A stretch of 64,000 nucleotides of DNA. Source: Thioalkalivibrio sp. ALJ24. Lineage in GTDB: Bacteria > Pseudomonadota > Gammaproteobacteria > Ectothiorhodospirales > Ectothiorhodospiraceae. The notes beneath the pieces are model-generated. The model was not told where the DNA came from. It did not search any database and saw nothing but the letters and a program-made list of their open reading frames with translations. The first letter of the stretch is position 1; each line of letters starts with the position of its first letter. Location of the stretch: contig NZ_KB898724.1 in NCBI RefSeq assembly GCF_000377785.1, forward strand, positions 186,001-250,000, read 5' to 3'. Shown here in pieces: positions 1-64,000 of this stretch. A program made the translations under genes and the position numbers.

Positions 1-135
1 CTTCGCGCGGAACTGCTCGGTCACGGGCTGGATGATACCGTGCGGGAAATGGAGACCCGGATTGAAGAACTCGATTTCGACCATGCGCTGGCGGTCCTGG
101 ACCGGCTGCTGGAACACGCGGGAGAGTCACCATGA
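1..135 (+). CDS. C-terminal end of a probable hybrid histidine kinase (Hpt-like tail), partial
   Basis: Frame 1 is open from the window edge to a TGA at 133-135, giving 44 residues that end EHAGESP. The helical segment with LDFDHALAVLDRLLE resembles the last helix of histidine phosphotransfer (Hpt) domains found at the end of hybrid sensor kinases. The stop overlaps the ATG of the following response-regulator/cyclase gene (ATGA), so the two are probably translationally coupled and belong to one signalling pathway. The kinase assignment is inferred from this short tail and the neighbour; the body of the gene lies outside the window. Confidence 0.5.
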   Translation, partial: LRAELLGHGLDDTVREMETRIEELDFDHALAVLDRLLEHAGESP

Positions 136-1052
136 CCGGTGCGCATCGGGCCCGCATCCTGGTGGTGGATGACGAGCCGGCCAACATCGAACTGCTGGCC
201 GGGGTCTTCGAGGACCAGCACGAGGTGCTGTTCGCGACCAATGGCGAGAAGGCCATGGAACTGGCTGCCTCCGCCCGGCCGGACGTGATCCTGCTGGACG
301 TGATGATGCCCGGGACCGACGGTTTTCAGGTCTGCGAGTGGCTGAAATCCGAACGCGCGACTGCGAACATCCCGGTGATCTTCATCACCGGTGTCGGTGA
401 CAACGAGGGCGAGGCCCGGGGCCTGGAGCTGGGCGCCGTCGACTACGTGAACAAGCCGATCAACCCGCCGGTGGTGCGCCTGCGGGTCCAGCACCAGATC
501 GAACTGAAGCGGGCCCGTGACCAGCTGACCCGCATGGCGGTCACCGACGGGCTCACCGGTCTGGCCAACCGCCGCCAGTTCGAGGACACCCTGGAACGCG
601 AGAATGCGCGCCTGGCGCGCACCGGGGGCGAGCTCTCGGTGATCCTGATGGATATCGACTACTTCAAGCCCTTCAACGACAGCCTCGGGCACGTGCGCGG
701 CGATGACTGCCTGCGCGAGGTGGCCCGGGTGCTGGACGAGACCGTGTCGCGTTCCGCGGATCTCGCGGCCCGCTACGGTGGGGAGGAATTCGGCTGTATC
801 CTGCCGGACACCGCGCTGGGGAATGCCGCCGAGGTGGCTGAACGGGTGCGTCGGGCAATCACCGAGCTGGCGATTCCTCACCCCGCCTCCGCGGTGGCGG
901 ACCATGTGACCGCCAGCCTCGGGGTCGCCAGCCTGCTGTGCAAGCCGCGGCGCTCGGCGCTGCGGGTGGTCGCGCGGGCCGACGAGCAGCTCTACCGGGC
1001 CAAGGCCGAGGGCCGTAACCGGGTCTGCGCCGCCGACGGACCGGAGGAGTAA
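132..1052 (+). CDS. Response-regulator diguanylate cyclase (REC-GGDEF)
   Basis: A 306-residue cytoplasmic protein that probably makes cyclic di-GMP from two GTP when its receiver domain is phosphorylated. Residues about 8-125 form a REC domain with the acidic pair DDE near the start and phospho-acceptor Asp56 in LLDVMMP. Residues about 130-300 form a GGDEF domain with an intact active site GGEEF at 216-220. An RxxD inhibitory site (RSAD, 207-210) lies five residues before it, so product feedback inhibition is likely. The ATG overlaps the TGA of the preceding kinase tail, the usual arrangement for a cognate pair. The 3' end is overlapped antisense by the reading frame of the convergent unknown gene. 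The domain call is secure; the signal it answers is unknown. Confidence 0.93.
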   Translation: MTGAHRARILVVDDEPANIELLAGVFEDQHEVLFATNGEKAMELAASARPDVILLDVMMPGTDGFQVCEWLKSERATANIPVIFITGVGDNEGEARGLELGAVDYVNKPINPPVVRLRVQHQIELKRARDQLTRMAVTDGLTGLANRRQFEDTLERENARLARTGGELSVILMDIDYFKPFNDSLGHVRGDDCLREVARVLDETVSRSADLAARYGGEEFGCILPDTALGNAAEVAERVRRAITELAIPHPASAVADHVTASLGVASLLCKPRRSALRVVARADEQLYRAKAEGRNRVCAADGPEE

Positions 1053-1352
1053 GCGGGGCACAGGCGCGGGTGAACAGCGGGAGTTCGTGACGCCGGGCGT
1101 TGGCGGCGAGGAAGCGTCCGCGTCCGGGATGGTCGGCCTCCAGCGCGTCGAGATACTGCGAGGCCTCGCCCGCCACCGTCGACAGGAACACCTCCAGCTC
1201 GCGGGGGTCCACCCGTGGCGGCCCGTAAGCGGAACCGTCGTCGGCCGGATACCAGAACAGCCGCGGCTGCCAGTTGCAGCCCTGAATGCGCGGATCCTCG
1301 AACAGGGCCTGCACGCGTTGCAGCAGTTGCGGGTCGTGTGCGGCGCTCGCGC

Positions 1353-1356
<4 letters not shown>
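859..1356 (-). CDS. Unknown protein coupled to ispG; 3' end uncertain
   Basis: The frame starts [19 protein letters not shown] and its ATG overlaps the ispG stop (ATGA), which argues for a real, coupled gene. The first 100 or so residues look like a normal protein, with mixed hydrophobic and acidic residues such as [20 protein letters not shown]. After about residue 104 ([11 protein letters not shown] onward) the composition becomes Arg/Pro/Ala-rich, typical of a shadow frame. That portion lies antisense to the last 194 bp of the cyclase gene. Either the gene truly overlaps its convergent neighbour or the natural stop has been lost by mutation or a base error near 1060. I do not recognise the family. 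Confidence 0.55.
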
Positions 1357-2579
<1,223 letters not shown>

Positions 2580-2693
2580 GCTGATCTACTCGCGTGCTGG
2601 GTCGGGCCGGATCGGGTGCCGAGTCTAACGCAGTCGCGCGGGCCTGCCGAGCCGCCGCAGGCCGCGCGGGTGCTTGTGCGGCGGTGACGCCCG

Positions 2694-4052
2694 TTACAGG
2701 CCCAGCACGGCCACGGCCACGCCGAAATAGATCAGGATCCCGCCGATGTCGACCACCGAGGTGATCAGCGGCGCGCTGGCCACCGCCGGGTCCAGCCGCA
2801 GGGCGGTCAGGCCGAAAGGCAGGAGCATGCCGAACATCGCGCCGAACACCACGACCAGGAACATGCCCAGGGCGATGGCGTTGGCGACCTCCAGCGAGCC
2901 CAGCCAGTTTCCGGAGAGCCAGATGGCGGCCGCCAGGGTCACGCCCAGCGCGGTCGAGACCAGCAGTTCCTTGCCGCCCAGGCGCCAGGCGTCGCGCAAT
3001 CGGACATCATTGACCGCCAGCGAGCGCACCACCAGGGTCGCCGCCTGCGAGCCGGTGTTGCCGCCGGTGGCGATCACCATCGGCAGGAAGAAGACCAGCG
3101 CGACCACCGCCTCGATGGCCGCCTCGTAGCGGGCGATCGCCAGCCCGGCGAAGATGTTGACCGCCACCAGGATCAGCAGCCAGCCGATGCGCTTGCGGTA
3201 CAGCAGGCCCATGCTCGCGTCGCGCAGCGACAGCACCACGTCGCCCACCGCGGCCATGCGGTGGAAGTCCTCGGTGGTCTCCGCGCGCAGTACGTCCATC
3301 ACGTCGTCGACGGTGATGATACCCAGCATGTGGCCCTCGTCGTCGACCACCGGCAGCACGTTGAGGTCGTAGTGGCTGATGCGGTGGGCCGCCTCCTCGC
3401 GGTCCTCCTCGGCGGTGATGCTGGCGACGTCGGTGTGCATCAGGTCGCCGACGCGCGCGGAGGCGCGCGCCAGCAGCAGGTCCTTCAGCCGCACCCAGGC
3501 CAGCAGTTCGCCGGCGGCGGTGGTCACGAACACCGTGTTCACGGTCTCCGCCACCTCGTGGTGGGCGCGCAGATGTTCCATGGCCTCGCTCACCGTCCAT
3601 TCGGGCTGCACGGTGACGTACTCCGGGGTCATCACGCGCCCGGCGCTTTCTTCCGGATAGGCCAGCAGCGAGCCCACCGCCTCCTGGCTCTCCGCCGGGA
3701 GGGTCTCCATCAGGGAGTCGGCATGCTCGTCGCCCAGGCTGTCGATCACCGCCACGGCGTCGTCCAGCGAGAGGGCGGCGACCAGGTCCGCGGCCTGCTG
3801 CTCGTCCAGCGCGGCCAGCACCCGGGACTGATGATCGGGCTCCAGGTGCGCGTACACCGGCGCGGCGCAGGCCGGCTCCAGACGCTGGAAGAAGGCGACC
3901 GCCTGATCCTCGGGCAGGGTCTCCAGCGCGTCCGACAGGTCGGGCGCCGCATGCGCGTTGCAGATCGCGTTCAGCGGGCCGTCGGAGCCCTGCTCCAGGG
4001 CGGTGCGCAGGGTGTCGGGGAGGTTGTCGATGTCGTGATCGGTCGGACTCAT
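2694..4052 (-). CDS. mgtE: MgtE-family magnesium transporter, downstream paralogue
   Basis: A 452-residue inner-membrane Mg2+ channel/transporter. Residues about 30-135 form the acidic MgtE N domain. Two CBS domains follow (about 140-260; GRVMTPEYVTVQ, then GDLMHTDVASI and ITVDDVMDVL). About five membrane helices then carry GGNTGSQA and a pore-lining Asp in SVVDIGGILIYF. The open frame extends upstream into the neighbouring gene, but the ATG at 4052 is preceded by GAGGGG and begins only 12 bp after the stop of the first mgtE, so that start is preferred. The two genes are tandem duplicates in one operon; whether they form mixed dimers is unknown. Confidence 0.93.
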   Translation of the reverse strand: MSPTDHDIDNLPDTLRTALEQGSDGPLNAICNAHAAPDLSDALETLPEDQAVAFFQRLEPACAAPVYAHLEPDHQSRVLAALDEQQAADLVAALSLDDAVAVIDSLGDEHADSLMETLPAESQEAVGSLLAYPEESAGRVMTPEYVTVQPEWTVSEAMEHLRAHHEVAETVNTVFVTTAAGELLAWVRLKDLLLARASARVGDLMHTDVASITAEEDREEAAHRISHYDLNVLPVVDDEGHMLGIITVDDVMDVLRAETTEDFHRMAAVGDVVLSLRDASMGLLYRKRIGWLLILVAVNIFAGLAIARYEAAIEAVVALVFFLPMVIATGGNTGSQAATLVVRSLAVNDVRLRDAWRLGGKELLVSTALGVTLAAAIWLSGNWLGSLEVANAIALGMFLVVVFGAMFGMLLPFGLTALRLDPAVASAPLITSVVDIGGILIYFGVAVAVLGL

Positions 4053-4063
4053 GCGGATTCCCC

Positions 4064-5425
4064 TCAGGCCGGCGTGGCAAGGCCGAGCATGGCCACGGCC
4101 AGCGAGAAATAGATGGCGATGCCGCCAAGGTCGGCGATGGCGGTGACCAGCGGTACGCTGGCGGTCGCGGGGTCGAGCTTGAGGCTGCGCAGGATCACCG
4201 GCAGCAGCATGCCGACCATGCTGGCGAAGGCCACGATCAGGGTCATGGCGACCGCCACCAGCACCGCGATCTCCATGCCGCCGCGCCAAAGGCCCAGCAG
4301 CGATACCGCGATCCCCATGCTGACGCCGATGCCGGTGGCCACGCCCAGTTCCTTGGCCCACAGGCGCAGCCAGTCGCGCGTGGTGACCTCGCCGATGGCC
4401 ATCGCGCGCACCATCAGGGTGGAGCTCTGCGCCCCGGCGTTACCGCCGGAGTCGATGATCAGCGGCAGGAAGAACACCAGCACCGCCACCGCCTCGATGG
4501 CCTCCTCGTACTGCGAGATCATCAGCGCGCCGAGGGTGTTGAACGCCACCAGGCCCAGCAGCCAGCCGATCCGCTTGCGATACAGCAGGAACGGGCTGGC
4601 CTGACGCGGGCTCAGCGGGAGGTTGCCCACCGAACCCAGCTTGTGGAAATCCTCGGTGGACTCGGCCTCGATCACGTCCATGACGTCGTCCACCGTGACC
4701 ACGCCCAGCAGCTCACCGTTGTCGCCCACCACCGGCAGGCTTTCGATGTCGTAGTGCTGGATGCGCCGTGCGGCCTCGACGCGGTCGGCGTCCACCTGCA
4801 CCGTAAAGGGCGACTCGTCGTCGATCAGGCTGCGCACCGGGCTGTCGGGCTCGGCGCGCAGGAACCGGCGGATGGGGATGGCGGCCAGCAGGGTGCGGTC
4901 GTCGTCGACCACGAAGATCACGTTGCTGGAGTGCTCGTCGCCGGTACGACGGATGTGAGCCAGCGCGCGCTTGAGCGTCCAGTCCGGGTCCACCGCGACC
5001 ACCGACGGCGACATCACCCGCCCGACCGAGGCCTCGGGGTAGTTGAGCTGCTTCAGGGCACGGCGGATGGCGCGGAACGGCAGCAGGCGCAGGTACTCGC
5101 GCAGGCGTTCGGCGTCCAGGGTCTGCAGCAGCGCGGTGAGGTCGTCGGTCTCCATCTCGGAGAGCAGAAAGCGCGCGTCCTCGCGCGACGACGCGCCCAG
5201 CAGCTGCTGCTGGAAGGGGATGTCGAGATAGGCGAAGACATCGGCCTTGCGTCCGGGGTGCAGCCGGTTGAAGACCGGGGCGATCTCCTCGGCGGGGAGT
5301 TCCATCAGAGCATGCGCGATGTCCTGCACGCGCATGTAGTCCAGCAGCTCGTCGAGGCCGGCGCGGTCGTCCAGCCGGACCAGTTCGCGCAGCTCGATGA
5401 TGGACTGTTCGAGGTTGTGTTCCAT
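4064..5425 (-). CDS. mgtE: MgtE-family magnesium transporter, upstream paralogue
   Basis: A 453-residue homologue of the next gene, with the same N domain, paired CBS domains (GRVMSPSVVAVD; VTVDDVMDVIEAE) and C-terminal membrane channel. The filter-region motif reads GGNAGAQSS where the paralogue has GGNTGSQA, and the Asp of IADLGGIAIYF is kept. The CBS pair would sense cytoplasmic Mg2+ and gate the pore, as established for MgtE. A ribosome site (GGAGCAGG) precedes the ATG. A leader of about 235 nt separates the start from the best promoter, leaving room for post-initiation control. Confidence 0.94.
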   Translation of the reverse strand: MEHNLEQSIIELRELVRLDDRAGLDELLDYMRVQDIAHALMELPAEEIAPVFNRLHPGRKADVFAYLDIPFQQQLLGASSREDARFLLSEMETDDLTALLQTLDAERLREYLRLLPFRAIRRALKQLNYPEASVGRVMSPSVVAVDPDWTLKRALAHIRRTGDEHSSNVIFVVDDDRTLLAAIPIRRFLRAEPDSPVRSLIDDESPFTVQVDADRVEAARRIQHYDIESLPVVGDNGELLGVVTVDDVMDVIEAESTEDFHKLGSVGNLPLSPRQASPFLLYRKRIGWLLGLVAFNTLGALMISQYEEAIEAVAVLVFFLPLIIDSGGNAGAQSSTLMVRAMAIGEVTTRDWLRLWAKELGVATGIGVSMGIAVSLLGLWRGGMEIAVLVAVAMTLIVAFASMVGMLLPVILRSLKLDPATASVPLVTAIADLGGIAIYFSLAVAMLGLATPA

Positions 5426-5592
5426 GTCCTGCTCCCGGCGGTCGATGGCGGTTCACCGGCCCGCGGCGCGGTGACGACGAGGGACCGTCGTATTCGGATT
5501 TCCAGGACGGGGCAGATCGCAGGATCCGGCCGCCTCCCGGCGCTCTGGTGTCATGAGGCCCGGCGGCAGCGGCGGAAAAGGGTGCGCAGTGC

Positions 5593-5640
5593 TTACGGCC
5601 GGGCGACGATAGATCGACAGCGTGTTCGGCGTTTCATCAT
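5593..5640 (-). CDS. Candidate leader peptide upstream of the mgtE pair (15 aa)
   Basis: Within the mgtE leader, ATGATG at 5640 is preceded by AAGGG at good spacing and opens a 15-codon frame, MMKRRTRCRSIVARP, ending in TAA. Six of 15 residues are Arg or Lys. Short leader peptides control Mg2+ transporter genes in enterobacteria (mgtL, mgtP, corL), so position and size are suggestive. The sequence is unlike those peptides, and a frame this short with a fair ribosome site can arise by chance. Confidence 0.3.
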   Translation of the reverse strand: MMKRRTRCRSIVARP

Positions 5641-5665
5641 GCGATCCCTTGTGGAAAGTCCCTTT

Positions 5666-5693
5666 ATTCTAACGGATCCTCAGTGTCACTCAA
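5666..5693 (-). promoter_or_regulatory. Candidate sigma70 promoter for the mgtE operon
   Basis: On the minus strand TTGAGT (5693-5688) and TAGAAT (5671-5666) are 16 bp apart, close to the sigma70 consensus and unusually AT-rich for this sequence. Transcription would begin near 5659, giving a leader of about 235 nt before mgtE. Confidence 0.5.
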
Positions 5694-5761
5694 GTGCTTG
5701 CGTGCGATGCTTGCACCGGTTTGAGCACTCGCGCGAACCTTCCGGCCTGCGCCCGGTCGCT

Positions 5762-6031
5762 AGGGAAACACTGATCAATGTACACGCTCGCGCTCGAGTC
5801 GCTTTTGTGTGCGAACAAGGCGCGGCGACCGCCGTGCAGTCATTCTGCACAAGGGAACCGCAACGCCGTGCGCGCGCAAAGGCGGCCGAGCCCCTTCGGG
5901 GTTGGCACGCCAGGTTCCCCGATCCTGCGTTGCGGCCCTTGCCGGTAGAACCACTACCGGCTGCGCACCGCGCCTTGGCTCGGAAAACTTGGCGTGCCAA
6001 CGCGAGCGTGTACATTGATCAGTGTTTCCCT
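5762..6031. repeat. 270-bp element with perfect 31-bp inverted ends (MITE-like or large cruciform)
   Basis: Positions 5762-5792 are the exact reverse complement of 6001-6031, a perfect 31-bp inverted repeat beginning agggaaacactgatcaatg. The 208-bp interior has further nested complementarity: 5850-5866 with 5927-5941, 5902-5916 with 5986-6000 (one mismatch), and a tight hairpin at 5941-5961. No convincing coding frame lies inside and no clear target duplication flanks it. It looks like a non-autonomous miniature inverted-repeat element or a large structured RNA/DNA hairpin. It ends 26 bp before the start chosen for the ABC ATPase, so it forms that operon's upstream region. I cannot assign it to a known insertion-sequence family. 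Confidence 0.8.
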
Positions 6032-6057
6032 GGTCCAAGCCCGTCATGGAGCCGTAC

Positions 6058-6795
6058 ATGTCCTCGTCGTCGCCCGCCGCCGTCGCCCCGTCGCAGGATC
6101 CCGTGCTGGACGTGGCCGCACTGACGTTCGCCTATCCCGGCGCGCCGGAGACGGCGGTGCTGCGCGGGGTGAATCTGACGCTGGCGCCGGGGGAGCGGGT
6201 GGCGATAGTCGGCGAGAGCGGTTCCGGCAAGTCCACCCTGCTGCACCTGGCCGCGGGGCTGGAGCGCCCGGGCGGGGGCGAGGTGCGGCTGGCCGGGACC
6301 TCGCTGGGTGGCCTGGACGAGGCCGGCCGCACGCGTTTGCGCCGGCGGGTCGCCGGCATCGTGTTCCAGTCGTTCCATCTGATCCCGACCCTGGATGCGC
6401 GCGAGAATGTGATGCTGGCCCTTGAGCTGGCCGGGCTCCCCGATGACGTTGCGGGCCGCCGGGCGCGGGTGGCGGAGCGTCGCCGGCGTGCGGACGCCGC
6501 GCTGGCGGCGGTGGGTCTGGAAGGGCTGGGCGGACGCCTGCCCGAAGCCCTCAGCGGCGGGGAACAGCAGCGCGTGGCGATTGCCCGCGCGCTGGTGCAC
6601 CAGCCGGCCCTGATCCTGGCCGACGAACCCACCGGCAATCTCGATTCGGTCACCGGCGAGTCGGTCTTCTCGCTGCTGCTGGAGCAGGTGGCCACGCATG
6701 ACAGCGCCCTGCTGCTGGTGACCCACAGCGCGGAACTGGCCGGCCGCCTCGACCGCATCCACACCATGCACGACGGTCTTCTGCGGGAGGGCTGA
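6058..6795 (+). CDS. ABC transporter ATP-binding protein (LolD/YbbA/MacB-type)
   Basis: A 245-residue ATPase that powers the FtsX-type permease encoded next. Walker A is GESGSGKST (52-60), the signature LSGGEQQR starts near 165, and Walker B is LILADEP with Asp189/Glu190 followed by TGNLD. These features, including GNLD, are typical of the LolD/MacB/FtsE group, which acts on envelope substrates. The frame is open back to 6022, inside the inverted repeat, but only the ATG at 6058 has a ribosome site (GGAG, six bases away); 6046 is an alternative. The permease ATG follows after 5 bp. Confidence 0.93.
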   Translation: MSSSSPAAVAPSQDPVLDVAALTFAYPGAPETAVLRGVNLTLAPGERVAIVGESGSGKSTLLHLAAGLERPGGGEVRLAGTSLGGLDEAGRTRLRRRVAGIVFQSFHLIPTLDARENVMLALELAGLPDDVAGRRARVAERRRRADAALAAVGLEGLGGRLPEALSGGEQQRVAIARALVHQPALILADEPTGNLDSVTGESVFSLLLEQVATHDSALLLVTHSAELAGRLDRIHTMHDGLLREG

Positions 6796-6800
6796 CGGCC

Positions 6801-9347
6801 ATGGGGCTGATCTGGCGGGCGTGGATGCGCGACTGGCGCCGCCGGCCCCTGCAGCGGGTGCTGACCCTGCTGGGGGTGGTGATCGCGGTGGCCGTGGTGC
6901 TGGCGGTGGATCTGGCCAATCAGTCCGCGCAGCGCGCCTTCGACCGTTCCATGGAGACCGTGGCCGGCACCGCCACCCACCAGGTGCTGGGGCCGCCGGA
7001 GGGCTTTGCCGAGGCCCTGTATGCGGAGCTGCGCAGCGCCGGCCAGCGGGAGACCGCACCGGTGGTGGAGGGCGCCGCGCGGCTGGAAGACGGCCGCAGT
7101 ATCTACCTGCTGGGCGTGGATCCGTTCGCCGAGGGGCCGTTCCGCGGCGCCGCCTCGGACATCGGCGCGGCGCCGGTGCAGCGGCTCCTGACCGAACCCG
7201 GGACGGTGCTCCCGCCACGCCAGTGGTTCGCGGAGCAGGATGCGGCGGATGGCGACCGGATCGAACTGCAGGCGGCCGGTGGCCGCCACGCGGTGCGGGT
7301 ACTCGAGGCCGACGGGGCCGGCGAGGACGACGGGCGGGTGTGGGTCACCGATATCGCCACCGCCCAGGTCCTGCTGGGCCGCGACGGGCGCCTCGACCGC
7401 ATCGACCTGCGGCTGGAGGATGCCGAGGCGCAGCGGGCGATGGAACGCGCGCTGGAACAGGCCGCCGGGACCGCGGGGGTGAACCCCGAGGAGCTGGAGA
7501 TCGTCGAGTCCGGGGCGCGCGATCAGGCCTCGCGCGAGCTGGCACGGGCGTTTCGCATCAACCTGACGGCGATGAGCCTGCTGGCGCTGCTGATCGCGGC
7601 GTTTCTGGTCTACAACACCCAGACCTTCGCGGTGCTGCGCCGGCGCGAGCTGCTGTCCAGCCTGCGCCTGCTGGGGGCGGGGCGCGGTCGGGTCGTCGCC
7701 GTGGTCCTGCTGGAGGCGGCGCTGGTCGGACTGATCGGGACTCTGCTGGGGGCGCTGGCGGGGATCGCGCTGGCACAGGCACTGGTCGCACAGGTGGCGC
7801 AGACCGTCACCGACCATTTCTTTGCCGCGGCGGTCACGCAGGTCACGCCCCGGCCGCTGGCCCTGCTGGCGGTGCTGCCAGTTGGGGTGGGCGTGGCGCT
7901 GCTGGCTGCGCTGGCCCCGGCGCTGGAGGCGGCCCGCCACGCGGGGCCGTCGGGGCAGGGAGCCGGGGCCGGCGAGGCGCGGGCACGGCGGCGGGCGAAC
8001 CGTCTGGCCGTGACGTCCCTGGGCCTGCTGGTCGCCGGTGCCGGGGTACTGGTCACCGGCGTGGCCGGGCTGCCGGGGGCCTTCTTCGGCCTGTTCCTGC
8101 TGATCGCCGGTTTCGTGCTGCTGCTGCCCCGGGTCCTGGGCTGGACGCTGCGCGGACTGGCCGCCCTCAGCGCCGGTCGCAGCCTGCCGCGGATCGGGCT
8201 GCGCAGCCTCGAACGCAGCCTGTCGCGCAGCGGCCCGGCCGCTTCGGCCCTGACCCTGGCGCTGGCCGCGACCATCGCGGTCTCGGTGATGGTGGGCAGC
8301 TTTCGCGGCAGCGTGGAGCAGTGGCTGGGACAGGCCCTGACCTCGGATCTCTACGTCACTCCGGTCGCCCCGGCCGCGGCTCGGGATGCGGCGCGGCTGC
8401 CGCAGGACTGGGCCGGGCCGCTGTTGAGCGAGTCCGGGGCCGACTCGCTGAGTACCGGTACCACGGTGGAGACCGGCAGCGACGCGGGCCGGGTCGAGCT
8501 GTTCGTGGTGCGGCCGCACCCCGACTGGCTGGAGCACCTGCCGCTGCTGGAGGTGGATGGTCCCCGGGACGGGCTGGCGGACCGTATGGCCGCCGGCGAC
8601 GCCGTGCTGGTGACCGAACCCTTCGCCGCCCACCACGACCTGCAGGCCGGTGACGATCTCGAGCTGGCGGTGCCGGGCGGGCGTCGTACGTTCACGGTGG
8701 CCGGGGTCTACCGCGACTACGCGACCCCGCAGGGGCGCGTGATGATCCCCCACGGCGCCTATGCCCGGGACGGGCCGGCGCCGGAGGGCGTGGGTTCGTT
8801 CGGGCTGGTGCTGCCGCCGGATGTCGATCCGGAGGCCGCGGTCGAGCGCCTGGAGGCGTGGCTGGCGCAGCGCGATCCGGCGGCGATCGTGACCCGACCG
8901 GCGGAGCTGGAACAGGAATCCATGGCGATCTTCGACCGCACCTTCGCGGTCACCCACCTGCTGCGGATCATCACCCTGGTGGTCGCCTTCATCGCCATCC
9001 TCGGCGCCCTGATGGCCCTGCAGATGGAGCGTGCCCGCGAGTTCGCGACGCTGCGCAGCCTGGGGCTGGAGCCGCGGGGCGTGCACGGGCTGGTGCTGCT
9101 GCAGGGCGGGGTGCTCGGGTTGTTCGCGGTGCTGGCGGCGATCCCCGCGGGCCTGGGCATGGGCTGGATCCTGATCGAGGTGATCAACCGTCAGGCCTTC
9201 GGCTGGGGCATGGACCTGCGCTGGCCCGGGCGTGAGGTCGCGGGCACCGTGGCCGTCGGGCTGGTGGCCGCGCTGCTGGCCTCGTTGTGGCCGGCCTGGC
9301 GCATGGCCCGGATGCGTCTGCTGCCGGCGTTGCGGGAGGTGACCTGA
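6801..9347 (+). CDS. FtsX/YbbP-like ABC transporter permease
   Basis: An 848-residue inner-membrane protein with duplicated FtsX domains. One membrane helix lies near residues 20-42, followed by a large periplasmic region. A first FtsX helix set occupies about 250-380 (LTAMSLLALLIAAFLVYNTQTF). A central pair of helices around 400-450, a second periplasmic region, and a C-terminal FtsX set (about 715-840; LLRIITLVVAFIAILGALMALQ) complete it. This 8-10-helix layout matches the E. coli YbbP/LolCE-like permeases linked to a LolD-type ATPase. Such systems usually move lipids or lipoproteins or do mechanical work rather than import solutes. Its stop overlaps the next start (TGATG), and that next gene encodes an AttH-like lipoprotein, its probable partner. 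Confidence 0.9.
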   Translation: MGLIWRAWMRDWRRRPLQRVLTLLGVVIAVAVVLAVDLANQSAQRAFDRSMETVAGTATHQVLGPPEGFAEALYAELRSAGQRETAPVVEGAARLEDGRSIYLLGVDPFAEGPFRGAASDIGAAPVQRLLTEPGTVLPPRQWFAEQDAADGDRIELQAAGGRHAVRVLEADGAGEDDGRVWVTDIATAQVLLGRDGRLDRIDLRLEDAEAQRAMERALEQAAGTAGVNPEELEIVESGARDQASRELARAFRINLTAMSLLALLIAAFLVYNTQTFAVLRRRELLSSLRLLGAGRGRVVAVVLLEAALVGLIGTLLGALAGIALAQALVAQVAQTVTDHFFAAAVTQVTPRPLALLAVLPVGVGVALLAALAPALEAARHAGPSGQGAGAGEARARRRANRLAVTSLGLLVAGAGVLVTGVAGLPGAFFGLFLLIAGFVLLLPRVLGWTLRGLAALSAGRSLPRIGLRSLERSLSRSGPAASALTLALAATIAVSVMVGSFRGSVEQWLGQALTSDLYVTPVAPAAARDAARLPQDWAGPLLSESGADSLSTGTTVETGSDAGRVELFVVRPHPDWLEHLPLLEVDGPRDGLADRMAAGDAVLVTEPFAAHHDLQAGDDLELAVPGGRRTFTVAGVYRDYATPQGRVMIPHGAYARDGPAPEGVGSFGLVLPPDVDPEAAVERLEAWLAQRDPAAIVTRPAELEQESMAIFDRTFAVTHLLRIITLVVAFIAILGALMALQMERAREFATLRSLGLEPRGVHGLVLLQGGVLGLFAVLAAIPAGLGMGWILIEVINRQAFGWGMDLRWPGREVAGTVAVGLVAALLASLWPAWRMARMRLLPALREVT

Positions 9348-10528
9348 TGCGGGGCATGCTGCGAGCAGGGCTGCTTGTGCTGTTGCTGTCGGGTGCGTGG
9401 CTGGCGGGCTGTGGCGGGGAGCCGCCGGAACCCGCGTCCGACGAAGAGGGGACGGCGCTGCGGGTCGCCGATGCCCTGGGCGAGGAGGATCTCGAGGGCT
9501 TTCGCCGGGCCGAGGAGCCGCGCGTGTTCGAGTTCCCGCGGGATCACGGTCCGCATCCGGGGTTTCGCAACGAGTGGTGGTATCTGACCGGCAATCTGGA
9601 GGACCCCGACGGCGGCCGCCACGGGTTCCACATCACCTTCTTCCGGGTGGCGCTGGCGCCGGAGCTGGAAGGCGACCCGGCCTTTCACGGGTCGACCTGG
9701 GCCACGCCGCGTCTGTGGATGGCGCATGCCGCGATCCTCGACGTGGAGGGCGACTGGCACGCCTCGGAGGAGCGCTTCGCCCGGGATGCCGCCGGGCTGG
9801 CGGGTGCCAGCGAGCCGGTGGGCCGGGTGTGGCTGGAGGACTGGCAGCTGGCCGGCCTGGCGGGCGACACCTGGGACCTGCGGTTCACGGTGGACGGGCG
9901 CGAACTGGAGCTGGAGCTGGAACCGGAGCGCGCCCCGGTGCTGCAGGGCGAGGCGGGGCTGAGCCAGAAGGGGCCGGAGCCGGGCAATGCGTCGTACTAC
10001 TATTCGGTCCCGCGGATCGCCGCGCGCGGCACCCTGCGTGGTGCGGACGGGGCGGAACGGGCGCTTTCCGGGCAGGCCTGGCTGGACCGCGAATGGAGCA
10101 GCGGGGCCCTGTCCGACGGCCAGATCGGCTGGAACTGGTTTGCCCTGCAGTTCGACGACGGCACCGACCTGATGTACTACCAGCTGCGGCGCGAGGACGG
10201 CACGCCCCACGAGCTTTCGAAGGGCCGCTGGATGCCGGCCGATGCCCCGGATCACGAGCTGCGCCCGGAGCACGTGGAGCTCGAACCGCTGCGGCATGCG
10301 CGCATGCCTTCGGGGAACCGTTACCCGGTGGTGTGGGAGATGACGGTCACGCCGCCGGATGGCGCCACCCCCCGGCATTTCCGCGTGGAGGCGGTGCGGG
10401 AATCTCAGGAAATGGATACGGTCATTCCGTACTGGGAAGGCGCGGTGGACATCCGTGACGAGGAGGGCGAGCGTCTGGGCCGCGGCTTCGTGGAACTGAC
10501 CGGCTATGAACGCGAGGACCAGGAATGA
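9347..10528 (+). CDS. AttH/CrtC-like lipoprotein (lipocalin-like) of the ABC operon
   Basis: A 393-residue lipoprotein. The signal peptide ends in the lipobox LAGC, with Cys22 as the lipid-anchored residue. The mature part begins with an acidic linker, then PRDHGPHPGFRNEWWYLTGNL and HGFHITFFRVAL, hallmarks of the AttH/carotenoid 1,2-hydratase (CrtC) fold of two lipocalin-like barrels. A second conserved stretch is LDREWSSGAL...GWNWFALQFDDG. AttH-type proteins are commonly encoded beside YbbA/YbbP-like ABC genes. The substrate is not established, and hydratase activity should not be assumed. The start at 9347 has GGGAGG upstream and overlaps the permease stop. Confidence 0.88.
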   Translation: MRGMLRAGLLVLLLSGAWLAGCGGEPPEPASDEEGTALRVADALGEEDLEGFRRAEEPRVFEFPRDHGPHPGFRNEWWYLTGNLEDPDGGRHGFHITFFRVALAPELEGDPAFHGSTWATPRLWMAHAAILDVEGDWHASEERFARDAAGLAGASEPVGRVWLEDWQLAGLAGDTWDLRFTVDGRELELELEPERAPVLQGEAGLSQKGPEPGNASYYYSVPRIAARGTLRGADGAERALSGQAWLDREWSSGALSDGQIGWNWFALQFDDGTDLMYYQLRREDGTPHELSKGRWMPADAPDHELRPEHVELEPLRHARMPSGNRYPVVWEMTVTPPDGATPRHFRVEAVRESQEMDTVIPYWEGAVDIRDEEGERLGRGFVELTGYEREDQE

Positions 10529-11208
10529 ACGGAATGACCGGTGGCAACGCGGATGCCCTGCGGGTGAAGGTGTGGGACTGGCCGACACGGGTGTTCCACT
10601 GGGGGCTGCTGCTGTGTCTGGTGGGGCTGTGGTACACCAGCACCGAATTCATGCTGTTCCGGTGGCACAAGTGGCTGGGCTACACCGTGCTGGGGCTGCT
10701 GCTGTTCCGCATCGTGTGGGGTTTTGTCGGCAGCGAGACGGCGCGTTTCAGTAACTGGCTGGCGGGGCCGGTGACGGTCGCGCGTTACGCGTGGGGCCGG
10801 CTGCGCGGCACCGCCCCCGAATACCTTGGGCACAACCCGCTGGGGGGCTGGGCGATCCTGCTGATGCTGGCGCTGCTGCTGGTGCAGGCGGTGACCGGGC
10901 TGTTCGCCAATGACGACATCTTCAACAAGGGACCACTGGCCGACTCCGTCAGCCGCGACGTCGAACGCGCGATGACGCGGGCCCACAAGGCCAACTTCGA
11001 CCTGCTGCTGATCGTGATCGGGGTCCATGTGCTGGCCGTGTTCACCTATCAGTTCATTCTGCGGATCCGCCTGATTGGCGCGATGATCACCGGCTACAAG
11101 CGCGGGGCCTGGTCGGACCACCCGCATATCGCGAACCCCTGGTTCGGCCTGGTGCTGGCGCTGGTGGTGGCCGCGCTGGTGTTCGGGGTCGGCTCCGCCT
11201 GGGGGTAA
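10525..11208 (+). CDS. Cytochrome b561-family membrane protein
   Basis: A 227-residue protein with four to five membrane helices of the cytochrome b561/Ni-Fe-hydrogenase cytochrome b type. Candidate heme-ligand histidines occur in RVFHWGLL near the start, RWHKWLGY in the second helix region, and AHKANFDLL...GVHVLAVF in later helices. It would carry electrons between the quinone pool and a periplasmic acceptor or donor. Its ATG overlaps the stop of the AttH-like lipoprotein (ATGA), so it is translated with the ABC operon, an unexpected partner that hints at a redox role for this system. The true electron partner is unknown. Confidence 0.87.
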   Translation: MNGMTGGNADALRVKVWDWPTRVFHWGLLLCLVGLWYTSTEFMLFRWHKWLGYTVLGLLLFRIVWGFVGSETARFSNWLAGPVTVARYAWGRLRGTAPEYLGHNPLGGWAILLMLALLLVQAVTGLFANDDIFNKGPLADSVSRDVERAMTRAHKANFDLLLIVIGVHVLAVFTYQFILRIRLIGAMITGYKRGAWSDHPHIANPWFGLVLALVVAALVFGVGSAWG

Positions 11209-11310
11209 CCGGCGGCAGCCAAAGTCGCAGACTCCGCAGTGCCGGCTCCGAGCCCCGCGGCAGCGATCAGGGCCGGGGGCCGACGCCGGGCGGCCAGTGC
11301 CGCGCCGGCG

Positions 11311-14088
11311 TTACATCGCCCGGATGCGTTCGCGTTGCGCGGCGAGCTGCTCGCGGGTGGCCTGCATCTCGGCGACGCGGTCGCGCTCCTTCTGCACGAC
11401 CTCGGCCGGGGCGCGGTCGACGAAGCTCTCGTTGGACAGGCGTTTCTCGCTCTGCTCGAGGTTCTTGTCGAGTTTGGCGATCTCCTTGTCCAGGCGGGCG
11501 AGCTCGGCGTCCTTGTCGATCAGGCCGGCCAGCGGGATTAGCAGCTGCATCTCGTCGACCAGCGCCATCGCCGATTCCGGGGCCTCGTCGCCGGCGTCCA
11601 GCCAGGTGACCTCCTCGGGCTTGCCGAGGAATTCCAGCAGCGCGTGGTGGCGCTGGTAGCGCTCCCGGTCGGCCTCGCTCCAGTTCTTCACCAGCACCGG
11701 CAGCGGCTTGCCCGGGGCGATGTCCATCTCGGCGCGAATGCGGCGCAGCCCGGTGATGAAGTCCTTGACCCAGTCGAGTTCGGCGGTGGCGGTGGCGTCA
11801 TTCGGGAAGCCGTCCTGCGCCGGCCAGCGGCGCTGCACCAGGAACTCGACGTCGTCGCTGATGCCGGCGTGCGGCTTCACACTGGTCCAGATCGCCTCGG
11901 TGATGAACGGGATCACCGGGTGCAGCAGACGCAGCAGGGCCTCGAGCACGCTGACCAGCGTATGGCGCGTGGCACGCTTGACCGCCTCCGGCGTGGCGTC
12001 GTCGTTCAGCACCGGCTTGGTCAGCTCCAGATACCAGTCGCAGTAGTCGTGCCAGGTGAACTCGTAGAGCGTCTGCGCGGCCAGGTCGAAGCGGTAGGCG
12101 TCGAGCTGCTGCGTGGCCGTTGCGGCAGTTTCGGCCAGGCGGTCGAGGATCCAGCGATCGGCCAGGGTGCGATGTTCCGCGGTGTCCCCTGCGGCCGTGC
12201 AGTCGTGGCCCTCGACGTTCATCAGCACGAAGCGCGAGGCGTTCCACAGCTTGTTGCAGAAGTTGCGGTAGCCCTCGATGCGGCCGAGGTCGAACTTGAT
12301 GTCGCGCCCGGTGGTGGCCAGGGCGGCCAGGGTGAAGCGCAGGGCATCGGTGCCGAAGGCGGGGAAGCCGTCGGGGAAGGCCTTGCGCGTGGTCTTCTCG
12401 ATCTTCTTCGCCATCTGCGGCTGCATCAGGCCCCGGGTGCGCTTGGCCACCAGGTCGTCGGCGCTGATGCCGTCGATCAGGTCAATCGGGTCGATCACGT
12501 TGCCCTTGGACTTGGACATCTTCTGGCCTTCCGAATCGCGGATCAGGCCGGTGACGTACACCTCGCGAAACGGCACGTCGCCCATGAAGTGCTCGCCCAT
12601 CATGATCATGCGGGCGACCCAGAAGAAGATGATGTCGAAGCCGGTGACCAGCACGCTGGTCGGGTAGAAGTCGCGCAGTTCCGGCGTCTGCTCCGGCCAG
12701 CCGAGGGTGGAGAACGGCCACAGGGCCGAGCTGAACCAGGTGTCGAGGACGTCCTCGTCCTGTTCCAGCGCCACCTCGGCGCCCAGGCCGTGCTTCTCGC
12801 GCACCTCGGCCTCGGAGCGCCCGACGTAGACGTTGCCGTCCGGGTCGTACCAGGCCGGGATGCGGTGACCCCACCAGATCTGGCGCGAGATGCACCAGTC
12901 CTCGATGTTGCGCATCCACTCGAAGTAGGTCTTCGACCAGTTCTCCGGCACGAAGCGGATGCGGCCGTCCTCCACCGCCTTGATCGCCGGTTCGGCCAGC
13001 GGGCCGGCCTTCACGTACCACTGGTCGGTCAGGTAGGGCTCGACCACGGTGCCGGAGCGATCGCCGCGCGGGACCATCAGGCGGTGGTCCTCGGTCTTTT
13101 CCAGCAGGCCGAGGTGATCCATATCGGCGACCACGCGCTTGCGGGCCTCATAGCGGTCCAGTCCGCGGTAGGCCTCGGGCACGTTGTCGTTCAGGCAGGC
13201 GTCGATGGTCAGGATGTTGATCACCGGCAGGTCGTGGCGCTGACCCATCGCGTAGTCGTTGAAGTCGTGCGCCGGGGTGATCTTCACGCAGCCGGAGCCG
13301 AACTCGGACTCGACGTAGTCGTCGGCGATGATCGGGATCTCGCGCCCGACCAGCGGCAGGCGGATCGTCCTGCCGATCAGGTCGCGGTAGCGTTCGTCTT
13401 CCGGGTGCACCGCGACGGCAGTGTCGCCCAGCATGGTCTCCGGTCGCGTGGTGGCCACGGTCAGGTGCCCGGAGCCGTCGGCCAGCGGATAGCGGAAGTG
13501 CCACAGGTGGCCGTTTTCCTCTTCCGACAGCACCTCCAGGTCGGACAGCGCGGTGTGCAGCACCGGGTCCCAGTTGACCAGGCGCTTGCCGCGGTAGATC
13601 AGGCCTTCCTCATGCAGGCGCACGAAGACCTCGAGCACCGCCTCGGACAGGCCGTCGTCCATGGTGAAGCGCTCGCGCGACCAGTCCACCGAATCGCCCA
13701 GCCGGCGCATCTGGCGGGTGATGGTGCCGCCGGATTCGTTCTTCCAGTCCCAGACAGCGCGCACGAATTCCTCGCGCCCGAGGTCGTGGCGGGTCTTTTC
13801 CTGCGCCGCCAGCTGGCGCTCGACCACCATCTGCGTGGCGATCCCGGCATGGTCGGTACCGCCCTGCCACAGGGTGCGGTCGCCGTGCATGCGCCGGTAG
13901 CGGATCAGGGTGTCCATCAGCGTGTGCTGGAACGCATGCCCCATGTGGAGCGTGCCGGTCACATTCGGTGGCGGCAGCAGGATGCAGTAGTTCGCCTCGC
14001 CCGTCTCCGGCGGCGCGAAGATGTTCGCAGCCTCCCAGCGTTCGTACTGGGCCTGTTCGATGCTCTTGGGGTCGAAGCTCTTGTCCAT
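11311..14088 (-). CDS. valS: Valyl-tRNA synthetase
   Basis: ValRS charges tRNA-Val. The 925-residue product has class I signatures HMGH at 48-51 (within [13 protein letters not shown]) and KMSKS at 523-527. The large CP1 editing insertion includes [17 protein letters not shown] and [15 protein letters not shown] is present further on. The C-terminal coiled-coil arm, which contacts tRNA, is seen from about residue 860 ([22 protein letters not shown]). Length and order agree with other gammaproteobacterial ValRS. In E. coli holC lies just upstream of valS; here holC is nearby but separated by an outer-membrane protein gene on the other strand. Confidence 0.98.
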
Positions 14089-14273
14089 GGTCGGGCCGGG
14101 CTCGGGGTATGGATGGGAAAGCCGGGCATTATAACGAGCCGTTCGGGCCGTGACCCGTTTCGTCCGGGTGCACTGTCGAAACCCTCGTCTGGTGTGAGAG
14201 AATCGTCAGAAGTTGATGGACCGGGGGTGTCGCGCGGGCGTGCCGGCACCTCCCATATCGAGGAGAACGATTG

Positions 14274-14876
14274 ATGTTCGGGAAAGGCAAGATTGCGGCC
14301 GCCGTGGGCGGTGCCCTGATGCTGGCCGGAGGCCTGTCCGCGGCCCAGGCCGACACCTTCCACGGCGGATACGTCGGCGGCCAGCTGGTGATCGTGGACT
14401 ACGATTTTGATGTGGATCCCGGCCCCTCCCTGTCGGACAGCGACGTGGGCATCGGCGGTCTGATCGGTACCGGTACCACCGAGAACGACTATTACCTGGG
14501 CGTGGAGCTCGACTTCTGGCTGGATCAGGCCGACGACTCGGCCACCCGGAACGGGACGGATTACGACGTGGACGTCAAGCACAGCTATGGCGTGAACCTG
14601 CGTCTCGGCCGGGTCTTCAACGACGACCTGCTGGTCTACGGTCTGCTGGGTTACCAGGGCACCAAGGCCAAGGTGTCCGCCGAAGGGCTTGGTTCGGATT
14701 CCGAGACCTTCGAGGGTGGCCGCGGGGGCGCGGGTGTCGAGTATCAGCTCGACAACCGCATGTTCTTCCGTGGCGAGTATTCGCAGACCTTCCACGGAGA
14801 TGAAACCGTGCTTGGCGGGGTCGAGGTGGATCCGGATTCCTGGCAGGTGAAGGGCGCGATCGGCTACCGCTTCTGA
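14274..14876 (+). CDS. Small outer-membrane beta-barrel protein
   Basis: A 200-residue precursor. The signal peptide MFGKGKIAAAVGGALMLAGG runs to a cleavage site after AAQA, and the mature part starts DTFHGGYVGGQLVIVDYDF. Alternating hydrophobic strands, Gly and aromatic residues and a C-terminal GAIGYRF with terminal Phe indicate an eight-stranded OmpA/OmpW-like barrel. The peptide is acidic, as expected for a salt-adapted envelope. The ATG at 14274 is preceded by GGAG eight bases away; an in-frame TTG lies just before it. It stands alone, divergent from valS, and ends at a strong terminator. No specific function can be assigned. Confidence 0.85.
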   Translation: MFGKGKIAAAVGGALMLAGGLSAAQADTFHGGYVGGQLVIVDYDFDVDPGPSLSDSDVGIGGLIGTGTTENDYYLGVELDFWLDQADDSATRNGTDYDVDVKHSYGVNLRLGRVFNDDLLVYGLLGYQGTKAKVSAEGLGSDSETFEGGRGGAGVEYQLDNRMFFRGEYSQTFHGDETVLGGVEVDPDSWQVKGAIGYRF

Positions 14877-14903
14877 GCGTTGCGCGCGCCCCGGGATGAA
14901 AAA

Positions 14904-14943
14904 GGCCCCGCACGCCTGAGTGGCGTGCGGGGCCTTGTCGTTT
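14904..14943. terminator. Bidirectional intrinsic terminator between the barrel gene and holC
   Basis: A 13-bp perfect GC-rich stem (14904-14916 with 14922-14934) with a five-base loop is flanked by AAAAA on the left and a T-rich run on the right. It serves the barrel gene from one side and could serve the convergent holC transcript from the other. Confidence 0.85.
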
Positions 14944-15024
14944 CCGAAATGCCCGTTTGCCCGGGAAGTCTGCGGGATCGACGCGGGGCCCGGGCGGAGC
15001 CCCGGCTCACGACGCAGGCGGGAC

Positions 15025-15444
15025 TCACAGGGCGTGATGTTCCAGCGGATAGCCGCGGTCGCGGAAGTAGCGCCAGCGGGCGCGACCGGCGGCGCGGCCG
15101 GTGTCGTCGCCGCCGACGATGTCGGCCACGCGCTCGAAGCGTCCGCAGTATTCGGGGACCTCGGCGGCCAGATTGACCAGCACGTCGCAGTGGGTGGTCG
15201 GGGCGCGGGAATCGTGCAGGGTCACCGGCACGTCGGGGGTGTCCACTTCGGTGGCGTGCGGCAGGAAGGCGGTGTCGCGGAAGGTCCACAGCCATTCGTC
15301 CAGGCTCTGCGTCAGGGCCGGATCCCCGGTGTGCACGTGCACCCGGTGGCCCTGGCGCGAGGCCTTCTCGGCCAGCTTGCAGGCCAGGCGCAGGCGCGCG
15401 TCAGGACGGGCGTCCTGCAGCAGGTAGAAGGTGACGCGGGTCAT
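15025..15444 (-). CDS. holC: DNA polymerase III chi subunit
   Basis: A 139-residue cytoplasmic protein matching HolC, which links the clamp-loader psi subunit to single-strand-binding protein. It begins MTRVTFYLLQDARPDARLRLACKLAEKA and has the family motifs VHVHTGDPALTQSLDEWLW, FLPH and DVLVNLAAEVPEYCGRFERVADIV. Length is close to the 147 residues of E. coli chi. It lies 13 bp downstream of pepA, the same pepA-holC order seen in E. coli. Confidence 0.95.
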   Translation of the reverse strand: MTRVTFYLLQDARPDARLRLACKLAEKASRQGHRVHVHTGDPALTQSLDEWLWTFRDTAFLPHATEVDTPDVPVTLHDSRAPTTHCDVLVNLAAEVPEYCGRFERVADIVGGDDTGRAAGRARWRYFRDRGYPLEHHAL

Positions 15445-15457
15445 GCGCCGGCCTCCC

Positions 15458-16936
15458 TCAGGCCTGATCCAGCAGGTACTGCATCAGCATCGGGACCGGG
15501 CGGCCGGTCGCGCCCTTTTCCTTGCCGCTCTTCCAGGCCACCCCGGCGATGTCGACGTGCGCCCAGTTGTAGTCCTCGGTGTAGCGTGACAGGAAGCAGC
15601 CGGCGGTGATGGTACCCGCCGGGCGGCCGCCGATATTGGCCATGTCGGCGAAGTTGCTCTTGAGCTGTTCCTGGTACTCCGGCCACAACGGCAGCTGCCA
15701 GCCGCGGTCGCCGGTTTCCTCGCCGGCCTGTTGCAGCCGTTTGACCAGACGGTCGTCGTTGCCCAGCAGTGCGGCGCCCTGATGCCCGAGGGCGATGATG
15801 CAGGCGCCGGTGAGGGTGGCGATGTCGATCACCGCCTTCGGCTTGTAGCGCTCCACCCAGGTCAGGGCATCGGCCAGCACCAGACGGCCCTCGGCGTCGG
15901 TGTTGAGGATCTCGACGGTCTGCCCGGACAGGGTGTGGATGATGTCCCCGGGCCGGGTGGCGCGGCCGTCCGGCATGTTCTCGGCGCTGGTGACCACGCC
16001 GACCACGTTGATCGGCAGGCCCAGTTCGCATACCGCCTCGATGACCCCGAACACGCTGGCGGCGCCGCACATGTCGTATTTCATCTCGTCCATCTCGGCG
16101 CCCGGCTTGAGCGAGATGCCGCCGGTGTCGAAGGTGATGCCCTTGCCGACGAACACTACCGGGGCATCGTCCTTGTTGCCGCCGCGGTACTCCATCGCGA
16201 TCAGGCGCGGCGGGCGCTCGGATCCCCGGCCGACGGCGAGGATGGCCCCGGCGCCCAGGGCCTCCAGTTCGTGTTCGTCGAGCACGGTGGTCTCGAGATG
16301 GTCATACTGTTCGGCGAGCCGGCAGGCGGTGTCGGCGAGGGATTCGGGATGGCAGACGTTGGGCGGGGTGTTGCCCAGGTCCTTCGCCCGGTTCATGCCG
16401 GTGACGATGGCCGCGGCCTCGCTGCAGGCCTTCTTCGCCGCATCGGCGTGGCCGCGGTCCACGGCGAGCTGGACCTTTTCGAGCTTGACCGGGCGGGTCT
16501 CTTCCTTGCCCTTGAACTCGAAGAAGCGGTAGGCGGCGTCGCCGAGGGCGGTCACCAAGGTCTGTACGGTCCAGGCGATGTCCTTGCCGCGCGGGACGAA
16601 GTCCTCCACCGCAATCACCGCGCTGTCGGCCGGGCGCTCCACCAGCGCGCCGGCGAGGGCCTGGCAGGCCTTGCGCGCGGCGCGGGCGTCGTAGTCCTTC
16701 TTCGCGCCCAGGCCGACCAGCAGCGCGGAACCCTTGCGTCCGGTGCCGGGCACCAGCAGGCGCGACCCGGCGTCACCGTCCATCTCGCCGGCCTTGAGCA
16801 GGGCCGCGAGATCGCCGTCGCGGGCCGCGTCCAGGGCCTGCGCGCCCGGGGCCGGCTTGCGCCGGTGGCTGACGGCGGCGGCACGGATCCCGGCGCGGGG
16901 TTTGTCGACGGTGGAGGTGGTGACGGAGAATTGCAT
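15458..16936 (-). CDS. pepA: Cytosol (leucyl) aminopeptidase PepA
   Basis: A 492-residue M17 metallopeptidase that removes N-terminal residues from peptides; in E. coli it is also an accessory factor in site-specific recombination and a transcriptional regulator. The C-terminal catalytic half shows the metal-binding GKGITFDTGGISLKPG and the family signature NTDAEGRLVLADAL. The frame is open further upstream, but the ATG at 16936 has GAGG before it and starts the conserved MQFSVTT, so it is preferred. It is divergent from lptF, with about 98 bp between the starts, as in E. coli, so the two share a promoter region. holC follows. Confidence 0.97.
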   Translation of the reverse strand: MQFSVTTSTVDKPRAGIRAAAVSHRRKPAPGAQALDAARDGDLAALLKAGEMDGDAGSRLLVPGTGRKGSALLVGLGAKKDYDARAARKACQALAGALVERPADSAVIAVEDFVPRGKDIAWTVQTLVTALGDAAYRFFEFKGKEETRPVKLEKVQLAVDRGHADAAKKACSEAAAIVTGMNRAKDLGNTPPNVCHPESLADTACRLAEQYDHLETTVLDEHELEALGAGAILAVGRGSERPPRLIAMEYRGGNKDDAPVVFVGKGITFDTGGISLKPGAEMDEMKYDMCGAASVFGVIEAVCELGLPINVVGVVTSAENMPDGRATRPGDIIHTLSGQTVEILNTDAEGRLVLADALTWVERYKPKAVIDIATLTGACIIALGHQGAALLGNDDRLVKRLQQAGEETGDRGWQLPLWPEYQEQLKSNFADMANIGGRPAGTITAGCFLSRYTEDYNWAHVDIAGVAWKSGKEKGATGRPVPMLMQYLLDQA

Positions 16937-17034
16937 GGGCGCCTCGCGGAATGAAGATGAATGATCTCCAGTGATACTACCAGCGCGCCGCCGGGGCGCA
17001 CTATGCACACCGACGGCGTGGATACGGGCCGCGC

Positions 17035-18147
17035 ATGATCCTGCGCCGGGCCGAGCGCTTCGTTGCGCGCGAACTCCTGGTGACCCAGGCGGCGGTCACC
17101 TTGGTGCTGCTGCTGGTGATCGTCGGCGGGGTGCTCGCGCGCGTGCTGCAGGACGTGGCCGAGGGCAGCGTGCCGGCGGATTTCCTGCCGGCGCTGGTGG
17201 GCTTCGGCGCGTTCAAGGGCATCGTCTACCTGTGGCCGGTGGCGCTGTTTCTGGGGTTCATGCTGGTGCTCGGCCGGATGCAGCGCGACAGCGAACTGAT
17301 CGCGCTGCAGTCGGGCGGGATGTCGTTCGCCGCGCTGTATCGCGCCCTGTTCCTGGTGGCCGGACCTGCGGCCATCCTGCTGGCGGCGCTGATGAACACC
17401 GTGGTGCCCTGGACCGAGGGCGAGGTGGACCGCATGCGCGATCTGGCCGACCAGCGGTCGGACCTGGTGGGGATCGCGCCGGGGCAGTTCCTGGAGTCGC
17501 GCGTGGGGGAGCAGGTGTTCTTCGCCGAGCGCCTGAGCGATGACCGCGAGGCGCTGGAGGAGGTCTTCATCTACCGCGAGGTGGACGGCGAGGCGCAGGT
17601 CACGGTGGCCGCGCGCGCGATCCCCGATCCCGGGGCCGAGGGCAGCGGCTTCCTGGTGCTGGAGGACGGTTACCGCTACGTCGGCACTCCGGGCAGCGGG
17701 GCCTTTCGCATGCTGGAATTCGAGCGCCTGCGCACGCAGATCACCGAGCCCGACCCGGGCGCCGAGCGGCGCAGCCTGGAGGCGCACTCCACGCCGGAGC
17801 TGTGGGCCGAGCGGGACGACCACGAGGTGCGTGCCGAACTGGAGTGGCGCTTTGCCATGCCGCTGTCGATCGTGGTCCTGACGCTGATCGCCCTGCCGCT
17901 GTCGCTGGTGCCGCCGCGCAGCGGGCGCTACGCGCGCATCCCCGCGGCGATCGGGGTGTACGTGCTGTACGCCAACTTCCTGATCCTGGGCCAGGGGCAA
18001 CTGGCGGACGGCCAGGTGCCCCTGGCCGTGGGGCTGTGGTGGGCGCACGGCGCGATGCTTGCGCTGTGGCTGCTGCTGGCCTGGCGCAAGGGCCTGCTGC
18101 GCCGGCCGCGCCGGGGTGCCGGCCCGCCGGTGGGGGATCCGGCATGA
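17035..18147 (+). CDS. lptF: LPS export permease LptF
   Basis: A 370-residue inner-membrane protein, half of the LptB2FG transporter that extracts lipopolysaccharide toward LptC. Three N-terminal helices (about 15-40, 55-80, 100-125) are followed by a periplasmic jellyroll domain (about 130-270) and three more helices (to about 355). The segment ALQSGGMSFAALYRALFLVAGPAAI matches the coupling region of the LptF family. The stop overlaps the lptG start (ATGA), so equal amounts are expected. It is divergent from pepA. Confidence 0.96.
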   Translation: MILRRAERFVARELLVTQAAVTLVLLLVIVGGVLARVLQDVAEGSVPADFLPALVGFGAFKGIVYLWPVALFLGFMLVLGRMQRDSELIALQSGGMSFAALYRALFLVAGPAAILLAALMNTVVPWTEGEVDRMRDLADQRSDLVGIAPGQFLESRVGEQVFFAERLSDDREALEEVFIYREVDGEAQVTVAARAIPDPGAEGSGFLVLEDGYRYVGTPGSGAFRMLEFERLRTQITEPDPGAERRSLEAHSTPELWAERDDHEVRAELEWRFAMPLSIVVLTLIALPLSLVPPRSGRYARIPAAIGVYVLYANFLILGQGQLADGQVPLAVGLWWAHGAMLALWLLLAWRKGLLRRPRRGAGPPVGDPA

Positions 18148-19208
18148 CCACGGTGCTGGGGCGCTACATCATCCGCCAGGTGCTGCTGGGGACCGCGCTG
18201 GCGGTGCTGCTGCTGGTCGCGCTGGATGCGGTATTCGCGCTGATCGACGAGCTGCGGGACATCGGCCGCGGCGATTACGGCGTGGCGCAGGCGCTGATGT
18301 ACGTGGCGCTGACGCTGCCGCGGCGGATGTACGAGATGATGCCGCCGGCGGCCCTGCTCGGCGGGCTGCTGCTGCTGGGCAACCTGGCGGCGGGCAGCGA
18401 GCTGACGGCGATGCGCGCCGCCGGGATGACCCTCGGTCGCTTCGTCTCGTGGGTGATGCAGGGCGGGCTGATCGTGGTGCTGGTGATGGTCGCGATCGGC
18501 GAGTTCGTTGCGCCGGTGGCGGAGAACCGCGCGCAGAGCCTCAAGGCGACCGCTTTCGACCGCGAACTGAGCGTCGGCTCGATGGGGCTGTGGGCGCGCG
18601 ACGGGCGGCGCATCGTGCATGCCGAGGCCGTGCTGCCGGATGACCGGCTCGCGGGCGTGCGCGTGATCGAACTGGGCGAGGATCGGCGCCCGCGCGAGAT
18701 CACCCGGGCTGCGGGTGCGCGCCACGTGGACGGCGAGTGGTGGCTGGAGGACGTGGAACGCTCGCGCCCGGATTTCGACGGGGTGGTGACGGAACATGCC
18801 GATGAGGAACGCGTGGAGCGTCTGATCGCCCCGGAATACTTCTCGGTGCTGGTGGTGGAACCCGCGCAGATGGGGGCGCGCGATCTTCATCGTTACATAC
18901 AGTACCTGCAGGAAAACCGCCTGGATTCCGCGCCCTACGAGGTGGCCTTCTGGCAGCGCCTGACCCTGCCGGCCTCGACCTGGGTGATGCTGCTGCTGGC
19001 GATCCCGTTCCTGTTCGGGTCGCAGCGAGAGGGCGGGGCCGGACGCCGGCTGTTCGTGGGGATCGCGATCGGGGTGTCGTTCGCGATCGTGATGCGGGCG
19101 ATGACCCATGTCGGACTGGTGTTCGCGCTGCCGCCGGTGCTGGCGGCCAGTGTGCCGGTGCTGCTGTTCCTGGTCGCGGGGCTGCTGGGGCTGCGGCGCG
19201 TGGCATGA
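18144..19208 (+). CDS. lptG: LPS export permease LptG
   Basis: A 354-residue partner of LptF with the same layout: helices near 12-35, 60-80 and 98-120, a periplasmic jellyroll and three C-terminal helices. The N-terminal MTTVLGRYIIRQVLLGTALA and the coupling segment AAGSELTAMRAAGMTLGRFV are typical of LptG. The reading frame extends upstream into lptF, but the ATG at 18144 overlapping the lptF stop is the clear start. The pair marks an LPS-bearing Gram-negative cell. Confidence 0.96.
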   Translation: MTTVLGRYIIRQVLLGTALAVLLLVALDAVFALIDELRDIGRGDYGVAQALMYVALTLPRRMYEMMPPAALLGGLLLLGNLAAGSELTAMRAAGMTLGRFVSWVMQGGLIVVLVMVAIGEFVAPVAENRAQSLKATAFDRELSVGSMGLWARDGRRIVHAEAVLPDDRLAGVRVIELGEDRRPREITRAAGARHVDGEWWLEDVERSRPDFDGVVTEHADEERVERLIAPEYFSVLVVEPAQMGARDLHRYIQYLQENRLDSAPYEVAFWQRLTLPASTWVMLLLAIPFLFGSQREGGAGRRLFVGIAIGVSFAIVMRAMTHVGLVFALPPVLAASVPVLLFLVAGLLGLRRVA

Positions 19209-19244
19209 TGTGACGCGGAGCATCGACGACCGGAGAACGACGTA

Positions 19245-19916
19245 ATGAGAGCAGGCGGAAGACTGTCCCGGACCGGGGGCGCGGGGCAATTCCTGTGGCT
19301 TCTGCTGGTAGCCGGACTGCTGGCCGCCTGCGGCGGGGCCGGGCCCACCGACCTCGATCCGTTGCCGCGTTCGGCCACGGTGCTGGTGTTCGGCGACAGC
19401 GTGACCCACGGCACCGGCGCCGGCGATGGCGAGGATTTTCCGAGCCGTCTGGAGGCGATTACCGGCTGGACCATGATCAACGACGGGGAACCCGGTGACC
19501 GCGCCGACACCGCGCGCGGGCGCATCGAGGACAGCTTGGCTGCACATGACCCGGATCTGGTCATCCTCGAGCTGGGCGGCAACGACTTCCTGCGCGGGCG
19601 CGAGCCGGCGGACGTGAAAGAGGACCTGCGGGCACTGATCGGGTACGTGCGCGACCACGGGGCGCAGCCGCTGCTGATCGGCGTGCCGGAGGCCTCGGCC
19701 CTGGGGGCCGCCACCGGGCGGCTGAGTGACGACGCGATCTATCGCGAACTCGCGCGCGAGGAGGACGTGCCACTGATCGAGGGGGTGCTGGCGGAGGTGC
19801 TGAACGACGATGCCCTGCGCGCCGATCGCATCCACCCGAACGCCGAGGGCTACGCGCGCATGGCCGAGGGCATCGCCGACGGCCTGAAGGACCTGGGGCT
19901 GTGGCTGGGGCGCTGA
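19245..19916 (+). CDS. SGNH-family esterase/lysophospholipase-like lipoprotein (TesA-like)
   Basis: A 223-residue lipoprotein with lipobox LAAC (Cys29) and an SGNH hydrolase domain. Block I is VFGDSVTHGTGA with the catalytic Ser, block III is ELGGNDFLRG, and block V is DRIHPN with Asp/His of the triad. The closest familiar relative is TesA (arylesterase/lysophospholipase L1), but E. coli TesA is a soluble periplasmic protein, whereas this one is membrane-anchored. It follows lptG by 36 bp with GGAGAA before the ATG. Substrate is unproven. Confidence 0.87.
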   Translation: MRAGGRLSRTGGAGQFLWLLLVAGLLAACGGAGPTDLDPLPRSATVLVFGDSVTHGTGAGDGEDFPSRLEAITGWTMINDGEPGDRADTARGRIEDSLAAHDPDLVILELGGNDFLRGREPADVKEDLRALIGYVRDHGAQPLLIGVPEASALGAATGRLSDDAIYRELAREEDVPLIEGVLAEVLNDDALRADRIHPNAEGYARMAEGIADGLKDLGLWLGR

Positions 19917-19931
19917 GCCGCGCCTGAACGC

Positions 19932-19958
19932 GGGCGATCCGGGCGATCCCGGCGATCC
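19932..19958. repeat. Three tandem 9-bp units between convergent genes
   Basis: Two copies of gggcgatcc and a third copy cggcgatcc sit head to tail in the short gap between the convergent esterase and RDD genes. No stem or T-run makes them a terminator. Confidence 0.7.
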
Positions 19959-19969
19959 GGTCGGCGCGG

Positions 19970-20521
19970 TCAGTCGCCCGCGCCGGTTTCCTCGCGCTCC
20001 TTCCAGCGCGGACGCTTGAGCGGGCGCGTACGGGCCAGCTCCGTGGACGAGAGCCAGTCGTGCAGCATCCAGCGCCGCGGGTGCAGGGCGCTGGCACCCA
20101 GCGCAAGGATCCCCAGCGCCGTCATCAGCGCGGTCATCCAGTCGCCGTGCTCGCGTGCCAGATGGATCGCCATCAGGATGACCATCCACTGCGAGATTCC
20201 CACCAGAAAGCGCATCGTGGCCTGCCAGGGCGAGATGCGATACCCCTCCTCGCTGCGCACCACCAGGTTCCAGGTCTGCATCCCGAGGGTCTGGCCGGTG
20301 CGCAGCCAGAAGCCGTAGAAGAAGGCCCAGGCGGCAAACACGTTGAGCGCGAGCTGGACCTGCCAGAAGAACACGCCCGCCATGTTCCACAGCGGCAGGG
20401 TCACCAGCCCCAGCACCAGCCAGATGGCCAGCACCAGCAGGGAATCGTAGAGCAGGGCACCGAAACGCAGCAGCAGGCCGACGGGTCGGGTATCGCGTTC
20501 GGGGGAGGCGGTGTCGTTCAT
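19970..20521 (-). CDS. RDD-family membrane protein
   Basis: A 183-residue inner-membrane protein of the RDD family, whose biochemical role is mostly unknown. It has the N-terminal RFGALLYDSLLVLAIWLVLGLVTLP with the family's Arg and Asp in helix 1, a second helix around 50-70, and TGQTLGMQTWNLVVRSEEG in the conserved loop. Two C-terminal helices and HPRRWMLHDWLSSTEL follow. The frame is open upstream, but the ATG at 20521 begins the conserved region. It is divergent from the PilZ gene by 45 bp and convergent with the esterase gene. Confidence 0.85.
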   Translation of the reverse strand: MNDTASPERDTRPVGLLLRFGALLYDSLLVLAIWLVLGLVTLPLWNMAGVFFWQVQLALNVFAAWAFFYGFWLRTGQTLGMQTWNLVVRSEEGYRISPWQATMRFLVGISQWMVILMAIHLAREHGDWMTALMTALGILALGASALHPRRWMLHDWLSSTELARTRPLKRPRWKEREETGAGD

Positions 20522-20566
20522 GGGATCTCGCTGGTCACTGCGCGGAAGATTGCGTAGTCTTGCGAT

Positions 20567-20944
20567 ATGTCGCGACGGTTTCAACGTATCCCGCTCGAAT
20601 TTCCGGGCCGGCTCGAGCTGGATGGCCGGGCTTGCCCGGTGCGCGTGCTCGACATCTCGCTGCGCGGGGTGCTGGTGGAGTGCGAGGGACTGGAACCGCT
20701 CGCCCCGGGCACGCCCGGTCAGGTCGACATCCCGCTCAGTGACGAGGCGGGCATCGCGTTCGAGGGCACGGTGCGCTGGCAGCAGGGCGAGCGGCTGGGG
20801 CTGGAGATCGCCGCCATGCCGCTGGAGTCGGCCGGTCACCTGCGGCGCCTGGTGGAACTCAATCTGGGCGACGAGGCATTGCTGGAGCGCGAATTCGCGG
20901 CGATGGTCGCCGAGCCGCCGGGCGAGGACGACCCGGGCAATTGA
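20567..20944 (+). CDS. PilZ-domain protein (probable c-di-GMP receptor)
   Basis: A 125-residue single-domain PilZ protein. The c-di-GMP-binding arginines are in RRFQRIPL at the N terminus, and the second motif is DISLRGVLVE (D/NxSxxG). Both are intact, so ligand binding is likely. It stands alone between the divergent RDD gene and convergent moeA. With the diguanylate cyclase at the window start it indicates active c-di-GMP signalling; the output is unknown. Confidence 0.9.
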   Translation: MSRRFQRIPLEFPGRLELDGRACPVRVLDISLRGVLVECEGLEPLAPGTPGQVDIPLSDEAGIAFEGTVRWQQGERLGLEIAAMPLESAGHLRRLVELNLGDEALLEREFAAMVAEPPGEDDPGN

Positions 20945-20955
20945 CCCCGGGAAAT

Positions 20956-20981
20956 TGAACTCGGGCCCTGAACTCGGGCCC
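20956..20981. repeat. Direct repeat of 13 bp, two copies
   Basis: The unit tgaactcgggccc occurs twice head to tail between the convergent pilZ-like and moeA genes, with a partial third start. It is probably a slippage duplication with no evident function. Confidence 0.7.
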
Positions 20982-20998
20982 TGAAACCGGCGGCGTGC

Positions 20999-22258
20999 TC
21001 AGTAGAGCTCGTTGAACGGCAGTACCTCCACCCACTCCCCGGCGCGGGCGCCGTCCGCCTCCCGCGGCAGTACCACGAACGCATTCGCCCGGCTCATCGC
21101 GCTCAGCTGGTGCGAGCCCTGGCCGCCGGCACTGCGCACCACGTCCACGCCGTCCTCGGTCTCGAGGATCGCCCGCTGGTAATCCGTACGCCCCGGGCGT
21201 TTGCGCAGGTCCTCGCTCAGACGCGCGCGCAGGGTGCGTGGTTCGGCGACCGGCAGTCCGGCCAGCGCGCGCAGCGCCGGGCCGACGAACAGGCCGAAGG
21301 TCGCCATCGCCGAGACCGGATTGCCCGGCAGCCCGACAAAACGGGCCTGGCCGAAGCGGCCGAAGGCCAGCGGACGCCCCGGCTTCATCGCGATCTTCCA
21401 GAAGCCGACCTCGCCGCGCTGCTGCAGGATGCGGGTGACATGGTCGGCATCGCCCACCGACACCCCGCCGGTGGTCAGGATCAGGTCGGCCTCGCGGCCG
21501 GCGCGCTCCAGCGCCTCGCGCACTGCTTCTTCGTCGTCGCGGATGATGCCGTAGTCCTCGGCCTTCACCGCGTAGCGCGACAAGAGGGAACGCAGCATGT
21601 GCCGGTTGCTGTCGTGGATCTGCCCGGGTTCCAGCGGTTCGTCCACCGGCACCAGCTCGTCGCCCGTGGAGAAGAACACCACGCGCGGCTTGCGCAGGAC
21701 CTCGACCTCGCCGATGCCCTGGCTGGCGAGCACGCCGATCTCGGCCGGACCCAGGACCTGTCCGGCAGGGTAGAGCCGTTCGCCGCTGCGGGTATCCTCG
21801 CCGGGACCGCGGATGTTCGCGTCCTCGGGGGCCGGGCGGTCGAACTGCACCATGTCGCCATCCACCGTCACGTGTTCCTGCATGACCACGGTGTCGGCCT
21901 CGTCCGGGACCACGGCCCCGGTCATGATGCGCACGCAGCCGCCGGGCGGCAGCGGCTCGTCCCACGGGTGCCCGGCGGCCGCCTGACCGACCCGGCGCAG
22001 GCGCGTGCCGGCCTCGCGGGCATCGGCGGCGCGCAGGGCGTAGCCGTCCATCGCCGAGACCCGTGCTGGCGGGACGTCCAGCCGGGCGTGTACGTCGCGG
22101 GCCAGCACCCGACCGGTGGCGGTCTCCAGGCTGCGGGTACGGGTATCGGCCACCGCCTGACAGGCGTGCAGCACGGCGGCGCGCGCCTGTTCCACGGTCA
22201 GGGCCGCGGGGTCGAATTCGTCACAGCCGGCCGCGTTCATCCGGTTCTCCATGGTCAT
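20999..22258 (-). CDS. moeA: Molybdopterin molybdenumtransferase MoeA
   Basis: A 419-residue enzyme that inserts molybdate into adenylylated molybdopterin. The N-terminal part has LTVEQARAAVLHA and PPARVSAMDGYALRA, and the central part has RIMTGAVVPDEADTVVMQE. The molybdopterin-binding domain has STGDELV and LTTGGVSVGDADHV, and VGLPGNPVSAM lies further on. The start is set at 22258 because that ATG overlaps the mobB stop (ATGA); an ATG two codons later is also possible. It is the last gene of mobA-mobB-moeA, so molybdoenzymes are expected elsewhere in the genome. Confidence 0.95.
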   Translation of the reverse strand: MTMENRMNAAGCDEFDPAALTVEQARAAVLHACQAVADTRTRSLETATGRVLARDVHARLDVPPARVSAMDGYALRAADAREAGTRLRRVGQAAAGHPWDEPLPPGGCVRIMTGAVVPDEADTVVMQEHVTVDGDMVQFDRPAPEDANIRGPGEDTRSGERLYPAGQVLGPAEIGVLASQGIGEVEVLRKPRVVFFSTGDELVPVDEPLEPGQIHDSNRHMLRSLLSRYAVKAEDYGIIRDDEEAVREALERAGREADLILTTGGVSVGDADHVTRILQQRGEVGFWKIAMKPGRPLAFGRFGQARFVGLPGNPVSAMATFGLFVGPALRALAGLPVAEPRTLRARLSEDLRKRPGRTDYQRAILETEDGVDVVRSAGGQGSHQLSAMSRANAFVVLPREADGARAGEWVEVLPFNELY

Positions 22259-22803
22259 CCGTTCAGCAATGAGTAAAGGGACAGGTGTTCGATGATGAAA
22301 TCCGCCACCGGCGAGGGGCTGTCCAGCGCCAGCACCGGGCCGTGGAACGGCAGGCCGTCGGCATCCGTGGCCACCGCGATAATCCCCGGCGTGTCGGGAT
22401 ACAGCGGCGGCTTCTCGTTGGCCGTGCGGTAGACCTCGATGCGGGGCAGGTCCGCGTGTTTGAAGCCCTCCACCAGGATCAGATCCGAGCGCGCCGGGTC
22501 CAGTTTCGCGCACAGCGCGTCCAGATCCGGGGTCGTGCCTTCCTCGACCTCGGGGGTCTCGACCATCAGCGCGTAGCGCCGGGACGAGGCCACCAGGGTC
22601 TGATCCGCGCCCGCATGCCGCAGCTCGTAACTGTCCTTGCCCGGCTTGTCGACGTCGAAGGCATGGTGGGCATGCTTGATCACCGCCGGGCGCAGCCCGC
22701 GATTGCGCAGCTCCGGAATCAGCTGCTTCAGCAGCGTGGTCTTGCCCGAGCCGCTGGTCCCCGCAAAACCGATGCGGGGGATCCCATCTATCCTGTCCGT
22801 CAT
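22255..22803 (-). CDS. mobB: Molybdopterin-guanine dinucleotide biosynthesis adaptor MobB
   Basis: A 182-residue GTP-binding accessory protein for MobA. The P-loop is GFAGTSGSGKTTLLKQL near residues 12-28, and DLILVEGFKHADLPRIEVYR is the conserved MobB segment. GGGAGATG precedes the ATG. It lies between mobA (85 bp upstream) and moeA (overlapping), consistent with a cofactor operon. Confidence 0.93.
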   Translation of the reverse strand: MTDRIDGIPRIGFAGTSGSGKTTLLKQLIPELRNRGLRPAVIKHAHHAFDVDKPGKDSYELRHAGADQTLVASSRRYALMVETPEVEEGTTPDLDALCAKLDPARSDLILVEGFKHADLPRIEVYRTANEKPPLYPDTPGIIAVATDADGLPFHGPVLALDSPSPVADFIIEHLSLYSLLNG

Positions 22804-22887
22804 GATGCATCTCCCTGCCGGCGCCGTCCGAAAATCCAGTTCCGCAGTGTAGGGAAACAGGCCTCCATGTACATGTTCACCTTCCCG

Positions 22888-23520
22888 TCACGGGCCTGCC
22901 GGGCCCGCGGCGGCGAGGTCCTCGGGAGTGTTGAGGTTCACGAAGGCCCCCGGGTTGTCGGAGAAATCGGCGGTGATCGCCCCGTATTCGCGCAGCCAGG
23001 CGCCGGCCGCCACCGGGCCCTCGGCGACCGCGGCGCGCAGGGCGGGCACCAGTCCGGCACCCAGCAGCAGGAACAGCGGCTGCAGGCGCTGGCCGTCGTG
23101 GGCCATCGCGGCGGGGGCAGCGTGTTCGGCCCGCGCCGCCTGCAGGCGACGGGCGAGATCGCCGGGGGCCAGCGGGGCGTCCACCGGCAGGCACAGCAGG
23201 TCGCGTCCGGGGCGGGCGGCCCCGGCGGCGGCAACCCCGGCGAGCGGGCCGCGGTAGTCGGGGTATTCGTCGGCCACGCAGGGAAACCCCAGCCGTCGGC
23301 AACGGTCCATCTCGGTATTGGTGCTGACGACGACGTCGTTGACCTGTCCCTGCAGGCGTTCGATGGCATGCGCGATCAGCGGCCGGTCCTGCCAGGTGAT
23401 CCAGGCCTTGTTGCAGCCGCCCATGCGCCGGCCCTGGCCCCCGGCCAGGATGACCCCCAGTGGTCCGGTGTCCGCGGCGGCGGGCGGAGCGGGGGGAGAT
23501 GGGTGTGCTGTTCGGGGCAT
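22888..23520 (-). CDS. mobA: Molybdenum cofactor guanylyltransferase MobA
   Basis: A 210-residue nucleotidyltransferase that attaches GMP to molybdopterin to make MGD. The signature GVILAGGQGRRMGGCNKAW near residues 25-43 binds GTP, and YPDYRGPLAGVAAA and LPVDAPLAP follow. The frame is open upstream, but the ATG at 23520 begins a Pro-rich leader shortly before the conserved core and is the first plausible start. The gene is divergent from the nfeD-like gene. Confidence 0.93.
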   Translation of the reverse strand: MPRTAHPSPPAPPAAADTGPLGVILAGGQGRRMGGCNKAWITWQDRPLIAHAIERLQGQVNDVVVSTNTEMDRCRRLGFPCVADEYPDYRGPLAGVAAAGAARPGRDLLCLPVDAPLAPGDLARRLQAARAEHAAPAAMAHDGQRLQPLFLLLGAGLVPALRAAVAEGPVAAGAWLREYGAITADFSDNPGAFVNLNTPEDLAAAGPAGP

Positions 23521-23598
23521 GGGCGTTCGGTTGTGCGATGGCCTATGTTGTAGGGTGCAGCATGCGTGGCGGACACGATACGAGGACGACAGCGATCC

Positions 23599-25095
23599 AT
23601 GATCCGATTCCGTAAGCAACGCGGGGCCATGGCCCGCTGGCTGCTGTGGCTGACCCTGCTGGTGGTCGGCGCGACCGGCGCGCTGCTGGCCAGTGCCGAC
23701 AATGCCGCGGACCGAGAGGCGGTGTTACTGACCGTGGAAGATGCCATCGGCCCGGCGACCGTAGACTACATCAGCCGCGGGATCGAGGCGGCCGAGGAGC
23801 GCGGTGCCGAGATGGTCGTGCTGCAGCTGGATACCCCGGGCGGGCTGGACTCCAGCATGCGCAGCATCATCCGGGAATTCCTGCAATCCGAGGTGCCGGT
23901 GGTGACGTATGTGCACCCGTCCGGGGCCCGTGCGGCGAGTGCCGGTACCTACATGCTGTACGGCTCGCATGTCGCGGCGATGACGCCGGCGACCAATCTG
24001 GGCTCCGCCACCCCGGTGCAGATGGGCGGGGGCGGCCTGCCGGGCATGGACGAGGAAGACCTGGACGAGTTGCGCGAGGAAGCGGAAGACGAGGACGAGG
24101 ACGAGAACGGGAACGGCGACGAGGAGCGGGACAACGGCGAGGAGGCCGTCGAACCGGCAAGCGAAGAGGAGCTGCTGGAGGATGACCCCGAGCCCCGGCG
24201 CGGCGACGATGCGATGGAGCGCAAGGTGCTGGAGGACGCGGTGTCCTACATCCGCGGCCTGGCCGAGCGCTACGACCGCAATGCCGACTGGGCCGAGGAG
24301 ACGGTACGCGAGGGCTCCAACCTGACCGCCACCGCGGCGCTGGAAAAGAACGTCATCGATTTCGTCGCCGACAACCTGGACGATCTGCTGGCGCAGCTCG
24401 ACGGGCATACCGTGAAGCTGATGTCGGGCGAACGCGAGCTGGTGACCGAAGGCATCGAGATCGTGCGCATGGATCCCGACTGGCGCACCGAGCTGCTGTC
24501 GCTGATCACCAACCCCAACATCGCCTATATCCTGATGCTGATCGGGATCTACGGCATCATATTCGAACTGGCGAATCCGGGTGCGGTCTACCCGGGTGTG
24601 ATTGGATCCATCGCGCTGATCCTCGCGTTCTTCGCGCTGCAGGTGATGCCGATCAACTATGCCGGGCTGGCGCTGATGCTGCTGGGGATGATCTTCATGA
24701 TCGCCGAGGCGTTCGTGCCCAGTTTCGGCGCGCTGGGCATCGGAGGGCTCGTGGCATTCATAACCGGATCCGTGATCCTGTGGGATGACCCCAACCTGAA
24801 CGTCGCACTGCCGCTGGTGGTGGGCACGGCGATCGCGATCGGCCTGCTGTCGGTCTGGGTGCTGGGTCGGCTGTTCAAGCTGCGCGGCAAGAAGCCGGCC
24901 ACCGGCCACGAGGAGATGATCGGCATGCTCGGCTACGCCCGCGAGGACTTCGAGGTGCGCGGCCCGGTGTGGGTCCACAGCGAGCAGTGGACCGCCGAGA
25001 CCACCGCCCCGGTGCGCGAGGGTCAGGCGGTGCGGGTGAAGGCCATCGACGGCCTGCGCCTGACCGTGGAGCCGGTGGAGACGTCCGCGCCATAG
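23599..25095 (+). CDS. NfeD-type membrane serine protease (ClpP-class) with acidic insertion
   Basis: A 498-residue long-form NfeD protein: signal/membrane segment (about 10-32), ClpP-like protease domain (about 40-270), several membrane helices (about 305-420) and a C-terminal OB-like NfeD domain. Ser114 in GARAASAGTYML is the predicted nucleophile and Lys209 in ERKVLEDAVSYI the base, matching the Ser/Lys dyad of archaeal PH1510 (Ser97/Lys138). About 54 extra residues lie between the dyad residues; most are Asp/Glu (for example EEAEDEDEDENGNGDEE). The gene is followed after 60 bp by a slipin gene, the standard partner; PH1510-type proteases cleave the C terminus of stomatin-like proteins. 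Confidence 0.93.
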   Translation: MIRFRKQRGAMARWLLWLTLLVVGATGALLASADNAADREAVLLTVEDAIGPATVDYISRGIEAAEERGAEMVVLQLDTPGGLDSSMRSIIREFLQSEVPVVTYVHPSGARAASAGTYMLYGSHVAAMTPATNLGSATPVQMGGGGLPGMDEEDLDELREEAEDEDEDENGNGDEERDNGEEAVEPASEEELLEDDPEPRRGDDAMERKVLEDAVSYIRGLAERYDRNADWAEETVREGSNLTATAALEKNVIDFVADNLDDLLAQLDGHTVKLMSGERELVTEGIEIVRMDPDWRTELLSLITNPNIAYILMLIGIYGIIFELANPGAVYPGVIGSIALILAFFALQVMPINYAGLALMLLGMIFMIAEAFVPSFGALGIGGLVAFITGSVILWDDPNLNVALPLVVGTAIAIGLLSVWVLGRLFKLRGKKPATGHEEMIGMLGYAREDFEVRGPVWVHSEQWTAETTAPVREGQAVRVKAIDGLRLTVEPVETSAP

Positions 25096-25155
25096 GCCCG
25101 GTCCGGGCGGATCGTAAACGCAGAAAGCCGCCGTCCAGGCGGGAGGGAGCGCAAC

Positions 25156-26085
25156 ATGGAAAACGAACTCGGTTTCATAATCGTACCGCTGCTGATCATC
25201 GTCGCCCTCATTGCGATGTCGATCCGCGTGCTGCGGGAGTACGAACGCGGCGTGGTGTTCTTCCTCGGGCGCTTTCAGTCGGTGAAGGGACCGGGCCTGA
25301 TCATCGTCATCCCCGGGATCCAGCAGATGGTGCGCATCGACCTGCGCGTGATCACGCTGGACGTGCCCAGCCAGGACGTGATCTCGCAGGACAACGTGAC
25401 CGTGCGGGTCAACGCAGTGCTGTATTTCCGCGTGGTGGATTCGGCCAAGTCGGTGATCCAGGTCGAGGATTACTACGCCGCCACCAGTCAGCTCGCCCAG
25501 ACCACGCTGCGTTCGGTGCTCGGCAAGCACGAGCTGGACGAAATGCTGTCCGAACGTGACAAGCTGAATTCCGACATCCAGGGGATCCTCGATGCGCAGA
25601 CCGATGCCTGGGGCATCAAGGTCACCAACGTCGAGATCAAGCACGTTGACCTGGACGACTCGATGATCCGCGCGATCGCGCGGCAGGCCGAGGCCGAGCG
25701 CGAACGGCGCGCCAAGGTCATCCACGCCGAGGGCGAACTGCAGGCGGCCGAGAAGCTGGTGCAGGCCTCGCAGATCATGGAGGCCAGCCCGGCCGCGCTG
25801 CAGCTGCGCTACATGCAGACGATGTCGGACATGTCCACCAACGGGCATGCCAACACCATCTTCTTCCCGCTGCCGCTGGAGCTGACCAAGGTGTTCGAGA
25901 ACCTGGCCGGCAAGTTCCGCGCGGAGAATCCGGAGAACCCGCTGAACGCCGCTGCGGCCGCGGCCGGCATGGGCGCCGCGTCCTCCGGGGTAACCGGCGA
26001 TACGGCTGTCGGCGACGGGGAGGGTGATGGTGGCGCCCGGGGAAGCAGCCGCGGGCCCGCACCCGACGACCCGGCCAATCCCTGA
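25156..26085 (+). CDS. Slipin/stomatin-like SPFH-domain protein
   Basis: A 309-residue membrane-anchored SPFH protein. One hydrophobic hairpin (about 7-25) precedes the SPFH domain ([20 protein letters not shown], then [14 protein letters not shown] and [30 protein letters not shown]). A charged helical coiled coil ([24 protein letters not shown]) and the family tail motif [11 protein letters not shown] follow. The last 50 residues are Gly/Ala/Pro-rich and low-complexity. It forms the usual NfeD-slipin pair with the gene upstream and probably organises membrane microdomains. GGGAGGGAG precedes the ATG. Confidence 0.95.
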
Positions 26086-26112
26086 TCGCGGCCTCGGCAC
26101 GCCCCGTCCGCC

Positions 26113-27039
26113 GTGACCACCGCAACGCCCGAGGTGGCGGCGCCCGCGGAGACCCCCGCGGTCCTGGACCGGTTCCTCGACGAGCTGTGGTCGGTGGAGG
26201 GGCTGGCCGATCGCACCCTGGCCGCCTACCGGCGTGACCTGACCGCGCTGGCGGGGTTTCTCGAACCTCGCGGGGGCGCGCTGGAAACCGCCACGCATGC
26301 CGACCTGCTGGCGTTCGTCGCGGCGCGGATGCAGGGCGGGGCGCGGCCACGGTCGGTCGCCCGCGCGCTGTCCTCGGTCCGGCGGTTCTATCGTTTCCTG
26401 GTGCAGGCCGGCGAACGCGAGGATGATCCTTCGGCCGGGATCGACCCCCCGCGACCCGGGCGCCCGCTGCCGGCCAGCCTGTCGGAGGCGCAGGTAGAGG
26501 CGCTGCTGGCGGCGCCGGATACCGACACCGCGGTCGGCCTGCGCGACCGGGCCATGCTGGAGATGATGTACGCCGCCGGGCTGCGGGTTTCGGAGCTGGT
26601 GGGACTGGAGGCCACCGCGGTGAATCCGCGCCAGGGCGTAGTGCGCATCACCGGCAAGGGCGGACGCGAACGTCTGGTGCCGCTGGGCGAGCTGGCCACC
26701 GACTGGCTGGGGGCCTATCTGGACCGTGCCCGGCCGGAGCTGATGGCGGGCCATCTCCCGGTGGAGGCGGTGTTCGTGACCCGGCGCGGTCGCGGGCTCA
26801 CGCGCCAGGCCTTCTGGTATCGCATCAAGGCGCACGCGGCGCAGGCCGGTATCGATACGGCGCTGTCCCCACATACCCTGCGGCATGCGTTCGCCACCCA
26901 CCTGCTGGATCACGGGGCCGACCTGCGGGTGGTGCAGATGCTGCTGGGTCACAGCAGCCTGTCCACCACGCAGATCTACACCCATGTGGCGCGCGCGCGC
27001 CTCCAGGCATTGCACGCCGAGCACCATCCGCGCGGCTAG
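26113..27039 (+). CDS. xerD: Tyrosine recombinase XerD
   Basis: A 308-residue recombinase that resolves chromosome dimers at dif with XerC. An N-terminal SAM-like DNA-binding domain (about 15-105) precedes the catalytic domain. Arg158 is in AAGLRVSEL, a Lys in the GKGGRERLVPLG beta-hairpin, His254/Arg257 in SPHTLRHAFATH, His280 in LLGHSS, and nucleophile Tyr289 in TTQIYTHV. The start is GTG at 26113. dsbC directly follows, the same xerD-dsbC order as in E. coli, which favours XerD over XerC. Confidence 0.93.
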   Translation: MTTATPEVAAPAETPAVLDRFLDELWSVEGLADRTLAAYRRDLTALAGFLEPRGGALETATHADLLAFVAARMQGGARPRSVARALSSVRRFYRFLVQAGEREDDPSAGIDPPRPGRPLPASLSEAQVEALLAAPDTDTAVGLRDRAMLEMMYAAGLRVSELVGLEATAVNPRQGVVRITGKGGRERLVPLGELATDWLGAYLDRARPELMAGHLPVEAVFVTRRGRGLTRQAFWYRIKAHAAQAGIDTALSPHTLRHAFATHLLDHGADLRVVQMLLGHSSLSTTQIYTHVARARLQALHAEHHPRG

Positions 27040-27112
27040 TTTCCGGCCGGAGTCTGTCCCGGAGACGGCCGCCGGCCTACAATTCACCTTTTGATCCATC
27101 AGCGAGACATCC

Positions 27113-27823
27113 ATGTTCCTCAAGCGTGTTCTTCCCGTTGCGGTGGCCCTGGCGGCTGCCGGTACCACCGTTCAGGCCAGCGAGGCCATCGAAGAGGCGA
27201 TGTCGCGGGCCATCCCCGATGCGCAGATCGATGCCATCGAAGACACCCCGCTGGACGGCATCAAGGCCGTGCGTTACGGCACCGAGGTCTTCTACGTCAG
27301 CGAGGACGGCCGGTACGTGATCCAGGGCAACATGATCGACCTTGAGACCCGCGAGAACCTGACCGAGCAGGTGGCCGGCGGAGCCCGGGCCGAACTGTTC
27401 GGCGCCATCGATGACAGCGAGCTGGTGGTGTACGAACCGAACGGCGAGACCCGCGCGGTGCTGAACATCTTCACCGATCCCAACTGCCCGTACTGCCGCG
27501 ACATCCACGCCGATCTGCCCGAATACCTGGAGGCCGGGGTCAAGGTGCGCTATCTGATGTTCCCGGTGCTGGGGCAGGACTCCCCCGAGATCATGAATCG
27601 CACCTGGTGCGCCGATGACCGGCAGGAGGCGATGGACCGGGCCAAGGAGGGCGACCGATTGACGGATCTCGATGGCAGCTGTGCGACCCCGCAGGACGAA
27701 CACATGCAGCTGGCCCGGGATCTGGGCGTGCGGGGCACCCCGGCGCTGTTCACCGGTGACGGCCAGATGATGGCCGGCTATGTCGAGCCGGCCGAGGTAC
27801 TGGGCCGGCTGCTGGACGACTGA
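27113..27823 (+). CDS. dsbC: Thiol:disulfide interchange protein DsbC
   Basis: A 236-residue periplasmic disulfide isomerase. Signal peptide MFLKRVLPVAVALAAAGTT is cleaved after VQA. The N-terminal dimerisation domain (about 22-85) precedes a thioredoxin fold with active site CPYC at 125-128 (FTDPNCPYCRDIH). CPYC differs from the CGYC of E. coli DsbC. A second Cys pair occurs further on, with one member in NRTWCADDR and the other in DGSCATPQ. A TACAAT hexamer at 27076-27081 could be the -10 of its own promoter in the 73-bp gap after xerD. Confidence 0.95.
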   Translation: MFLKRVLPVAVALAAAGTTVQASEAIEEAMSRAIPDAQIDAIEDTPLDGIKAVRYGTEVFYVSEDGRYVIQGNMIDLETRENLTEQVAGGARAELFGAIDDSELVVYEPNGETRAVLNIFTDPNCPYCRDIHADLPEYLEAGVKVRYLMFPVLGQDSPEIMNRTWCADDRQEAMDRAKEGDRLTDLDGSCATPQDEHMQLARDLGVRGTPALFTGDGQMMAGYVEPAEVLGRLLDD

Positions 27824-27832
27824 GGTTCGCCG

Positions 27833-28312
27833 GTGGGGGCGGGCGTCGATGATCGGGTGTTCCTGCGGGAAGCGATCCGTCTGGCGCGCGAATCGGTGGA
27901 GGTCGGGGGCGGCCCGTTCGGCGCGGTGATCGTGCAGGACGGCACCGTGATCGGTCGTGGCGCCAACCGCGTGATCCCGTGGGCGGATCCGACTGCGCAC
28001 GCAGAGGTGGCGGCGATCCGGGATGCCTGCCGTTATCTCCAGGATCACCGACTGCACGGGGCCACCCTGTACGTCTCCTGCGAACCCTGTCCGATGTGCC
28101 GCGCGGCCGCCTGCTGGGCGCGGCTGGATCGGGTGGTGTATGCCGCCTCGGCACGGGATGCCGCCGAAGCCGGCTTCGATGATGAACGGATCCGTGACGA
28201 GCTGGTGGCCCCGCCGGAGCAGCGTATCCTCCCGTTGAGCCGGGAACTGGCCGAGGAGGGGCGGGCGGTGTTCGACTACTGGGAACGCCACGCCAACCGG
28301 CGCCTGTACTGA
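27833..28312 (+). CDS. Cytidine/deoxycytidylate deaminase-family enzyme, guanine deaminase-like
   Basis: A 159-residue zinc deaminase. The catalytic motif HAEVAAIRDAC and the zinc ligands in SCEPCPMCRAAACWARLDRV are intact, and GGGPFGAVIVQDG forms the substrate-pocket strand. Length, the HAEVAAIR...YLQDHRL spacing and the tail ILPLSRELAEEGRAVFDYW resemble bacterial guanine deaminase (GuaD of Bacillus) more than TadA. The start is a GTG ten bases after dsbC; no in-frame ATG fits better. Substrate is inferred from resemblance, so TadA-like activity cannot be excluded. Confidence 0.8.
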   Translation: MGAGVDDRVFLREAIRLARESVEVGGGPFGAVIVQDGTVIGRGANRVIPWADPTAHAEVAAIRDACRYLQDHRLHGATLYVSCEPCPMCRAAACWARLDRVVYAASARDAAEAGFDDERIRDELVAPPEQRILPLSRELAEEGRAVFDYWERHANRRLY

Positions 28313-28392
28313 ATGTGTTGCGTGATCGGCGCGTTGCGCTGATGACGCGCCCGGACTGACACCTTCATCCCCCGCGATCGGGAGAACACCGC

Positions 28393-29022
28393 ATGCTGGA
28401 ACTGGGCATCGTTGCCCTGACCACTTTTTTCGTGACCGTCGGTCCGGTGGACGTGGCGGTGGTGTTCGCGGTGCTGACCCGCGGCATGGACCCGGCGCAG
28501 CGCCGTGCGATGGCCTGGCGCGGCGCGTTGCTGGCGACCGCCATCCTGCTGCCGTTCGCGCTGTTCGGCGAGGCCGCGCTGGGACTGCTGGGGATCACGC
28601 TGCCGGCGCTGTATACCGCCGGTGGTATCCTCCTGCTGCTGATCGGCATCGACATGGTGTTCGCGCGCAGCTCGGGCGGGGTCTCGGCCACTCCGGACGA
28701 GACCCGCGAGGCCCGTTCGCGTACCGACCTCTCGGTGTTCCCGCTGGCCACGCCGCTGCTGGCCGGGCCCGGTGCGATGGGCGCGGCCATCCTGATGATG
28801 AGCCGCGCCAGCGGGGATCCCGCGGCGCAGGCGGTGGTGATCGCCGCGCTGATCGCGATCATGGTGCTGGCGCTGGTGTGCCTGCTGATCGCGGTGCGCA
28901 TCCAGCACTGGCTGGGGATCACCGGCGCGCACGTGCTCACGCGCATCATGGGGGTGCTTTTGAGCGCCCTGGCGGTCCAGTTCATCTTTGACGGCCTGGC
29001 CGACAGCGGCATTCTGACCTGA
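28393..29022 (+). CDS. MarC-family integral membrane protein
   Basis: A 209-residue protein with six predicted helices and the MarC-family features FFVTVGPVDVAVVFAVLTRGM at the N terminus, FPLATPLLAGPGAMGAAILMM in the middle, and ITGAHVLTRIMGVLLSALAVQFIFDGL at the end. MarC proteins were once linked to antibiotic resistance, but that role has not held up and their function is unknown. GGGAGAAC precedes the ATG. Confidence 0.92.
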   Translation: MLELGIVALTTFFVTVGPVDVAVVFAVLTRGMDPAQRRAMAWRGALLATAILLPFALFGEAALGLLGITLPALYTAGGILLLLIGIDMVFARSSGGVSATPDETREARSRTDLSVFPLATPLLAGPGAMGAAILMMSRASGDPAAQAVVIAALIAIMVLALVCLLIAVRIQHWLGITGAHVLTRIMGVLLSALAVQFIFDGLADSGILT

Positions 29023-29039
29023 CATCGAAGGAGCGATGC

Positions 29040-29759
29040 ATGACCCGGATCTGTCCACACTGCGAAACCGAGAACCCCGACGATGCGGCCTTCTGCAAGG
29101 CCTGCGGCCGCTCGCTGGACTTTGGTGCCGGTGAGCCCGCGCGCCCGTCGGAGGGCCCCGCGGAGGACGCGGGGCGCGGTGCTGGCGGCCCGGGTGCGCA
29201 GCCGGACCCCGGACGGGGCGGGGAGCCGCCCGGGTCCCGTCAGGACGCCCCGGACGATTCCGTTCCGCCGGCCATGAGCGGCGGGCCCGCGGATCCTGCG
29301 CGTGCGCAGGCCGGCGGCCCGCCGCAGGATCGCGCGGCCTTTGGCGGATTCTGGCGGCGCGTGCTGGCGCTGCTGATCGACGGCGTCCTGCTTGGCATCC
29401 CGCTGACCGTCGCCCAGGCGATGATCAGTCCGGAGACCCTGCATACCGAGGAATGGACCGATGCCGACACCGCCTGGACCTTCGTGAATCTGCTGGTCGG
29501 CTGGTTCTATTTCGCCGGCATGCACAGCTCGCAGTACCGCGCGACCATCGGGAAGATGGCGGTGGGGCTGCGGGTGGTCGACTGGCACGGCGAGCGCATC
29601 AGCTTCGCCCGCGCGACCGGGCGGCATTTCGCCGAGATCCTGTCCGGTCTGCTGTTCATGATCGGCTACCTGATGGTGGCCTTCACCCGGCAGCGCCGCG
29701 CCCTGCACGACTTCATCGCCGAGACCTGGGTGGTGCGCCGCGAGTGGCTGGATGAATAG
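29040..29759 (+). CDS. Zinc-ribbon plus RDD membrane protein
   Basis: A 239-residue fusion. An N-terminal zinc ribbon ([19 protein letters not shown], residues 5-23) precedes a Pro/Gly/Ala-rich disordered linker (about 28-100). A C-terminal RDD domain follows, with [44 protein letters not shown] and [16 protein letters not shown]. The ribbon would sit in the cytoplasm next to an inner-membrane RDD module. GGAG precedes the ATG, 17 bp after the marC-like gene. It is a second RDD protein in the window beside the one at 20 kb; its function is unknown. Confidence 0.9.
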
Positions 29760-29944
29760 CCCGTTCGCCCGGGCGTTCGGCGGGCGGCCCTGAAAATCCC
29801 GGCCGAATCCAGTATGGTATTGGACCTTTCCGGCGCCGTACCCCGCCCGGTCTCGACCCTCCGGCCGTCGTCCGCGGCCGGCGGAACGCCTTGTGGCGGG
29901 CCGCTGCGCGCCCGAATTGCCTTGAACCCAACGGGAGTCACCGA

Positions 29945-31204
<1,260 letters not shown>

Positions 31205-31213
31205 ACCGGGGCG

Positions 31214-31804
31214 ATGCGCTGTCCGGCCTGCGGTGCCAGTGACACCCGCGTGGTCGACTCCCGGGTCGCCGGACCCGAGCAGGAACAGATCCGGCGGCGG
31301 CGGGAGTGCCGCGTGTGTCACGAGCGCTTTACCACCTTCGAGCGGGCGGAATTCAGCCTGCCGCGGGTGGTCAAGCGCAGCGGCGAGCGGGTCGCCTTCG
31401 ATGACGAGAAGCTGCGCAGCGGTCTGCGCCGGGCGCTCCACAAGCGCCCGGTGCGTACCGAGGACGTGGAGCACGTCATCGACGACATCAAGCGCCGTCT
31501 GGCCGGTACCAGTGCCCCCGAAATCAAGTCCGACCGTATAGGCGAGATGGTCCTGGAAGCCCTGCACGGGCTGGACCATGTCGCCTATATCCGGTTTGCC
31601 TCCATCTATCTCAGCTTTGCCAGCGTGCAGTCCTTCCGCGAGGCCATCGAGCGCCTGGAGGACGACCTGAGCCCCGAGATGCGGCGTCACCAGCTGCGTC
31701 TGATCGACGAGGAGTCGGCCCGCACCGCGGATGGCGCGGCCGATCCCCCCGGAAGTCCCTCGACTGACGCTCCGCCCCACGATCCGACCGACGAATCCCG
31801 ATGA
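31214..31804 (+). CDS. nrdR: Transcriptional repressor NrdR
   Basis: A 196-residue repressor of ribonucleotide-reductase genes. A zinc ribbon at residues 3-34 has Cys pairs CPAC and CRVC, and an ATP-cone domain follows (RVVKRSGERVAFDDEKLRSGLRRALHKRP through FASIYLSF). Most NrdR proteins are about 150 residues; this one has roughly 45 extra C-terminal residues, Pro/Asp/Ser-rich and probably disordered. It lies between glyA and ribD and overlaps ribD (ATGA), the common nrdR-ribD arrangement. Confidence 0.96.
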   Translation: MRCPACGASDTRVVDSRVAGPEQEQIRRRRECRVCHERFTTFERAEFSLPRVVKRSGERVAFDDEKLRSGLRRALHKRPVRTEDVEHVIDDIKRRLAGTSAPEIKSDRIGEMVLEALHGLDHVAYIRFASIYLSFASVQSFREAIERLEDDLSPEMRRHQLRLIDEESARTADGAADPPGSPSTDAPPHDPTDESR

Positions 31805-32970
31805 ACGCCGCCGACCGTGAATGGATGCACCGCGCGCTGATGCTGGCGGACTGCGGCCGTTTCACCGCCGATCCCAACCCGCGCGTGGGGTGCGTGATCG
31901 TGCGCGATGGTCGCGAGGTGGGGGCCGGCGTGCACTGGCGGGCCGGCGAGGCGCATGCCGAGGTCAACGCCCTGCAGGCGGCCGGGGAGGCCGCGCGCGG
32001 GGCGACGGTGTACGTGAGCCTGGAGCCGTGCAACCACCACGGGCGCACGCCGCCCTGCACCGAGGCGCTGATCGCCGCCGGGGTGGGGCGCGTGGTGATC
32101 GCCATGGTCGATCCCGATCCACGCGTGTGCGGGGGCGGGGCGGAGCGTCTGCGCGCGGCCGGCATCGAGGTGGAGACCGGGCTGCTGGAGGCCGAGGCAC
32201 GGGCGCTCAACCCCGGGTTCGTGCAGCGCATGGAGAACGGGCGTCCGTGGGTGCGCGTGAAGACCGCGATCTCGCTCGACGGGCGCACGGCGATGGCTTC
32301 GGGCGAGTCGCAGTGGATCACCGGCGAGGCCGCACGCAACGACGTGCAGCTGTGGCGCGCGCGGGCCGGGGCCATCCTCACCGGCAGCGGCACCGTGCTG
32401 GCCGATGACCCGCAGCTCAACGTGCGCCGCAGTCCGGCGGATCTGGCCGCGGCGGCCGGGTTGCCGGCATCGCAGCGGCTGGCCGACCTGCCGGTGCGCC
32501 AGCCATTGCGGCTGATCGTGGATTCCGGCCTGCGCACACCGCCCACCGCGCGCATCCTCGCGGGTTCGCCCACCTGGATCCTGACCAGCGCAGCCGCGGC
32601 GGCGGGCCCGGCCGCGGATGCCCTGCGCGGGCGCGGGGCCGATCTGATCGCCGTGCCGGAGGCGGAGGAGGACGCCGCCGGGCACCTGGATCTGCACGCC
32701 CTGCTGGCGGAGCTGCATGCCCGCGAGATCAACGAGCTGCACGTGGAGGCCGGTCCGGGGCTGGCCGGCGCGCTGGTCCGCGCCGGGCTGGTGGACGAGT
32801 GGCTGGTTTACCAGGCGCCGGTGCTGCTCGGTTCCGGCGGGCGGCCGATGGTGGACTGGGACATCGCGCGCATGGCCGAGCGCGCGGAGCTGGAGGTCAT
32901 CGAGTCGCGCTGGCTGGGCGAGACGCTGCGGCTGCGGGCATTCCCCCGCCAGGCCACGAATTCGCTATGA
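31801..32970 (+). CDS. ribD: Bifunctional riboflavin deaminase/reductase RibD
   Basis: A 389-residue enzyme carrying out two early riboflavin steps. The N-terminal deaminase (about 1-145) has zinc motifs HAEVNAL and PCNHHGRTPPCTEAL. The C-terminal reductase (about 150-385) has VKTAISLDGRTAMASGESQWITG and DELHVEAG-like ELHVEAGPGLAGAL. Start and nrdR stop overlap. ribE follows after 31 bp, and with ribB it forms a riboflavin operon. Confidence 0.96.
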   Translation: MNAADREWMHRALMLADCGRFTADPNPRVGCVIVRDGREVGAGVHWRAGEAHAEVNALQAAGEAARGATVYVSLEPCNHHGRTPPCTEALIAAGVGRVVIAMVDPDPRVCGGGAERLRAAGIEVETGLLEAEARALNPGFVQRMENGRPWVRVKTAISLDGRTAMASGESQWITGEAARNDVQLWRARAGAILTGSGTVLADDPQLNVRRSPADLAAAAGLPASQRLADLPVRQPLRLIVDSGLRTPPTARILAGSPTWILTSAAAAAGPAADALRGRGADLIAVPEAEEDAAGHLDLHALLAELHAREINELHVEAGPGLAGALVRAGLVDEWLVYQAPVLLGSGGRPMVDWDIARMAERAELEVIESRWLGETLRLRAFPRQATNSL

Positions 32971-33001
32971 TCCCCGCATTTCCACACGGACAGGCCGCGC
33001 C

Positions 33002-33697
33002 ATGTTCACCGGCATCATCGAAAGTCTCGGCACCCTCGACACCCTGACACCGAGCGGCGGCGACCGCCGGCTGCATGTCAGTGCGCCGGGGCTGGATCTC
33101 TCCGGCACCCACCTCGGGGACTCGATCGCGGTCAACGGCGTCTGTCTGACGGTGACCGATCTCTCGGTAGACGGCTTCACTGCCGATGTCAGCCGCGAAA
33201 CCCTGGAGGTGACCACGCTGGGCGATCTGGGCCGCGGCGACCGGGTCAATCTGGAGCGCGCGCTGGCACTGGGCGATCGGCTCGGCGGTCATCTGGTCTC
33301 CGGTCACGTGGACGGCGTGGGCGAGCTGGTCTCGATGGAGCCCGATGCCCGTTCCACCCGGGTCCGGTTCCGCGCACCCGAGGCGCTGGCACGCTACATC
33401 GCCGCCAAGGGGTCGATCACCATCGACGGCACCAGCCTTACGGTGAACCGTGTCGAGGGGGCCGAGTTCGAGGTCAACATCATCCCGCATACCCGGGACC
33501 TGACGCGCTTCTCGGTCTACGCGCCGGGGACGCGCGTGAACCTGGAGGTCGACCTGATCGCCCGCTATCTGGAGCGCCTGATGCTGGGCGATCGCGCCGC
33601 GGATCCGGGCGCCGGAGCCGGGGACGGCGGTGGCACGCTGTCCGAGGACTGGCTGGCCGAGCAGGGCTTTCCCAATCATTCCGGCCCGCGCGACTGA
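33002..33697 (+). CDS. ribE: Riboflavin synthase alpha chain
   Basis: A 231-residue trimeric enzyme that dismutates two 6,7-dimethyl-8-ribityllumazine molecules to riboflavin. It begins with the diagnostic MFTGIIESLG and has two lumazine-binding repeats, each with a VNGVCLTV / IDGTSLTVN motif (about residues 40 and 140). The C terminus is some 20 residues longer than typical, with a Gly-rich linker (ADPGAGAGDGGG). The ATG at 33002 is preferred over upstream in-frame starts that would read into ribD. Confidence 0.96.
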   Translation: MFTGIIESLGTLDTLTPSGGDRRLHVSAPGLDLSGTHLGDSIAVNGVCLTVTDLSVDGFTADVSRETLEVTTLGDLGRGDRVNLERALALGDRLGGHLVSGHVDGVGELVSMEPDARSTRVRFRAPEALARYIAAKGSITIDGTSLTVNRVEGAEFEVNIIPHTRDLTRFSVYAPGTRVNLEVDLIARYLERLMLGDRAADPGAGAGDGGGTLSEDWLAEQGFPNHSGPRD

Positions 33698-33722
33698 GCG
33701 CGGGCCCCGACGGCAGGTGTTC

Positions 33723-34847
33723 ATGGAATTTTCCGATACCGAAACCATCCTCGCGGAACTCGAGGCCGGGCGCATGGTGGTCATCGTCGACGACGAGGAC
33801 CGCGAGAACGAGGGCGACATCCTGATGCTCGCCTCGCACGTGCGCCCCGAGGACATCAACTTCATGGCCAAGTACGGCCGCGGGCTGATCTGCCTGACGC
33901 TCACCCGCGAGCGCTGCCGGCAGCTGGCCCTGCCGCTGATGGTGACCGATACCAACGATGTGCACGGCACCAACTTCACGCTGTCGATCGAGGCCGCCGA
34001 GGGCGTGACCACCGGAATCTCGGCGTATGACCGGGCGCACACCATCCGTACCGCGGTGGCGCCCAACGCTCAGCCGGAGGATATCGTCCAGCCGGGGCAC
34101 GTGTTCCCGCTGATGTCGCAGCCGGGCGGGGTGTTGGTGCGTGCGGGCCACACCGAGGCGGGCTGCGATCTGGCGCGTCTGGCCGGGGCGGAGCCGGCCG
34201 CGGTGATCGTGGAGATCCTCAACGAGGACGGGACCATGGCGCGGCGGCCGGACCTCGAGCGCTTCTGCGCCGAACACGGCCTGAAGATGGGCACCATCGA
34301 GGACCTGATCCGCTACCGCATCGAGAACGAGAAGACCGTGCGCCGGGTCTCCGAGCGCGAGTTCCCCACCGAGCACGGGACGTTCCGGCTGCTGGCGTTT
34401 CAGGACGAGGTGGATCACGAGATGCACTTCGCGCTGGTGCGCGGCGAACCCCGTCCGGACCGCGACATTCTGGTGCGCGTGCATCTGGAGAACACCCTGC
34501 ACGATACCCTCGGCTATGCCGGCCCGGATCGCGGCTGGCCGCTGGATGATGCCCTGCGGCGCATCGACCAGGCGGGCGAGGGCGTGGTGGTGATCCTGCG
34601 CAAGCACGAGGGCCCCGAGGCCCTGACCCAGCGGCTGGAGCAGCTGGGCCAGACGGCCCAGCCGGCGGCCGAGGAGCGCGGCGGCGGTCGCGAAAACTCC
34701 GCCGAGTGGCGCATGTACGGCATCGGCGCGCAGATCCTGGCCGACTGCGGCGTCGGGCGGATGCGCCTGATGTCGGCGCCCAAGCGCTTCCACGGGCTGG
34801 GCGGTTTCGGCCTCGAGGTGGTGGACTACGTCCACGACGAGCCCTGA
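33723..34847 (+). CDS. ribB: DHBP synthase with degenerate GTP cyclohydrolase II domain (RibBX-type)
   Basis: A 374-residue protein. Residues about 1-205 form 3,4-dihydroxy-2-butanone-4-phosphate synthase, with the metal site DDEDRENEGD and substrate residues in HTEAGCDLARLAG intact. Residues about 210-370 align with GTP cyclohydrolase II, but the zinc-cysteine segment is replaced by RVHLENTLHDTLG and no Cys cluster remains, so this half is predicted inactive. Such ribBX hybrids are known in proteobacteria, and a separate ribA is then needed. No ribH or nusB follows; the next gene is on the opposite strand. Confidence 0.93.
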   Translation: MEFSDTETILAELEAGRMVVIVDDEDRENEGDILMLASHVRPEDINFMAKYGRGLICLTLTRERCRQLALPLMVTDTNDVHGTNFTLSIEAAEGVTTGISAYDRAHTIRTAVAPNAQPEDIVQPGHVFPLMSQPGGVLVRAGHTEAGCDLARLAGAEPAAVIVEILNEDGTMARRPDLERFCAEHGLKMGTIEDLIRYRIENEKTVRRVSEREFPTEHGTFRLLAFQDEVDHEMHFALVRGEPRPDRDILVRVHLENTLHDTLGYAGPDRGWPLDDALRRIDQAGEGVVVILRKHEGPEALTQRLEQLGQTAQPAAEERGGGRENSAEWRMYGIGAQILADCGVGRMRLMSAPKRFHGLGGFGLEVVDYVHDEP

Positions 34848-34853
34848 CCCGCG

Positions 34854-35315
34854 TCACCAGCGCGCGCGGTCCCACATCTCCGGGTTGGCCCAGAAGCGGG
34901 CGTTCAGCCAGTCGGGCGTGAGCTTGTAGTCGTACAGGCTGGTGCGGTAGACCGCGTGGTCCGGCGTGGCCGCCTCCGCCGCCGGCTCGCGGCGGAAACC
35001 CAGGGCGAGGAAGGCGTTCAGGTCCCAGCGGTCGTCGCGGTGGCGGTGCAGGATCAGGGTCTCCTCCGCCCAGCGGTCGCGCAGCCCGCCCAGCAGCTGC
35101 TGTCCCGCCGCAAGTTCCATCTCCGCGAGTACGTCCAGCACCAGCACCAGTGATTCGCGCCCGGCGGGCGGGTCGGCCAGCAGGGCCTGCGGGGTGGTCA
35201 CGCGCCGTTCCCCGTCCGTCTCGGGGACAGCGTCCGGGTCGAGGGTCAGGACCAGCGGGGTGTCGCGGCGCAGGCGTGCGGGCAGCTGGCGGCGCAGGGT
35301 CTCGATGTCGATCAT
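34854..35315 (-). CDS. Conserved hypothetical protein (possibly DUF6231)
   Basis: A 153-residue soluble protein starting MIDIETLRRQLPARLRRDTP. The segment ESLVLVLDVLAEMELAAGQQLLGGLRDRWAEETLILHR looks like a Rossmann-type strand/helix with an Asp after a hydrophobic strand, and the tail YDYKLTPDWLNARFWANPEMWDRARW is Trp-rich. The tail and size resemble proteins I recall under DUF6231, with low certainty. It faces ribB convergently and is divergent from the cNMP-binding gene. Confidence 0.75.
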   Translation of the reverse strand: MIDIETLRRQLPARLRRDTPLVLTLDPDAVPETDGERRVTTPQALLADPPAGRESLVLVLDVLAEMELAAGQQLLGGLRDRWAEETLILHRHRDDRWDLNAFLALGFRREPAAEAATPDHAVYRTSLYDYKLTPDWLNARFWANPEMWDRARW

Positions 35316-35342
35316 GCAGGGCCTCGCGTGCGGGACGTCCGT

Positions 35343-35348
35343 TATACT
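35343..35348 (+). promoter_or_regulatory. Candidate -10 element (TATACT) for the cNMP-binding gene
   Basis: TATACT lies 41 bp before the ATG at 35389 in an otherwise GC-rich gap between divergent genes. No good -35 is visible at the usual spacing, so activator dependence is possible. Confidence 0.4.
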
Positions 35349-35388
35349 CTACGCTTAACCCAGAGAAAGCCGTAAAGGAAGCCGTGCC

Positions 35389-35871
35389 ATGACCCGGGAT
35401 CTGCTGACCGAGTTTCTGTCCAAGCATCCGATGTCCGCCTCGCTGACCCCGTCGGAGGTCGACACCCTGATGCAGTACCTCGAGGTGGTCGAGACCCACC
35501 ACAAGGAGATCATCGCCGACATCGGCGAGGTGGGCGAGGGCCTGTTCTTCGTGGTCAGCGGAACCGCTGCGCTGTATGACGATGACGGCAGCCAGGAGAT
35601 CGAGGTCGGACGCATGGAGACCGGCGAACTGGCCGGCGAGATGTCGTTCTTCGACCGCGTACCGCGCGGGGTGCGCATGCGCGCGCTGACCGACAACACC
35701 CGCCTGCTGCGCCTGACGCGCTCCAAGTACGATCGCCTGCGGGTGGAACACCCGTACATCGCGGTGAACGTGCTTGAATTCGCCATCATCAGCCTCGATC
35801 ACCTCATCCGCCGGGTGTCCGAGGACGTGGCGACCTACGCCCGCTACCTGTACGCCCCGGGCAAGAAATAG
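35389..35871 (+). CDS. Cyclic-nucleotide-binding-domain protein without DNA-binding domain
   Basis: A 160-residue protein made almost wholly of a cNMP-binding beta-barrel (about 15-125). The phosphate-binding cassette is GELAGEMSFFDRVPRGVRMRA, with a Glu and Arg in the positions that hold cyclic nucleotide in CRP-like folds. The remaining helix (VLEFAIISLDHLIRRVSEDVATYARYL) is too short for a helix-turn-helix, so it is not a transcription factor by itself. AAGGA precedes the ATG. Partner and ligand are unknown. Confidence 0.88.
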   Translation: MTRDLLTEFLSKHPMSASLTPSEVDTLMQYLEVVETHHKEIIADIGEVGEGLFFVVSGTAALYDDDGSQEIEVGRMETGELAGEMSFFDRVPRGVRMRALTDNTRLLRLTRSKYDRLRVEHPYIAVNVLEFAIISLDHLIRRVSEDVATYARYLYAPGKK

Positions 35872-35889
35872 GCCCGCTCGGGTGCGACC

Positions 35890-36675
35890 ATGACCTCCGC
35901 GGCGGCCACGGTCCTCGAGCATCTGCTGCTGCCGCCGGGACTGGCGGCGCTGCTGCTGGTCCCCGGCCTGCTGCTGTGGCGGGCCGAGCGCCGTGGCGGC
36001 GGGTGGCTGGTGACCCTGGGGCTGGCGGCGCTGATCCTGCCTGCGCTGAACATCGTTGCCGCCCCGCTGGCGCAGACCCTCGAGCGGGATCTGCGCGAAC
36101 GGCCGCTGGCCACCGGCCGGGCCGATGCCATCGTGGTCCTGGGCGGCGGGCGCGCCAGCGACCGGCATCCGGTGACCGGCGGTGACGATGTTTCGGCGCT
36201 GACGTTCGAACGGGTGCGTTTCGCGGCCCGCCTGCAGCGCCAGACGGACCTTCCGCTGCTGCTCTCCGGCGGCAGCCCGGGGCTGGAGGGTGGCCCCTCC
36301 GAGGCCGAACTGATGGCGGAGGTGCTGCGCCGGGAGTTCGGCATCGAACCGCGCTGGCTGGAGGGGGCCAGCCGCAATACCCACGAGAACGCGTTCTTCA
36401 CCGCGCAACATCTGCGGGGCAGCGAGGTGGAACGGGTGCTGGTGGTCACCCATGCGATGCACATGTCGCGGGCCCTGGGGCGTTTCGAGGCGGCCGGGCT
36501 GCCGGCCGATCCGGCGCCGACCGGGTTCCGTGGCCGCTCCGGCGACTGGCGGCTGCGCGATTTCCTGCCCACCGTGGACGCGCTGCAGACCTCGCGGTTC
36601 GCGCTGCGCGAATGGCTGGCCCGCGCCGCGCGACCGCTGCGGGACCGCCTGCCGGGCGACGGACCCGACGCATGA
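35890..36675 (+). CDS. DUF218/YdcF-ElyC-like protein
   Basis: A 261-residue inner-membrane protein: two N-terminal helices (about 14-60), then a DUF218 domain with DAIVVLGGGRASDRH, PLLLSGGSPGL, EGASRNTHENAFFTAQHL and VLVVTHAMHMSRALGRFEAAG. The layout matches ElyC, an E. coli envelope-biogenesis factor, rather than soluble YdcF. Its stop overlaps the start of the YdbH-like gene (ATGA), placing it in an envelope operon. Confidence 0.9.
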   Translation: MTSAAATVLEHLLLPPGLAALLLVPGLLLWRAERRGGGWLVTLGLAALILPALNIVAAPLAQTLERDLRERPLATGRADAIVVLGGGRASDRHPVTGGDDVSALTFERVRFAARLQRQTDLPLLLSGGSPGLEGGPSEAELMAEVLRREFGIEPRWLEGASRNTHENAFFTAQHLRGSEVERVLVVTHAMHMSRALGRFEAAGLPADPAPTGFRGRSGDWRLRDFLPTVDALQTSRFALREWLARAARPLRDRLPGDGPDA

Positions 36676-38852
36676 TGCCCGCCATCCGGGCCGCTGCCTG
36701 GATGGCGTGCGGGGCACGGGCCGTGGTTTGGCGGCCGGAGGTTCAGGGGCGGGTGTCCCGGCTGGTGCTGGCGATGTGGCTGATGGCCCCGCTGGCGGTG
36801 ATGCCCGCATGGGCGTCCGACTCCGCCGGGTCCACCGGGTCCACCGGGTCCACCGGGGGCTCCGGCGCCGGTCTGCAGATCGAACGCATCCTGCACGAGG
36901 CCCTCGACGTCGAGCGTCTGTCCGCGAGCGTGGCGCTGCGCGGCGGGCGGCTGACGGTCTCGGCCACGGCCGATCGCCTGCTCCTGCCCGAACCGCTGGG
37001 CACCCTGTCCGGGGTGCGCCTGGAATGTCCGTCGCTGGTCCCGACCACCGCGGGCTGGCGCTGTCGCGAGGCGCGGCTGTCGGCCGATGGCGGGGACCTG
37101 GCGCTGGCGGATCACCCGCTGCGGCTGGACTGGAACACGCGGCGCAATCGGGTGCGCATTGCAGGCCCGTGGCCGGACTGGTTCGGGGCCGAGGGCGAGT
37201 TCGTGGCGCGCGTGGCGGGTGCCGACGACTGGCGGGTGGAGCTGACGCTGCAGGGGCTCGACCCGGTGGCGCTGGCGGAATCGCCGCGGCTGGCGGCCTG
37301 GTTGCCGGAGGAGCCGCCGGTGGTGCTGCAGGGCGGGCGCGCGGATCTTGAACTGGAGGGCGATGCGCGCGGCGGTCATCGGGCACGCCTTGCGCTGCAC
37401 GACCTGGCGTTTTCCGATGTCGTGGGGCTGCGCGCGGGCGAGGGCATCGACGGGCATCTGCAGGCGCGCGAGGACGACGGGGCCTGGGCGCTGGAGGGCC
37501 GGCTGGAGACCGGAGCGGTGTTTGTCGATCCGTGGTTTGTCGATCTGGCCGAGACCGGGGCATTGCAGGTGGACCTGGAGGAGCTTCGACCGGGGGCGGA
37601 CCCGCTCACGGACGGGCTGGATCTGGCCGCGCTGCGGGGAAGCCTGGGCGACATGCTCGAATTCTCCGGCGAGCAGGTGCGGATCGGGTCGCTGGAATCC
37701 CCGGCACCGTCGGGTATCTTTCGCGCGACCGCGGAGGACCCGGGGGCAGTGCACGCGGTGCTGCTGGACCCGGTGCTCGCCGGAACGCTCGGGCGCGATC
37801 TGACGGTCAGCGGCGGTTCGGTCAGCGGACGGCTGGAGCTGGCCGGCGGCGAGCCGCGCGCGGCGGGCCTGCGCTGGAGCGGACTGGGGGCGGAGGACGG
37901 TGCAGGCCGCTTCGGCGTGGCGGGCAGTGACGGCGAACTGGACTGGCTGGCGGATGCCCCCGGGCGGCCCGGGCAGGTGAGCTGGGAACGGGCCCATCTG
38001 TTCCGCCTGCCGCTGGGCGAGTTCGAGGCGCGCGTGCGAGCGCAGCCGGACGGGATCGACCTGCTGCAGGAGACCCGCATCCCGATCATCGACGGCGCCC
38101 TGCGCGCGGATGACTTCGGTCTGCGTCTGACCGCCGATGGCCCGGACGTGCGCTTCACCGGCGGGGTGCAGGCGGTCTCGCTGGAGCCGTTGACCGAGAT
38201 CCTGGACTGGCCGCGTTTCTCCGGCCGGCTGGCCGGCATGATCCCGGAGGTGCGTCTGGACCGCGGCGACCTGGCGGTGGACGGGCGGCTGCTGGTGCAG
38301 GTGTTCGATGGCGACGTGGTGCTGCGCGACGTGCGCGTGCGCGACCTGTTCGGGCGGACCCCGGAGCTCGGTCTGTCGGCACGCATGGACCGGCTGGACC
38401 TGGAGCTGGTCACGCGGGCGTTCGAGGTGGGCCGGGTGGAGGGGCGCTTGTCAGGGCGGCTGGATGATCTGCACATGATCGACTGGCGTCCGGTGCGCAT
38501 GGATCTGGCCCTGCGGACACCCGAAGACGACCCGGGCCGGCGGCGCATCTCGCAGCGCGCGGTGCAGAACATCACCGAGTTGGGCGGGCCGGTGCAGGCG
38601 GCGGCTTCGTCGGTCTTCCTGCGCTTCTTCGAGAACTTTTCCTACCGGCGGCTGGGCTTTCGCTGCCAGCTGCGCGGCGGGGTCTGCGAACTGGACGGGG
38701 TGGGCGAGCGTGCGGACGGTGGCTTTACCCTGGTGCAGGGGGGCGGGCTGCCGCGCATCGAGGTGATCGGCTACAACCGCCGCGTTGACTGGGACGAGCT
38801 CCTGCGCGGGCTGTCGCGGGTGACCGCCGGGGAGACGCCGGAGGTCCGCTGA
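36672..38852 (+). CDS. YdbH-like AsmA-family envelope protein
   Basis: A 726-residue protein with an N-terminal hydrophobic signal/anchor (about 27-49), a Gly-Ser-Thr linker coded by tandem 9-bp repeats, and a long periplasmic region of alternating beta strands. The C-terminal part (RISQRAVQNITELGGPVQAAASSVFLRFFENFSYRRLGFRCQL, seen as SQRAVQNITELGG and FENFSYRRLGF) matches the YdbH C terminus. YdbH, with TamB and YhdP, is an AsmA-like bridge for phospholipid traffic to the outer membrane. The next gene encodes a DUF1318 (YdbL-type) lipoprotein, as in E. coli ydbH-ynbE-ydbL, which supports the call. Confidence 0.82.
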   Translation: MMPAIRAAAWMACGARAVVWRPEVQGRVSRLVLAMWLMAPLAVMPAWASDSAGSTGSTGSTGGSGAGLQIERILHEALDVERLSASVALRGGRLTVSATADRLLLPEPLGTLSGVRLECPSLVPTTAGWRCREARLSADGGDLALADHPLRLDWNTRRNRVRIAGPWPDWFGAEGEFVARVAGADDWRVELTLQGLDPVALAESPRLAAWLPEEPPVVLQGGRADLELEGDARGGHRARLALHDLAFSDVVGLRAGEGIDGHLQAREDDGAWALEGRLETGAVFVDPWFVDLAETGALQVDLEELRPGADPLTDGLDLAALRGSLGDMLEFSGEQVRIGSLESPAPSGIFRATAEDPGAVHAVLLDPVLAGTLGRDLTVSGGSVSGRLELAGGEPRAAGLRWSGLGAEDGAGRFGVAGSDGELDWLADAPGRPGQVSWERAHLFRLPLGEFEARVRAQPDGIDLLQETRIPIIDGALRADDFGLRLTADGPDVRFTGGVQAVSLEPLTEILDWPRFSGRLAGMIPEVRLDRGDLAVDGRLLVQVFDGDVVLRDVRVRDLFGRTPELGLSARMDRLDLELVTRAFEVGRVEGRLSGRLDDLHMIDWRPVRMDLALRTPEDDPGRRRISQRAVQNITELGGPVQAAASSVFLRFFENFSYRRLGFRCQLRGGVCELDGVGERADGGFTLVQGGGLPRIEVIGYNRRVDWDELLRGLSRVTAGETPEVR
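36828..36854 (+). repeat. Three perfect 9-bp coding repeats (gggtccacc)
   Basis: Three exact copies encode GST-GST-GST just after the predicted signal sequence of the YdbH-like protein. Such a microsatellite may vary in copy number and lengthen or shorten the linker without shifting frame. Confidence 0.85.
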
Positions 38853-38935
38853 CCTGGTTCATGTCCCGGTCAGCCAGCCGCTGATCTAATGTAGGATAAA
38901 GGCGATTCTTGCCGTGCCTGCCAAGGGAGTTGCAC

Positions 38936-39589
38936 ATGAAAGTCTGGTTCGGGGTTCCCGCGCTTGCCCTGCTGTCCGCACTGGTGGCGGGCTGCGTGAC
39001 GATCAACATCTATTTCCCCGCCGCCGCGGCCGAGGATGCCGCGCGTGCGATCGTGCGCGACGCCCTGCAGCTGCACGACATCGACGAGCTGCGCGAGCTC
39101 GAGCCCGAGTCCGCGCCTGAGACGGACGGGGGGTCTTCGGATGCGGGTCCGTCGGGGGCCGGGGACGTGGCCGGCGAACGTTCGACCCCGTTGCTGGCGC
39201 GTCTGCTCGAAGGGCTGATCGCGCCGGCCGCGGCGAGCAATCCGGATCTGGAGGTGGAGACCCCGGCGATCAATCGCATCCGCGCGTCGATGCGCGAGCG
39301 TGCCCCGCAGCTGGCCCCGCACTTTCGCAGCGGGGCGATCGGCTTCGGCGAAGAGGGCGAGGTCGCCATCCGCGATCTGTCCGAGGTGCCGCTGCGCGAG
39401 CGCAGCGATGTCCAGCGGCTGGTGAGCGAGGAGAACTCGGACCGCAGCTCGCTGTACCGCGAGATCGCCCGCGCCAACGACCGTCCGGACTGGGAAGACC
39501 GGATCCGCGATACCTTCGCCCGGGTCTGGGTGGAAGAGGCGCCCGCCGGTTACTGGTACCGCTCCGGCGGCGAATGGCGGCAGAAATGA
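38936..39589 (+). CDS. DUF1318 lipoprotein combining YnbE-like anchor and YdbL-like domain
   Basis: A 217-residue lipoprotein with lipobox VAGC (Cys20) followed at once by VTINIYFPAAAAEDAARAIV. That segment resembles the ITIN-strand of the small lipoprotein YnbE. After a Ser/Gly/Asp linker (about 60-85), the C-terminal half (about 120-217; NRIRASMRERAP, SSLYREIARAND, GYWYRSGGEWRQK) matches YdbL/DUF1318. In E. coli YnbE and YdbL are separate; here they seem to be one polypeptide, and no separate ynbE-like frame lies in the 83-bp gap. GGGAG precedes the ATG at 38936. Confidence 0.85.
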   Translation: MKVWFGVPALALLSALVAGCVTINIYFPAAAAEDAARAIVRDALQLHDIDELRELEPESAPETDGGSSDAGPSGAGDVAGERSTPLLARLLEGLIAPAAASNPDLEVETPAINRIRASMRERAPQLAPHFRSGAIGFGEEGEVAIRDLSEVPLRERSDVQRLVSEENSDRSSLYREIARANDRPDWEDRIRDTFARVWVEEAPAGYWYRSGGEWRQK

Positions 39590-39619
39590 TGCCCGCGGCA
39601 CGCGCGCGAGGGCCCGGCC

Positions 39620-41014
39620 TTGGGGGATAACGCCAGCCTGGGGGTGCGTCTGGAGGCCCGCCGGCGGCAGCTGGAACGCCTGGTGCTGGAGAGCGACCTG
39701 GCGGCCATGCCGCGCTGGAGGGCACTGGGACTGGGCATCCTGCGCGGACTGTACGGGCTGGTTCGCGAGGCGGCCGAGGGCCAGCTGACCCTGCGGGCGA
39801 TGAGCCTGGTGTACACCACGCTGCTGTCGATCGTCCCGCTGCTGGCGCTGTCGTTCTCCGTGCTCAAGGGCTTCGGCGCGCACAACGCGGTGGAGCCGGT
39901 ATTGCTGGAATTCCTCGAGCCGCTGGGTGAGCAGGGCGAGGAAATCGCCCAAAACGTGGTCAACTTCGTGGACAACATCCAGGTGGGCGCACTGGGCGCG
40001 GTGGGGCTGGTCTTCCTCGTGTACACCGTGGTGGCGCTGGTGCAGAAGATCGAGGCCGCGTTCAACACCATCTGGCGGGTGGAGACCCAGCGCAGCCTCG
40101 CGCAGCGCTTCACCAGTTATCTGTCGGTGATCATGATCGGGCCGCTGCTGGTCTTCGCGGCCCTCGGGATCACCGCCACGGTGATGTCCTCCGAGGCGAT
40201 GCAGGCGCTCGCGGGCGTCGAGCCGTTCGGCCTTCTGATCACCGAGTTCTCGCGTCTGGTCCCGTATCTGCTGATCATCGCGGCGTTCGCCTTCATCTAC
40301 ATGTTCGTGCCGAACACGCGGGTACGGCCGGGTCCGGCGCTGGTGGGGGCGGTGGTCGCAGGCGTGCTGTGGCAGAGCATGGGCTGGGTGTTCGCCAACA
40401 TGATCACGGAGTCGACCCGTTACGACGCGATCTATTCCGGCTTCGCGATCATGATCCTGCTGCTGATCTGGGTCTATCTGGCGTGGCTGATCCTGCTGAT
40501 CGGGTCCAATGTCGCGTTCTATGTGCAGCACCCGGAATACATGAACGTGCGCGGGCGCCGGCCGCGGCTGTCGGCGGCGGCGCATGAGCGCCTGGGGCTC
40601 AATCTGATGCAGGTGGTGGCCCGCCATTTCGTGGAAGGGCGCACGCCGCCCACGGTGGATGGCGTTGCGGAGGCCCTGTACGTCCCGGGCAATGCCCTGG
40701 GCGGGGTCGCGCGGGCGCTGGAGGCAGCGGGGCTGCTGCGGCGGACCGAGGAACATGGTCTGCTGCCGGGGCGCGATCTCGACCACATCCCGGTCGCGGA
40801 GGTCCTGCAGGCATTGCGCGAGGATCAGGACGACCCGGCGCTGCGGACCCTGCATGGTGATCCGGCGGTGGAGTCGACCCTGGGGGAGCTGGACTCGGCG
40901 CGCCAGCGGCACCTGGGCGAGCGCACGGTCCGGGATCTGCTGGAGAACGGGAGCGGGGCCGCAGACAGGGCGGGGACCCGGGATTCAGCCGCGGAGGAAC
41001 CGCTGGCCTCGTGA
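39620..41014 (+). CDS. YihY/BrkB-family membrane protein
   Basis: A 464-residue protein whose first 300 residues are a YihY domain with six helices. Visible motifs are LTLRAMSLVYTTLLSIVPLLALSFSVLKGF, IQVGALGAVGLVFLVYTVVALVQKIEAAFNTIWRV, and YAIYSGFAIMILLLIWVYLAWLILLIG-type YDAIYSGFAIMILLLIWVY. The last 150 residues look soluble and winged-helix-like (TPPTVDGVAEALYVPGNALGGVARALEAAGLL). Older annotation as ribonuclease BN is incorrect for this family, and its function is unresolved. The longest frame starts at TTG 39620; the first ATG is at 39706. Confidence 0.9.
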   Translation: MGDNASLGVRLEARRRQLERLVLESDLAAMPRWRALGLGILRGLYGLVREAAEGQLTLRAMSLVYTTLLSIVPLLALSFSVLKGFGAHNAVEPVLLEFLEPLGEQGEEIAQNVVNFVDNIQVGALGAVGLVFLVYTVVALVQKIEAAFNTIWRVETQRSLAQRFTSYLSVIMIGPLLVFAALGITATVMSSEAMQALAGVEPFGLLITEFSRLVPYLLIIAAFAFIYMFVPNTRVRPGPALVGAVVAGVLWQSMGWVFANMITESTRYDAIYSGFAIMILLLIWVYLAWLILLIGSNVAFYVQHPEYMNVRGRRPRLSAAAHERLGLNLMQVVARHFVEGRTPPTVDGVAEALYVPGNALGGVARALEAAGLLRRTEEHGLLPGRDLDHIPVAEVLQALREDQDDPALRTLHGDPAVESTLGELDSARQRHLGERTVRDLLENGSGAADRAGTRDSAAEEPLAS

Positions 41015-41053
41015 CCCCTCCCAACCCAGGGCCCGGCGACGGGCTCGGCGGGA

Positions 41054-41494
41054 TCAGGCGTCGGAAGAGTCCGCCTCCGCATCCAGGCGCTGCTGGGCGC
41101 GCTCCATCAGCTGGCCGGAAACGCGCTCCACCAGCGAACCGGCCGCCTTGCGGACCGCGGCCTCCAGCAGCGGATTGCCCAGCCGGTATTCCAGCTCGAA
41201 TTCCACCCGGGTCAGACCCTCTCCGGCCGGCTGCAGCCGGTAGCTGCCGCGGTTGTGGACACCGCGGATCGAGCGCCAGGCAAAATGCTCGGGCTCGATC
41301 GCGCTGCAGACCTCGACATCGAAATTCATGGTGATGCCCGCCGCCACGATCGTCCAGCGATACTGTTCCTCGCCCAGCGGTTCGATGGTGCGGACGTGAT
41401 CGCACAGATCGACGAAGTTGGGGACATGGCTGAGCAGGGCGAAGACCCGCTCGGGTTCGGCCTGCAGGGATGTTTCGTGGGTGATCCGGCGCAT
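41054..41494 (-). CDS. SRPBCC (START-like) protein
   Basis: A 146-residue cytoplasmic protein with a START/polyketide-cyclase-like fold: THETSLQAEPERVFALLSHVPNFVDLCDHVRTIE at the N terminus, beta strands with IVAAGITMNFDVEV, and a C-terminal amphipathic helix AAGSLVERVSGQLMERAQQRL. The family includes RatA/COQ10-like lipid binders, but the COQ10/RatA core motif is not clear enough here to choose a name. It is convergent with the YihY gene. Confidence 0.8.
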   Translation of the reverse strand: MRRITHETSLQAEPERVFALLSHVPNFVDLCDHVRTIEPLGEEQYRWTIVAAGITMNFDVEVCSAIEPEHFAWRSIRGVHNRGSYRLQPAGEGLTRVEFELEYRLGNPLLEAAVRKAAGSLVERVSGQLMERAQQRLDAEADSSDA

Positions 41495-41664
41495 GCTGGC
41501 GACTCGACTCGATAAAGCGTGGGTTCGGGGAGTGAGATCCCCCGGAAAGCCCGCGGGTTCCCCGGATAATACGCGCCGGCCGTTCGCCCTGCATGCGGTT
41601 GTAGCCCCGAGTACGGCGTTCTACCATGTCGCCCGACCTCGCCGGAACCACCCAAGAGCCCCGT

Positions 41665-42192
41665 ATGAGCTTTGCCCGAGATCACCGGCCGGACCCCGAT
41701 GCCGGCTTCATGGAACGCTACGAGGCCGGTGCGCTGGGCGTCCTGCACTGGGAACAGCTGGACGCGTTGTGGGCCACGCTGCGCGCCGGTGCCCGCGACG
41801 CTGAATGGTATGTCTACGCGGTGGGGGAGAAGGTGCCTGAAGAACCGGTCAGCGCGGCCGAACTGGACCGTTTCCTCGCCGAGGTGGATGCCCTGCTGCG
41901 CGCCGATCACGACGAGAGCTACTGCGGCATCGTCTACGTGGACGACCGCGAGAACCCGCGCTTCGTGAAGATCTTCGACCCCAACAACCTCGGCTCCTCC
42001 TGCGGTTCGTCGGGCCTGCGGGTGCTGCCGGGCTGGATCCTGTCCACCGTGCCGCCGGAAGACCTGCAGGCGGCCATGCCCCCGCCGAACAGCCGCCGCC
42101 GCTGGTGGCAGCGGCTTTTCCCCCGCGCCGGTGCCGACCAGGAAGGGGCCGGGCGACCGGCGCTGTCACGGGCGAAATCCGGTACCCGGTAG
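41665..42192 (+). CDS. Conserved hypothetical protein
   Basis: A 175-residue soluble protein of no family I recognise. It is acidic in its first 110 residues (EWYVYAVGEKVPEEPVSAAELDRFLAEVDALLRADHDESYCGIVYVDDREN, seen as several short motifs) and carries FDPNNLGSSCGSSGLRVLPGW. The tail is basic (SRRRWWQRLFPRAG), perhaps membrane- or nucleic-acid-binding. The ATG at 41665 gives the compact product; an upstream in-frame ATG at 41626 is possible. It is convergent with the DUF1841 gene. Confidence 0.75.
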   Translation: MSFARDHRPDPDAGFMERYEAGALGVLHWEQLDALWATLRAGARDAEWYVYAVGEKVPEEPVSAAELDRFLAEVDALLRADHDESYCGIVYVDDRENPRFVKIFDPNNLGSSCGSSGLRVLPGWILSTVPPEDLQAAMPPPNSRRRWWQRLFPRAGADQEGAGRPALSRAKSGTR

Positions 42193-42236
42193 GGACACGG
42201 GAGACGCCCCCGGGATCCGCGGTTCCGGATCCGGGT

Positions 42237-42671
42237 TCAGGCCCCGATGATGCCCTCGAGGCGTTTCAGGCATTCGAGATACTGCGCCTCGTCCGGCGGC
42301 TGGCCGCTGCGCTGGCTCTCCCACAGGGCCTGACCGAGACACTCCATCATCCGGTGTTCGGCGTCCAGTTCGCCGTAGCGGGCGCACAGCCGGTGGTGCA
42401 GGTCGCGGATGCCGGCCGGACGGTCGGTGGCGGCCTGCTCGCGCAGGCCCATGTGCATCGACATGTGCAGGAACGGGTTGGTGGCCCCCGATTCCGGCGG
42501 GAACTCCGCTGTCAGGGCCTTCTCGCGGTCGTTCAGCAGCGCATGGTATTCGGGGTGGTCGCGGATGATGCCGACCAGCACCTGTTCCATGTCGCTCAGG
42601 GGTTCCTCGTTGCGGGCCTTCTGCCAGGCATCCAGGAACTGGGTTCGCATGCGGTCGCGGTCGCCGTACAT
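42237..42671 (-). CDS. DUF1841 family protein
   Basis: A 144-residue protein starting MYGDRDRMRTQFLDAWQKA, the usual DUF1841 opening, with MEQVLVGIIRDHPEYHALL, NPFLHMSMHMGLREQAATDRP and HRMMECLGQALWESQRSGQ. The frame is open upstream inside nth, but the ATG at 42671, four bases after the nth stop, begins the conserved region. Function is unknown; nth-DUF1841 adjacency is common in beta- and gammaproteobacteria. Confidence 0.9.
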   Translation of the reverse strand: MYGDRDRMRTQFLDAWQKARNEEPLSDMEQVLVGIIRDHPEYHALLNDREKALTAEFPPESGATNPFLHMSMHMGLREQAATDRPAGIRDLHHRLCARYGELDAEHRMMECLGQALWESQRSGQPPDEAQYLECLKRLEGIIGA

Positions 42672-42675
42672 TGCA

Positions 42676-43311
42676 TCAGGCCTCGGTCTTGTCCTTGTAT
42701 TCACACAGATCGCGGATCACACACTGCCCGCAATCCGGCCGGCGTGCGCGGCACACGTACCTTCCGTGCAGGATCAGCCAGTGGTGGGCGTCGCGCAGGA
42801 ACTCCTTCGGAGTGAATTTCAGGAGCTTCTTCTCGACCTCCAGCACGGTCCTGCCGGGGGCCAGTCCGGTGCGGTTGGCCACGCGGTAGATGTGCGTGTC
42901 CACCGCGATGGTGGGTTCGCCGAAGGCCGTGTTGAGCACCACGTTGGCGGTCTTGCGGCCGACCCCGGGCAGGGCCTCCAGCGCCTTGCGGTCGCGCGGC
43001 ACCTCGCCGCCGTGGAGTTCCACCAGCATGCGGCAGGCCTTCATGATGTTCTCGGCCTTGGCGTTGTACAGGCCGATGGTGCGGATGCATTCCTTCAGGC
43101 CGTCCAGTCCCAGGTCGAGGATGGCCTGCGGGGTGTTCGCCACCGGGAACAGCCGCCGGGTCGCCTTGTTCACGCCCACGTCGGTCGCCTGCGCGGACAG
43201 GATCACCGCCACCAGCAGCTCGAACGGGGTGTTGTATTCCAGCTCGGTGGTGGGCTCGGGATTCGCCGCCCGCAGGCGTTCGAAGATCTCGCGGCGCTTG
43301 GCGGCATTCAT
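42676..43311 (-). CDS. nth: Endonuclease III
   Basis: A 211-residue DNA glycosylase/AP lyase for oxidised pyrimidines. The helix-hairpin-helix has LPGVGRKTANVVLN with the catalytic Lys, followed by VDTHIYRVANRTG with the catalytic Asp. The [4Fe-4S] loop is C-x6-C-x2-C-x5-C (CRARRPDCGQCVIRDLC). Length equals that of E. coli Nth. It precedes the DUF1841 gene in a two-gene unit. Confidence 0.98.
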   Translation of the reverse strand: MNAAKRREIFERLRAANPEPTTELEYNTPFELLVAVILSAQATDVGVNKATRRLFPVANTPQAILDLGLDGLKECIRTIGLYNAKAENIMKACRMLVELHGGEVPRDRKALEALPGVGRKTANVVLNTAFGEPTIAVDTHIYRVANRTGLAPGRTVLEVEKKLLKFTPKEFLRDAHHWLILHGRYVCRARRPDCGQCVIRDLCEYKDKTEA

Positions 43312-43351
43312 GGGGCGGGGCTTCCGGCGGTTTCAGGGGACTCAAACGAAA

Positions 43352-43373
43352 CCGGCCCCGCGAACGGGGCCGG
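43352..43373 (-). terminator. Intrinsic terminator after the 43.4-kb unknown gene
   Basis: A perfect 9-bp stem (ccggccccg / cggggccgg) with a cgaa loop is followed on the minus strand by TTTCGTTT. It closes the single-gene unit above nth. Confidence 0.8.
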
Positions 43374-43403
43374 ACAATGCGCGGGACTGCGGCGCGATCG
43401 TGA

Positions 43404-43841
43404 TCAGACGTGGCGGTACACGCCCACATCCGGCGCCGGCTCGCGCGGCTTTTCTTCCGCTTCCTTCGCGAGGTCGGCCAGCAGCTTGGAGTGCTTCTCC
43501 TCGAGATCGTGCATCGCCTTCTCGTCCATCTTGGGGAAGATGATGTCGCGGACGAACGAGCCCAGCTCGGCCATGCACTCCGCCCAGTACTTGTCGTTCA
43601 GGTGGAACGAGTGCTCGGCGTGGGTACCCATGGGGTAGCTGTTGAACCGGGTGATCATGGTGACGGACAGGTCGCTGTCCTTCTCGACGAAATCCTTGGC
43701 GAAGTCGTACCACCACTTGTAGTACTTCTCCTGCAGCTCCTCACCAAAGCCGTGGTTCTCGAAGAATGCGGCGATGGTGCCGCGCGGGGCCTGGCCGTAG
43801 CGCGTACCGCGCTTGCCGGCGAACGGGAAATGTCCAGCCAT
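43404..43841 (-). CDS. Unknown small protein with its own promoter and terminator
   Basis: A 145-residue soluble protein starting MAGHFPFAGKRGTRYG; I recognise no family. It is rich in aromatic and charged residues (EKYYKWWYDFAKDFVEKDSD, HAEHSFHLNDKYWAECM) and likely all-helical, ending in an acidic/basic helix and EPAPDVGVYRHV. It has an unusually good promoter, a GGAGAG ribosome site and a strong terminator, so it is probably expressed well as a single gene. Several His/Glu/Cys residues could bind metal, but that is only a suggestion. Confidence 0.85.
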   Translation of the reverse strand: MAGHFPFAGKRGTRYGQAPRGTIAAFFENHGFGEELQEKYYKWWYDFAKDFVEKDSDLSVTMITRFNSYPMGTHAEHSFHLNDKYWAECMAELGSFVRDIIFPKMDEKAMHDLEEKHSKLLADLAKEAEEKPREPAPDVGVYRHV

Positions 43842-43882
43842 GCCTGCTCTCCTGGGACGATTGGAATTTTTGTAGCGACGGC

Positions 43883-43910
43883 AGTGTACCCGCTGGGCGC
43901 CGGGAATCAA
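43883..43910 (-). promoter_or_regulatory. Sigma70-type promoter of the 43.4-kb unknown gene
   Basis: On the minus strand TTGATT (43910-43905) and TACACT (43888-43883) lie 16 bp apart, with a start expected about 35 bp before the ATG at 43841. Confidence 0.6.
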
Positions 43911-44026
43911 GGCCGGGGCGCCGGCGCGGCCCCGGGGACTCCGGTGATCGGGCGCGCGACGGCCTGTGTCGCAGGCGCTCCCGCGCTACACTTCTCACCC
44001 GATCCCCACCGCCTGGAGCCCGCATC

Positions 44027-44968
44027 ATGGCCGACCCCGATCCCGCCCGTCCGCAGGACCGCGAGACGGACACCGGGCGCGACGAATACACCCCGCTGCC
44101 GCGAAGCTTCCTGATCGGCTCGCTGATCACGCTGGCCCTGTTCATCTGGGGCGTGAGCCTGCTGTGGCCGCACATGGAGGACTGGCTGGCCGAGCTGTCG
44201 ATCCTGCAGATCGGCCTGCTGGCCAGCTTCGTCGCCGGGCTGTTCACCGCCGTCGGGGCCATCCCCATCTTCTTCCTGCGGCGTCTGAAGCAGTCGGTCG
44301 AGGACGCGATGATGGGGTTTGGCGCCGGGGTCATGCTCTCGGCGACCGCCTTCGAGCTGGCGTTGCCGGCGGTGGAGCAGGCCGAAGCCCAGCACGGCAG
44401 CGTGGCCATGGCCATCTTCGTGATGGCCGGCGGCATTGCCCTGGGCGGGGGCTTCCTGCTGCTGCTGCACAAGGCCGTGCCGCACGAACACTTCGTGATC
44501 GGCCCGCAGAGCGGCGCCGACCCGGCGAAGATCCGCCGGGTGTGGCTGTTCATTTTCGCCATCGCCCTGCACAACCTGCCCGAGGGGCTCGCGGTGGGCG
44601 TGGGCTTCGGCGGCGACGACGTCAGCGACGGCATCGCCCTGGCCGTGGCCATCGGCCTGCAGAACATGCCCGAGGGGCTGGTGGTGGCCATCGCCCTGCT
44701 GTCGCTGGGCTACAGCCGGGCGGCGGCCTTTGGCGTGACCCTGCTGACCGGTCTGGTGCAGCCGGTCGGCGGGCTGATCGGTGCCGGTGCCATCACCCTG
44801 ATGGAGTTCCTGCTGCCCTGGGGCCTGGCCTTCGCCGCCGGGGCCATGCTGTTCGTCATCAGCCACGAGATCATCCCTGAGTCCCACCGCAAGGGCCACG
44901 AGGCCCAGGCCACCACCGGGGTGCTGGTCGGTTTCGTGACCCTGCTGGCCATCGACCTGGCGCTTTAG
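44027..44968 (+). CDS. ZIP-family divalent metal transporter
   Basis: A 313-residue inner-membrane transporter with eight predicted helices and a short hydrophilic N terminus. The two metal-binding helices show HNLPEGLAVGVGFGGDD and QNMPEGLVVAIALL, the paired motifs of the ZIP family (ZupT/GufA-like). The His to Gln change in the second motif is common in the GufA group. Zinc, iron or manganese import is likely. The ATG at 44027 is preferred over frames reading through the divergent promoter. Confidence 0.93.
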   Translation: MADPDPARPQDRETDTGRDEYTPLPRSFLIGSLITLALFIWGVSLLWPHMEDWLAELSILQIGLLASFVAGLFTAVGAIPIFFLRRLKQSVEDAMMGFGAGVMLSATAFELALPAVEQAEAQHGSVAMAIFVMAGGIALGGGFLLLLHKAVPHEHFVIGPQSGADPAKIRRVWLFIFAIALHNLPEGLAVGVGFGGDDVSDGIALAVAIGLQNMPEGLVVAIALLSLGYSRAAAFGVTLLTGLVQPVGGLIGAGAITLMEFLLPWGLAFAAGAMLFVISHEIIPESHRKGHEAQATTGVLVGFVTLLAIDLAL

Positions 44969-45192
44969 GGCATCCACGTGCCGCTCCGCGTTCAGTGCGG
45001 GGCGGGTCCTGCATCCCCGAACCCCTCCGTTTGAAGGGGGCGGGTCGAGCGAAAAGACGGCACCATTCGGATGTTGCTGAATACGGACCTGCTTCACGTC
45101 GGCGCCGAAATCACCTACATTGAGAACCGGTTCGCAAACCGGCAATGCAGGCTTTCGCCCTTTCACCATGACGTCCCATCCGGAGGAACCTT

Positions 45193-46596
45193 ATGCACAA
45201 TCTGAAACGCTCCATCCTGCTGGCTTTAGGTGGCGCTTCTATCGTTGGAGCGGGGCCCGTAGTCGCAGAGACTTTGGAAATCGAGGCGAAGGGAGAACGT
45301 TGGGAACTCACTACAACTGACGAGTTGAACTTCGGATTGCTTGAACGTCAACCGTGGTGGGACGATGACGATGCTGCCAGCGACTTTGCGGAAGCGGAGC
45401 GGGGAAGACTTCCTGGTGACGCCCATTTCGCTTTTGAGGATCTAGGTGACGGTTTGTTCGACATGAAATTCTGGGATTCCAGAATTGAGGACGATACTCG
45501 TCCGTTTGTTGACTCTGAAGACGAGGGCGTGGTGACGGAGGGCGTGGAGAGGGATGTTTGCATTGCGGCCCCGCAGCCGACATCCGATGGAGCCTCCCTA
45601 AGCCCTGAAGAGGTGAGAGCTTGCTCGTTCGCGATTGCAGAGCGGATGATATCGCTGGCGTCGGTCTCGGAGAGTCTGGAGTCCAGCGGCCGCGCGGTGG
45701 CGGGGGCGCTGACCGCCAGCATGCTCAATCTGCATGGGGCGCACGGTCGGCCGATGACGCGCCTCACGGATGCCGGGCAGACGACCGCCTGGGTGCTGGG
45801 GGACTACGGCATCCGCTCGCATGGGCCGGCGGACGGATACAGTGGGGTGTTCGGCGTGGGCGCCGGGCATAACTTCGGTCCGGTACAGCTGAACGCGACG
45901 GTCGGGCAGTCGCGCACCCGGGACGATCTGGTCTTCGGCGGGCGCGTACGCAATCAGAGCGATTTCGTGATGCTGGAGGGCATCGTGCCGCTGCTTGAGG
46001 AGCGCGGGCTGTTCCTCACCGTGAACGGCTATCACCAGTGGGGTGACGTGGAAGTGCGCCGCGGCTACCTCGACAGCGCCGGCCAGCAGGATGCCTCCAG
46101 CGCCTCGCCCGATCTGCACGGCTACGGCGTGCGTGCCCGGGTCGACTGGGTGGATGCGTGGGAAGGCTCCAGCGCCCGCCTGAGCCCTTACGCCGATCTC
46201 AGCTACTCGCGCGTGCGTCTGGACAGCTACCGCGAGGCCGGTGGCTCGCTGCCGGCGGAATTCGACCGTCGGCGGGACAGCGTGACCGAGGTGCGCGCCG
46301 GCTCCGAGCTGGCCCTGCCCATCCCCGACTCGGTTTTCGAGGTCACGGCGCTCGCTGCGGTTGCCCATCGCTTCGACAGCGACGGCGCCCGCACCAGTGG
46401 CCGCATGGTGGGCAATCCGTTCGTGGAGAACGATTTCGACCTCGACGGCCGTGACTACGACCAGACCTGGGTGCGCGGCGGGATCGGCATCGAGGGCCCC
46501 ATGGGCCCCGGAGACTTCTCCGTGATGCTGAACGGGACGACCACCGGTGAGATGGAATCCGGCTGGCTTGCCGCGTCCTACCGCGTCGATTTCTAG
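45193..46596 (+). CDS. Autotransporter-type outer-membrane beta-barrel protein
   Basis: A 467-residue protein: signal peptide MHNLKRSILLALGGASIVGAG, a short acidic N-terminal domain (about 26-165) and a C-terminal autotransporter barrel (about 190-467) ending AASYRVDF with terminal Phe. The barrel has Gly/Tyr-rich strands such as WVLGDYGIRSHGPADGYSGVFGVGAGHNFG. Two Cys (RDVCIAAP, VRACSFAI) bracket the end of the N-terminal domain and may form a disulfide. Base composition changes near 45650: the first third is visibly AT-richer than the barrel part, suggesting exchange of the exposed portion. GGAGGAACC precedes the ATG. Passenger function is unknown. Confidence 0.85.
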   Translation: MHNLKRSILLALGGASIVGAGPVVAETLEIEAKGERWELTTTDELNFGLLERQPWWDDDDAASDFAEAERGRLPGDAHFAFEDLGDGLFDMKFWDSRIEDDTRPFVDSEDEGVVTEGVERDVCIAAPQPTSDGASLSPEEVRACSFAIAERMISLASVSESLESSGRAVAGALTASMLNLHGAHGRPMTRLTDAGQTTAWVLGDYGIRSHGPADGYSGVFGVGAGHNFGPVQLNATVGQSRTRDDLVFGGRVRNQSDFVMLEGIVPLLEERGLFLTVNGYHQWGDVEVRRGYLDSAGQQDASSASPDLHGYGVRARVDWVDAWEGSSARLSPYADLSYSRVRLDSYREAGGSLPAEFDRRRDSVTEVRAGSELALPIPDSVFEVTALAAVAHRFDSDGARTSGRMVGNPFVENDFDLDGRDYDQTWVRGGIGIEGPMGPGDFSVMLNGTTTGEMESGWLAASYRVDF

Positions 46597-47062
46597 TCAC
46601 TACCGTCCAGATCGGGTCGGCGACATCCGTCGCCGACCCGGCATGTCCGCTTGTCCCCGTCTCTTGCCCGCCTGACTTTTCTGACCTTCGCCGCTCGCGC
46701 GGACTCTCCATCAATTCCCCTGCCTGCTGTCGGTGGCGGCATCGCCGCCCATGCGCCCAAGCTATGTTGTGCCATTGCAACAGCGGTCCATCCTGGCACC
46801 CTCGGTCGCCAGTTGTTGCGCATTCGCAACACGCGGCACTGCGTGCCGCAAGCCCGATCAAACGCGTTTGCTCGGGGTTTTCCGTCTGCACCCGTGGGTA
46901 ACCCCCGGCCCGTGTCTGGTCTGCCATATCGCGTCAAGAAGCGATTTGAAATCAGTGACTTGTGTGTTTTCTTCGGCACCCGGCGGCATGCCGACCTTTC
47001 CGGCCTCGGCCCGCAACCGACTGCCCGAGTTCACGAATACCGCATTTTTTCCGCCACAAGGG
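46597..47062. other. Long non-coding gap with hairpins and a LacI-like palindrome
   Basis: No convincing gene lies between the barrel gene and the porin promoter. It holds a hairpin gttgcg-catt-cgcaac near 46815-46830 and a 20-bp near-palindrome at 46855-46874 (cgatcaaacgcgtttgctcg, one mismatch) whose centre AAACGCGTTT resembles LacI-family operators. The stretch is less GC-rich than the genes on both sides. Confidence 0.5.
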
Positions 47063-47091
47063 TTGAAATGCGACACCGTGGCGTATATAAA
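47063..47091 (+). promoter_or_regulatory. Porin promoter
   Basis: TTGAAA (47063-47068) and TATAAA (47086-47091) are 17 bp apart, one of the best sigma70 matches in the window. Transcription should start near 47098, giving a 5' UTR of about 68 nt, long enough for small-RNA control. Confidence 0.7.
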
Positions 47092-47165
47092 ACACAGGAC
47101 ATCGCGGGGCCGACGGGTTCCGGGATGCAACTGACAGCAAGAATTCACCTCCTGGGAGAAGCATC

Positions 47166-48311
47166 ATGAAGAAAAAGATCCTTGCAGTGGCCGTTGCCGG
47201 CGCCTTCGCCGTCCCGGCCTTCGCGCACGCCGATTCCTCCGTGACCCTGTCCGGCACCCTGCAGACGCAGGTCGTGGGCTATGGCTCGTGGGGCGACGCG
47301 GACAGCAACGTCGAAATGGCTGACGCGGGCGGCATCGTTGCTCGCGGCGACGGTGCTGGCCCCAACCGCATCACCTTCGACGTGAATCATGATCTGGGTG
47401 GCGGCCTGTCCGCGATCGCCCGGTACAACACCGATCTGAACGTCAGCAGCGCCGGTGGCCTGTCCGATCGTGACACCTACGTCGGTCTGAGTGGCGACTT
47501 CGGTACCGTCACCGTCGGCCGTCAGGCCACCCCGTTCAACACCGCCGGTCGGGATCCGCTGAACGCGACCTTCCTCCAGGCCCGCATGAACGCCGGCCGC
47601 ACCGGCCCGCTGGGCGGTCTCGGTAACGGTGGCTTCCTGGATGACGCCATCGCCTACTCCAACGACTGGGGCATGGTGAACTTCGCCGGCGCTCTGGTCC
47701 TGGATCCGGCGGATGATTCCGATACGGCCCTGTCCGCACGCGTGGGCTTCAACGTGATGGATGGCCTGGAGATCTACGGTGCCTACACCCACGCCGATGA
47801 TCACTCCTTCGTGGCGAACCAGCTTGACGGCAACGCCGGCGAGTTTGTCGATCTGATTCGCGGTTGGGCGGATATTATTGGTGTGAGTGGCGCGCTTGAT
47901 GACCTCGACGGCGACGGTACGAGCATCGAAGACGCTCTTCTGGTAGGTGCCGGTGATGCGCGCCTCGGCAAGATCGGTGCGGACTGGAGCCAGGGCCCGT
48001 TCCGTGTGGTCGGTGAAGTCGAGCATGTCGACATCGAAACTGCCGCCGGTAACACGGTTGCGGATTACGAGGCCTACTTCCTCTCGGGTAGCTACACCAT
48101 GGGTCAGCTGGACTTTGTCCTGAACCTGGGTCACACCGATAACACCGGTGGCAGCAACGGTCGCGACTACGTCGGTTTTGCCACGAAGTACAACTTCAGC
48201 AACAACGTGATGGCCTATGCCGGCGTTGGTTACCTCGACGATCGCGGCTTTAATGACGGCGAAGGTGAGGACACCACCTCCGTGGGTGCCGGTATGCGCG
48301 TCAGCTTCTAA
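47166..48311 (+). CDS. Outer-membrane porin (Gram-negative porin family)
   Basis: A 381-residue precursor: signal peptide MKKKILAVAVAGAFAVPAFAHA, then a 16-strand-type general porin beginning DSSVTLSGTLQTQVVGYGSWGD and ending SVGAGMRVSF with the C-terminal Phe needed for barrel assembly. LSGDFGTVTVGRQATPFNTAGRDPLN and the adjacent acidic stretch form the constriction-loop region. The protein is strongly acidic. GGGAG precedes the ATG, a near-consensus promoter lies upstream and tandem terminators follow, so high expression is likely. Codon choice is more regular than in the flanking autotransporter gene. Confidence 0.92.
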   Translation: MKKKILAVAVAGAFAVPAFAHADSSVTLSGTLQTQVVGYGSWGDADSNVEMADAGGIVARGDGAGPNRITFDVNHDLGGGLSAIARYNTDLNVSSAGGLSDRDTYVGLSGDFGTVTVGRQATPFNTAGRDPLNATFLQARMNAGRTGPLGGLGNGGFLDDAIAYSNDWGMVNFAGALVLDPADDSDTALSARVGFNVMDGLEIYGAYTHADDHSFVANQLDGNAGEFVDLIRGWADIIGVSGALDDLDGDGTSIEDALLVGAGDARLGKIGADWSQGPFRVVGEVEHVDIETAAGNTVADYEAYFLSGSYTMGQLDFVLNLGHTDNTGGSNGRDYVGFATKYNFSNNVMAYAGVGYLDDRGFNDGEGEDTTSVGAGMRVSF

Positions 48312-48343
48312 GAGTCTCGAACTCTGAAGCAAGCGTTATAACA

Positions 48344-48389
48344 ACGGGCGAAAGCCCGTTTTGCGGGGCCCTCCGGGGCCCCGTTTTTT
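48344..48389 (+). terminator. Tandem intrinsic terminators of the porin gene
   Basis: A first stem (acgggc-gaaa-gcccgt, 48344-48359) followed by TTTT is backed by a second GC stem (48364-48383) with six T. A third hairpin at 48396-48414 lies just after. Stacked terminators fit a strongly expressed gene. Confidence 0.88.
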
Positions 48390-48506
48390 GTGGAGGGCCG
48401 CGCATTGCGCGGCCTTTCGCGTTTGGGTATGAGGTTGGGGTGATGACACCCGAATGGCTACGATGGACCGGTCGAAGAGTTCTACCGAACGAAAGAGGGG
48501 GGCAAC

Positions 48507-48779
48507 ATGAAGATCGAAGTGGAGCATCGGCCGGCAAGCGAACGGCTGGAGGCACTGGGTGTGTTCGACTGGCCGGTGTGGGAGAAGGAGGCGTCCAGTT
48601 TCCCCTGGCATTACGACGAGACCGAGGTGTGCTACATCCTCGAGGGCCAGGTAACGGTGACCCCGGAAGGTGGCGAGCCGGTGACGGTGGGCGAGGGGGA
48701 TCTGGTCACGTTCCCGGCGGGCATGGACTGCACCTGGGAGATCCACCGCGATATCCGCAAGCACTACCGTTTCGAATAG
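48507..48779 (+). CDS. Small cupin-domain protein (cupin_3/EutQ-like)
   Basis: A 90-residue single-domain cupin. Motif 1 is HYDETEVCYILEGQVTVTPEGG and motif 2 GEGDLVTFPAGMDCTWEI, the pattern of the DUF861/cupin_3 group, with His in motif 1 and reduced metal ligands in motif 2. Its ligand is unknown. GGGGGG-type purine tract and proper spacing precede the ATG. It lies between the porin terminators and the AT-rich gap. Confidence 0.88.
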   Translation: MKIEVEHRPASERLEALGVFDWPVWEKEASSFPWHYDETEVCYILEGQVTVTPEGGEPVTVGEGDLVTFPAGMDCTWEIHRDIRKHYRFE

Positions 48780-48888
48780 GCTCCGGCACGGGCATTCACC
48801 CGGGAAACGGATACAGGAACGGCCCTGGCCGCGAAGATCGGGGCCCGCAGGCAAAGGGGGGTGCGTGCGAGCACGCGGTGGGGGTGTC

Positions 48889-48956
48889 AAAAAAGAGAAA
48901 AGACCGAACAACATCCCTGTTGAACGGCCTTTCGGCAGGAACTTCCCTGTTCCTGA
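48889..48956 (-). ncRNA. Candidate GGA-motif small RNA (Csr/Rsm sponge-like)
   Basis: The predicted minus-strand transcript of about 68 nt forms two hairpins that present GGGA in or near the loops: AGGAAC-AGGGAA-GTTCCT and CAACA-GGGA-TGTTG. The second is extended by CCG/CGG pairs and followed by TCTTTTCTCTTTTTT, giving a terminator. AGGA/GGGA loops are what CsrA/RsmA-family proteins bind in CsrB- and RsmY/Z-type RNAs. A sigma70-like promoter and a CRP-like palindrome lie directly upstream. No protein frame fits the segment. The RNA is short and has only three GGA motifs, so a different role is possible. Confidence 0.45.
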
Positions 48957-48962
48957 TTGGGG

Positions 48963-48991
48963 ATATTATCCGTGCCTCCGGGGTGAAACAA
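48963..48991 (-). promoter_or_regulatory. Candidate promoter of the small RNA
   Basis: On the minus strand TTGTTT (48991-48986) and TAATAT (48968-48963) are 17 bp apart in an AT-rich island; the start would be near 48956. Confidence 0.45.
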
Positions 48992-49007
48992 TATTGATTG
49001 TGTGTTT

Positions 49008-49025
49008 TTGTGATTAATACCACAA
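49008..49025. promoter_or_regulatory. CRP-like palindrome
   Basis: TTGTGATTAATACCACAA contains TGTGA-N6-CCACA, matching nine of ten CRP half-site bases. Its centre is about 60 bp upstream of the predicted small-RNA start, the usual class I activator position. Confidence 0.45.
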
Positions 49026-49159
49026 AAAATGGATTGGAATCAGTCTAAATGTTCGGCAAAATCAACGAGGATAGGGATAAAAAGACCGAATAAACAGAAG
49101 TCTAGGAGGTCTTGCGCCGCGCCTCGGGTGGAAGTCTTGCGCACACGGGGCGGGGTGGT

Positions 49160-49837
49160 TCAACGGGCGAGCCACTGGGCGTCCAGCCGCGTGTCGAAGG
49201 TCTCCTCGACCCGGCGCAGGTAGTACATCATGTCCACCGGCAGGTTGATGCCATCGTGCATCTGCAGCGGGTAGAGATCGGCGGCGATCACGCAGTCGGC
49301 GATGGACGGGTGGCCGAGATAGAAGCCATTGGCGGCCAGGTGACGGGCGAGTTCGGGCAGGCGGCTGAGCCGGGCCAGTTGCTGGTAGCCGTCGTAGCGG
49401 TCGTTGGCGAGTTCTTCCAGGGTCATGCCGAAGCGGTGTTCCACGTTCGCCTTGAAGTCGGCGAGGGCATCGGCGTCCTGGCCGATGCCGTGGTAGCCGG
49501 GGGCGAGCGGGGCGTACAGGCGCTCGAGTACGACGTCCACGCGGGCGCGCCAGTCGAGCAGGGCCTGCCAGGCGTCTTCGGCGATGATCCCCGCGGACAG
49601 CGGTTCGCCGCTCGGGAACAGCTCGTCGATCGCGCGCAGGGCCGCCGTGGTGTCGGTGTACAGGGCGCCGTCTTCGGTGGCGAGCACCGGTGACTGGCGC
49701 GCGATGCCCAGCTCGAAGAAGGTCTCGTCGTCGAACCAGTCCACCGCGCGGGTCTCGAGTGCCGCGCCCTTGTAGCCGCAGGCCAGGCGGATCCGGTCGG
49801 CCTTCGGGTCGTGGGCGAAGTGGTAGAGGGTCGCCAT
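49160..49837 (-). CDS. Glutathione S-transferase-like protein
   Basis: A 225-residue protein with an N-terminal thioredoxin-like half (ATLYHFAHDPKADRIRLACGYKG; later ARQSPVLATEDGALYTDTTAALRAIDELF with the Pro and Asp-Thr of the glutathione site). An all-helical C-terminal half has NGFYLGHPSIADCVIAADLYPL, the GST N-capping box. Its ATG overlaps the stop of the EVE gene (ATGA), so the two are co-translated. Substrate is unknown. Confidence 0.87.
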   Translation of the reverse strand: MATLYHFAHDPKADRIRLACGYKGAALETRAVDWFDDETFFELGIARQSPVLATEDGALYTDTTAALRAIDELFPSGEPLSAGIIAEDAWQALLDWRARVDVVLERLYAPLAPGYHGIGQDADALADFKANVEHRFGMTLEELANDRYDGYQQLARLSRLPELARHLAANGFYLGHPSIADCVIAADLYPLQMHDGINLPVDMMYYLRRVEETFDTRLDAQWLAR

Positions 49838-50331
49838 CAGGCCGAACCCCCGTTGGTTCTGCCCTGAGCCTGCCCGCGCGTGGCGTGGGCGAGGATGAAG
49901 TCCCACTGGTCCTCGGTCAGCGGCATCACCGACAGGCGGTTGCCGCGGCGCACCAGCGGGCTGTCGGCCAGCTCGGGCTGCTGCTTGAGCCAGTCGAGGG
50001 TGAGGATGTCGTCGAATTTCTCCTCGAAGGCGACGTCCACCCGCAGCCAGCGCGGGTTGTCGGGATCGCTCTTGGGGTCGTAGTGCTTGTCCTCGGGGTC
50101 GAAGGCGCAGGAATCCGGGTAGGCCTCTTTCTCGATGCGCATGATGCCGACGATGCCCGGCGGTTTGGCGTTGGAGTGGTAGAAGAAGGCGAGATCGCCC
50201 TTCTTCATCTCGTCACGCATCATGTTGCGCACCTGGTAGTTGCGGATCCCGTCCCAGGGCTCCACGCCCACGCGTTCGAGATCGTCGATGCCGAACTCGT
50301 CGGGTTCGGATTTCATCAGCCAGTAGCCCAT
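49837..50331 (-). CDS. EVE-domain protein
   Basis: A 164-residue protein nearly filled by one EVE domain (PUA-like fold): YWLMKSEPDEFGIDDLE at the start, GIRNYQVRNMMRDEMKKGDLAFFYHSN, PGIVGIMRIEKEAYPD and LSVMPLTEDQWDFIL. EVE domains bind modified bases in DNA or RNA; stand-alone forms are conserved in bacteria and human THYN1. It is downstream of 5-FCL and coupled to the GST gene. Confidence 0.95.
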   Translation of the reverse strand: MGYWLMKSEPDEFGIDDLERVGVEPWDGIRNYQVRNMMRDEMKKGDLAFFYHSNAKPPGIVGIMRIEKEAYPDSCAFDPEDKHYDPKSDPDNPRWLRVDVAFEEKFDDILTLDWLKQQPELADSPLVRRGNRLSVMPLTEDQWDFILAHATRGQAQGRTNGGSA

Positions 50332-50349
50332 GTCGTCGCGTTCCTTGAA

Positions 50350-51018
50350 TCAGTCGTTGTCAGGTGTCTGCAGGGTAGCGGTGGCCTGTCCGTGCCGGGG
50401 GAAGACATGCCAGCCGGTCTCGGTGACCACGGCATCCAGCGGCACGTCCCAGGGCTGGACCGGCAGGGCCTCGACCTGCTGCAGGTCATGGGCCACGCCG
50501 ATCAGGCGCGGGCGGTGGATGCCGAAGCGCCGCCGGGCGAAGTAGCGGTCGTAGTAGCCCGCGCCCATGCCCATGCGGTTGCCGTCGCGGTCGAAGGCGA
50601 CCAGCGGCATCAGCACCACCTGCATCTCGCGGCGCCAGACCCGGGGTGCCTCGGGGCAGGGCTCGGCGATGCCGAAGCCATTGGGGCACAGGCGGTCGCC
50701 GGGGCGCCACTGGTGGAAGCGCATGCGTCCCGGGCGTCGGGTGTCCATCACCGGCAGGGCGATGCGCGTGCCGCGCCGGGCGAGGGCATGGGTCAGGGCG
50801 GTCAGGTCGACCTCGCCGCGCAGGCCGCGGTAGGCGCCCACGCAGTGCGGCTGCCAGCGCTCCAGCCAGGCCAGCAGACGGCCGCTGATGGCCGCGTTGT
50901 GGGCATCCAGCCGGGCATCGGACAGGGCCGCGCGCCGGCGCCGGAGCTCGCGCCGCAGGCCGCGAGCGTCTTCGCGCGCAAGGGTGTCGGGATCGGGCGT
51001 ATTCACCGTGGTGGACAT
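50350..51018 (-). CDS. fau: 5-formyltetrahydrofolate cyclo-ligase
   Basis: A 222-residue enzyme (YgfA/Fau, MTHFS) that recycles 5-formyl-THF to methenyl-THF using ATP. It has LRRELRRRRAALSD at the start, IALPVMDTRRPGRMRFHQW and the ATP-site motif MPLVAFDRDGNRMGMGAGYYDRYFA. It lies directly after 6S RNA on the same strand, the arrangement in which E. coli ssrS and ygfA (fau) are co-transcribed. It connects with glyA and the gcv operon through the one-carbon pool. Confidence 0.95.
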   Translation of the reverse strand: MSTTVNTPDPDTLAREDARGLRRELRRRRAALSDARLDAHNAAISGRLLAWLERWQPHCVGAYRGLRGEVDLTALTHALARRGTRIALPVMDTRRPGRMRFHQWRPGDRLCPNGFGIAEPCPEAPRVWRREMQVVLMPLVAFDRDGNRMGMGAGYYDRYFARRRFGIHRPRLIGVAHDLQQVEALPVQPWDVPLDAVVTETGWHVFPRHGQATATLQTPDND

Positions 51019-51052
51019 GGCCGTGGGGACATGGGAGCGGCAGGAAATAAGA

Positions 51053-51245
51053 GGACGCGCCCCGCGGGCGCCGTCGTGACCTTCGACCTTGAACCAGCGG
51101 TTCAGGTGGGAGAAGTCTCCGAATCTTTAGGCTTTCCGCTCGGCGGCGGACCTGCACAGCGAAACGGAAGAACTCGGTCCCTGGGTGTTGCATTAAGGCT
51201 CAAGGGTACCACCCGGCCACGTTCGAACGCCGCAGCGACGCGTCC
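51053..51245 (-). ncRNA. ssrS: 6S RNA
   Basis: The gap between zapA and 5-FCL, where 6S RNA sits in many gammaproteobacteria, folds as expected on the minus strand. The ends GGACGCG and CGCGTCC close the outer stem. CCCTTGAGCC, GAGCGGAAAGCCTAAAG and CCACCTGAACCGCTGGTTCAAGG correspond in order to E. coli 6S segments CCCCTGAGCC, CGAGAAGCCTTAAAA and TCACCTTGAACC-type hairpin. Length is about 193 nt, against 184 in E. coli. 6S RNA mimics an open promoter and holds sigma70 RNA polymerase in stationary phase. Exact ends are estimated. Confidence 0.9.
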
Positions 51246-51298
51246 GGTTCCATTATGAACCAGATGGCCGGGGATTGCTCAAGCCGGCGCCCGGTTTT

Positions 51299-51658
51299 TC
51301 AGGAATTCCGGTGCGCGTCGCCGGTTCCGGAGCCGGCTTCGGGACCCGGCTGCGGTTCGCGCCCGAGGTTGCGCTCGATGTGGTCGGCCAGCGCGTGCAG
51401 GCGCTCCGGGGCGGCGCCACCGTGCTGACGGGCTTGCTGCAGTTCTTCCTTGCACTCCAGCATCTCGTGAGCGAGGTTCAGTGCCACCATCACCGCGATG
51501 CGTTCCGCGCCGACCACGCGTCCGCCGTCGCGCAGTTCGCGCATGCGCTCGTCGATCAGCGAGGCCGAGGCGAACAGATCGGCGCGTTCCTCCGGCGGGC
51601 AGGCGACGTGGTACTCCTTGCCCATGATGGTGATGCGGACCGGTTCGGACTGGCTCAT
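51299..51658 (-). CDS. zapA: Cell division protein ZapA
   Basis: A 119-residue protein that crosslinks FtsZ filaments at the division ring. It begins SEPVRITIMGKEYHVACPPEERADLFASASLIDERMRELRDG, recognised by VRITIMGKEY and the conserved Arg in the first helix, and continues as a long helix AVMVALNLAHEMLECKEELQQA. It is immediately upstream of 6S RNA and overlaps the start of its own gene with the stop of the ZapB-like gene (ATGA). Confidence 0.94.
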   Translation of the reverse strand: MSQSEPVRITIMGKEYHVACPPEERADLFASASLIDERMRELRDGGRVVGAERIAVMVALNLAHEMLECKEELQQARQHGGAAPERLHALADHIERNLGREPQPGPEAGSGTGDAHRNS

Positions 51659-51891
51659 TCGGACTGCTCCATCGACCGCAGGCGGGCGATCATGGTCTCG
51701 ACCCGGTGCCGGGCCTGTTCATTGCGTTCGCGGTAAGTCGCACGTTCGGTCCGCAGCTGGCGGACCTGTTCATGCAGGGCCCGGTTCTCCTCGCGCAGTT
51801 CGGCGTTTTCGTCCAGCAGCCGCAGGATCGCGGTCTCCAGGCGGTCGAGCGCATCGGGTTCCGGATTGCCGGGAGCATCGTTCTCGGACAT
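51655..51891 (-). CDS. TIGR02449/ZapB-like coiled-coil protein
   Basis: A 78-residue (85 if started at 51912) almost entirely coiled-coil protein, ALDRLETAILRLLDENAELREENRALHEQVRQLRTE in heptads. Small coiled-coil proteins of this type precede zapA in gammaproteobacteria and resemble ZapB, the ZapA partner. Its stop overlaps the zapA ATG. The start is uncertain because neither candidate has a strong ribosome site. Confidence 0.82.
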   Translation of the reverse strand: MSENDAPGNPEPDALDRLETAILRLLDENAELREENRALHEQVRQLRTERATYRERNEQARHRVETMIARLRSMEQSE

Positions 51892-52030
51892 GGCGGGGCG
51901 GGCCTCGGGCATGAGAAAGGGGAGCGAAGTCCCTGAATCCCGGAGTCTAGGAGGGGGTTGCCGGAACCGTCAACCGGAACACCGCCGGGTTGTGTTGCGA
52001 CCGGTGCGGGGGGTGGCCAGAATATGGTGC

Positions 52031-52318
52031 ATGACACAGCCTCCCGAACCCGCACCCGACGCCACGATCATCGAAGGCACGGCCCACAACGGCAAGCCAT
52101 GCCGAGTGGTGGACAACACCGGCACGATCCCGCGCGGCGAACTGGAACAGCTGCTGGAGGATCTGATCCGCGAAAAGCGCTTCGGCCTGACCGCGCTGTC
52201 CTCCGTCGGTTCCAGCGAGATCCGCCTGGGCGAGCCGCAGTTCACCCATCTGCAGCTGGGCGACGGCCTCTACCGCTTTCTGCTGTTTCCCTACGAAGCC
52301 CGTCTGGAGGCCTTCTGA
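52031..52318 (+). CDS. Small conserved hypothetical protein
   Basis: A 95-residue soluble protein starting MTQPPEPAPDATIIEGTAHNG. It seems to be a compact alpha/beta domain (ELEQLLEDLIREKRFGLTALSSVGSSEIRLGEPQFTHLQLGDGLYRFLLFPYEARL, seen as short motifs). I recognise no family. Its stop overlaps the ygfB start (TGATG), so it leads the ygfB-pepP-ubiH-ubiI operon, divergent from the zapB-like gene. Confidence 0.8.
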   Translation: MTQPPEPAPDATIIEGTAHNGKPCRVVDNTGTIPRGELEQLLEDLIREKRFGLTALSSVGSSEIRLGEPQFTHLQLGDGLYRFLLFPYEARLEAF

Positions 52319-52869
52319 TGGCGCAGTCCCGGGAAGAACGCCTGGCCCACGGCCTGCGCACCATGGGGTTCGCGCAGACCCCGGCCTCGGCCCACGGCCT
52401 GATCACCGGCTGCCTGGTGGCCGATCCGGATGCCGGCAACGACCTGCTGATCAACGCCCTGGGCGAGGCGCGGCCGCTGACGGACAACCCCGCCACCGAC
52501 TTCGAGTCGCTGGTGGATGAACTGCGCCGGCACCTGCTGGCGCAGCTGTACGACATCGAGCTCGGTTTCGGTCCGCTGGTGCCGGATGATGCGGAGATCG
52601 AGGCGCGTGCCCAGGCGCTGTCGGAATGGGCCGACGGCTTCATCAGCGGCCTGGGGCAGACGCCGCGGCTGGGCGGGCTCAAGCCCTCGGCCGAGTCGGC
52701 GGAGATCCTGCGCGACCTGGCCGAGATCGCGCGTCTGGATCCGGAGCCGGAAGACAGCGAGGCCTCGGAAAAGGACTTCGAGGAGCTGCTGGAATACGTG
52801 CGCGTGGGGGTGCTGCTGATCGCCGACGAGCTGGCCCCCGAGAACCCGACCCGGATCCCGATGCAATGA
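52318..52869 (+). CDS. ygfB: UPF0149 (YgfB/YecA-type) protein
   Basis: A 183-residue helical protein of the YgfB family: SAHGLITGCLVADPDAGNDLLINALGE, LLAQLYDIELGFGPLVPDD and LSEWADGFISGLG are conserved. In Pseudomonas YgfB affects ampDh3 expression, but a general function is not established. It overlaps pepP (ATGA), the same ygfB-pepP order as in E. coli, which supports the symbol. Confidence 0.92.
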   Translation: MAQSREERLAHGLRTMGFAQTPASAHGLITGCLVADPDAGNDLLINALGEARPLTDNPATDFESLVDELRRHLLAQLYDIELGFGPLVPDDAEIEARAQALSEWADGFISGLGQTPRLGGLKPSAESAEILRDLAEIARLDPEPEDSEASEKDFEELLEYVRVGVLLIADELAPENPTRIPMQ

Positions 52870-54206
52870 GCCGCGCGCCGCAGATCCCTGCCGGTGAGCT
52901 GGCCCGCCGTCGCCAGCGCCTGATGCGCGCGGTCGGGCGCGATGCCCTGATCGTGATCCCGGGCGCGGTGGAGACCACCCGCAACCGCGACGTCGAATAC
53001 CCGTTCCGGCAGAACTCCGATTTCCTCTATCTGACCGATTTCGAGGAACCGGACGCGATCGCGGTGCTGGCCCCGGGGCGCGAGGCTGGCGAATACATCC
53101 TGTTCTGCCGCGATCGGGACCCGAAGATGGAGACCTGGACCGGGCGCCGCGCGGGGCCCGACGGGGCGATGGAACACTTCGGTGCCGACTGCGCCTTCCC
53201 GGTGGACGACATCGATGAGATCCTGCCCGGTCTGCTGGAGAACCGCCGCGAGCTGTGCGCGCCGTTCGGCCGCGACGAGGGCTTCGACCGGCGGCTGTTC
53301 GGCTGGCTGCAGCAGGTACGCCGGCGCGCGGCGCGCAGCGGAGTGCCGGTGCCGCACGAGTTCGCCGCGCTGGAGCACCACCTGCACGAGCAGCGCCTGT
53401 TCAAGAAGGCCCCGGAGCTGAAGATGATGCGCCATGCCGCTTCGATCTCGGTGGGGGCGCACAAGCGCGCGATGCAGGCCTGCCGCCCGGGCATGACCGA
53501 ATACCAGGTGGCCGCCGAGATCACCCACGAGTTCCATCGCCACGGCACCGAGGCGGCATACCCGTCCATCGTCGGCGGCGGCGAGAACGGCTGCATCCTG
53601 CACTACATCGAGAACCGCGACGTGCTGCGCGACGGCGATCTGCTGCTGATCGACGCCGGCTGCGAGCACCGCGGCTACGCCTCGGACATCACCCGCACCT
53701 TCCCAGTGGGCGGGCGCTTCGGCGGGCGTCAGCGCGAGGTCTACGAGATCGTGCTGGACGCGCAGCGCGCCGCCATCGACGCGGTGCACCCCGGAAATCA
53801 CTGGAACGACCCGCACGACGTCGCGGTGCGCGAGCTGACCCGCGGGCTGCGGGATCTGGGCGTGCTCGAGGGTGAGCTGGATGCGCTGATCGAGGACGAG
53901 GCGTATCGCCCGTTCTTCATGCACCGGACCGGTCACTGGCTGGGGCTGGACGTGCACGACGTGGGCGAGTACCGCGTGGGCGAGGCCTGGCGGCAGCTGG
54001 AACCAGGGATGGTGATGACCGTCGAGCCCGGACTGTATTTCGGCCCGTACTGCGAGGCCCCGGAGGACCTGCGCGGGATCGGCGTGCGCATCGAGGACGA
54101 CGTGGCGGTGACCCGCGACGGGCACGAGGTCTTGACCGAGGCCTGCCCCAAGACCGTGGAGGCCATCGAGGCCTGCATGGCCGAAGGCGCCGCCGGACGC
54201 CGCTGA
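52866..54206 (+). CDS. pepP: Xaa-Pro aminopeptidase P
   Basis: A 446-residue M24B metallopeptidase removing N-terminal residues before proline. The N-terminal domain (about 1-170; RNRDVEYPFRQNSDFLYLTDFEEPDA) precedes the pita-bread catalytic domain. Its dinuclear metal ligands lie in DGDLLLIDAGCEHRGYASDITRTFP (two Asp), HRTGHWLGLDVHDVG (His), VEPGLYF (Glu) and IRIEDD-type VRIEDDVAV (Glu). It lies between ygfB and ubiH as in E. coli. Confidence 0.97.
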   Translation: MSRAPQIPAGELARRRQRLMRAVGRDALIVIPGAVETTRNRDVEYPFRQNSDFLYLTDFEEPDAIAVLAPGREAGEYILFCRDRDPKMETWTGRRAGPDGAMEHFGADCAFPVDDIDEILPGLLENRRELCAPFGRDEGFDRRLFGWLQQVRRRAARSGVPVPHEFAALEHHLHEQRLFKKAPELKMMRHAASISVGAHKRAMQACRPGMTEYQVAAEITHEFHRHGTEAAYPSIVGGGENGCILHYIENRDVLRDGDLLLIDAGCEHRGYASDITRTFPVGGRFGGRQREVYEIVLDAQRAAIDAVHPGNHWNDPHDVAVRELTRGLRDLGVLEGELDALIEDEAYRPFFMHRTGHWLGLDVHDVGEYRVGEAWRQLEPGMVMTVEPGLYFGPYCEAPEDLRGIGVRIEDDVAVTRDGHEVLTEACPKTVEAIEACMAEGAAGRR

Positions 54207-54218
54207 GAAAGGGAACGC

Positions 54219-55484
54219 ATGGAAGCCACCGTGAATCACGAGGCGCAGACCGATATCGCCGTGGTCGGTGGCGGGCCGGTGGGCGGCCTGATGGCCTGCA
54301 CGCTGGCGCGCGCCGGTTACACGGTCAGCCTGTTCGAGCGCGGACCGGCGCCGGAGCCGGGCGCGTCGCGCGCGGACACCCGGGGCTACGCCCTGGCGGC
54401 CGGCTCGGTGACCTTGCTGGATGACCTCGGCTACTGGGCGGAACTGGCCGCTACCGCCGCGCCCATCCGCCGCATCGTGGTCAGCCGCCGCGGCGGGCTG
54501 GGGCGGGTGCGCATGGATGCCGCCCGGATGGGCTTCGAGGCCCTGGGGCAGGTGGTTCCGGCCGCGGCGCTGGATCCCCTGCTGGCGCGGGCCCGGGATG
54601 CGGCGGGGGTGGAGAGTCATCACGCCACCACCCTGGTGGATGCGGAGGCGGCCGCGGACGGCGCGCGCCGCCTTTACCTGGAGGGGCCCAACGGGGCGTG
54701 GTCCTGCCGCGCACGGCTGCTGATCGCCGCCGACGGCGTGGGCTCGCCGACCCGCGAGGCGCTGGGGATCCCGGTGCAGCGCCACCGCTACGATGCCGAT
54801 GCCCTGGTGTTCGACGTGCGGCCCTCGCGTGCGCACGACGGCGAGGCCTTCGAACGCTTTACCGACGAGGGGCCGCTGGCGCTGCTGCCGCAGGCCGACG
54901 GGCGCATGAACGTGGTCTGGGTCGCCCCGACGGAGGTCTGTGACGCCCGCCTGGAGATGGATGAACCGGCGCGCATGGCCGCGCTGCAGGAACGCTTTGG
55001 CTGGGCACTGGGACGGCTGCACCCGGCGGGCGACGTGCTGCGCTTCCCGCTGCAGCGGATGCATGCGCCGCAGCCGTTCGCCGAGCGCGCGCTGCTGCTG
55101 GGCAACGCCGCCCACTCGGTGCATCCGGTGGCGGGGCAGGGGCTGAACCTGGCGCTGCGCGACGTGGCCGATCTGCTCGGTGTGCTGCGCGATGGCGCGC
55201 AGCCCGACGGACGCCCCGCGTTCGTGGCCGATCCCGGCGGGCGGCACGTGCTGGAGGCCTGGGCGCGCCGGCGCGAGGGCGACATCCGCCGCATCGTCGG
55301 GGTGACCGATTTCCTCGCCCGCGGGATGCGCCATGTTGACGGGCTGCTGGGCCATGCCCTGGGGCTGGGCATGATGACGGTCGACCGGGTGCCGCCGCTG
55401 CGCGATGCCTTCGCGCGCGGGGCGATGGGGCTGCGGCCGGTGCCGCGGCATACCCTGTCGCGGCTGCCGGGGGCGCGGGCATGA
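54219..55484 (+). CDS. ubiH: Ubiquinone hydroxylase UbiH
   Basis: A 421-residue FAD monooxygenase of ubiquinone synthesis (2-octaprenyl-6-methoxyphenol hydroxylase). The dinucleotide-binding GGGPVGGLMACTLARAG is near the N terminus, ADGVGSPTREALGI is the DG motif, and LLLGNAAHSVHPVAGQGLNLALRDV is the second FAD motif. The GNAA variant is typical of UbiH, whereas the next gene has GDAA. AAAGGGAA precedes the ATG and the stop overlaps ubiI. Confidence 0.92.
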   Translation: MEATVNHEAQTDIAVVGGGPVGGLMACTLARAGYTVSLFERGPAPEPGASRADTRGYALAAGSVTLLDDLGYWAELAATAAPIRRIVVSRRGGLGRVRMDAARMGFEALGQVVPAAALDPLLARARDAAGVESHHATTLVDAEAAADGARRLYLEGPNGAWSCRARLLIAADGVGSPTREALGIPVQRHRYDADALVFDVRPSRAHDGEAFERFTDEGPLALLPQADGRMNVVWVAPTEVCDARLEMDEPARMAALQERFGWALGRLHPAGDVLRFPLQRMHAPQPFAERALLLGNAAHSVHPVAGQGLNLALRDVADLLGVLRDGAQPDGRPAFVADPGGRHVLEAWARRREGDIRRIVGVTDFLARGMRHVDGLLGHALGLGMMTVDRVPPLRDAFARGAMGLRPVPRHTLSRLPGARA

Positions 55485-56677
55485 CGCGCGCCGGCGAGCC
55501 GCTGGACGTGCTGGTGGTGGGCGGTGGCGCCACCGGCCTGGCTACCGCCCTGGGCTGCGCCCGCGCGGGCATGCGGGTGGCGGTGCTGGAGCGCGGACCG
55601 GCACCGGCGTTCGATCCGGCGACTGCCCCGGTGACCCGGGTGGTCACGCTCAACGCCGCGGCCATGGGCCTGCTGGATCGCCTGGGGGTGCAGGAGGCCC
55701 TGGCGGCGAACCGCGCCCATGCGTTCTCCGGCATGCAGGTGTGGGACGCGCACGGACCCGCGCATATCCGCTTCGACGCGGATGATATGGGCGTGCCCGA
55801 ACTCGGCTGGACGGTGGAGAACGCGGCGCTGGAGGCGGTGCTGTGGCAGGCCCTGCGCGAGCGCGGCGTGGCGCTGTGGCAGGAGACCGCGTGGCGCAGC
55901 GTGGACCCGCGGCCCGATCGGGTGGATATCCATGCCGAGGGGCATGCGCCGCTGGCCTCGTCGCGCCTGGTGGTGGCGGCCGACGGCGCACGTTCGGCCC
56001 TGCGTGAACGCGCGGGCATCGCCGTGAGCGAGCGCCCGTATCACGCGCGCGGGGTGGTGGCCACGGTGGAGACCGCGCAGGGGCATGGCGACACCGCCTG
56101 GCAGCGCTTCGACGACGAGCGCATCCTGGCCTTCCTGCCGCTGGCCGACGGGCGCTGCTCGATCGTCTGGTCGCTGCCGGAGCTCGAGGCCGATGACGTG
56201 ATGGCGATGGATGACCCGACCTTCATCCGCGAGCTGTCGGGCGCGATCGACGGCGGGCCCGGTCCGGTGACGGGGACCTCGCCGCGTGCCAGCTTCCCGC
56301 TGGTGGCGCGCCACGCGCGCGATTACTTTTCCGGGCGGGTGGTGCTGGTCGGGGACGCGGCGCACACCATCCATCCGCTGGCGGGGCAGGGGCTCAATCT
56401 GGGGCTGGCGGACGTCGACGCGCTGCTGCGCCAGCTCGCCGGCCCCAACCGGCGTGACCCCGGCGATCCGCGCGGGCTGCGTGCCTACACCCGTGCGCGG
56501 CGCCCGGAGAATGCGATGATGCAACGCGCGATGGACGGCTTTCGCCTGCTGTTCGGTGCCCGCCGCGCCGGTCTGCCGGAGCTGCGCGGGGTCGGGGTGC
56601 GGCTGGTGGACGGGCTGCTCCCGGTCAAGCGCCAGCTCGCGCTGCGCGCGTTCGGTCTGGACGGCATCCGTCGCTGA
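55481..56677 (+). CDS. ubiI: Ubiquinone hydroxylase UbiI/VisC-like
   Basis: A 398-residue FAD monooxygenase paralogous to UbiH, probably the C5-hydroxylase of ubiquinone synthesis. It has VVGGGATGLATALGCARAG, VVAADGARSALRER and VVLVGDAAHTIHPLAGQGLNLGLADVDAL. Position after ubiH and before the gcv genes is that of E. coli visC/ubiI; UbiF cannot be excluded by sequence alone. The ATG overlaps the ubiH stop. Confidence 0.88.
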   Translation: MTRAGEPLDVLVVGGGATGLATALGCARAGMRVAVLERGPAPAFDPATAPVTRVVTLNAAAMGLLDRLGVQEALAANRAHAFSGMQVWDAHGPAHIRFDADDMGVPELGWTVENAALEAVLWQALRERGVALWQETAWRSVDPRPDRVDIHAEGHAPLASSRLVVAADGARSALRERAGIAVSERPYHARGVVATVETAQGHGDTAWQRFDDERILAFLPLADGRCSIVWSLPELEADDVMAMDDPTFIRELSGAIDGGPGPVTGTSPRASFPLVARHARDYFSGRVVLVGDAAHTIHPLAGQGLNLGLADVDALLRQLAGPNRRDPGDPRGLRAYTRARRPENAMMQRAMDGFRLLFGARRAGLPELRGVGVRLVDGLLPVKRQLALRAFGLDGIRR

Positions 56678-56786
56678 TCCATGGGCCCGATCCCATGTAC
56701 CCGGCGTGAACCGGGGCATTGGGTTCCGGCGGCTGATCGCCTATAATCGGAAACACGTCAGCGGAGCCGAATCTCCGCACATCGTC

Positions 56787-56990
56787 CTGGAAGAGTTCTG
56801 CCGCGCTGCGCCTCGGGCGCGCGCCGCAGACGCCGAAGGCGCAACATCCGCCCGGAATCGCTCAGGCTTCAGGACCGGGATGATGAAACGACGGACTCTG
56901 GAGAGCGGCCGGCAGACGGCCCACCGAAGGGGGCGATCGCCCGGGTCCACAGGACCGCGGGGCGCGCAAACTCTCAGGTTTCAGGACAGA
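56787..56990 (+). promoter_or_regulatory. Tandem glycine riboswitch upstream of gcvT
   Basis: Two glycine aptamers follow each other. The first runs about 56787-56880 (GGAAGAG, GACGCCGAAGGCGC, CGCTCAGGCTTCAGGACCGGGA) and the second about 56896-56990 (GGAGAG, CCCACCGAAGGGGGC, AAACTCTCAGGTTTCAGGACAGAG). These are the conserved cores of the family, joined by a short linker. An intrinsic terminator begins immediately after, so control is by transcription termination. The controlled genes are gcvT-gcvH-gcvPA-tpx-gcvPB, which degrade glycine, so activation by glycine is expected. Confidence 0.95.
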
Positions 56991-57029
56991 GGGGCGGTCG
57001 GCAGTAATCCTGCCGGCCGCCCTTTTTTT
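56991..57029 (+). terminator. Riboswitch-controlled terminator (expression platform)
   Basis: A 13-bp stem (56992-57004 with 57010-57022, one G-U) with a taatc loop is followed by seven T. Its 5' arm adjoins the P1 3' strand of aptamer 2, and its 3' arm is also perfectly complementary to 56905-56915 inside aptamer 2, so alternative pairings can decide whether it forms. Confidence 0.92.
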
Positions 57030-57083
57030 ATGCGCGGATGACCGCGACGCCATCGACGCCGGAACAACTGCAGGACGAAAAGC

Positions 57084-58187
57084 ATGACGCTGAAGAAAAC
57101 CCCGCTCCATGCCGCCCACGAACGCGCCGGCGCCAAGCTGGTCGATTTCGCCGGCTGGGAGATGCCGCTGCATTACGGTTCGCAGATGGAAGAGCACAAG
57201 AAGGTGCGCGCCGGCGCCGGCATGTTCGACGTTTCGCACATGCGCGTGGTCGACATCCATGGACCGCAGGCGCAGGCCTTCCTGCGCTACCTGCTGGCCA
57301 ACGACGTGGCCAAGCTCAAGACCGAAGGCCGCGCGCTGTACAGCTGCATGCTGAACGAGCGCGGCGGCGTGATCGACGACCTGATCATCTACTGGCTGGG
57401 TGGTGACGCCTACCGCGCGGTGGTCAACGCCGCTACCGCCGAGGGCGACATCGCCCACATGCAGTCCGTGGCGCAGGACTTCGACGTGCGCGTGGAGCCG
57501 CGTCCGGAGTTCGCGCTGATCGCGGTACAGGGCCCCGAGGCGGTCGCGAAGACGCTGCCGCTGCTGCCGGAAGACCTGCGCGGCGCGGGCGAGCTCAAGC
57601 CGTTCTCCGCGCTGTGGAACGACCAGTGGTTCGTTGCGCGCACCGGCTATACCGGCGAGGACGGCTTCGAGGTGATGCTGCCGGCCGCGGAGGCCGAGGG
57701 TTTCTGGCAGGCGCTGCTGGACGCCGGGGTCGACCCGGTTGGCCTGGGCGCGCGCGACACCCTGCGCCTGGAGGCGGGGATGAATCTCTACGGCACCGAC
57801 ATGGACACCGAGATCAGTCCGCTGACCGCCAACCTCGGCTGGACCGTGGCGCTGAAGGACGCCGAGCGTGATTTCATCGGCCGTGCGGCCATCGAACGCG
57901 AAAAGGCCGCGGGCGTGCAGCAGCGCCTGGTCGGCGTGGTCCTGGAAGGCCGCGGCGTGCTGCGCGGCGGGACGCGCATCGTGACCGACGCCGGCGACGG
58001 CGAGGTGACCTCGGGCAGCTTCGCGCCCAGCCTGGGCGTGTCCGTCGGCTTCGCCCGGGTCCCGGCGGCCGCGGCCGATGCCGAGCGCCTGGAGGCGGAG
58101 ATCCGCGGGAAGCGCCTGCCGGTGCGTGTCGTGCGCCCGGTGTTCGTGCGCAACGGCGAGCCGCAGATCGAACTGCCTTCCGCCTGA
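57084..58187 (+). CDS. gcvT: Glycine cleavage system T protein (aminomethyltransferase)
   Basis: A 367-residue enzyme transferring the methylene group from the lipoyl arm of H protein to tetrahydrofolate. It starts KKTPLHAAHERAGAKLVDFAGWEMPLHYGS and has FDVSHMRVVDIHGP, YTGEDGFEVMLPA, LGARDTLRLEAGMNLYGTDMD and the FIGRAAIEREK segment. Start at 57084 follows the terminator by 54 bp. First gene of the glycine-induced operon. Confidence 0.97.
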   Translation: MTLKKTPLHAAHERAGAKLVDFAGWEMPLHYGSQMEEHKKVRAGAGMFDVSHMRVVDIHGPQAQAFLRYLLANDVAKLKTEGRALYSCMLNERGGVIDDLIIYWLGGDAYRAVVNAATAEGDIAHMQSVAQDFDVRVEPRPEFALIAVQGPEAVAKTLPLLPEDLRGAGELKPFSALWNDQWFVARTGYTGEDGFEVMLPAAEAEGFWQALLDAGVDPVGLGARDTLRLEAGMNLYGTDMDTEISPLTANLGWTVALKDAERDFIGRAAIEREKAAGVQQRLVGVVLEGRGVLRGGTRIVTDAGDGEVTSGSFAPSLGVSVGFARVPAAAADAERLEAEIRGKRLPVRVVRPVFVRNGEPQIELPSA

Positions 58188-58259
58188 CGCGGACCGTACA
58201 ATTGCAGTGCGCAGTGGCTACACTGCGTACCCGGGTTTCAACGCTATAAGGATGAAGTC

Positions 58260-58652
58260 ATGAGCGAAGCACCGAAGGACCTGAAATACACCAAGAGCCA
58301 TGAATGGGTTCGTACCGAGGACGATGGCACCGTGACCGTCGGCATCACCGACCACGCCCAGGAACTGCTGGGGGATCTGGTGTTCGTCGAGGCCCCGGAG
58401 GCCGGCAGCAGCGTGGAGGCCGGTGCGGCCTGCGCCACGGTCGAGTCGGTCAAGGCCGCCTCCGACATCTACGCCCCGATCGCGGGTGAGGTGACCGAGG
58501 CCAACGAGGAGCTGGCCGACAGCCCCGAGAAGGTCAACGAGTCGCCCTTCGATGAAGGCTGGCTGTTCCGGATGAAGCCGGCGAACGCCGGGGATCTGGA
58601 CGGCCTGATGGACGCGGACGCCTACGCCGCGCACGTCGAAGCCGAATCCTGA
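58260..58652 (+). CDS. gcvH: Glycine cleavage system H protein
   Basis: A 130-residue lipoyl carrier that shuttles the aminomethyl intermediate among P, T and L proteins. The lipoylated residue is Lys65 in [15 protein letters not shown], and [35 protein letters not shown] is diagnostic (seen as KSHEWV and GITDHAQ). Length is normal. AAGGATG precedes the ATG, 72 bp after gcvT. Confidence 0.98.
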
Positions 58653-58737
58653 AGCCACCGGCGGCGGTCGGACCCCGGTGCCGGTGCGGCATCGGGGCGC
58701 CGCCGAAGAACTTCGCGTCAGCGAAAGCGAGAAAGTC

Positions 58738-60096
58738 ATGCCGTTTATCCCGCATACCGAAGAAGACATCCGTTCGATGCTCGAGTCCATCGGCGCCGAC
58801 TCCGTGGAGGATCTGTTCGACGAGATCCCGGCCGGTCTGCGCGCGCCACCGCTGGACGGCATCCCCGAGGGTCTCAACGAAATGGGGATCTCCCGCCTGA
58901 TGCAGGAGCGGGCCGCCCGTGACGGCATGCCCTCGAATTTCATCGGCGCCGGGGCGTACGAGCACCACATCCCGGCGGCCGTGTGGCAGATCGCCACCCG
59001 CGGCGAGTACTACAGCGCCTACACGCCCTACCAGGCGGAGGCGTCGCAGGGCACGCTGCAGCTGATCTACGAATACCAGACCATGATGGCCCGCCTGACC
59101 GGCATGGAGGCCTCCAACGCCTCGCTGTATGACGGCGCGTCCGCGCTGGCCGAGGCCGTGCTGATGGCGGTGCGTGTGAACCGCCGCTCGAAGAGCAAGC
59201 GGGTGCTGGTCCCGGGGGCGCTGAATCCGGTGTACCGCCGCGTGATCGACACCCTGATCGGCAACCAGGGCATCGAGCTGATCGAGGTCCCGTTCGACGA
59301 GACCACCGGCCAGACCCCGGTGGAGGCGCTGGCCGCGCACGCCGACGACGACATCACCGCGATGATCATCAGCCAGCCGAACTTCTTCGGCATCCTCGAG
59401 GACGTGGACGGCCTGACCGGCTGGGCCGAGGAGCGCGAAGTCCCGGTGATCGGCGTGGTCAATCCGGTCTCGCTGGCGCTGCTGAAGCCACCGGGCGAGT
59501 GGGGCGGCAACGGCGTCGACATCGTGGTGGGCGAGGGCCAGCCGCTGGGCGCGCCGTTGTCCTCCGGCGGGCCGTATTTCGGTTTCATGACCACGCGCAA
59601 GAAGCATATCCGGCAGATGCCGGGGCGCATCGTCGGTCGTGCCGAGGATGCCGACGGCAAGTCGGGCTTCGTGCTGACGCTGCAGGCCCGCGAGCAGCAC
59701 ATCCGCCGCTCCAAGGCCACATCCAACATCTGCACCAACCAGGGGCTGGTCGTGACGGCCGCGACCATCCACATGTCCATGCTGGGCGACGAGGGCCTGA
59801 CCCGGGTGGCCGAGGCCTGCTACGCCAACACCCATGCACTGGTGGAAAAGCTCGCCGCGAAGGGCATCAAGCCGCGTTTCACCGGCGAGTACTTCCACGA
59901 GGTGGCGCTGGATTTCGGTGGCGATGCCGCCGGGCAGCTGCAGGCAATGGCCGATGCCGGCGTGCTCGCCGGGCATGACCTGGGCCGGGACTATCCGGCG
60001 CTGGACGGCTGCGTGCTGGCCTGCGTCACCGAGACCAAGAACGAGAACGATCTGGAGCAGTACGTGGCTGCCTGCGAGAAGGCCCGCGCGGCCTGA
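58738..60096 (+). CDS. gcvPA: Glycine dehydrogenase (decarboxylating) subunit 1
   Basis: A 452-residue N-terminal half of P protein, which is one chain in E. coli but split here. It begins [19 protein letters not shown] and has [38 protein letters not shown], recognisable as [11 protein letters not shown], plus [21 protein letters not shown]-type [12 protein letters not shown]. It lacks the PLP lysine, which is in subunit 2. Start at 58738 gives the conserved N terminus. Confidence 0.97.
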
Positions 60097-60149
60097 GCGG
60101 GGAGCCATTTCACGCGACGTGCAATACCCCAACCGCCGAGGAGGCTGAC

Positions 60150-60677
60150 ATGGCCGAGACCAAGCTGCAGGGCAACACGATCCACACCAACGGCGACCTG
60201 CCCCACGTGGGCTCGCCGGCTCCGGACTTCAAGCTGACGGGCAAGGACCTCAACGATGTCACGCTTGCCGATTTCGGCGACAAGCGCAAGCTGATCTACA
60301 TCGTGCCCAGTCTCGACACGCCGGTGTGTGCCGAGTCGACCAAGAAGCTCAACCAGTTCGTCGAGCAGCGCCCCGACGTGCATGCGCTGATCGTCTCCGC
60401 CGACCTGCCCTTCGCGATGGACCGTTTCTGTTCGGTGGAGGGGCTGGAGCGCGTCACGGTGCTGTCGATGATGCGTGATCGCAACTTTGCCAAGGACTAC
60501 GGCGTGCTGATCCAGGACGGTCCGCTGGCCGGGGTCACGGCCCGCGCGATGCTGGTGCTGGATGCCGACAACCTGGTGATGCATGCCCAGCTGGTCCCCG
60601 AGATCGGCGACGAACCCGACTACGACGCGGTCTTCGCCGCGCTGGACGACCGGGCGACGCTGAGCCCGACCCAGTAA
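60150..60677 (+). CDS. tpx: Thiol peroxidase Tpx
   Basis: A 175-residue atypical 2-Cys peroxiredoxin. Peroxidatic Cys60 is in [18 protein letters not shown] and resolving Cys94 in [12 protein letters not shown], matching E. coli Cys61/Cys95. [23 protein letters not shown] is the usual start. AGGAGG precedes the ATG at good spacing. It is set between gcvPA and gcvPB with gaps of 53 and 83 bp, so glycine induction would also raise this peroxidase. Confidence 0.97.
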
Positions 60678-60760
60678 CGCGACAGGCCTCCGGCGCGCCC
60701 CGCGCGGTCGAGATCCGCCGGGGCGCGCCGTCTACCCGAATACCGAAGCGAGAAACCGCC

Positions 60761-62272
60761 ATGAACACCACGGAAACCAAGCTGATCTTCGAACATTCCC
60801 ACGCCGGTCGCTCCGCCGTGGCCCAGGCCCCGCAGGCGCACGCGGCCACGGCCATCCCCGCGCACCTGCGGCGGAAATCGGCGCCCGGCCTGCCGGCCGC
60901 CTCGGAGCTGGACGTGGTGCGTCACTACACGCGGCTGTCGCAGAAGAATTTCTCCATCGACACCGAGTTCTATCCGCTGGGCTCGTGCACGATGAAATAC
61001 AACCCGCGCGCCTGTAACAGCCTCGCGATGCTGCCCGGGTTCCTGAACCGTCATCCGCTGGCCCCCGCCAGCCACAGCCAGGGCTTCCTGCAGACCATGT
61101 ACGAGCTGCAGGAGATGCTGCGCGAGGTCACCGGGATGCAGGATGTGTCGCTGGCGCCGATGGCGGGCGCGCAGGGCGAGTTCACCGGCGTGGCCATGAT
61201 CCGCGCCTATCACGATGCCCGGGGCGACACCGAGCGTCGCGAGATCATCGTCCCCGACGCCGCGCACGGTACCAACCCGGCCACCGCGATCATGTGCGGC
61301 TACGAGGTGCGCGAGATCCCCACCGACGAGACCGGGGACGTGAACCTCGAGGCACTCAAGGAGGCCGTCGGTCCGCAGACCGCCGGTATCATGCTCACCA
61401 ATCCGTCCACCGTGGGCGTGTTCGAGCGCCGCATCGAGGAGATCGCGAAGATCGTGCACGACGCCGGCGGCCTGCTGTACTACGACGGCGCCAACCTCAA
61501 TGCCATCCTCGGCAAGGTGCGCCCGGGCGACATGGGCTTCGACGTGATCCACATGAACCTGCACAAGACCTTCTCCACGCCGCACGGCGGGGGCGGTCCG
61601 GGCTCCGGCGCGGTGGGCGTGGGCGAGCGGCTGCTGCCGTACATGCCGGTGCCGCACGTGGAGCAGGACGGGCAGGGTGGCTACCGCCTGGCCGACGAGG
61701 CCGACCGGCCCGAGACCATCGGCCGGCTGTCGGCGTTCATGGGCAACCCGGGGGTGCTGCTGCGCGCCTATGTGTACATGCGCATGCTGGGCCGCGAAGG
61801 CATGGTGCGGGTGTCGGAGTTCGCCACCCTCAATGCCAACTACCTTGCGCGAGAGCTGAAGGCCGCCGGCTTCGATCTGGCCTATCCGGAACGCCGTGCG
61901 ACCCACGAGTTCATCGTCACGCTGAAGAAGCAGGCGAAGGAGACCGGCCTGACCGCCGGAGACGTGGCCAAGCGGCTGCTGGATCACGGGTTCCATGCGC
62001 CCACCACCTACTTCCCGCTGCTGGTGCCGGAATGCCTGCTGGTGGAGCCGACCGAGAGCGAGTCCAAGGAGACCCTGGACGCCTTTGTCGAGGCGATGGC
62101 CTGCATCCTGGCCGAATCGGCGGACGACATCGACACCATCAAGTCGTCGCCGCACAACCTGCCGAACCGCCGCTTCAACGAGGTGGCGGCGGCCAAGGCA
62201 CTCGACCTGGTGTACCAGGAACCTGCGGACGACTCCGCCGACGCACAACCGCGCAGCGGTACCCACGGCTGA
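60761..62272 (+). CDS. gcvPB: Glycine dehydrogenase (decarboxylating) subunit 2
   Basis: A 503-residue C-terminal half of split P protein with PLP on Lys269 ([19 protein letters not shown]). [22 protein letters not shown] and [16 protein letters not shown] are conserved. With subunit 1 it decarboxylates glycine and loads the aminomethyl group on GcvH. It closes the operon and is followed by an intrinsic terminator. Confidence 0.97.
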
Positions 62273-62303
62273 CGCGCCCGGTTTCTGCGGTCGATGTCAC
62301 GAG

Positions 62304-62330
62304 AACGCCCCCGATCCGGGGGCGTTTCTG
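62304..62330 (+). terminator. Terminator of the gcv operon
   Basis: A ten-bp stem (aacgcccccg / cgggggcgtt) closed by a three-base loop is followed by TTTCTGTTT. Confidence 0.85.
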
Positions 62331-62406
62331 TTTGCGCGCGTGTCGGTGCCTCAGTGCCATGCTAGGGTAAAAGACCGAGGAGACTGAGCAGGAAGGTACC
62401 GATTCG

Positions 62407-64000
62407 GTGATCCCGCAAGCCGAAACCGTGACTCCGGAGCCGGACGCGTTCGCACGGGCAGCCGTGGGTCTGGTGGTGCTGGATGCGGCGGGTCGTATCG
62501 ACCGTGCGAATCCTCGGTTTGCGGCCTGGCTGGGGCGTCCGGCCGGGGATCTGGTCGGATGCCCGCTGGGGGAACTCGTCCGGCCCGTGGAACGGGAACG
62601 ACTGGAAGAGGCCCTGCGGGAGGTCCGGCACGATGGCGCAGCCGAAAGGGACCTGCAACTGCGCCTCGCCACCGAGGATGACGATGCCCTGGCCGTGCGG
62701 GTAACCTTGACCCGCGGGGGACACGAGGGGGTGCTGGCCACCGTGCAGCGCACGGGCGAGCCGCCCCTTCCCGAGGACCCGCCCGCGGCCGGCGAGCATC
62801 ATCCCACCGGTGTCCTTGAGGGCCGTCTGTTGCAGAGCCTGGAGGAAGGGGTGTTCGGGGTCGACCGCGGCGGCCGCTACACCTTTCTCAATCCGGCGGC
62901 CTGTCGACTGCTGGGATTTGCCTCGGAGGCGCAGGTGCTGGGACGCGATTCCCACGCAACCTCGCATCATTCTCACCTCGACGGTTCTCCCTACCCCCAC
63001 GAGGAATGCCCGATCCATCGGGTATTGCGCAGCGGAGAACCGGTGGAGGCCTGGGAGGACACCTTCTGGCGCGCGGACGGGAGCCCGTTTCCGGTGCGGG
63101 TGTACGCGGCGCCACTGTGGGGCGTGCACGGTGCAATCGAAGGCGTCGTCGTCTCGTTCCAGGACGAAACCGTGCGCCAGGAGCGGGAGGGCCGTCTGGC
63201 CAAGGCGGCGCGCAACCTGCCCGGTGCGATCTTCCAGTACCGCCAGTATCCCGACGGCCACGCCGTCTTTCCGTACGCCAGCGACGGGGCGCAGCAGGTC
63301 TTCGGTGTGAGCGCGGAGCAGGTGATGCGCGACCCGGCGGTCGCGTTTTCCCGCGTGCACGACGACGACCTGGTGCAGGTGCAGGCCAGCATCGCGGCCT
63401 CGGTGCGCGAGATGCAGCCCTGGCACGTCCGCTTCCGCGTACGCCACCCGGCGAATGGCTGGATCTGGGTCGAGGGGCGCTCCACCCCCGAGGCCCTGAC
63501 GGACGGCAGCGTGCTGTGGCACGGGGTGATGATCGACATCAGCGAGAGGATGGCGGCGGAACAGGCCCTGCGCGAGCGCGAGCGGGAACTGTCCGAGGCG
63601 CAGGCCATGGCGCATGTGGGCAGCTGGGTGTGGGAGCTGGCGGAAGACCGGATGTACTGGTCGGACGAGGTGTACCGCATCCTGGGCCAGACCCGCGACG
63701 AGCAGGGGGCGAGCCTGCAGCGCTTCCTGGACGCGGTGCACCCGGACGATCGCGCGCGGGTGGATGCAGCAGTGCGGGCAGGTCTGGAAGGCGAACCCTA
63801 TGACCTCCACTTCCGCGTGCAGTGTCCGCACGGCGCCGAGCGACAGGTGCACCTGCGGGCTGCCGTGGAGCTGGACGAGCACGGTCGGCCGTCACGCCTG
63901 GTGGGGACCGGACAGGATCTGACCGAATGGTTCGAGCTGGAAGAGAACCAGCGCCGGTTGATCGACATCCTCGAAGGTACGCCGGACGTGGTCGCGATGC
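62407..64000 (+). CDS. Multi-PAS sensor protein, partial
   Basis: A frame open from GTG 62407 to the window edge (at least 531 residues). An in-frame TAA lies about 40 bp upstream, and AGGAAGG precedes the GTG. At least four PAS folds are visible: about 15-110 (AAVGLVVLDAAGRIDRANPRFAAWLG), 135-260 (EGVFGVDRGGRYTFLNPAACRLLG), 265-385 with a PAC end (VRFRVRHPANGWIWVEGRS), and 400-505 (AHVGSWVWELAEDRMYWSDEVYRILG). A fifth starts at the edge (LIDILEGTPDVVAM). The second has HHSH (187-190) and Cys201 in PHEECPIHRVL, a frequent PAS subtype. No membrane helix is seen. The output domain (GGDEF/EAL or kinase) lies outside. Confidence 0.88.
   Translation, partial: MIPQAETVTPEPDAFARAAVGLVVLDAAGRIDRANPRFAAWLGRPAGDLVGCPLGELVRPVERERLEEALREVRHDGAAERDLQLRLATEDDDALAVRVTLTRGGHEGVLATVQRTGEPPLPEDPPAAGEHHPTGVLEGRLLQSLEEGVFGVDRGGRYTFLNPAACRLLGFASEAQVLGRDSHATSHHSHLDGSPYPHEECPIHRVLRSGEPVEAWEDTFWRADGSPFPVRVYAAPLWGVHGAIEGVVVSFQDETVRQEREGRLAKAARNLPGAIFQYRQYPDGHAVFPYASDGAQQVFGVSAEQVMRDPAVAFSRVHDDDLVQVQASIAASVREMQPWHVRFRVRHPANGWIWVEGRSTPEALTDGSVLWHGVMIDISERMAAEQALRERERELSEAQAMAHVGSWVWELAEDRMYWSDEVYRILGQTRDEQGASLQRFLDAVHPDDRARVDAAVRAGLEGEPYDLHFRVQCPHGAERQVHLRAAVELDEHGRPSRLVGTGQDLTEWFELEENQRRLIDILEGTPDVVAM

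Follow-up and report, generated by a model that had tools for sequence, protein, structure and literature searches.

The locus described here occupies the minus strand of the window, i.e., the whole 64-kb stretch of Thioalkalivibrio DNA that was analysed, and the coordinates of its features are collected in Table 1. It is flanked on the left by the genes for a porin and a small cupin, which are plus-strand genes convergent with it, and on the right by a glutathione S-transferase-like gene and an EVE-domain gene, both on the minus strand. Read along the minus strand from 49024 to 48889, a CRP/Vfr-like palindrome is followed by a promoter, two hairpins and a U-rich tract, in the order and at the place given for them by the original prediction. 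The same-strand frames of at least 80 codons between the predicted RNA and the cupin gene are mechanical ones, antisense to the cupin gene. One of these (48914..48336, minus strand, 192 codons) begins with an ATG of the hairpin 2 loop and crosses the terminator; at such G+C content an antisense frame is often open. These frames were taken as spurious, and the RNA is read as free-standing; a leader of a downstream gene was rejected, the cupin gene on that side being convergent. Elsewhere in the window, a 6S RNA (51056-51241, minus strand), an mgtE RNA motif (5418-5718, minus strand) and a tandem glycine riboswitch (56778-56999, plus strand) score above their Rfam gathering scores.

Table 1. Features of the small RNA locus and its convergent neighbor, in window coordinates.
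Feature	Position	Strand	Remarks
CRP/Vfr-like palindrome TGTGGTATTAATCACA	49024..49009	-	9/10 consensus bases
Outer arms of the CRP-like palindrome	49005-49028	-	TTTTTGTG...CACAAAAA
-35-like hexamer TTGTTT, poor	48991..48986	-	15-bp spacer to the -10 hexamer
-10 hexamer GATAAT	48970..48965	-	5/6 match
Predicted small RNA, ~70 nt	48958..48889	-	start inferred from the -10 hexamer
Hairpin 1, CAGGAAC-AGGGAA-GUUCCUG	48955..48936	-	hexaloop AGGGAA, of the CsrA-type ANGGAN
Hairpin 2 (terminator stem)	48933..48898	-	loop GGGA, ACAGGGAUGU in the apical part
U-rich terminator tract CTCTTTTTT / CUCUUUUUU	48897..48889	-	3' of hairpin 2
Small cupin (Cupin_3) gene	48507..48779	+	convergent neighbor outside the RNA unit; synteny anchor

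The strict sigma-70 promoter scan and the terminator scan listed nothing at the site, and the promoter is therefore described as combining a good -10 with a weak -35 element. Of the sigma70-like promoter first proposed, the -10 hexamer holds, while the -35 hexamer, at a spacer of 15 bp, is poor; the proposed U-rich terminator is present as hairpin 2 followed by its U-rich tract. By eye, many other copies described below have a TGCTAG-type hexamer at roughly the position, with respect to the RNA, that GATAAT occupies here. The predicted RNA folds at -28 kcal/mol (z -3.1), and none of 200 shuffled sequences folds as well. The two GGGA-exposing hairpins that had been predicted were found with loops AGGGAA and GGGA, the motif of hairpin 1 reading ACAGGGAAGU, and their ANGGAN loops lie 30 nt apart. 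When a hairpin pair was defined as two ANGGAN-hexaloop hairpins with at least four closing pairs each and 16-50 nt apart, it occurred once in the 64-kb window, at the RNA itself, compared to a mean of 0.017 in 60 dinucleotide-shuffled windows (0 of 60 when the U tract was required as well). This definition was chosen post hoc, after the site had been seen, and is strict enough that only 4 of the 28 copies of the family would satisfy it. On the plus strand, nothing but TTTC comes after the terminator hairpin.

The distribution of the RNA was assessed in several steps. A DNA similarity search found the stretch in 2 of 58 genomes, its own and that of T. halophilus HL17 (G007; 87%). The HL17 copy keeps both hairpins, with the stem of hairpin 2 changed on both arms and one base inserted; hairpin 1 has lost its two outer pairs. 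At the place expected for its glutathione S-transferase gene, HL17 carries by eye a PIN-domain-like toxin gene with a partner (L006, 2115-2962), in a gap that consists partly of N. A covariance model from these two sequences only (R1) indicated 10 places at E <= 0.05, spread over 9 of the 47 genomes. On inspection, six genomes (including own and HL17) show the same anatomy, four of them with divergent copies at E-values of 8e-7 to 8e-4, and the places in the remaining three (G031, G002 C7 and G009 C20) were rejected as plain terminators.

A second, 8-sequence model (R2), in which own and HL17 were again included, gave 68 places in 24 of the 30 Thioalkalivibrio genomes at E <= 0.1. At least 28 copies in 16 of the 30 genomes were accepted by hand (E <= 2.8e-7), this first look having scored 150 of several hundred candidates per genome, such that further copies may be missed. 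The other 40 rows were rejected (best E 3.9e-7); 11 of them were inspected by eye and are without a hairpin 1 of this type and without the upstream repeat described below. The genomes carry 1-3 copies each, in several cases spaced a few hundred to ~1500 bases from one another; T. versutus AL2 (G009), for example, has two (G009:C13:5201-5267 and 5694-5759).

For a third model (R3), the own and HL17 copies were left out and the remaining 26 accepted copies used, which had themselves been gathered with R2 and hence with a model containing both. R3 matches the window at 48891-48956 with 37 bits (E 1.7e-7), its best place there, compared to 21 bits for the next-best place and 46.9 bits for the HL17 copy. 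The score is by itself not compelling, since a strong plain terminator at another place in the own genome obtains 32.6 bits; it is the shared loops and their spacing that carry the argument for family membership. A search with the exact spaced pattern gave 8 places in 8 of the 30 genomes against 13 in the backward control, and is no evidence by itself.

Across the class, R3 gave 12 places in 10 of 369 genomes at E <= 0.001. With at most 14 candidates scored per genome this search missed the own copy, and is therefore uninformative on the spread of the family. Eleven of the 12 places were inspected and set aside as plain terminators, except those in G089, G229 and perhaps G133. The stretches in G089 and G229 (L139 and L141, ~1460-1557) contain 5-6 GGA motifs in ~100 nt with a GGA-looped terminator at the end, and a comparison with Rfam up to E 1 gave no match to Csr/Rsm; they may represent undescribed CsrB-like RNAs, from another family within the class. 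The place in G133 (L143, G133:C130:13161-13219; R3 E 5.9e-4) has AGGGA and AUGGAC loops with a poor U tail, and resembles the family.

The cupin gene served to compare positions. Among 25 cupin loci listed (~520 bases each, by eye; rows L025 and L026 are cut by contig ends or mis-offset), only those of own and HL17 have the RNA next to the gene, and the other 26 copies are far from it in 13 of the 14 genomes, those with a cupin match.

At gathering score the window has no match to the Csr/Rsm families of Rfam, and around the site there is none up to E 10. The seven Rfam matches obtained around the site up to E 10 are led by gltS (25.3 bits; gathering score 47.5), and gltS and the other families were rejected, the best being below gathering and on the opposite strand. 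One copy of a relative (L085) gave a chance-level match to RsmW (17.2 bits; gathering score 52; E 0.54). In 4 of the 14 copies searched, the family ftsZ-DE (RF02985) was matched on the opposite strand with 26-37 bits, the gathering score being 72.2 (L085, 2017-2089, minus; L049, 1478-1545, plus; L078, 1779-1841, plus; L037, 1520-1586, minus). This identity was likewise rejected, as the matches are below gathering, on the wrong strand and absent from those of the window. Read backwards, the ftsZ-DE stem would hold an AGGGA loop, so this family may describe a terminator of a similar kind from the wrong strand.

Conservation of the loops and compensatory change in the stems had been named in advance as a refuting test of the original prediction, and both were found. 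In all 28 accepted copies both hairpins carry ANGGAN at the tip, with a spacing of 28-31 nt. For each of the two hairpins, at least three pairs close the hexamer directly in 22 of the 28 copies, and in the other six a mismatch, a bulge or a larger loop lies between the hexamer and the stem. An alignment of 23 distinct rows other than the window's own, which had been fitted to the structure, has standard pairs in 93.6% of its pair cells and double changes in 9 of 20 pairs. Its covariation score is 0.318, compared to a mean of 0.196 in shuffled alignments (0 of 500 as high) and to at most 0.143 in slid controls. Further pair types in the fitted alignment are not above chance (19, compared to 19.6 in shuffles), and for the three innermost pairs of hairpin 2 the share of paired cells drops to 69.6%. 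In an unfitted MAFFT alignment of eight rows, the covariation score is 0.293 against 0.190 (again 0 of 500 as high), and the number of pairs changed on both sides is equalled by 22 of 500 shuffles.

These loops resemble the recognition element of CsrA. The available part of one account (PMC7652899) gives RUACARGGAUGU as the SELEX consensus of CsrA with a preference for an ANGGAN hexaloop, and states that a CsrA dimer bridges two sites 10-63 nt apart; the core of that consensus is present as ACAGGGAUGU at the tip of hairpin 2, and the family spacing of 28-31 nt is within the bridging range. The CsrA domain (PF02599) is matched three times in the own genome, and one of these matches is split in two. 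One protein exceeds the cut-off of the CsrA equivalog (114.7 bits; cut-off 73), and a second CsrA-like protein falls just short of it (72.3 bits). The third CsrA-like ORF (L003, G000:C9:127767-128024; ~100 aa) shows two partial domains, its CsrA domain being split or interrupted. Taken together, the locus is probably a minimal CsrA-antagonist RNA gene, with a likely cAMP-CRP input here and in HL17 and a LytTR/AlgR-type site in 14 related genomes.

The putative CRP input was examined at the level of the site, its position and the proteins encoded. The 16-mer is the sole match of the window to TGTGAN6TCACA with no more than one mismatch, and is contained in a larger minus-strand palindrome, TTTTTGTGGTATTAATCACAAAAA. 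Promoters activated by CRP in the class I manner have the site centered near -61.5. Here the center is 58.5-61.5 bp upstream of the predicted start at 48958-48955, where the original prediction had placed a near-consensus palindrome at about 60 bp, and this position would suit a promoter of that class. The poor TTGTTT hexamer likewise suggests an activator-dependent promoter. The own genome codes for a CRP equivalog (316.8 bits; NCBIfam cut-off 266), the nearest PDB entry of which is Vfr and the gene of which is flanked by trpC and an OsmC-family gene, as well as for a class III adenylate/guanylate cyclase domain (PF00211, 85 bits).

An alternative is that the RNA is a real CsrA sponge which CRP does not control, in which case the palindrome would be due to chance or would serve another CRP/FNR protein, and the promoter would be constitutive or subject to an unseen activator. 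The CRP-like site is present only in the own genome and HL17; the box bases are identical in the two, which is weak evidence of conservation since just one other genome is involved and the whole upstream stretch is similar there. A second CRP/FNR-family protein is also encoded in the own genome, and 0.51 such sites are expected by chance per 64 kb at the composition of the window. At the local AT-rich composition, however, the expectation is 0.004 per 140 bp, and the position near -60, the weak -35 element and the presence of both the CRP equivalog and the cyclase domain also speak for CRP. We consider it unlikely that CRP has no control of the RNA, while giving that reading some weight.

What the original prediction did not foresee is that the RNA belongs to a genus-wide family whose other members have a different upstream element. 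All 26 other copies, and neither of the two CRP-type copies, contain a CCG...CCG direct repeat with a pitch of 21 bp, at positions -81..-83 and -60..-62 counted from where the model match begins and of the type TACCGTTnA...CGACCGTTnA. With ACCG required, the pitch of 21 occurs in 21 of the 26 copies and no other pitch is observed. A genus-wide search with the repeat pattern (three mismatches) gave 33 places, 21 at accepted copies and 12 elsewhere, with none in the own genome or HL17; the backward control gave 8. Since these are the very sequences from which the motif was derived, the evidence consists of its fixed place and pitch. Double repeats of this kind (two mismatches) also occur away from the RNA copies, at G025:C1:697308, G001:C2:418163 and G020:C14:4925 (L096, L115 and L108), and may mark another target of a LytTR regulator.

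In the available part of a review covering Pseudomonas aeruginosa (PMC4064291), LytTR sites are imperfect direct repeats ~12 bp apart, the AlgR core is CCGTTCGTC, and known AlgR sites need not have this spacing. The pitch and the sequence of the present repeat fit regulators of the LytTR type, as far as can be judged from the DNA. Exactly one LytTR match is present in each of the 16 RNA-bearing genomes, and one in 3 of the 14 others (some of which are incomplete). The own LytTR gene adjoins a gene taken by eye for a LytS/AlgZ-type kinase, for which an NCBIfam match was not found. Among the 25 of 84 NCBIfam matches listed, the own LytTR protein is below the cut-off throughout (best BtsR, 105.9 against 246), and since no cut-off is reached the designation AlgR-like is only a lead. 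The LytTR protein tree groups own with HL17 (100/99) and seems to place the pair as sister of the remaining RNA-bearing genomes, albeit not firmly (87/79). The cupin tree unites the 13 other genomes in a clade (97/100), and own and HL17 come together in only 36% of bootstrap trees.

A base-pairing small RNA of the Hfq type would also be small and end in a terminator with a U tail. We judge it improbable that the RNA acts in this way and not as a CsrA antagonist, as the GGA hexamers are among the most constant letters of the family and nearly all residues lie inside the two hairpins, leaving little single-stranded seed. Least probable of all, and very much so, is that the locus is nothing but a cupin terminator, perhaps bidirectional, with a chance hairpin, or else part of a minus-strand frame: it does lie 3' of the cupin gene, several model matches elsewhere are plain terminators and the 192-codon frame is open, but the ANGGAN of both hairpins is kept in every accepted copy, the cupin gene is remote from the 26 other copies (in the 13 of 14 genomes with a match), which have a conserved promoter element of their own, the plus-strand hairpin has only TTTC after it, and the frame crosses the terminator and is mostly antisense to a Pfam-supported gene.

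CsrA antagonists act as the switch of a post-transcriptional system of global reach, and according to the available part of PMC7652899 are controlled by Gac/BarA-UvrY in many gammaproteobacteria. By eye, no GacA-type palindrome is evident upstream of the RNA. The GacA/UvrY equivalog (NF007018, cut-off 280 bits) is reached in none of the 30 genomes among the matches listed; one of 14 controls is above this cut-off and no Pseudomonas is named there, such that it may be strict for GacA. The control in question is presumably E. coli, UvrY being an E. coli protein. Among the same matches, the best of the own genome has 56.6 bits and covers the receiver domain only, full-length matches of 116-127 bits occur in the RNA-bearing genomes HL17, G011 and G018, and the top scorers (G012, G017, G019, G027 and G028; 188-201 bits) are all genomes without the RNA. 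The present RNAs probably constitute a minimal Csr/Rsm-like sponge family, perhaps outside Gac control.

Like CsrB/CsrC and RsmX/Y/Z, the window RNA is free-standing and intrinsically terminated, contains several GGA loops and is accompanied by CsrA in the genome. The known RNAs titrate CsrA, and the same is presumed for the window RNA. Unlike them, it has two sites in ~70 nt, the second of which is in the terminator loop. With regard to the input, the available part of a study on Yersinia pseudotuberculosis (PMC3523269) reports that Crp raises csrC and lowers csrB, an effect judged to be indirect, and that specific binding of Crp to csrB or csrC promoter fragments was not detected. The csrC of Yersinia thus shares with the window RNA a link between the CRP protein and the level of a Csr RNA, whereas the window RNA has a near-consensus CRP site at class I distance. 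In P. aeruginosa, AlgZR affects rsmY/rsmZ, with directness left open in the available part of that source (PMC4064291). The AlgR core and the repeats of many relatives' copies have CCGTTC in common; AlgR sites need not be repeats 12 bp apart, whereas the repeat of the relatives is at a fixed distance in 26 of 26 non-CRP copies. As an effect of CRP on Csr RNAs has precedent, the novelty consists of the minimal design, the genus-wide family, the second site in the terminator and the clade-dependent input. No report of such an RNA in the Thioalkalivibrio group was found in the literature covered, outside of which are most subscription journals. The available part of a transcriptome paper on the group mentions csrA once and names other small RNAs.

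For the working of the locus, we infer the following course from the arrangement of its elements. cAMP-CRP, through the Vfr-type orthologue, would bind the class-I-like site ~60 bp upstream and recruit RNA polymerase to the promoter with the weak -35 element. The ~70-nt transcript would start near 48958 on the minus strand and end at hairpin 2. As its ANGGAN loops are 30 nt apart, a single CsrA dimer could span the two and would in this manner be kept from mRNAs. The stoichiometry would be one CsrA dimer per RNA if the sites are bridged and two if they are not; since a two-site RNA holds at most 1-2 dimers, strong expression would be needed for sponge action. A wider scenario, which we offer only tentatively, is that Gac control of the Csr system was lost or never present in Thioalkalivibrio, that in neighboring clades two-site sponges became wired to two unrelated inputs, directly to cAMP-CRP in the lineage of the window or to an AlgR-type LytTR regulator elsewhere, and that CsrA may feed back on termination of the RNA that antagonizes it.

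If this is true, the family would be an example from nature of the same sponge operating under exchanged inputs, in which the input of the global CsrA switch would be replaceable while its output stays the same. The family occurs in sulfur-oxidizing autotrophs without a clear GacA, and so small a sponge would be a good model for single-dimer capture.
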